This document shows, one piece after another, positions 1-22,340 of a stretch of DNA of 22,340 nucleotides; position 1 is the stretch's first letter, and every line of letters starts with the position of its first letter. The notes beneath the pieces were generated by a model. It did no database searches, was not told the origin of the DNA, and was given only the letters and a program-made list of their open reading frames with translations. The position numbers and the translations under genes are program-made. Source of the DNA: a virus. Location of the stretch: positions 1 to 22,340 of IMG/VR virus record IMGVR_UViG_3300046007_005142; one strand, 5' to 3'.

Positions 1-1
1 G

Positions 2-823
2 AAAATGCTGCCTGATGTGAGAGCGCAGTCCACCGCTGGTCGCATAGCAGGCGGTGACTTTGGAAGCTCGATGAACCGCGCCGCGGACATCGCAGCGACT
101 GGCAAGGTGATGAGCGACATGGAGCAACGTCAGCTCAAGGCCATCCTCGACTCACAGCAGACCGGCGTAGCCGCAGGCGCAGGCCTCAGCAACCTCGCCA
201 ACGCTCTGGCGCAGTCCGGCACAAACGTCGCAACGTACCAGGAGAACCAGCCATACGCCAGCTCAGCCAACCTCGCCAAGATCCTGCAAAGTATTCAGAC
301 GGGCAAGACAACGACGCAGACCAAGGACCTTGGCGCGCTCAATCAAATTTTGGGCCTGCTGTCGTTTGGTCAGACCGGTATGAAGGCCCTCCAGGGTGGT
401 GACTACGTTCGCGACTCGCAGGGCAACATACTAAAAGATGCTCAGGGCAAACCAGTTAAAACAACCGGCCTCTTGGGGCAGCTTGGTGTTAGCGGTGGTG
501 TTGGTGGCCTCATCTCAGGCGCCTACGACTACCTAACCGGGGGGAGTGAAGGATCACCACAGGCTGGATCGAGCTACTACGACCAGGCCGGAAACTACGT
601 GTACACAAACGAAGCCGGCGAGACAATGCTAATTGACCCGTCCTCTGGCGAAATTATTCAGACGTATGAGCCTGGGTCTTATGGCAACCCCGAGGAAGAC
701 CAAGGCGGCGGCTCCGCGTTCCCCTACGATCCGGACATAGACTCTGGTAACTATGATACTGGGGGTTTTGACTCCGGATTAAACTACGATCCGGACATAG
801 ACTCTGGTAACTATGATATTTAG
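2..823 (+). CDS. Virion-type protein with C-terminal Asp-rich repeat (5' end probably outside window)
   Basis: The frame is open from the left edge. An ATG at 5 has no visible ribosome binding site because the upstream sequence is missing, so the true start may lie outside the window. The visible 272 residues are rich in Ala, Gly, Ser and Gln, with no Cys. There is a helical, Gln/Ala-rich first half, a Gly-rich hydrophobic patch near residues 158-175 (GQLGVSGGVGGLISGAYDYL), and a very acidic, Tyr/Gly-rich tail from about residue 180. The tail holds two copies of YDPDIDSGNYD. The composition and the position ahead of two other large plus-strand genes suggest a structural or tail-associated protein. 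I do not recognise a family, and the function is inferred only from context. Confidence 0.7.
   Translation, partial: KMLPDVRAQSTAGRIAGGDFGSSMNRAADIAATGKVMSDMEQRQLKAILDSQQTGVAAGAGLSNLANALAQSGTNVATYQENQPYASSANLAKILQSIQTGKTTTQTKDLGALNQILGLLSFGQTGMKALQGGDYVRDSQGNILKDAQGKPVKTTGLLGQLGVSGGVGGLISGAYDYLTGGSEGSPQAGSSYYDQAGNYVYTNEAGETMLIDPSSGEIIQTYEPGSYGNPEEDQGGGSAFPYDPDIDSGNYDTGGFDSGLNYDPDIDSGNYDI
724..818 (+). repeat. Exact 35-bp direct repeat, 60-bp period
   Basis: Positions 724-758 and 784-818 are identical over 35 bases and are offset by exactly 60 bases. The repeat therefore stays in frame and encodes YDPDIDSGNYD twice at the very C-terminus of the preceding gene. The perfect identity, including third codon positions, points to a recent duplication. 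Confidence 0.95.
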
Positions 824-831
824 GAATAACT

Positions 832-2574
832 ATGTATAAAAAAGGCGGATTAGCACACTTTGAAACTGGCGAAAGCACCGAGGGTGCTGACGAGGTGGCC
901 ATGCCGGTGATGACAAAACCTGTCAAGGTGACATCTAAATCCGGGCTGCAGATCCCGTCAGCATCTGGCGACGTGCCACTTAGTAAGGGCGTCCTTGATG
1001 CCATGGAGCAGCTGTATCAGGATCGCCAAGCGCAATATGGTGGGTTTCTGGAAGGGGTGAAGGACGCCTACGCGTGGTGGTCTGGGGACATTGAGGGCCC
1101 ACAAAAAGCGCTCGCGCAACGCGCCGAGGAGCGGTCAAGACAAAGCGCTGACCTGTTTAACATTCGCACACAGATAGCTCAAAACAAAGCAGCACAAGAA
1201 CGTAACGCTCAAATTGCAAGATCACTGCAAGACAGTTTAGACAACGGCGGAGTTGGTACCTTCCGGTATGACCCAGCGACAGCGACTGAGATACAGCGTC
1301 GTCTAAAAGTTGGTGACGTGGCGGGCGCAGAAAAAGTGCAGTCCTCGTTCATCACTGAAGGCCAGAAAATGTACTCCAACCCGGCGTCTTATAAGCCAGA
1401 CATTGGGTATATTGACACTTCGACAGGCTCACCACGGCCAGATATACAATCATCTATTGACGCCAGGTCGCGTATCCTTGCTCCAGGAGCTGCTCCAGGA
1501 GCTAGGCCGCCCACAGAAGCCGCACCACGCCCGTTGCCACAAGCACAAGGCGCAGCACCACAAGGCATGGCCCCTGCGCCAAAAGCAGCGGCACCACAAG
1601 GTGCGGCACCCGCCCCCGCGCCAATGGCAGCGGCACCACAAGGTGCGGCACCCGCTCCGGCTCCTGCGCCAACTCCGCGCCCGGCGCCGACGCCGGCAAC
1701 TATGACAACGCCGGGGCAGCCCGCCCCTGCGCCCGTGGCGCAACCGTCCTTACCAACAACGGTACCTTCCCGCGTTAGCGCTAAGCCCTCTCTATTAGAA
1801 CTTCAGACCGCACAAGAGGTGAGGAAGGCGACCGATATAGAAGCAGGAAAATTAAAATTAGAAACTGACAAAAAAGCTCGGGAGTCTTACGAAAAAGAGG
1901 CCGACTCAAAGATCGTAACAGAAAGACTAACGCGAGCAAAAAGGGTAGAGGAACTGGTTATGTCCGACCCAACAGTCGTTGGGGTATTAACTCAACCAAA
2001 CGTAAAGAGCGCGATTGCAAACGTCATAAGTCAGGGTATTTCGACCCCCAGCGGGGCCGTCGCTGTTAAAGGCTTAAGTGAGGCAATTTTCCAAACGTTG
2101 CCAACTACTATGAACCTAGCAAAACGCCGCGAAATAGCTGGCTACTTAGCTCAGATGGAGCTGGATACCGCTCAATTGTTACAAGGTCAGGGGCAGGTGT
2201 CTGACAGCGAGCGAGTAATTATTAGAGAAGGATCTATTTCAATAGAGGACCCGGCCGAGCTGGTAGTCAAGAAGGCTAGGGTAATGCAAGCTCGACAGGA
2301 AACCCTTAGAAAATTAAACGAAATTTATGGCGACGGAAGTAGCTACGTAACAAACTTTAACGCGTTTAAGAACAACCCGAGGTACAAGTCAATTGTAAAA
2401 TCGTATGAAGACAGGCTAAGAGCAATTATGTCCGAGGAAGTTAAACTCGACAGGTCCCAGGTTGGAAAGATGAAGGGCCCAGAAAAAGAGTCGGCGACAA
2501 AAACTAAAGCATACGACGATCCCGAAAAAGAAAGGCGTTACCAAGAATTCAAAAAGAGCCAGGGGCTAAAATGA
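832..2574 (+). CDS. Large hypothetical virion-type protein with GGLAHF N-terminus and Ala/Pro-rich linker
   Basis: 580 aa starting at an ATG preceded by TAGGAATAAC. Three regions can be seen. The N-terminus begins MYKKGGLAHFETG, a short motif shared with the next two genes. Residues about 60-200 are charged and helical. Residues about 215-315 are a long Ala/Pro/Gln linker with internal 14-residue repeats (APQGAAPAPAP type). From about 320 to the end there is a Lys/Glu-rich, coiled-coil-like helical region. No enzyme motif was found. The gene overlaps the next one by ATGA (2571-2574), so the two are probably made together. Its size, low-complexity linker and position fit an internal virion or scaffold-like protein. 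That is inference; I do not recognise the family. Confidence 0.75.
   Translation: MYKKGGLAHFETGESTEGADEVAMPVMTKPVKVTSKSGLQIPSASGDVPLSKGVLDAMEQLYQDRQAQYGGFLEGVKDAYAWWSGDIEGPQKALAQRAEERSRQSADLFNIRTQIAQNKAAQERNAQIARSLQDSLDNGGVGTFRYDPATATEIQRRLKVGDVAGAEKVQSSFITEGQKMYSNPASYKPDIGYIDTSTGSPRPDIQSSIDARSRILAPGAAPGARPPTEAAPRPLPQAQGAAPQGMAPAPKAAAPQGAAPAPAPMAAAPQGAAPAPAPAPTPRPAPTPATMTTPGQPAPAPVAQPSLPTTVPSRVSAKPSLLELQTAQEVRKATDIEAGKLKLETDKKARESYEKEADSKIVTERLTRAKRVEELVMSDPTVVGVLTQPNVKSAIANVISQGISTPSGAVAVKGLSEAIFQTLPTTMNLAKRREIAGYLAQMELDTAQLLQGQGQVSDSERVIIREGSISIEDPAELVVKKARVMQARQETLRKLNEIYGDGSSYVTNFNAFKNNPRYKSIVKSYEDRLRAIMSEEVKLDRSQVGKMKGPEKESATKTKAYDDPEKERRYQEFKKSQGLK
1585..1655 (+). repeat. 29-bp in-frame direct repeat encoding Ala/Pro linker
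   Basis: Positions 1585-1613 and 1627-1655 are identical (29 bases) and offset by 42 bases, or 14 codons. They encode part of the AAAPQGAAPAPA linker of the 580-aa protein. Flanking sequence is related but degenerate. This looks like slippage expansion within a low-complexity linker. Confidence 0.9.
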
Positions 2575-4571
2575 CAGATCAAGAGCGCGAAGAGTTTGAG
2601 TTCCGGCTGCGTGCTGAGCAAGAGGCCGAGCAGGCAAAAGACGGCGTCAGTAAATTTGAAGAATACACCGGCGTCAGCCCATCTAGTCCTTTACTTGGTG
2701 GGGCCGTTGGGGTAGTTGCTGGGATCCCCGCGGGCCGCATACTTGAGGGCGCTGCAAAGGGCGCCACCGCGCCACTACCAAGGACCACCGTAGCAGGCAA
2801 AACCGGGGCGAGCAGCGGAGATAAATGGCTACGTAACTACGCAAACATAAACAAGCCAAACTTTTCCGGTGGGGTGCCCGAGGCCGCAAGCATCTACCAA
2901 AGAACAAAAGGGCACGGCCCAGTGTCAGAAAAGGTAACTCAACGTTTTGGGCCTGGAGCAAAGTTGGACATAGAAAGTTACTCGCGTGCCCAAAAAGCTC
3001 GGCCGTTTATGGAAAGAGTTTTGTCAAAGACACCGGAAGCAGTTCAGCGCGCCGGCCAAGCAATCAGCGGCGCCGGTGCCTCTGTGCCAGCGTGGATGGC
3101 GCGAGGAATTGCCGGCGGTAGCGCGGGCTTTCAGGGCGTTGACGCGGCTAATCGATTTGAGCAGGGTGACTACCTTGGCGCGGCAATCGGCGGCCTTGGC
3201 GCTCTCGGATCTGGTGCTGCGCTGATACCCCACCCACTTACTCGTGGGCTAGGGACGGCGGTTGGTACCGCGGCACCATTTATTAACGAATACCTTGACC
3301 GTCGCCGCAAAAGACAGGAAGAGCAACCTGAAGAAAGCGCTGAGGGGGTTTTTGGTTTTAGTGATGGCGGCGGCACACCAAAGAAGCGCGCGGCCAAAGC
3401 TGTCGTTAATACAGCGGTCGGCAAGACACCGAAAGCAATTGATGACATTATTGATAGATTTAAGGCAAGAACAACACAAACAGTAAAAAATCCATTGCGT
3501 ATGGATTACCCCGGAATTTATGAAAGACCTGACATAATTGCACAGCGTGCAGTTCAAAACACCGCGCCTGAAAGTCCGCTACTCAAACAACTTTTTGGTG
3601 TCAGCCGAGGTGACCTATATGAAATGTCAAAGCGTAAAGGAAACATGCCCGGCGTAATTCCAGGTGCAGCAAAGAACCCAAAGGGTAGCGCAGCGGTTGA
3701 GTCAATTATGACTCCACAAAATGAGCAGCGCATACTTGATGTTATGTCGGAGTTGCAAACTCGCGCTCCTGGAATGTATCAAGGAATGCACGGTTGGTAC
3801 ACCATGGATCCGGAGTACCAACGATTGGTGCAGTTAGTTGGTAAAGATGAGGCTGGGCGTTTGTACAGACAATTAAACACTTTCGGCGGCATTGAGTCGC
3901 CAAATATGCCCGTTCCAAATGAGTTCAGGCGAGCATCAGCAGCGCACATGATGGCTGAGCAGAATCGTTTTCCTGAGTGGATGAAGTACGGCGGAATTAA
4001 AGCAGAAGACAAACCTTCAATTGCTAATTATCCGTCAGATCTTATGTCCGTTCCTGGTCGAGTAGGTCACGCGCGAGCAAGCAAATCTCAAAATAAATAT
4101 ATTGAAACCGGATTGCACGGCATGGATAGCCCAAAGGCTCCTCCATACATTGAGGCAAGCAGTGTTCCCGAACTAGGTTTTCAGACTGATCTTTTGGTTG
4201 GCGACGCCCACTTATCGCGAGGTGTCGGTTTGGCTGATGTCCGTACCGGCAAAAGTACGGCAGAAAGTGTGTCTACGCCCGAACTTCAGCAAATGGCTCC
4301 TTGGTGGCGTGAAAAAATTGCAAAGGAAATGGAAACAGAGGCTGTTCCAGCTCAAGCAATTCTTTGGGGAGGGCTAGGTCCATACACGGGCGTTAAAACC
4401 GCGGTGGGTGCCCCAAAACTTGAGTTACACGCAATTGAAATTGGTAACGCTGCTAAACGTTTAGGTGTAAGCCCAGAGACAGCAAGAGATCTAATTTTAA
4501 TGGGTAAGGAGCGAGCAGGTAAGGCGGAGGGTGGTCTCGCCCACATGGCTAGCGGCGGCTCAAAATGTTAG
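2571..4571 (+). CDS. Large hypothetical protein with membrane-active-looking segments and GGLAHM C-terminus
   Basis: 666 aa. The ATG is inside the stop of the upstream gene (ATGA), with AGGGGC about 7 bases before it. An acidic N-terminus (residues 1-30) is followed by Gly/Ala-rich hydrophobic stretches near 42-65 (LLGGAVGVVAGIPAGRIL) and 200-240 (GAAIGGLGALGSGAALIP), then a basic RRRKRQ patch. From about 300 onward the protein is less biased and looks globular, with several Trp and Tyr (HGWYTMDPEYQRL). The C-terminus carries KAEGGLAHMASGG. Amphipathic, Gly-rich segments in a large protein beside other virion-type genes would fit a DNA-ejection or internal core protein. This is inference, as I recognise no domain. 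Confidence 0.75.
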   Translation: MTDQEREEFEFRLRAEQEAEQAKDGVSKFEEYTGVSPSSPLLGGAVGVVAGIPAGRILEGAAKGATAPLPRTTVAGKTGASSGDKWLRNYANINKPNFSGGVPEAASIYQRTKGHGPVSEKVTQRFGPGAKLDIESYSRAQKARPFMERVLSKTPEAVQRAGQAISGAGASVPAWMARGIAGGSAGFQGVDAANRFEQGDYLGAAIGGLGALGSGAALIPHPLTRGLGTAVGTAAPFINEYLDRRRKRQEEQPEESAEGVFGFSDGGGTPKKRAAKAVVNTAVGKTPKAIDDIIDRFKARTTQTVKNPLRMDYPGIYERPDIIAQRAVQNTAPESPLLKQLFGVSRGDLYEMSKRKGNMPGVIPGAAKNPKGSAAVESIMTPQNEQRILDVMSELQTRAPGMYQGMHGWYTMDPEYQRLVQLVGKDEAGRLYRQLNTFGGIESPNMPVPNEFRRASAAHMMAEQNRFPEWMKYGGIKAEDKPSIANYPSDLMSVPGRVGHARASKSQNKYIETGLHGMDSPKAPPYIEASSVPELGFQTDLLVGDAHLSRGVGLADVRTGKSTAESVSTPELQQMAPWWREKIAKEMETEAVPAQAILWGGLGPYTGVKTAVGAPKLELHAIEIGNAAKRLGVSPETARDLILMGKERAGKAEGGLAHMASGGSKC

Positions 4572-4584
4572 GAGGGTTGTTGTA

Positions 4585-5457
4585 ATGGCCAATCCATTAA
4601 AGTATTTGAAAGGGACCAAGCGAGCGATGCAGATGGCTTTGCCACCTGCGGAGAACGCGGCCCGCACTCAAATTATTGGTACACTCCCGACCTACAGAAA
4701 GGCCGCAGAAGAGTTTCAGAAACGCGGACTATCAGGCAGGGGTCTTGACTTTGGAGCGGGGCTTGGTGAGGGCGCAAGGGTTATGCCCGGTCAGTACGAC
4801 ACCTACGAACCGTTCGCAAAGAACTGGAGCCCGACATACTCTGACGTATCGCAGATACCGGAGGATGCCTACAACCGACTAACGAACCTAAACGTCTTGA
4901 ACGTCGTGCCTCGAGAGATGCGGGACGAGATTGTACAAGGAATCGGTCGTAGCATGCAGCCAGGAGGATTGGGTATTATCACCACCAGGGGTGCTGACGT
5001 TATGAAGGCCACCGGAAGACCTGGTCCCGAGCCCATGTCCATGATAACCAGTCGGGACACGTACCAAAAAGGTTTCACAAACCCTGAGCTTCAAGAGTAC
5101 CTGAAGTACATTCTCGGCTCCGGGTACGACATCGACAGACTAAACCTTGGACCTGCGGGGGCCACCGTACGTAAGAAGGCAGAGGGTGGCCTGGCTCAGA
5201 TGGCCGAGGGTGGAAAGACACCGGCGTGGCAGCGAGCCGAGGGGAAGAACCCCGAGGGCGGGCTGAACGCTAAGGGAAGAGCCTCTTATAAGGCGGAGAC
5301 AGGTGGGACGTTGAAGCGCCCACAGCCAGAGGGCGGGGCGAGGCGTGACTCCTTCTGCGCCCGAATGACAGGCATGAAGAAGAAGCTCACGTCCTCGAAG
5401 ACCGCGAACGATCCAGACAGCAGGATCAACAAATCACTGCGTAAGTGGAACTGCTGA
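4585..5457 (+). CDS. SAM methyltransferase-like domain fused to a DUF6321-like C-terminal domain
   Basis: 290 aa from the ATG at 4585, which has AGGAGGG at 4570-4576, 8 bases upstream. An in-frame start at 4531 lies inside the previous gene and lacks such a site. Residues 55-63 (DFGAGLGEG) resemble class I methyltransferase motif I. YDTYEP (71-76), the LNVLNVVP strand (102-109) and PGGLGIITTRG (126-136) fit later Rossmann strands, although no substrate-binding residue can be assigned. GGLAQM follows at 201-206. Residues 211-290 (from TPAWQRAEG, through SFCARMTGMKKKL, to SRINKSLRKWNC) match my memory of the phage DUF6321 domain, of unknown function. The host-independent target of methylation is unknown, and the methyltransferase part may be inactive. 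Confidence 0.8.
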   Translation: MANPLKYLKGTKRAMQMALPPAENAARTQIIGTLPTYRKAAEEFQKRGLSGRGLDFGAGLGEGARVMPGQYDTYEPFAKNWSPTYSDVSQIPEDAYNRLTNLNVLNVVPREMRDEIVQGIGRSMQPGGLGIITTRGADVMKATGRPGPEPMSMITSRDTYQKGFTNPELQEYLKYILGSGYDIDRLNLGPAGATVRKKAEGGLAQMAEGGKTPAWQRAEGKNPEGGLNAKGRASYKAETGGTLKRPQPEGGARRDSFCARMTGMKKKLTSSKTANDPDSRINKSLRKWNC

Positions 5458-5466
5458 TCACTTACG
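5440..5466. terminator. Inverted repeat across convergent stop codons, possible bidirectional terminator
   Basis: CGTAAGTG (5440-5447) and CACTTACG (5459-5466) form a perfect 8-bp stem with an 11-base loop. The two TGA stop codons of the convergent genes (5455-5457 plus, 5458-5460 minus) abut each other in and beside the loop. There is no T-run on either side, so intrinsic termination would be weak. The position is exactly where opposing transcription must end. Confidence 0.5.
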
Positions 5467-7353
5467 GTACCTTGCTCCGACCCACCCCTCCGCGGCGAGT
5501 GGGAAATCCGGAGCCCACTTAGGTGGCGTGGTCATAATGCTGACCACACGATCTAAGGCGGACCCGGCGTCTGCCTCCTCTGATAACAGGAGAATCTCGT
5601 CGTGAATAGTGTTGACCATTTCAAATCCGTTTTCCTCAAGCCGAAGCATGGACTCGGTAAGCATATCTCTCGCAGTGGCCTGGACAGCAGACTGAAACAT
5701 ACTCGAACCAATAAGCTTGTTTCTGCCCCACTTCCTAGTCATAGTGTTCTGGTTGAAGACCGTGACCCCGTCCCGTGTCTCGCCCCAGGGAGTCAGCTGA
5801 GCCTCGACTTTGGGGCTCTGCCAGCAGATGATGCGCCCGCTCGGGAGCTGCATGAGAAGAGCTCCTTTCGTAAACTTAAAGAGAACGCGGCCTGATTTCA
5901 CTGCCGTCTCCGGGACGTTTATCGCGGAGATTGCGGACCTCTCGTACTCGTACCAGGAGGACTTTACTTTGTGGTAAGACTCCCGGTACGCCCTTACCGC
6001 CTGGTCGCTCTGCTCAGGCGTTAGCTTCACACCCATCCCATCAGCGTACTCGACCAGACCACGTGAGCCCTGCCCGAACATGCAACCCAGCACGGCTGAC
6101 TTGGAGATCTGGCGCATCTCAGGGGTAACCTCCTCGTATGGCACACGGTAAAGACTACTGGACGCGAAGGTCTTGTACTCGTCAAGACCCTGACGAAACA
6201 TCTCTACCTTATCATTTTGACCGGCTATCCATGACGCCACACGGTTCTCGATCGACGAGAAGTCAACATCCACGAAGGTACGGCCGGCGGGGGCTTTTAT
6301 CACACTACGCACAAGGCTCGACAGCTCATCCATAGTACCGCCGCGACCCTCCACCAGGACGCGCTCAATGGCCTCCAGGAGGCTCTCGTCCTTAAGGTGG
6401 GGTCTTGCTATGTTCTGCAGGTTAAGACCGCCCCTGGAGGCGAACCTGCCCGTGCTAGCCCCATGGTAGACCAGGGTGTTCCGTATCCTGCCCCCGACCT
6501 GGACCTGTAGCATCTTCTCAAACTTCGCCACGCTAGTGAGCGACCCCTGACGTCTTAGCTCTAGTACCCGACTAATTTTCTCGGGTATATCCTCGCGCTC
6601 TAGGAGCTTACGCACCGTCTCCGAGGTCAGGTCATCAACCGCGATGTTCGCCTCACCCAGCCACTGCGCTATCTTCGCTGGCTGGTTAGCGGTGATGCCC
6701 CCGGTTAGCACGGTGATCTCCGACTGTATCTTGGCCTTGTTAACGGCCACGGTACCTATCGCGTTCTGCAGCTCGCTCACCTCCACTGGCACTCCGCGGT
6801 CGTTGATCTTCTGCGTCATAACCCAAACTCGTTGCTCGGACAGTGACATGTTCCGGCACTTCCTCAGAACGGCCATCTCTGTTCGTACGTCCTGCTTGCA
6901 GTACTCGTACATCTGCGACAGCAGAGTGGGGTCGTAGCAGAACTCACCGTTGCGCTGCGGCTTCGATAGTTTCTGTATCAGACGATCACCAAGCGCGTCT
7001 TTTTGCTGCTCAAGCTTCAGAGCGATCGCAGCTTCCGCGAGGGACTGCGGCAGGTTATTGGACGCGGCCACGGCCATGGAGTCCGTGAACTGCTCCCAGC
7101 GAACGGGGATCTTCAGCACGTGACGGAGAATGTTCACCTCGAACGCGGCGTTCCATGCTGCGAATGATGTCGTCTCGTCAAGTAGCCAAGCTGGCGCGGG
7201 GGCCTCGCTCGGGATCCAAATCTCAGGCTCGTACCCACCGAACGAGTAGGCCATGCAGATCACCTCGGTGCTCGGGTCCCTGGAGTACTTGTCAAGGCCA
7301 AGCTTTGGCAGGTCGACCCGGCTGCGGGTCTCAAAGTCAATGCTAACGGCCAT
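5458..7353 (-). CDS. polA: Family A DNA polymerase with 3'-5' exonuclease domain
   Basis: 631 aa, the replicative polymerase of the phage. The N-terminal DnaQ-like exonuclease shows DFET (D6, E8), NAAFE (68-72) and YCKQD (D155). The polymerase domain shows TGRFASRGGLNLQNI (301-315), motif A VDVDFSSIENR (D364, E369), motif B RQISKSAVLGCMFG (R414, K418) and motif C HDE (584-586). All catalytic acidic residues are present. There is no room for a 5'-nuclease domain. The residue equivalent to E. coli Phe762 is Leu422, and Tyr766 is Phe426. The ATG at 7353 has AGGAG 8 bases upstream, inside the preceding 49-aa gene. In marine phage surveys the 762 position is known to vary among Phe, Tyr and Leu and to correlate with replication-module content. 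Confidence 0.97.
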   Translation of the reverse strand: MAVSIDFETRSRVDLPKLGLDKYSRDPSTEVICMAYSFGGYEPEIWIPSEAPAPAWLLDETTSFAAWNAAFEVNILRHVLKIPVRWEQFTDSMAVAASNNLPQSLAEAAIALKLEQQKDALGDRLIQKLSKPQRNGEFCYDPTLLSQMYEYCKQDVRTEMAVLRKCRNMSLSEQRVWVMTQKINDRGVPVEVSELQNAIGTVAVNKAKIQSEITVLTGGITANQPAKIAQWLGEANIAVDDLTSETVRKLLEREDIPEKISRVLELRRQGSLTSVAKFEKMLQVQVGGRIRNTLVYHGASTGRFASRGGLNLQNIARPHLKDESLLEAIERVLVEGRGGTMDELSSLVRSVIKAPAGRTFVDVDFSSIENRVASWIAGQNDKVEMFRQGLDEYKTFASSSLYRVPYEEVTPEMRQISKSAVLGCMFGQGSRGLVEYADGMGVKLTPEQSDQAVRAYRESYHKVKSSWYEYERSAISAINVPETAVKSGRVLFKFTKGALLMQLPSGRIICWQSPKVEAQLTPWGETRDGVTVFNQNTMTRKWGRNKLIGSSMFQSAVQATARDMLTESMLRLEENGFEMVNTIHDEILLLSEEADAGSALDRVVSIMTTPPKWAPDFPLAAEGWVGARYRK

Positions 7354-7492
7354 CTTGTGTCTCCTCGCGCAGCTTGATCCGGATCACTGCAATGGCGTGC
7401 TCGATGCCGTGTAGGAACGGCGGTGGCGCGTTATTCTTGAACGCGTTAGATTTTTCTTGTGTAAGTAATGCGAGAACTTCTTGGACTGTCAT
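7343..7492 (-). CDS. Small hypothetical protein, 49 aa
   Basis: ATG at 7492 with AGGAG (complement of 7498-7502) 5 bases upstream. The stop overlaps the polymerase start by 11 bases. The sequence begins MTVQEVLALLTQEKSNAF and ends LREETQDGR; it is helical, charged and soluble, with no Cys. The strong ribosome binding site and coupling to the polymerase gene make it a likely real gene. No family was recognised. It could help couple translation of the polymerase after the structured region upstream. Confidence 0.7.
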   Translation of the reverse strand: MTVQEVLALLTQEKSNAFKNNAPPPFLHGIEHAIAVIRIKLREETQDGR

Positions 7493-7509
7493 AAACGCTC
7501 CTAGGGCGG

Positions 7510-7523
7510 GCCGACGCATCGGC
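7510..7523 (-). promoter_or_regulatory. Small hairpin just upstream of the 49-aa gene
   Basis: GCCGA (7510-7514) pairs with TCGGC (7519-7523) around a 4-base loop. It ends 7 bases before the ribosome binding site of the 49-aa gene and lies between that gene and the candidate structured RNA. It may shape the leader of the polymerase message. Its role is unproven. Confidence 0.4.
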
Positions 7524-7535
7524 GGTTGAAATTAT

Positions 7536-7634
7536 AAAAAAGGGGGCCAGATTTTGTGGCTACTGCACGCGGTTATGAAGGCAGGAAAATACGCCGCTTG
7601 CCACATCCTCTCGAGGCCTGCCTAGCACCCCCAA
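7536..7634 (-). ncRNA. Candidate structured RNA or attenuator ending in a U-tract, between nrdJ and polA
   Basis: Read on the minus strand, GGGGG (7632-7628) can pair with CCCCC (7546-7542), which is followed directly by six T (7541-7536). Nested inside are TGTGGC (7605-7600) with GCCACA (7560-7555), and GCGG (7597-7594) with CCGC (7572-7569). A separate perfect 7-bp pairing, AGGCAGG (7623-7617) with CCTGCCT (7585-7579), crosses these stems and would form a pseudoknot or an alternative fold. The roughly 80-base interior is far too long for a simple intrinsic terminator, and no protein gene occupies it. I do not match it to a known RNA family. It could be a small RNA, or a switch controlling read-through into the polymerase gene. 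Confidence 0.5.
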
Positions 7635-7660
7635 GCACTACACCAAGGAACAACCACTAC

Positions 7661-9526
7661 TTAAATTTCACACGCTCCGGCCACACAGGCTAACATCTGT
7701 GCGCCCTCCACGTTATCTGTCTGCTCCTGAAACAAACTCCAATCAATCTTTGGAACACGAGCCTTCAGCTCGTTGTACTGCTCCTCCGTGCACTCCTCAT
7801 ACGGCGCCTGGCGGTACGTGCCACCATCATAAGGCAAGAAGCTTACACCAGAGATCTCGTCGAAGTGATCCCACACCCACGCGCCAACCGAGGGCCAATC
7901 TTTCTCTTCCACCGAGATTGTAACAGATGGTTTGTGCTCGCACCAGTGGCGCTGATACGCGAGCCAGGTTTCCAGGTGTTTAATCGGGCTCACATCGTCC
8001 CGCACCAACCCGGCGGGGGCCTTCTGCGGGAAGCTGAAGACTACGGTTTGCGTCGGTTTGTAGACGCAAGCCTCCGACGGAACTCCCTGCTGGATAAGGA
8101 AGGATGATAGTGGATCTTTAATATCTCCCCGGACTCGTCTGATGTAGAACCTGGAGTGCCGAGGGTGTATCCCTGAAGCGGAATCAACAAGCTGCGAGAC
8201 CGTACCTGACGGCTTGACGCAAGTGATTGCAGCTGATTTCTCAATGCCAAGTTTTTCCGAATACTCATGATTTACCTTTCTAGTGTGTTCGCGAAGCGTG
8301 TCAAGAACGTCTTTCAGTCCCAAAACCATCATGTCATTGTCGAAGATACCCGTTAGCGACACTCCGAGCAATCTCTCCTCCTCGGTGTTGCGCTGCCACA
8401 CCTTTCGCAGATACGGAAACTTTGTAAAGGTGGACTGAATTGTTCCCAGTATCGTCGCCACCTCAACCTTATCCTTAAGAGTCTCCAGCGTATCGTCATG
8501 TCTTACCACCACCTCGGTAAGGTTACAAAACTGGTAGGGTCGCAGAATAATTTCGGAGCAAGGATTTGTACCGAAATCAAAATTAGGATCGCGATGGCTA
8601 TACTTGGCAACAGTTTTCTTAGCGGCTTCGCGATTAAATATGCCGCGCTCCCCAGAATGAGAATTATAAAGACTAAGCCATTCTTCCATAAACTTACCAA
8701 CTGTTGGTGTCTCTCCATAGACAGCCGAGTTGTTAGCGAGAGCACGGTGCGGTGCAGTTTCCCACCAAGGTCCAGATTTCGCATGTCGAATCCTTTCGTC
8801 GTCCAGGTCGGACAAAGAGATCATGGCCGAGCGGCGAACGCCGCCCACAACCACAACCTCGCCAATTTTGCACATCAGATCATGGCACTCCAGGGTGTTT
8901 AGCTTTCGTCCCTGGGCGTTCTTGAAGGTGTTAACCGCGAACGAGAATAGGTCCACGAGGGGTCCCGGTCCGCTAGCTCTGCCCCCGAAGGTTTTGAGTC
9001 TGGCGCCAGCTGGTCGGATCTTGCTGACGTCCCACTTAGGTACTTCGCCAGCGTATAGATGCGCGATAAGGAGCCGGAGGGCTTTTGCCCACCCTTCTTT
9101 TGAGTCGTGGACAGCGATAACATGTTCGCTTTCAAAAAGCTTTTCCGGCACGTCGGGCAGCTGAGAAGTGTATTTAGATTCAACGCTGAACCCGACGCCA
9201 GTACCGCAGAGCAGGATGAACATAGCTTCATCGAAAGACTTCGGGTCGTCGACGGGGAGATACGAACAATTGTAGATACAGGTGTTGTCACGGTCTGCGC
9301 TCCTTCCGGCTGTCATCATGGCGCGCATCGAGGGCATGACCTTCATGTCGTAGATTGCCTTGTAGATGCGATCCTTGAGTTCTGTGTTGTCCTTAATCGC
9401 CGGGGTGCGTGAGAAGACGTAGTCAACGTACCGCGCTACGGTCTCGCCCCACTGCTCGCGGCGGCCCTTGTCGTCAATGAATCGGGCGTAACGGCTGGCT
9501 GCAATGTATTCTTGGTATTGATCCAT
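7661..9526 (-). CDS. nrdJ: Adenosylcobalamin-dependent (class II) ribonucleoside-triphosphate reductase
   Basis: 621 aa, reducing ribonucleotides to deoxyribonucleotides for phage DNA synthesis using coenzyme B12 as radical source. The sequence follows the monomeric Lactobacillus leichmannii-type enzyme: RREQWGETVARYVDYV near the start, IRPAGARL and SGPGPLVDLF (185-194), and NPCSEI (321-326) with the thiyl Cys323 and Glu325. Cys87 and Cys334 are the likely redox pair, and the C-terminal C614/C619 pair (CVAGAC) reloads electrons. The spacing of 11 between Cys323 and Cys334 matches the family. No separate small subunit is needed. The ATG at 9526 has a weak purine-rich site upstream. The host must supply or import cobalamin. 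Confidence 0.97.
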   Translation of the reverse strand: MDQYQEYIAASRYARFIDDKGRREQWGETVARYVDYVFSRTPAIKDNTELKDRIYKAIYDMKVMPSMRAMMTAGRSADRDNTCIYNCSYLPVDDPKSFDEAMFILLCGTGVGFSVESKYTSQLPDVPEKLFESEHVIAVHDSKEGWAKALRLLIAHLYAGEVPKWDVSKIRPAGARLKTFGGRASGPGPLVDLFSFAVNTFKNAQGRKLNTLECHDLMCKIGEVVVVGGVRRSAMISLSDLDDERIRHAKSGPWWETAPHRALANNSAVYGETPTVGKFMEEWLSLYNSHSGERGIFNREAAKKTVAKYSHRDPNFDFGTNPCSEIILRPYQFCNLTEVVVRHDDTLETLKDKVEVATILGTIQSTFTKFPYLRKVWQRNTEEERLLGVSLTGIFDNDMMVLGLKDVLDTLREHTRKVNHEYSEKLGIEKSAAITCVKPSGTVSQLVDSASGIHPRHSRFYIRRVRGDIKDPLSSFLIQQGVPSEACVYKPTQTVVFSFPQKAPAGLVRDDVSPIKHLETWLAYQRHWCEHKPSVTISVEEKDWPSVGAWVWDHFDEISGVSFLPYDGGTYRQAPYEECTEEQYNELKARVPKIDWSLFQEQTDNVEGAQMLACVAGACEI

Positions 9527-9550
9527 GGTTCTTTTCTTGGTGTGTTAGGG

Positions 9551-9579
9551 AAAAACTGCCGGCGGTACTCTGCCGGCAG
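9551..9579 (-). terminator. Intrinsic terminator after the Lys-rich 119-aa gene
   Basis: On the minus strand a perfect 8-bp stem CTGCCGGC/GCCGGCAG (9579-9572 with 9563-9556) with an 8-base loop is followed by TTTTT (9555-9551). It lies between the stop of the 119-aa gene and the RNR start, so it should limit transcription entering the RNR-polymerase segment. Confidence 0.85.
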
Positions 9580-9594
9580 CCGGTGCAAAACAAC

Positions 9595-9954
9595 TTACTT
9601 TACTGCGCTCTTCTTTTTCTTTGTGGCCTTCATAACCGGGGCCTTAGCTACTGCGGCCTGGGCGTTATCGAACCACTTGAATACGGGGCTGATCTCTTCT
9701 GGCGACACCGGCAGAGTGATTGCCTTTTGCAAGAACTCCATGCTCTTCTCCAAACCCTCGAGCATGAACTGCATCTGCTTCATAACCTCCTTCGCGTTGT
9801 GCTCGCTCGCGTAGTAGGTTACCTTGTTCTCGCCATCACCAAAAGCCAGGTTAACATAAAAATCATCACCCTGTGACGCGCGGGCTTTCACAGCGACAAA
9901 CGACTGGTCGGTTGGAAAGAACTTTGAGAAATCTAAACTAACTGCTTTTGACAT
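9595..9954 (-). CDS. Hypothetical protein with Lys-rich tail, 119 aa
   Basis: ATG at 9954 with AAGGAGA upstream. Longer in-frame starts overlap the SSB gene and lack a ribosome binding site. The protein begins MSKAVSLDFSKFFP, has a beta-rich middle (DDFYVNLAFGDGENKVTYY), an amphipathic helical segment, and ends in a basic KKKKSAVK tail. It follows the SSB gene by 13 bases and is followed by a strong terminator, so it is the last gene of the nuclease-SSB transcription unit. No family was recognised. A DNA-associated accessory role would fit the location and the basic tail, but this is inference. Confidence 0.8.
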   Translation of the reverse strand: MSKAVSLDFSKFFPTDQSFVAVKARASQGDDFYVNLAFGDGENKVTYYASEHNAKEVMKQMQFMLEGLEKSMEFLQKAITLPVSPEEISPVFKWFDNAQAAVAKAPVMKATKKKKSAVK

Positions 9955-9967
9955 GCTTGTCTCCTTG

Positions 9968-10480
9968 TTAATTGGCAAAGTCATCGGCCGCTGAAGATCC
10001 GCCGCCAAGTTTCTCACCGTCATCTGTCTTTTGAATGTTGTTCAAACCACAACCAACGCCCTTTGACCCGTTGCTATTGTAAGCAAAAAAGCTGATGGAT
10101 ACACGACCGTAGCAACCAGAGTAGAACTCAGCCCTGTCCAGGATTGGGTTCAGGTCCGCGTCAACCACGCCCGGCTTTTGTTGGCTGTTGGCGTTGATAA
10201 AGAAAGAGTTTGCGTACGCAGGATCATCCTTTTCGGCGTCACCATCACGCAGTCCCCCCTTGAGTCCCTTGGGAATGCTGCCACCCCATACGGACTTGTT
10301 GTCTTCCTTGACCTGCTCGATAGCTTTGTTGATGCGATCGATTGTGTCCTTGTCTGACTTGGGAATGATGATCGACAGGGAGTACTTTGGATTGCCACCC
10401 TCTTGCGCTGCCTGGGGCTCGAACACGTGCGCGTACGAAAAACGAACTTTATTTGTTACCACTTTTACTGACTTTGCCAT
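9968..10480 (-). CDS. Single-stranded DNA-binding protein (DUF2815, T7 gp2.5-like)
   Basis: 170 aa from the ATG at 10480 (AAGGAG about 7 bases upstream). It closely follows the DUF2815 pattern of phage single-strand binding proteins: VRFSYAHVFEPQ near the start, KYSLSIIIPKSDKDTI, WGGSIPKGLKGGLRDGD, YANSFFINANSQQKPGVVD, EFYSGCYGRVSISFFAYN, and GVGCGLNNIQK. It ends in an acidic DDFAN tail, the type that contacts replication partners in gp2.5. The role would be coating ssDNA at the fork and during recombination. It lies downstream of the Cas4-like nuclease and two small genes in the same unit. Confidence 0.93.
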   Translation of the reverse strand: MAKSVKVVTNKVRFSYAHVFEPQAAQEGGNPKYSLSIIIPKSDKDTIDRINKAIEQVKEDNKSVWGGSIPKGLKGGLRDGDAEKDDPAYANSFFINANSQQKPGVVDADLNPILDRAEFYSGCYGRVSISFFAYNSNGSKGVGCGLNNIQKTDDGEKLGGGSSAADDFAN

Positions 10481-10536
10481 ACTAGGCTCCTTGTTTAACG
10501 TCATGGCCCTGAGATCCGGTGGGCCTGTCCCGGTTA

Positions 10537-10704
10537 CTACTCTGACTTATCACCGACCTCAAACGAGTCAATTATAAGCCCGATCTGTCCGATAGTGTAA
10601 CCTATAAAGGCCACCATCATACCAATCCGACGCACCTTAAAGTACGAGAGCGTGGTGAGTATGTACATCAAACCAACCAGGCTCAAGAAGATGTGAGGGC
10701 TCAT
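10537..10704 (-). CDS. Small two-helix membrane protein, 55 aa
   Basis: The ATG at 10704 overlaps the stop of the upstream gene by ATGA. The 55-aa product has two hydrophobic helices, about residues 4-20 (HIFLSLVGLMYILTTL) and 28-46 (GMMVAFIGYTIGQIGLII), joined by a short basic KVRR turn, and an acidic tail ending DKSE. The basic turn between helices suggests both ends face outward. It sits among nuclease and SSB genes, where its role is unclear. A holin-like, host-takeover or superinfection-exclusion protein are possibilities, none shown by the sequence. Confidence 0.7.
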   Translation of the reverse strand: MSPHIFLSLVGLMYILTTLSYFKVRRIGMMVAFIGYTIGQIGLIIDSFEVGDKSE

Positions 10705-10976
10705 TCTAGCACACTGTCGTCAATGAACACAGGGGTGTTCTCTCCCAAGTAAGCGCCAAGGATGTTGAACTGGTAGTGCTCCATCGCCTCGTCCGGGGTC
10801 ATCCTATCGTGCTTGATTAAGAGATCAATCACCTTTGGCTCGCTGTACGCTACGGCCGACATGCCAACCGAGTTGGACGCTACCCCTATGATGGCCTCGT
10901 CAAAGTACTCGGGGTCCATGAATAGGAACTCATCTCCACCCACGTAGTTGTCCGCTATCTGTTGTCGTCTGCTCAC
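10701..10976 (-). CDS. Conserved hypothetical phage protein, 91 aa
   Basis: A GTG start at 10976 overlaps the stop of the Cas4-like gene (GTGA), with GGAGG 7 bases upstream, which decides the start. The sequence has a pattern I associate with small phage proteins of unknown function: an acidic DPEYFDEAIIGV segment, AVAYSEPKVIDLLIKHDRMTPDEAMEHYQFN, then GAYLGENTPVFIDD. It is acidic, soluble and probably a compact alpha/beta fold. No catalytic motif is visible. The function is unknown; linkage to nuclease and SSB suggests an early role. Confidence 0.85.
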   Translation of the reverse strand: MSRRQQIADNYVGGDEFLFMDPEYFDEAIIGVASNSVGMSAVAYSEPKVIDLLIKHDRMTPDEAMEHYQFNILGAYLGENTPVFIDDSVLE

Positions 10977-12106
10977 TTAAAATCCTCCGCGGCGTTGTTC
11001 TCGTCCTTGACCAGCTTGGGGGTCCCCTCCGGCTTAACAACAAACGCCGATAGAAGATCCGACATGTAGCCCTTCTTGCCCAGCTTCTCTAATTTTGCTA
11101 TTGATTTTAGAGAGGCGGGTTCCATAATCTCCTCCTCTTTGTAGCCTTTGTCAAGCAATATCTTGGCGACCAATGGCTCGTCGCTGATCCGGCGGTGTGT
11201 CTTTGTGGGCACAAGCTTGTATCCCCGAGGGGTAACACCCTGGTTTATTGCCCGATCGGTAAAGTAATCCTCCAAATCAGACACGTAGGACCTTAACTGA
11301 CCCGATCGGGAAAATGCCACCTCGATCTCTTCGTCGCTCAGGAGCGCCGGCTCCCTGAACTCCAGGGACGCGATCTCGTTCACAAAGTCTGACCTGGCTC
11401 GGCACACGGCCTTTGCCCGGCAGAACTGGCAGTGATCCCCTGCTACGAACTCGCCCGAGCCCGCCCAGGCCTTTTTGGCTTTTGGCTTGACGAAGTAGTT
11501 CGCCCAGTCGACGAGCCTCGCGATCGAGGTGCCGTCGGTTGTGATGCTGTCGAGCCTTGGCTGGACGATGGTGTACTCGACGTCTTTGATTTCCGGGTAC
11601 TCGTCTTTGAACTTGCTCCAGGCGCCGAGCGCGTAGAGCCTGAGCTGCGAGTTGTCCTTGGCTTCGACGGGGATGCCTTTGCCGAACTTAAGGTCGATGA
11701 CTCTAACCTTGTGCTGCGACAGTACCACGACATCAGCAGTACCAAATCCGTCAGGAGCCCAGTCAGAATAATCCACGCGTTGCTCAAATAACGGCCGATC
11801 GCCGTCACCAATCTGACTGCGTACATATAAAACGTAGTTGTCCACATACTCTTCAAACTCCTTATTGTAGTAGGGGGTTGCTTTGATGATCTCAGTTTCA
11901 CGGCTCATCTCCTCATGGCTAATCTGGCCGTAGTGGTGCCGCAGCTTAGCCTCGGCCAGGGAGTGCGCCATGGTGCCCTCCTGGCTGTAATCAAAGCTGC
12001 CAGAGGATCTTTTTAACTCGGGAAGGGTGGCCTCGAGACGGGCCGAGGGTGTGCATGTTAGCCAGCGCTTGGACGCGGAGGCGGATAAAACGGCGTGAGC
12101 GGTCAT
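10973..12106 (-). CDS. Cas4/RecB-like PD-(D/E)XK nuclease with Fe-S cysteines (DUF2800)
   Basis: 377 aa. The PD-(D/E)XK core shows GTAD (D125), VIDLKFG (D138, K140) and NSQLRLYALG (152-161, the QxxxY-like motif IV). Four cysteines are placed as in the iron-sulfur clusters of Cas4 and AddB: C18 near the N-terminus and C226, C229 and C235 (CQFCRAKAVC) after the core. Family knowledge predicts a 5'-directed DNA exonuclease acting in recombination, or in host DNA breakdown. It heads a unit with SSB, right after a strong terminator hairpin. The ATG at 12106 has AGGAAAA upstream. There is no CRISPR array or Cas1/Cas2 nearby. Confidence 0.9.
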   Translation of the reverse strand: MTAHAVLSASASKRWLTCTPSARLEATLPELKRSSGSFDYSQEGTMAHSLAEAKLRHHYGQISHEEMSRETEIIKATPYYNKEFEEYVDNYVLYVRSQIGDGDRPLFEQRVDYSDWAPDGFGTADVVVLSQHKVRVIDLKFGKGIPVEAKDNSQLRLYALGAWSKFKDEYPEIKDVEYTIVQPRLDSITTDGTSIARLVDWANYFVKPKAKKAWAGSGEFVAGDHCQFCRAKAVCRARSDFVNEIASLEFREPALLSDEEIEVAFSRSGQLRSYVSDLEDYFTDRAINQGVTPRGYKLVPTKTHRRISDEPLVAKILLDKGYKEEEIMEPASLKSIAKLEKLGKKGYMSDLLSAFVVKPEGTPKLVKDENNAAEDFK

Positions 12107-12151
12107 GTCTGTTTTCCTGTTTGACGGTTAAGTTGTATTACTACTAATGCA

Positions 12152-12182
12152 AAACGGGACAGCTTTTTGGGCTGTCCCGTTT
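12152..12182 (-). terminator. Strong hairpin terminator between terminase small subunit and Cas4-like gene
   Basis: A 12-bp perfect stem, AAACGGGACAGC (12152-12163) with GCTGTCCCGTTT (12171-12182), has a 7-base loop. On the minus strand it ends in a TTTTG stretch, and on the plus strand in TTTAATAG. It fills the 119-base gap that is the largest intergenic space around it, so it most likely ends the terminase unit. No convincing promoter was identified in the remainder of the gap. Confidence 0.85.
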
Positions 12183-12225
12183 AATAGTTGACTAACCTAC
12201 TAAGGTATTCTTTAATTACGTAAGT

Positions 12226-12618
12226 CTATTCTTTAGCTTCCTTTAATTTGGAGATCAGGTCGTTGACGGCCCCGGTGAAGTCCACGACCACGTCTGCCTT
12301 GACGTCAATCTTTTGCTCCCTGGTCTCCTTGTAGTCCGTGGGGAACTGGCCCCGGAGAGCTATCTCCGCGATCCTGGAGTTAAACGCTCGGTTCCCTATG
12401 TTGGCCAGCAGCTCACGCTCCCAGTACGCCTGGGAGTGGACCAGGGCCACGCCAAGAGCGTCCGAAAACTCTGGGTACTTCTTCTTCCAGTTATCGGCGA
12501 CGTCCTTGGATATGCCCAGCTCGGACCACATCATCTTCTGGGATGCGCCCTGCTTGCCCATCTCGATGAGCTTGTCGCACATATCGGGCGTGAACGTGTA
12601 CTTTTGTTTTGCGGCCAT
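12226..12618 (-). CDS. Terminase small subunit-like DNA-packaging protein
   Basis: 130 aa. The N-terminal half is a helix-turn-helix with the order typical of phage small terminases: FTPDMCDKLIEMGKQGAS, then SELGISKDVADNWKKKYPEFSDAL. A helical region (ALVHSQAYWERELLANIGN) and RGQFPTDYKETREQ follow, resembling the central oligomerisation part. The C-terminus is acidic and helical. The role would be recognition of the packaging site and recruitment of the large terminase, which is not in the window. The start overlaps the preceding stop by one base (TAATG). Assignment rests on pattern resemblance; another HTH regulator is possible. Confidence 0.7.
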   Translation of the reverse strand: MAAKQKYTFTPDMCDKLIEMGKQGASQKMMWSELGISKDVADNWKKKYPEFSDALGVALVHSQAYWERELLANIGNRAFNSRIAEIALRGQFPTDYKETREQKIDVKADVVVDFTGAVNDLISKLKEAKE

Positions 12619-12950
12619 TACTTTTTAGCGGTCTTCGCAGACTCTTTGAATGCCTTCGCGGTGGGGGCTCCCTTTTGCCCAGGCTGGCGCATCTTCTCGC
12701 CGGATCCTTTTTCAATCCGCTCACGCTTAGCCGCGATGTTGGCATAGAGGCCGGGCTTCGCGGAGCCTCCCTCTTTCTTTTTGTCCATGCCCATGAGCTC
12801 TGATAGCGTCTTGCCTGACCCGCGTACACCCTCTTTTTTAGGTGGGCTCATCGGGTTAAACGGGCGAACGGGAGCCGGCATAATTTGCCCTGGCGGCTTT
12901 GGGGGTTGCCTGCCGTTAGACATCTTTGGTAATTTCTTAAAGCCTTCCAT
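12618..12950 (-). CDS. Basic Pro/Gly-rich hypothetical protein, 110 aa
   Basis: The ATG at 12950 follows AAGGGAGAGC. The protein is very basic, rich in Lys, Pro and Gly, and predicted disordered for most of its length (GRQPPKPPGQIMPAPVRP; repeated KKEG and KK ends). It contains a short helical segment near the middle (KTLSELMGMDKKK). It precedes the terminase small subunit by a one-base stop/start overlap and follows an intrinsic terminator. It is reminiscent of small DNA-associated or scaffold-like packaging proteins, but no family was recognised. Confidence 0.8.
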   Translation of the reverse strand: MEGFKKLPKMSNGRQPPKPPGQIMPAPVRPFNPMSPPKKEGVRGSGKTLSELMGMDKKKEGGSAKPGLYANIAAKRERIEKGSGEKMRQPGQKGAPTAKAFKESAKTAKK

Positions 12951-12972
12951 GCTCTCCCTTTCTGTGTTGTGT

Positions 12973-12998
12973 AAAAAGGGGCGTCTCCCGACGTGCCC
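12973..12998 (-). terminator. Intrinsic terminator after the 74-aa gene
   Basis: On the minus strand GGG-CA-CGTC, loop GGGA, GACG-CCCC is followed by TTTTT (12977-12973). The stem has 4 bp, a CA bulge and 3 more bp. It begins just after the TAA at 13004, marking the likely end of the long primase-to-KAS operon. Confidence 0.75.
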
Positions 12999-13003
12999 TA
13001 CTT

Positions 13004-13228
13004 CTACTTATGCAAAAGCCAACCCATTATGGCCCTGAAAAATTTATTGGTTTTCCTGGATTTCTTGCTGGTGTCCGGCGGTGTATTGGCCGCCTTGACG
13101 GTGCCCAGGGCCTGGTTGACCAGGACCTTGGTCATGGCAGAGGCTCGTTCGACACGCTGGGCCTCCTTGATGGGGTCCTTCATGGGCTTCATCTGCTTTG
13201 CCAGCAGCCTTCTCATCTCGCGGTTCAT
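13004..13228 (-). CDS. Small basic hypothetical protein, 74 aa
   Basis: The ATG at 13228 overlaps the upstream stop (ATGA) and has AAAGGAG 8 bases upstream. It is highly basic (MNREMRRLLAKQMKPMKDPIKEAQRVERAS), with a helical first half, a Thr/Ser/Lys middle and a short hydrophobic C-terminal patch (FFRAIMGWLL). The final patch could be a membrane-contact or packing helix. It is the last gene before a terminator. No family was recognised. Confidence 0.75.
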   Translation of the reverse strand: MNREMRRLLAKQMKPMKDPIKEAQRVERASAMTKVLVNQALGTVKAANTPPDTSKKSRKTNKFFRAIMGWLLHK

Positions 13229-13461
13229 AGTTGTTTCTCCTTTACCAATTTTTCAAATATCTCAAACGCGAGCTCCCCGCGCATGTGGATCAGTTGCTTT
13301 ATGCCCAGCAGAGCGTTAGCCATCTCCTCAACGTCAACCTCTCCCTGGCGGTCGTAGTAGTACTTGAACACAGTCTCCACGTCCTGGTCAGAGCTCCACA
13401 GGCGCATGATCGCGTCCTCAAGCTCAAACCTTGTTTCGCTTGGTCTTTTTACTGGTCTCAC
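13225..13461 (-). CDS. Small acidic/helical hypothetical protein, 78 aa
   Basis: The GTG start at 13461 is decided by AGGAGGG 5 bases upstream. The gene overlaps the preceding one by 38 bases and the next one by ATGA. The sequence is helical: FELEDAIMRLWSSDQDVETVFKYYYD, then EVDVEEMANALLGIKQLIHMRGELAFEIFEKLVKEKQL. It has no Cys and no catalytic motif. Pattern and size resemble small helical phage regulators; the function is unknown. Confidence 0.8.
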   Translation of the reverse strand: MRPVKRPSETRFELEDAIMRLWSSDQDVETVFKYYYDRQGEVDVEEMANALLGIKQLIHMRGELAFEIFEKLVKEKQL

Positions 13462-13681
13462 TTAAACCCTCCTCTTTAATCGCTTGGAATAAATTATCAA
13501 ACACTTCAAGTAGTCTGTCGTTTATCTTGTCGAGCTCGGAGGAGATGTGGTGCATCATGTTGTCCGAGTCTCGCTTGTTAGCCTCTGGCGCACCAAACGA
13601 CATCACGCGAACGGCGCTGGCGAATACCTCCAAGTCTATGCTGATGTTCTCAAGTTGTTGTAGTTTATCGTAGTGCTTCAT
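13424..13681 (-). CDS. Small helical hypothetical protein, 85 aa
   Basis: The ATG at 13681 overlaps the upstream TGA by ATGA. The protein is almost wholly helical with heptad-like spacing (YDKLQQLENISIDLEVFASAV, then MMHHISSELDKINDRLLEVFDNLFQAI) and ends in a basic KKTKRNKV tail. A small coiled-coil protein is likely. It belongs to the four-gene cluster following the ketosynthase. No family was recognised. Confidence 0.78.
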   Translation of the reverse strand: MKHYDKLQQLENISIDLEVFASAVRVMSFGAPEANKRDSDNMMHHISSELDKINDRLLEVFDNLFQAIKEEGLSETSKKTKRNKV

Positions 13682-13923
13682 TGTGCGCCAAGCTCCATCT
13701 TAATAAGATTAAACGCTCTCTTTAGGTGATACCGCCAATACTTTTCGGTTACATCAATGTCAGCGGCGTTGTTGCCCATCAAAAATGCCTCAAGTATTTC
13801 TCTCTGCTTAACCGGCATCTTTGTTTCCATGACTCGCTTGATGTCTATCATGTCCTCGTTAGTCCATGGCAGCCACCCATCCGACTCCTGGCTCTGGATG
13901 CCCTCAACGTCTTCCTGCTCCAT
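13678..13923 (-). CDS. Small protein resembling sigma-70 region 4 (helix-turn-helix), 81 aa
   Basis: The ATG at 13923 is chosen because AGGAG lies about 9 bases upstream and because this avoids a 110-base overlap with the ketosynthase; an in-frame ATG at 14097 would give 139 aa. Residues 37-76 (PVKQREILEAFLMGNNAADI, then VTEKYWRYHLKRAFNLI) follow the layout of sigma-70 region 4: a QREI-type helix, a short turn, then a recognition-like helix. Region 2 is absent, so it cannot be a full sigma factor. It could bind DNA or RNA polymerase as a transcription switch. The similarity is weak and rests on pattern only. Confidence 0.6.
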   Translation of the reverse strand: MEQEDVEGIQSQESDGWLPWTNEDMIDIKRVMETKMPVKQREILEAFLMGNNAADIDVTEKYWRYHLKRAFNLIKMELGAQ

Positions 13924-13987
13924 CAGGTCCGGCTCCTCGTCCGACAGACGAGGGGCGGCGCAGCACTTTTTCTTGTGCGTTAAAATT

Positions 13988-15109
13988 TCATGTAGGGCTA
14001 AATAACGCTGCGGAATAGGTATTCCCCATCCCCGCCGCAAGGGAGAGCATGAGACCTTTGGGTGGCTTTTGTGGGAAAGACGTGAACTTATTATCATACT
14101 CGGTCCTATTTATAATTTCAGGGATAACGTCATTTTTTATATCGTTTAACAGCAAGCAGGTCTCCAGCAAACCACTGGCCCCCACGGTGTGGCCAATCCT
14201 TTGCTTGTACGACGTGGCCACAAAATCATCAAAGTAGTGCTCGATCGCTGAACGCTCCGACAAATTGTTAATTAACGTGCCGGTGCCGTGCGTCTTAATT
14301 ATCTTGATCTCTCCGTGGTCAAACCCTTTTGTCGCGCCCTCTATGGCTCGCTTGTAGCCCTTTCCGTCTGCGCGCTGGCCCAGCGGGTTAGTGTTATCCT
14401 CGGCAGCTGTGTAAGCGCCAAGCAGCTCAGCACGGACCGGGGAGTCGCAAGCGGCCACTGACCTCTCCGACTCGAACACGGCTAGAACGCCACCCTGGCC
14501 AAGATAGAACCCTCCGTTGCTGGAATCAAACGCAGAGGGCCGAGCACCCTTTTCGTAATCGTCCAGGCAGATGTTGGCCTTCGCCGAGCCAAAGAAGTTA
14601 AGCACCGTGTTGCATATCGAGTCCTCTATCCCGAGCACGTACACTCGGTCGAAGTCGTAGTCGCGTATGAGGTGCCTCACGTCCATCATAACTTTTAGGC
14701 TTGACGCGCAGGTGCTGGCATCGGTCGCCACGTAGTCGTTGGCGCTTAGCTGCGACGCTACCCTGGCCCCAAATATGTTGGTGACGTTTAGCACCTCGAC
14801 CTTGTACGAGTACGCAAGAGAGTTGGTGAGGCACTTATCGTACAGCGGAACGCCTCCGGTCCCCCACACCTGAGACCCACCAGCAAGTATGAACCCCACC
14901 TTGCCAGGCGCCTTGTTCTTGCAGACGTGCTCTATGATGCTCGGGGTAATCAAGCGGTCGACAACCCTCTTGGGCGCCTGGAACATGCCCGTCTTGGTCT
15001 TTTCATAGGTCTCGGGGAACCAGTGCACTCGTTGGGGGAACACGGCGTCTGAGATCACATGGGTCTCCTCCGTGCTCATGGTCTCGTACTTGGTCAGGTA
15101 GATTCTCAT
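13988..15109 (-). CDS. Beta-ketoacyl-ACP synthase (KAS I/II, FabF-like condensing enzyme)
   Basis: 373 aa, a thiolase-fold condensing enzyme that would join an acyl chain to malonyl-ACP by decarboxylative condensation. The active-site set is complete: Cys134 in TDASTCASS, His274 in KTHGTGTLINN, and His307 in KQRIGHTVGASGLLE with the conserved Lys302. The RPSAFDSSNGGFYLGQGGVLAVFE block (190-213) matches the RPFD-GF-GEG block of FabF. The usual GFGGTN near the C-terminus is changed to GMGNTY (360-365), placing Met where the FabF gate Phe sits. It is shorter than typical FabF (about 410). The ATG overlaps the ACP stop (ATGA) and has no Shine-Dalgarno of its own, implying translation coupled to ACP. 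A FabH-type enzyme (Cys-His-Asn) is excluded by the second His. Confidence 0.93.
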   Translation of the reverse strand: MRIYLTKYETMSTEETHVISDAVFPQRVHWFPETYEKTKTGMFQAPKRVVDRLITPSIIEHVCKNKAPGKVGFILAGGSQVWGTGGVPLYDKCLTNSLAYSYKVEVLNVTNIFGARVASQLSANDYVATDASTCASSLKVMMDVRHLIRDYDFDRVYVLGIEDSICNTVLNFFGSAKANICLDDYEKGARPSAFDSSNGGFYLGQGGVLAVFESERSVAACDSPVRAELLGAYTAAEDNTNPLGQRADGKGYKRAIEGATKGFDHGEIKIIKTHGTGTLINNLSERSAIEHYFDDFVATSYKQRIGHTVGASGLLETCLLLNDIKNDVIPEIINRTEYDNKFTSFPQKPPKGLMLSLAAGMGNTYSAALFSPT

Positions 15110-15426
15110 TTTAGGTTTTTGACTGCCTCCGCTAGGTTCTCTGGTTCCTTGGTCTTGTGCTTGTCGACAAAGTCGAAGATCATCTTCAGTGTCATGCTCG
15201 GGCGCTGGGATCCGTCTGGCTCCGTGACTCGCATCGGGCTGAGCTCCTTGAGCTTCTCCTCCGGTATCCCGTACAGGTCGGCCAGGTAAATCGTAAACAT
15301 CAAAGTGTCCAGGCTGTCCAGGTTCAGGCTGCGCGTTTCCTGGTCGAGAGATGTAGCCTTGACAATGTTTATCCCCGCTGGCTTGGCGATCCTTATTAAC
15401 TCGTTTGTTAGTTCTACTTTGTCCAA
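15106..15426 (-). CDS. acpP: Acyl carrier protein
   Basis: 106 aa. The start is TTG at 15426, one base after the helicase TAA block, decided by GGAGG five bases upstream; no ATG is available. The carrier motif LNLDSLDTLMFTIYLADLYGIPEE (34-57) contains Ser38 in DSL, the attachment site for 4'-phosphopantetheine, followed by the acidic helix II that docks on partner enzymes. Four-helix ACPs are about 78 aa; this one has a roughly 25-residue charged C-terminal extension (VDKHKTKEPENLAEAVKNLK). It is followed by the ketosynthase in an ATGA overlap. An AcpS gene lies 3.6 kb upstream in the same operon. Partners other than KAS are not encoded here. Confidence 0.93.
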   Translation of the reverse strand: MDKVELTNELIRIAKPAGINIVKATSLDQETRSLNLDSLDTLMFTIYLADLYGIPEEKLKELSPMRVTEPDGSQRPSMTLKMIFDFVDKHKTKEPENLAEAVKNLK

Positions 15427-16770
15427 TTAAACCTCCATTTTTAGTTCTTCCATGACCGCGTCCTGGCCGGTTATCTTACCCTCCAGGACCTTTATAACCC
15501 GCTCATCAATCGTACCCTTAGCTAGCAGGTGGTGAATGATCACGGGCTTCTCCTGGCCCTGGCGGTAGACCCTAGCGTTGGCCTGGATGTAGTTCTCCGA
15601 GCTCCACGGTAGATCATACCACACAACCTGGGCCAGCTGCCCCGCGTTGCACTGCAGGTTCAGCCCGATGCCACCAGATTGCGGGTGCGCGAGCATGATC
15701 TTGATCTTGCCAGCGCGCCACATGTCTAGGTTGTCGTCCGACAGAACCTGGGCCTCGGGGAACGCCTGCTTTATCTTCTCTAGCGCGGTCTTGTAGTGAT
15801 AAAAGACAAGAGTAGGGTGAGGGTTCTCCTCGACCAGCGACTCAAGGTACTCCAGCTTTTCACTATGTGAAACAGCATCGCCCTCCTCCGAATAAATTGT
15901 CCCGCTCGTAAATTGAAGCAGCTTGTTCGCAAGCGCAGCCGCCGATACCGCTGTGACCTCTTTTCCATCAATATCACTCACCATCTCCCTACGAAGTTGT
16001 TTGTACTTAGCCATGACCTCCGACGATAACGTAATTGTATGGTACAAGTTCGTCAGGGCGGGCAGCGTTAGGTAGTCCTCCGCGCGCAGGCTGAAGCATA
16101 TGTCTGAGACTCTGTCCATGATCTGACGTTCCATGCCGGGTTTAACAGCCCACTTGTAGACCACGTTCGTGTGCCGGTTCCTTTCCGCTGCGTACATGTA
16201 CTCGTCACGGAACGCGGTCAGTGTCTTCCCCAATCGAGCCCCCATGTCCAGAATGCCAACCTGGGCCCAGAGGTCGCCCACACCCTGGGGCGTTGGGGTG
16301 CCGGTCAGTATCAGACGTCTCTTGAAGTCCTTGAGCACCTTCTTAAGCGCCTTGAATCTCTTCGTGCTGGGGTCCTTGAACCTGGAGCTTTCGTCAACGA
16401 TCAGGTTCTCGAAGAGGCCCGGCATCCAGTTCTCAATCAGCCAGGGGACGTTGTCGACGTTGATGATGTACAGGTCCGCGTCGAACGTGTAGAGCCCGCT
16501 GAGGCGCTCCTTTGGGGTCCCCATGAGCTTGATAACTCGCGTGTCCTCGAGGTGATCCCACTTCTGGCACTCCTGGGCCCAGACTGACTCAGCGACTCGC
16601 TTAGGTGCAATGACCAAAGTCCGACCCGAGTTCGGGGTTTGCCTGATAATGGTGAGAGCCGTCACAGTCTTCCCCAGGCCCGGCTCCATGAACAGCCCCA
16701 TGTGCGGGACCCTTCCGGCCAGGTGTATCAGGCGGTCTTGGTACGGGTGTAGGTTGTTCCTTGAAAGCAT
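15427..16770 (-). CDS. SNF2-type SF2 helicase/ATPase
   Basis: 447 aa. Helicase motifs in order: Walker A EPGLGKT (29-35), TLVIAPKRV (51-59), DESS (126-129, the DExx box), LTGTPTP (155-161), GIGLNLQ (368-374) and the arginine-finger motif QANARVYRQGQ (396-406). This is the compact phage SNF2 form without extra domains. It would use ATP to translocate on DNA, for fork remodelling or origin opening. The ATG at 16770 has AGGAAG 6 bases upstream but lies inside the 3' end of the HNH gene. The gene ends immediately before the TTG start of the ACP gene. Confidence 0.95.
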   Translation of the reverse strand: MLSRNNLHPYQDRLIHLAGRVPHMGLFMEPGLGKTVTALTIIRQTPNSGRTLVIAPKRVAESVWAQECQKWDHLEDTRVIKLMGTPKERLSGLYTFDADLYIINVDNVPWLIENWMPGLFENLIVDESSRFKDPSTKRFKALKKVLKDFKRRLILTGTPTPQGVGDLWAQVGILDMGARLGKTLTAFRDEYMYAAERNRHTNVVYKWAVKPGMERQIMDRVSDICFSLRAEDYLTLPALTNLYHTITLSSEVMAKYKQLRREMVSDIDGKEVTAVSAAALANKLLQFTSGTIYSEEGDAVSHSEKLEYLESLVEENPHPTLVFYHYKTALEKIKQAFPEAQVLSDDNLDMWRAGKIKIMLAHPQSGGIGLNLQCNAGQLAQVVWYDLPWSSENYIQANARVYRQGQEKPVIIHHLLAKGTIDERVIKVLEGKITGQDAVMEELKMEV

Positions 16771-17158
16771 TTAGTACTTCCTTTCGTTTGTCGTGTAGCC
16801 AGTCGGCTACGGCGTACAGTTCTTTTTCGGTGACGTCTTGTTTTATCTTGTTGGCCCAATGAGAGATGAACACTACATTCCCCTCAACATATCCAAGCTC
16901 TGGTATTACTCTGTCAAGAGATGGGGCATAAGGTCCTCTGGATTTGCCATGGCCCCTGCCGGACCTCCCCCAAACAAAAGGCATCTTAAAAATAGGACAC
17001 TCGTCCGTTGCTATAGACTCAATGTGCTCGATCGTTAAATTAAATGGTATGTTTTTTAATCTAGCCCTCTGCATCGCAGCGTTTCTGTAAGACTTTAGAT
17101 GACCTTTCTTCGTTGAAAAGTAGTTCGCCCAATAAGTTTTTTCCTTGAATGAACTCAT
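16601..17158 (-). CDS. HNH-type endonuclease (homing endonuclease-like)
   Basis: 185 aa from the ATG at 17158, with AAGGAGG six bases upstream; the TTG codon just before it is not needed. Residues about 15-40 (HLKSYRNAAMQRARLKNIPF) and 41-60 (LTIEHIESIATDECPIFKMP) fit the N-terminal part. SLDRVIPELGYVEGNVVFISHWANKIK (80-106) carries the D-N-N pattern of phage HNH enzymes. From about residue 130 the product is a Pro/Gly-rich tail read out of frame from the helicase gene, which it overlaps by 170 bases; it also overlaps the VRR-NUC gene by 98. Such genes are often mobile, and the overlaps are consistent with insertion between VRR-NUC and helicase. Confidence 0.85.
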   Translation of the reverse strand: MSSFKEKTYWANYFSTKKGHLKSYRNAAMQRARLKNIPFNLTIEHIESIATDECPIFKMPFVWGRSGRGHGKSRGPYAPSLDRVIPELGYVEGNVVFISHWANKIKQDVTEKELYAVADWLHDKRKEVLNAFKEQPTPVPRPPDTPGRKGPAHGAVHGAGPGEDCDGSHHYQANPELGSDFGHCT

Positions 17159-17402
17159 CAACGTCCTCCTTAGACCTTAAGACGGTTACCGGAAAGCCTA
17201 GATCTGATAATTCTTTGAACACGACGTGCTGCCTTGCTGACAGCTTTCCCTTCTCTGTTTTTAGCTCGACCAGGTGGATCTGATTTTTCAGAAACACAAT
17301 CCGATCCGGGACCCCCGTTATCGTGCTTATCCACTTTAGGCTGAGACCCCCCAGCTCCTTGACTCTTTTGCCTAGATGCTGCTCGATTCTCTTTTCTAGC
17401 AT
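17061..17402 (-). CDS. VRR-NUC domain nuclease
   Basis: 113 aa from the ATG at 17402 with GGAG ten bases upstream; an in-frame TTG at 17411 has no proper spacing. The VRR-NUC signature is present: an N-terminal acidic helix (MLEKRIEQHL), GVPDRIVF (D33), VELKTEKGKLSARQ (E46, K48, Q58) and FPVTVLRS at the end of the core (70-77). VRR-NUC enzymes cleave structured DNA, such as Holliday junctions in phage recombination, using a PD-(D/E)XK-like active site. The last 30 residues overlap the HNH gene. It sits in the replication operon beside the helicase, in keeping with a junction-processing role. Confidence 0.9.
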   Translation of the reverse strand: MLEKRIEQHLGKRVKELGGLSLKWISTITGVPDRIVFLKNQIHLVELKTEKGKLSARQHVVFKELSDLGFPVTVLRSKEDVDEFIQGKNLLGELLFNEERSSKVLQKRCDAEG

Positions 17403-17796
17403 TCTTATCAATCTCCACTTGGATGCCCGTCGTGATCTGCTTGACGATGTGCTCGGTCAGGTACGCGCGCGACTCCTCGCCGATCTCGTCCGGTGCCTCG
17501 CCGATGTGCTCGAATATCCTGCACACACAGTGCGTCGCCTCGTGCGCTATGACTCCGGCCAGGAACGCTGGGTCCTCGTCCACGCACTCCTTCAAATCGA
17601 ACGCCATGATGATCACGGCGTGCTTGCCGTCGGTCAGGTAGTGTGTCTCGGCGATCCCCTCGTCTAGCGCGGTCGCCTTCTCCGCGATGCCGTGATCCGC
17701 GAGGACCTTCTGGAACATCTCGTTGGAAAAGCAGAGCTTGATCTGCGATGGGAAGTGCCCGCAGTCGACGTGATAGTAACCCCAGTTCTTAGGCAT
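17170..17796 (-). CDS. HEXXH zinc metallopeptidase-like protein
   Basis: 208 aa from the ATG at 17796, which overlaps the previous stop by 8 bases; a longer in-frame frame to 17916 is a shadow of the upstream gene. Residues 83-91 (IAHEATHCV) contain HEATH (H85, E86, H89), and GEES (106-109) 17 residues later gives a candidate third zinc ligand, as in small phage and SprT/ImmA-like peptidases. The N-terminal 80 residues include CxxH and Cys residues (D11-C12-G-H). From about residue 132 the product overlaps the VRR-NUC gene out of frame for 233 bases. The substrate is unknown; cleavage of a host regulator is one possibility. Confidence 0.8.
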   Translation of the reverse strand: MPKNWGYYHVDCGHFPSQIKLCFSNEMFQKVLADHGIAEKATALDEGIAETHYLTDGKHAVIIMAFDLKECVDEDPAFLAGVIAHEATHCVCRIFEHIGEAPDEIGEESRAYLTEHIVKQITTGIQVEIDKNARKENRAASRQKSQGAGGSQPKVDKHDNGGPGSDCVSEKSDPPGRAKNREGKAVSKAARRVQRIIRSRLSGNRLKV

Positions 17797-17989
17797 CCGA
17801 TATAACCCCTGATATGCGTTGATTGTAGCGGGGGCTGATGATCTGGACCCCGTCCTCCTTTGTAAACCGGCAATAGCAGACCCCGTGCTCCTCCATGAGG
17901 TCCAGTACCTTCGCAAACGCTAGGTCGGCGTCGGTCTGGGTCTGCGCCTTGAGCAGGTCCGCAAGGCTAAGCGTGGTTACTTTTGGCAT
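17789..17989 (-). CDS. Small hypothetical protein, 66 aa
   Basis: ATG at 17989 with GAGGAG ten bases upstream; the frame continues to 18244 only as an antisense-like shadow rich in Arg. The product begins MPKVTTLSLADLLKAQTQ, has a helical middle, then HGVCYCRFTKEDGVQIISP. It overlaps the DUF1289 gene by 23 bases and the peptidase start by 8. Its two cysteines (CYC) are too few for a zinc finger. Function unknown. Confidence 0.72.
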   Translation of the reverse strand: MPKVTTLSLADLLKAQTQTDADLAFAKVLDLMEEHGVCYCRFTKEDGVQIISPRYNQRISGVISDA

Positions 17990-18230
17990 TTTGTTTGCGC
18001 TCCTCTGTGTTCTTGAGGATGCGCTGCTTTTCGTCCTCGTTTGAGAATCCCCACGTGGAGATCTCGTCCATGGTCCGATAACAGCCGCGGCATATATTTG
18101 CCGCGTAGTCCATGTCGCACACGTCCACGCACGGGGAGCTGGTGCCGCCGAATATGCGGTCCCAGCTCTTGTCGAACGTGGCCTGGTCCAGCACCGGACG
18201 GTGCCGCGATCCCTTACCTGCCTCTGCCAT
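17967..18230 (-). CDS. DUF1289-like four-cysteine protein
   Basis: 87 aa from the ATG at 18230, with GGGAGGA five bases upstream. Residues 33-60 (PCVDVCDMDYAANICRGCYR, then TMDEISTW) carry the DUF1289 signature, with C34, C38, C47 and C50 likely binding a metal ion. The rest is charged and helical (NEDEKQRILKNTEERKQNAK). DUF1289 proteins are small bacterial and phage proteins of unknown function, often thought to be iron-sulfur or zinc-binding. The flanking genes are coupled by overlap, so it is an early gene. Confidence 0.88.
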   Translation of the reverse strand: MAEAGKGSRHRPVLDQATFDKSWDRIFGGTSSPCVDVCDMDYAANICRGCYRTMDEISTWGFSNEDEKQRILKNTEERKQNAKSNHA

Positions 18231-18345
18231 TCTTGTCCTCCCACATGCCGATTAAGATTCCGATTACGATGACTAGCAACATCCAGAGGACGAACTCACC
18301 AGCGCCGCCGTTCGTGACGATGTATTGCTTTTCTACTAGGTTCAC
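18214..18345 (-). CDS. Small single-helix membrane protein, 43 aa
   Basis: GTG start at 18345 with GGAG eight bases upstream, overlapping the DUF3310 stop by GTGA and the DUF1289 start by 17 bases. The product is MNLVEKQYIVTNGGAGEF, then the hydrophobic VLWMLLVIVIGILIGM (19-34), then WEDKNGRGR. A single transmembrane helix with a basic cytoplasmic end fits an N-out topology. Such tiny membrane proteins can be host-takeover or lysis helpers; no motif identifies it. Confidence 0.68.
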   Translation of the reverse strand: MNLVEKQYIVTNGGAGEFVLWMLLVIVIGILIGMWEDKNGRGR

Positions 18346-18671
18346 TTGTCATTCTCCAAAGTTTCAATTTCATAGTTGAGATACCACACCGCCTTCTTGA
18401 GATCCTCAACTGGGCACTTTGATTTTTTACCGGCGCGGGATATGTACTTAATGGCGTTTCCGCGGTAGTAGTTAAGGTTCTTGGCTCGTATGTAGTCGAT
18501 GGTCTCGATCCCGCCGTCCTTGTAGTGCGGTGGGTGGTTTACGACGTCTGTCATGTGTTCTTCTCCTTTAGTCGTTGCGGTCCCGTTTCCGGTGTAAGAC
18601 ACATTAGGCTCCGATATTTTGTAAACTTGAATGTCGTCGTCCTCATCATCATAGTATTTAGCCTTGCTCAT
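18342..18671 (-). CDS. DUF3310 protein (phage SaV-like)
   Basis: 109 aa. Residues 43-105 match DUF3310: VVNHPPHYKDGGIETIDYIR, KNLNYYRGNAIKYISRAGKK and EDLKKAVWYLNYEIETLE. This is a common small domain of phage replication regions, whose role is not established. The ATG at 18671 overlaps the upstream stop (ATGA) and adds an acidic N-terminal segment (YYDDEDDDIQVYK). An in-frame ATG at 18554 has GGAG eight bases upstream and would give the usual compact 70-aa form. Both forms may be made. Confidence 0.92.
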   Translation of the reverse strand: MSKAKYYDDEDDDIQVYKISEPNVSYTGNGTATTKGEEHMTDVVNHPPHYKDGGIETIDYIRAKNLNYYRGNAIKYISRAGKKSKCPVEDLKKAVWYLNYEIETLENDK

Positions 18672-18877
18672 AGCCGCCCTCCCATAACGTCGTCCTTGAT
18701 GTTGTCCACCATCCAGTTAGCCTCCATGTTGGTGCTGTTCGCGGTCCAGTAGCGCATCTGCTGGTCGGACCTGCTGATGCTGACAATAACTACCGGATCC
18801 TCGTCGCCCACGTGCTGCAGCGCCTCCTCGATCGCGGCCTTTGATGTCCACTTCCCGATTCGTCCTACGATGCTCAT
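18668..18877 (-). CDS. Small hypothetical protein, 69 aa
   Basis: ATG at 18877 with GGGGAGG seven bases upstream, overlapping the upstream stop (ATGA) and the downstream start (ATGA). The sequence is alpha/beta-like (MSIVGRIGKWTSKAAIEEAL, then DPVVIVSISRSDQQMRYW) and ends MEANWMVDNIKDDVMGGRL. It has no Cys. It resembles small phage-specific proteins of unknown function. The longer frame upstream belongs to the 48-aa gene region and is not used. Confidence 0.75.
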   Translation of the reverse strand: MSIVGRIGKWTSKAAIEEALQHVGDEDPVVIVSISRSDQQMRYWTANSTNMEANWMVDNIKDDVMGGRL

Positions 18878-19020
18878 AGCGGCGCCTCCCCGTACTCTTG
18901 GACCGGGTCCACCTTGCCCTGCTTCTTGTAGTACTTCACGACGAGCTTGCGCTCCTCGGCTGTTTTGAATGGCCAGTCCCAGCGCTCCTGGGTCATGCCA
19001 GATGGGTGCATTTCGTTCAT
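18874..19020 (-). CDS. Small hypothetical protein, 48 aa
   Basis: The ATG at 19020 overlaps the AcpS stop by ATGA and the next start by ATGA, so the gene is clearly part of the coupled train; GGAG lies about 6 bases upstream. It begins MNEMHPSGMTQERWDWPFK and is charged, with a Trp-rich N-terminus and a basic helix (EERKLVVKYYKKQGK). No family was recognised. Its place directly behind AcpS is conspicuous but not informative by itself. Confidence 0.68.
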   Translation of the reverse strand: MNEMHPSGMTQERWDWPFKTAEERKLVVKYYKKQGKVDPVQEYGEAPL

Positions 19021-19391
19021 ATTTTCTCCAGTATGACGAACGCGACAACGTCGCGGTGATTGTCCGTGATTGTAACGTGCGCGCGGTTTGGAAACAAGCC
19101 AGGCTTTTCTATGCGCAGCTCGGGCTTACCCTTGAAGTCGTTCAGTATCTGGACGTCTCTCAGGTCCATCTCCGGGGTGATGCCCGTGCCCAGCGCCTTC
19201 AGCGCGGCCTCCTTCGCCGCGAACCGGCGAGCCAGGTAGCTCACCGACATTGCGCGGTTGTCGGAGATCTGCGCGAAGTAGTCCAGCTCGAGCTTGCCCA
19301 GGATCCTGTGCACGAAAGCCCAGGACTGCTTTTTGTAGCAGTTGGCTATGTGCTCTACGCTGACAATGTCAGAACCTATCCCAATAATCAC
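19017..19391 (-). CDS. acpS: Holo-[acyl-carrier-protein] synthase (4'-phosphopantetheinyl transferase)
   Basis: 124 aa, close to the usual AcpS length. It transfers 4'-phosphopantetheine from CoA to the ACP serine. The family motifs are present: IGIGSDIVSVEHI (3-15, with D8 binding Mg) and RRFAAKEAALKALGTG (55-70, with E61 and K65), and a C-terminal HVTITDNHRDVVAFVILE strand pair. The GTG start at 19391 overlaps the primase stop (GTGA) and has GAGAGGA seven bases upstream, so its synthesis is coupled to the primase. The likely substrate is the phage ACP encoded 3.6 kb downstream in the same unit, though host ACP may also be used. This is the AcpS-type and not the larger Sfp-type enzyme. Confidence 0.95.
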   Translation of the reverse strand: MIIGIGSDIVSVEHIANCYKKQSWAFVHRILGKLELDYFAQISDNRAMSVSYLARRFAAKEAALKALGTGITPEMDLRDVQILNDFKGKPELRIEKPGLFPNRAHVTITDNHRDVVAFVILEKI

Positions 19392-21688
19392 AGCGCGTCC
19401 TCTCTCATAAGTGAATCGTTGAGGCTGTCCACGTAGGTCTGAGCCTTTTGTGTGAGCCGTATGCCCTGGTACACCTGGACCCTGCCACCGTCCTCGCGAA
19501 CCTCCGCGGCACGTATCGGCTTGTCGCCGGTCGCCGCCAGGAACTTGCGCTTGAACGTTAGGTCGGTGCCCGGGTGAATGCCCTTATTGACTGACCACTT
19601 CTTGAAGACGTGGTACAGGTCGTCCTTGGGCACCTCGCCCAACGGGTCGAGCACGAGCACGTCATCAAAGAACGATCCGAGCGGGTTGGATAGCTCCTCC
19701 ATGACCCTCAGCAGCTCGGTACCTGACTTGGGCTGCTGGAACTTGCCACCACGTTCTGCCCTGCGCCGCAGGCCGACCATGCTCCAGTTAAATATCCCGG
19801 AGAGCTCCGCCTTTAGCTTGGCGGAGAGCTGCGTGTCCTCGCGCCCGTAGAACGAGTTCGTCATCTTGAGAACGATCATACGGCCCGTGAGAGCGTTGCT
19901 GTTCTCTGTGAGCTGCATGACCTCGTTCGAGTAGATCACGATACGCGTTGGCAGGTACCCGTTCCAGGCCTCCTTGTTCTTGCGGTTCACAGTGACGGTA
20001 TCACCACCAACAATACGCAGAAGCTGAGAAACAACAGCAGAGCGGTTCCTCTCCGGCGCACGCGCGTCCGTAAACGATGCAAGTAGCTTGCCAAGCCATG
20101 GCTGTAGTCCGAACGTGTCACAGAGCTCTCCCAGTTCCGGCGCGACCGTGTTGTGCTGACCGAGCAGGTCCACGAGCACCTTGTTAATTGTTCCCTTGCC
20201 CGATCGGCGGGGTCCGATGATGTTAAAGAACTTCTGCTGGTCGGTCTCGCCCGAGAGTATGTACCCGAAGATCTCCTGCAGCGTGTCGATCGACTCGCGG
20301 TCGTAACCCCACAGCTGCTCGAGAAATCCCTCCCACACCGGGCACTTGGCCTCCGGGTCGTACTCGAACGGCAGGCTGTTCAGCGTGAAGAACCCGAGCG
20401 TGTGCGGCAGGAGCACCGAGTCCTCGAGGTGGAAGAGCCCGTTCTTCAGGCTGATCAGCTTCGAGGCCTCCGGCCGGTTCTTCTCGAACCCCGCGAGCCA
20501 CACCGGCGGGTGCGAGTGCGCGGCCTGGGGCAGGTGCGTCAGCGCCTGCAGAGCGTCAATCGCCGCGCTCACCGATGGCGGGGTCGGGGCGAACGGTATC
20601 AGGTTCCCCCGGCGGTCGGTCTTCTTGCACTTGTTCAGGAAGTTGTACATCTTCGACCGTATGGTCGCGTCCTCAACTGACTCGTAGCAGTTCCCCGTGT
20701 ACTTAAAGAACTCGGAGGCGTAGTGCACGAGCGTGGTCCCCTCCTCGTTCGTGTGCTCGGACTCTAGGTACTCGCCAGCGTGGCCGAGCGGGGCCGGGTC
20801 GAGCACTATATCACCCCGGGCGAGAGCCTCTGACTTTTTTACTTGGTTCACCTCGAATATGATCGAGCGCAGTGTCGAGCCCTTGCCCTTGGTGAAGCTG
20901 TCCCACTTCCTGGCGCACTCGCCGGGGTGGTAGCTACCCTCGGTGGTCGAGGACCAACGATCCCACGCCTCGCACGCCTCCACGTCCCCGTTGAACTGGT
21001 GGTGGAGCGCCATGCCCACGCGTAGCCAGTCCGCGTAACCGCAGTTGGCGTCCAGGTGAGCGAGAAGCTCCTCCTCGACACGCGCGACGTCGTACTCGGC
21101 CACGGGCGGTGTGTAGTCCGCGAACGCGTCCCCTGTGACCCGGACGGTGCGCTCGGGGATAAATGGGGACAGATCAATTGGGGACGCGGGAATGTCCCCA
21201 CCCAATTTTTGGCCTGTCACCGTGAAGTACCTTCCGCGTGGGTAGATCTCGAGGCCCTTCTCGTGGTCAACGTGCGCTGACTGGATGGCCGCCAGAGTGA
21301 ATATTTTGACGCCTGTGCCGCTCGGGGAGACCTCCAGGTACCCAGGTATCGACTGAGCCATTCTGGCGGCCTCTGGGCAGGTAAATTGGCCCTCAGCGTA
21401 GCAGTCGTCGAGGTCGACACCAACGAGCCCGTCGGATCCGTCGAATACGAAGCCCACACCGTCGAATCTGCCAGTCTGGTACGCGTTCTGCGCGGACAGA
21501 AAGTCTGTCCACGTGCCGGGGTTGGTGCTGCTCGCCGCGTGCATGTTCGACTGCACTGGCAGTTTGGACCAGCGACGGCTCTCTCCCTCCCCGATCTCCA
21601 CGAATCTCCACATGACCCACCTCGGGATCTTCTTGAGCTCGAACGGTATCCGCTCGAAGTCAACTGCAATTTTTGCCGGTTTTTCCAT
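19388..21688 (-). CDS. Primase-polymerase/helicase (AEP prim-pol N-terminus, PriCT-2, SF3 P4-type helicase)
   Basis: 766 aa, predicted to prime and unwind at the origin. Residues about 20-170 form the archaeo-eukaryotic primase-polymerase domain: PRWVMWRF, KLP, GVGFVFDGSDGLVGVDLDD (D92, D94), SPSGTGVKIF and EIYPRGRYFTVTG (E147 as third acidic residue), as in NrS-1-type phage enzymes. Residues about 198-285 match PriCT-2 (GYADWLRVGMALHHQFNGD). Residues 395-650 form the P4-family SF3 helicase, with Walker A IGPRRSGKGT (491-500), Walker B-like LLASFTDA and sensor VIYSNE (584-589). The C-terminal 100 residues form a winged-helix-like tail. The ATG at 21688 has GAGAGGAT seven bases upstream. It is the first large gene of the operon and sits beside an inverted repeat that may be its binding site. 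Confidence 0.95.
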   Translation of the reverse strand: MEKPAKIAVDFERIPFELKKIPRWVMWRFVEIGEGESRRWSKLPVQSNMHAASSTNPGTWTDFLSAQNAYQTGRFDGVGFVFDGSDGLVGVDLDDCYAEGQFTCPEAARMAQSIPGYLEVSPSGTGVKIFTLAAIQSAHVDHEKGLEIYPRGRYFTVTGQKLGGDIPASPIDLSPFIPERTVRVTGDAFADYTPPVAEYDVARVEEELLAHLDANCGYADWLRVGMALHHQFNGDVEACEAWDRWSSTTEGSYHPGECARKWDSFTKGKGSTLRSIIFEVNQVKKSEALARGDIVLDPAPLGHAGEYLESEHTNEEGTTLVHYASEFFKYTGNCYESVEDATIRSKMYNFLNKCKKTDRRGNLIPFAPTPPSVSAAIDALQALTHLPQAAHSHPPVWLAGFEKNRPEASKLISLKNGLFHLEDSVLLPHTLGFFTLNSLPFEYDPEAKCPVWEGFLEQLWGYDRESIDTLQEIFGYILSGETDQQKFFNIIGPRRSGKGTINKVLVDLLGQHNTVAPELGELCDTFGLQPWLGKLLASFTDARAPERNRSAVVSQLLRIVGGDTVTVNRKNKEAWNGYLPTRIVIYSNEVMQLTENSNALTGRMIVLKMTNSFYGREDTQLSAKLKAELSGIFNWSMVGLRRRAERGGKFQQPKSGTELLRVMEELSNPLGSFFDDVLVLDPLGEVPKDDLYHVFKKWSVNKGIHPGTDLTFKRKFLAATGDKPIRAAEVREDGGRVQVYQGIRLTQKAQTYVDSLNDSLMREDAL

Positions 21689-21703
21689 AAATTATCCTCT
21701 CAG

Positions 21704-21826
21704 TGCCGGGGGTGCCGGGGGTTGCGGGGGTCTATATCGGGTCACTTCCAACTTTTATTTTACAAAAAAGAAAAAAGAAAATGAATAAGTACGTTTAGAC
21801 CCCCGCGACCCCCGGCATCGCCGGCA
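21704..21826. repeat. 31-bp GC-rich inverted repeat around an A/T-rich loop (candidate origin or control site)
   Basis: TGCCGG-GGG-TGCCGGGGGTTGCGGGGGTCTA (left arm 21704-21734) matches the complement of 21796-21826 at 28 of 31 positions; the inner 22 bp have one mismatch. The 61-base spacer is A/T-rich and contains a long purine tract on the plus strand (AAAAAAGAAAAAAGAAAATG). The left arm also has three GGGGG runs four bases apart and a later GGG, giving a possible G-quadruplex. It occupies the gap just upstream of the primase-helicase gene. A weak TAAAAT (complement of 21757-21762) could be a promoter -10, with no clear -35. I infer an origin or control element. Confidence 0.9.
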
Positions 21827-21827
21827 G

Positions 21828-22022
21828 TCACTCAGCGCAAAGGCCCTTGTTCTCCAAAAAGCGGGACACCCAAAGCCGGAACTCGTGCCGGTTCTTGGGG
21901 GTGTTCGGCTCGTCCTGCGTCCACAGGAAGTCGTAGGCGTGCTCGCCACCGGGGTGTGTCACCACGATCTTAAGCAGATCCCCCGACTCACCGTGCACCT
22001 CCGTCAGTATGACCTTGCTCAT
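21828..22022 (-). CDS. Small hypothetical protein, 64 aa
   Basis: The ATG at 22022 overlaps the methyltransferase stop (ATGA). The product starts MSKVILTEVHGESGDLLKIVV, contains HPGGEHAYDFLWTQDEPN and ends in a short helix (HEFRLWVSRFLENKGLCAE). It is acidic, with an alpha/beta composition. No family was recognised. It is separated from the primase gene by the inverted-repeat region. Confidence 0.75.
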   Translation of the reverse strand: MSKVILTEVHGESGDLLKIVVTHPGGEHAYDFLWTQDEPNTPKNRHEFRLWVSRFLENKGLCAE

Positions 22023-22340
22023 GGTGTCACCTTTTTAATTGCGACCTGGTAGCCGTTGTGCAAAAGCAACAGCTCCTGACCGAAGATCGATGTGAACGCG
22101 TCGATTGCTGGTTTGGGCCGGTGCAGGAGCAGGGGTGAGCCCGCCCACATGTAGTCGTCGAAGACCATGACCCCGCCATTCTTGAGCATGGGCCACGACA
22201 TGCACGCGTCGATCAGCACATCCCGGGCGATGTGCGAGCCGTCGATGTAGATAAAGTCGAACGTGCGCTCCTCTTGTATTAACTCCGCCAAGCCGAAAAC
22301 GGACGTGCTCCGGATCGCGCGGATGAGGATGTTCTCGCCC
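22019..22340 (-). CDS. Class I SAM methyltransferase, C-terminal part (truncated by window edge)
   Basis: The frame is open through the right edge, and TTG at 22291 is not a credible start because conserved sequence continues upstream of it (ENILIRAIRSTSVFGLAEL). The visible part carries FDFIYIDGSHIARDVLIDAC and LKNGGVMVFDDYMW, the central and late strands of the Methyltransf_24/FkbM-like group. The SAM-binding glycine motif would lie outside the window. Family members methylate small molecules or sugars and also occur in phages; the substrate cannot be judged here. It overlaps the 64-aa gene by ATGA. Confidence 0.85.
   Translation of the reverse strand, partial: GENILIRAIRSTSVFGLAELIQEERTFDFIYIDGSHIARDVLIDACMSWPMLKNGGVMVFDDYMWAGSPLLLHRPKPAIDAFTSIFGQELLLLHNGYQVAIKKVTP

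Follow-up and report, generated by a model that had tools for sequence, protein, structure and literature searches.

Facing 9-bp iteron arrays upstream of a PrimPol-helicase gene as a probable replication-origin module of a tailed phage

We propose that a large inverted repeat just upstream of a primase-helicase gene is the replication-origin module of a tailed phage, built as iteron array, A/T-rich core and iteron array, and read by a phage-encoded initiator that is most likely the primase-helicase itself (probability roughly 0.7). The DNA analyzed, referred to here as the window, is a virus record of 22,340 bp that is not a complete genome. Origin function and iteron binding are what we infer from comparative anatomy, which leaves the origin idea, as read from sequence, well supported: an AT-rich stretch has a set of short tandem repeats on either side, and the adjacent gene encodes a D5-like SF3 helicase, the proposed initiator, fused to a primase. 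An earlier note had offered the repeat as a possible origin, operator or site for the primase-helicase; conserved architecture argues, short of proof, for the origin and for the primase-helicase site.

The inverted repeat and its tandem units

The inverted repeat at 21704-21826 has 31-nt arms that are complementary at 28 of 31 positions (90%) and that enclose a 61-nt core, as the earlier note had described. It is the strongest inverted repeat of the window, with a score of 22 as compared with a maximum of 14 and a mean of 11.5 in 40 order-1 Markov shuffles of the window. The arms are 77% G+C and the core is 74% A+T. Within each arm, three 9-bp units stand in tandem ahead of a short CTA, with the GT ends toward the core. 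The element sits between the ORF for a 64-amino acid protein (p64) and the start of the primase-helicase ORF, both of which are on the minus strand. The features of this region are as follows.

21704-21734, plus strand: primase-proximal arm, with iterons at 21705-21713 and 21714-21722 (both GCCGGGGGT) and at 21723-21731 (TGCGGGGGT), then CTA
21735-21795, no strand assigned: A/T-rich core of 61 nt, strand-asymmetric, with a T-rich half and an A-rich half; proposed DNA-unwinding element
21796-21826, minus strand: distal arm, with iterons at 21799-21807 (CGCGGGGGT), 21808-21816 (GCCGGGGGT) and 21817-21825 (GCCGGCGAT, degenerate)
21828-22022, minus strand: p64 ORF (64 aa), directly upstream of the element; alternative candidate factor
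19388-21688, minus strand: primase-helicase ORF (766 aa), with NrS-1-like PrimPol, PriCT_2, D5_N/SF3 helicase and C-terminal winged helix (Pfam, PHROGs, AlphaFold2, Foldseek)
19391-19828, minus strand: segment for residues 621-766, the predicted winged-helix region (AlphaFold2; Foldseek to RFX DNA-binding domain; Pfam Pox_D5)

Judged by its sequence, the element is primarily a pair of iteron arrays and not primarily a hairpin. The informative feature is the 9-bp repetition, rather than the hairpin or the G runs that the earlier note had singled out. The GGGGG runs are evenly spaced because each arm is made of three tandem 9-bp units; they occur in some lineages only, and arms with the TGCACAGGT unit contain none. 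No arm holds more than three G5 runs, which falls short of the four that a canonical G-quadruplex inside a single arm requires, and the suggested quadruplex was abandoned. Three exact 9-mers of the arms were checked for copies elsewhere, and none occurs in the window outside the element. A turning point in GC skew, which had been put forward as a check on origin function, is not seen at the module: in the window and the long relatives alike, skew goes with gene direction, and for that reason, and because the record is not a complete genome, it is uninformative here. Comparison with known RNA families in Rfam yielded only plant microRNA precursors, far below gathering scores, as is expected of any long hairpin.

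Elsewhere in the window, on the minus strand, an ORF at 13988-15109 has the N- and C-terminal domains of a beta-ketoacyl synthase, which is unusual phage cargo, and a gene at 7661-9526 encodes a B12-dependent (class II) ribonucleotide reductase.

Period-9 arrays and paired modules in related phages

A protein search with the primase returned 80 related viral loci, which were scanned mechanically, at a strict threshold, for facing tandem arrays flanking an A/T-rich spacer. Facing period-9 arrays were found in 37 of the 80 loci. The same scan found no facing arrays at periods 7, 8, 10, 11 or 12 in any of the 80, and no period-9 facing arrays in block-shuffled sequence. Among the scan-negative loci, some stop short of the upstream region, and in others inspection by eye shows arrays that are degenerate or unequal. 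Most of the 80 loci show the window's layout, with the module just upstream of the SF3 primase-helicase gene, often with a wholly different word, and the composition and position of the core are the same in relatives. Absence from close relatives had been named as evidence that would count against an origin; the element is retained in relatives whose protein identity is as low as 58-65%. Counting the window, 35 of the loci that were examined have a p64 homologue upstream of the primase.

The 9-bp unit is nearly uniform inside one phage and differs among lineages (for instance TGCGGGGGT, TGCACAGGT, TGTCAGGGT, AGACACAGA and TGTCACACT), the words found in relatives including the last four of these together with ATCCACAGT, GGCAAGGGT, AGCGCGGGT, AGTCACAGT and AGTACCACT. 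Arrays of ATCCACAGT resemble host DnaA boxes and other units (TGCGGGGGT) do not; a DnaA-like conserved host factor is disfavored as the reader, since the unit appears to drift too fast. Host assignment was set aside, as just two MAG contigs carry a label (uncultured beta proteobacterium), which is insufficient. Separately, a conserved palindrome like TTTCACATTGTGAAA is found between the module and the primase start in L042, L046, L055, L057, L077 and L084.

Seven of nine long relative contigs have two modules, about 6 to 11 kb apart. One copy is at the primase and the other is upstream of an oppositely directed terminase operon; where this operon was read, its products are the large terminase and proteins of 108 and 330 aa. 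The interval between the two copies holds small genes together with a gene for a sigma factor. Using units read by hand, as they were for the covariation and mirrored-slot analyses below, we found that within a contig the arm units of the two modules match at 8.6 of 9 positions, versus 4.3 of 9 between contigs; among 5040 permutations, the true assignment alone reaches the observed sum (1/5040). Exact copies of the unit in the seven contigs number 54 inside modules and 2 outside. In the five contigs compared, the cores of paired modules are 58-84% identical (63-84% in the better-matching orientation) and most flanks are near chance. Because the cores are only partly alike and most flanks are near chance, the modules are best described as paralogous, with their arms kept in step. 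The recurrence of one unit in two distant modules argues for a trans-acting reader, and gene conversion may contribute to its uniformity across modules. The G002 cores match best as reverse complements, showing that the relative orientation of the modules varies. A second module of the window, if present, has been cut off, because the contig ends 514 bp past the first.

More tentatively, and with considerable doubt, we suggest that the recognition word of the paired origin is replaced quickly and as a whole, with the sites of both modules and the protein that reads them changing in concert. Such turnover is perhaps a way to evade satellites, rival phages or repressors that take advantage of the origin. 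In this doubtful reading the two modules would act together, for example with one serving as origin and the other, at the terminase operon, as a site for replication control or for a packaging switch.

Two further proteins were also noted. A protein of 320-330 aa is encoded just before the large terminase gene in contigs G010 (26827-27819) and G001 (17060-18031), and its N-terminus, judged by eye, may be a Hint/intein-type domain. A sigma-factor-like protein is encoded between the modules in contig G010 (L103-L106) at 20330-20971, with homologues in 32 loci.

Candidate readers of the iterons and alternative explanations

The earlier note had treated the adjacent gene product as a P4-family protein. 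Its primase half, however, is not P4 alpha-like and instead matches the archaeo-eukaryotic PrimPol of NrS-1. Pfam identifies the domains PriCT_2, D5_N and DUF5906, and the best Foldseek match to the N-terminal half of the predicted structure is NrS-1 PrimPol (PDB 6a9w); broader structural matches include ASFV PrimPol, monkeypox E5 and SaPI5 Rep (7ola, E 1.1e-6). AlphaFold2 confidence is low within the SF3 core. The C-terminal region, modeled separately, is predicted to be a winged helix with a mean pLDDT of 80, reaching 85-93 across most of the domain. According to Foldseek, it is closest to the RFX DNA-binding domain on DNA (TM 0.78 to target, 2.1 A), and it resembles Orc1/Cdc6 on origin DNA more weakly. 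A search of solved structures with the winged-helix sequence gave no significant match, and none to a solved P4 domain. On the basis of the model, we propose that the winged helix of residues 621-766 is the iteron-binding domain.

Covariation between proteins and iterons was examined in 29 non-redundant taxa. Divergence of the winged helix tracks divergence of the unit more than the remainder of the protein accounts for (partial r 0.28, 0/499); the other primase domains show no clear tracking in this set. The linked sigma factor and p64 track the unit at least as well (0.31 each), and in a joint regression these two are significant (11/999 and 9/999, respectively), whereas the winged helix is not (151/999). 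Faster-evolving linked proteins may simply track phylogeny better; in any case, covariation was discarded as a means of singling out the reader protein, its specificity for the winged helix being lost after the sigma and p64 controls. Locus L004 has TGCACAGGT iterons and a 5' region of the L008 type, yet its 3' region, including the winged helix, is of the window type, and the switch falls near nt 800 of the primase gene, in a stretch over which the two types hardly differ. If L004 is a true recombinant, it speaks against the winged-helix step; otherwise it is a chimera of the assembly. Because of L004 and of the sigma and p64 controls, the winged-helix assignment rests on fold and precedent and not on covariation.

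In the mechanism that we envisage, the PrimPol-helicase would bind the 9-bp sites through its C-terminal winged helix, with three initiator protomers per side facing inward. From the bound protomers, SF3 helicase rings would nucleate on either edge of the A/T core, which would melt, and the PrimPol domain would prime synthesis for extension by the phage family-A polymerase, probably in both directions. Given that the sites closely precede the initiator gene, their occupation may repress it as well.

The main rival to this origin model, which we regard as unlikely, is that the modules are a pair of operators at which a phage transcription regulator coordinates the early replication and late terminase operons, with replication starting elsewhere. 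It would account for modules placed upstream of oppositely directed operons (primase versus 108-aa/330-aa/terminase), and a possible regulator is at hand in the phage sigma factor encoded between them, whose divergence, like that of p64, tracks the unit. The promoter-like motif TTTGCATTAGTA or TTTGCGTATTAGT may be the target of this linked sigma factor, but in several relatives it stands outside the module, between module and primase gene, and it recurs elsewhere in the genomes without iterons. Moreover, a search of the window module for a sigma-70-type promoter found none, and six sites around a 60-70 nt A/T core exceed the needs of a simple operator.

Less probable still is a purely structural palindrome, in which a DNA cruciform or RNA hairpin acts in packaging, termination or replication pausing and the 9-bp repeats are products of slippage. 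The arms are able to pair over 31 bp, and pRN1, which also encodes a PrimPol-SF3-winged helix protein, uses a large stem-loop origin (PMC4234260). Mirrored slots in the arms agree at 8.07 of 9 positions as compared with 7.34 of 9 for unmirrored slots (0/2000), which suggests that some palindrome constraint, or template-switch repair, is also at work. Slippage, however, would not keep the period at precisely 9 while the units diverge, several relatives (such as L021, L024 and L026) have unequal arms or an unmirrored order of variants, a search for an intrinsic terminator in the window module was negative, and a hairpin needs no common word in modules kilobases apart. Finally, the facing arrays might serve a phage partition or resolution protein, or act as substrates on which the two modules recombine. 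This reading would fit two similar modules per genome with nearly identical arms and less similar cores, and gene conversion between modules would also yield concerted evolution, but this is very improbable given that no partition or resolvase gene was recognized among the few neighbors read, that relative module orientation differs (G002) and that the intervening segment varies from about 6 to 11 kb.

Because gene direction confounds skew, the origins of most environmental phages have yet to be located. The related contigs studied here supply a defined candidate origin along with its probable initiator. They also offer, beside homologous proteins, some ten different 9-bp words as a natural series, with which origin-initiator coevolution and the DNA-recognition code of D5-type winged helices become directly testable.

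Comparison with known replication systems

P4 has two cis sites kilobases apart, ori and crr. The modules described here resemble this arrangement in being two separate cis elements with common repeats, in seven of the nine long relative contigs. The P4 alpha protein, which binds origin repeats with a winged helix, is likewise a multidomain primase-SF3-winged helix protein, but its primase is of the bacterial TOPRIM type (PMC4234260), whereas an AEP PrimPol with PriCT_2 is found here. The NrS-1 PrimPol-helicase is similar in combining AEP PrimPol, PriCT/helix-bundle and helicase domains in one chain. NrS-1 has an 8-nt recognition site, two copies of which lie at the genome centre, the proposed origin (PMC7102993), and this site, TTTGGTTA, is a primase template signal (PMC8718748). 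It was rejected as the signal of the modules: TTTGGTTA is absent from the window and from G001, and in other contigs it is scattered without association with modules. ORF904 of pRN1 also has PrimPol, SF3 helicase and C-terminal winged helix, but the pRN1 origin has a large stem-loop and no iterons (PMC4234260).

A possible counterpart in a cultured phage came from a looser scan. Marinobacter phage PS6 (Casjensviridae) has facing 8-bp repeats (TTTGTCCC) around a non-coding spacer at L116 6106-6247, next to a related primase/helicase gene, and we consider them a candidate origin. They differ from the arrays described here in having a period of 8, in lying just 3' of the gene and in accompanying a primase that is only about 32% identical. 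In Alteromonas phage vB_AmaS-R9Y1, facing TTGTAACGC-like repeats were observed upstream of the primase/helicase, at L118 2328-2455.

The SaPI and PICI origins share with the present module two iteron sets, an AT-rich middle and an adjoining D5/SF3 primase-helicase gene (PMC6092414, PMC7581432). In the origins of Gram-negative PICIs an AT-rich region invariably lies between two sets of iterons, and plasmids can replicate from a segment of this kind (PMC6092414). SaPI Rep recognizes iterons with its C-terminal domain, and the isolated C-terminal domain of Cch2 binds its own origin repeats (PMC7581432); the counterpart of this origin-recognition domain here would be the predicted winged helix, our candidate reader. 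In the SaPI and PICI satellites the origin is immediately 3' of the rep gene, whereas here the candidate origin is 5' of the gene and in full-size phages. Also unlike those systems, the phages studied here have a 9-bp unit that is lineage-specific and a second module at the terminase operon. This second copy, which is not described for SaPI-type origins in the literature cited, suggests a link between replication and late functions.
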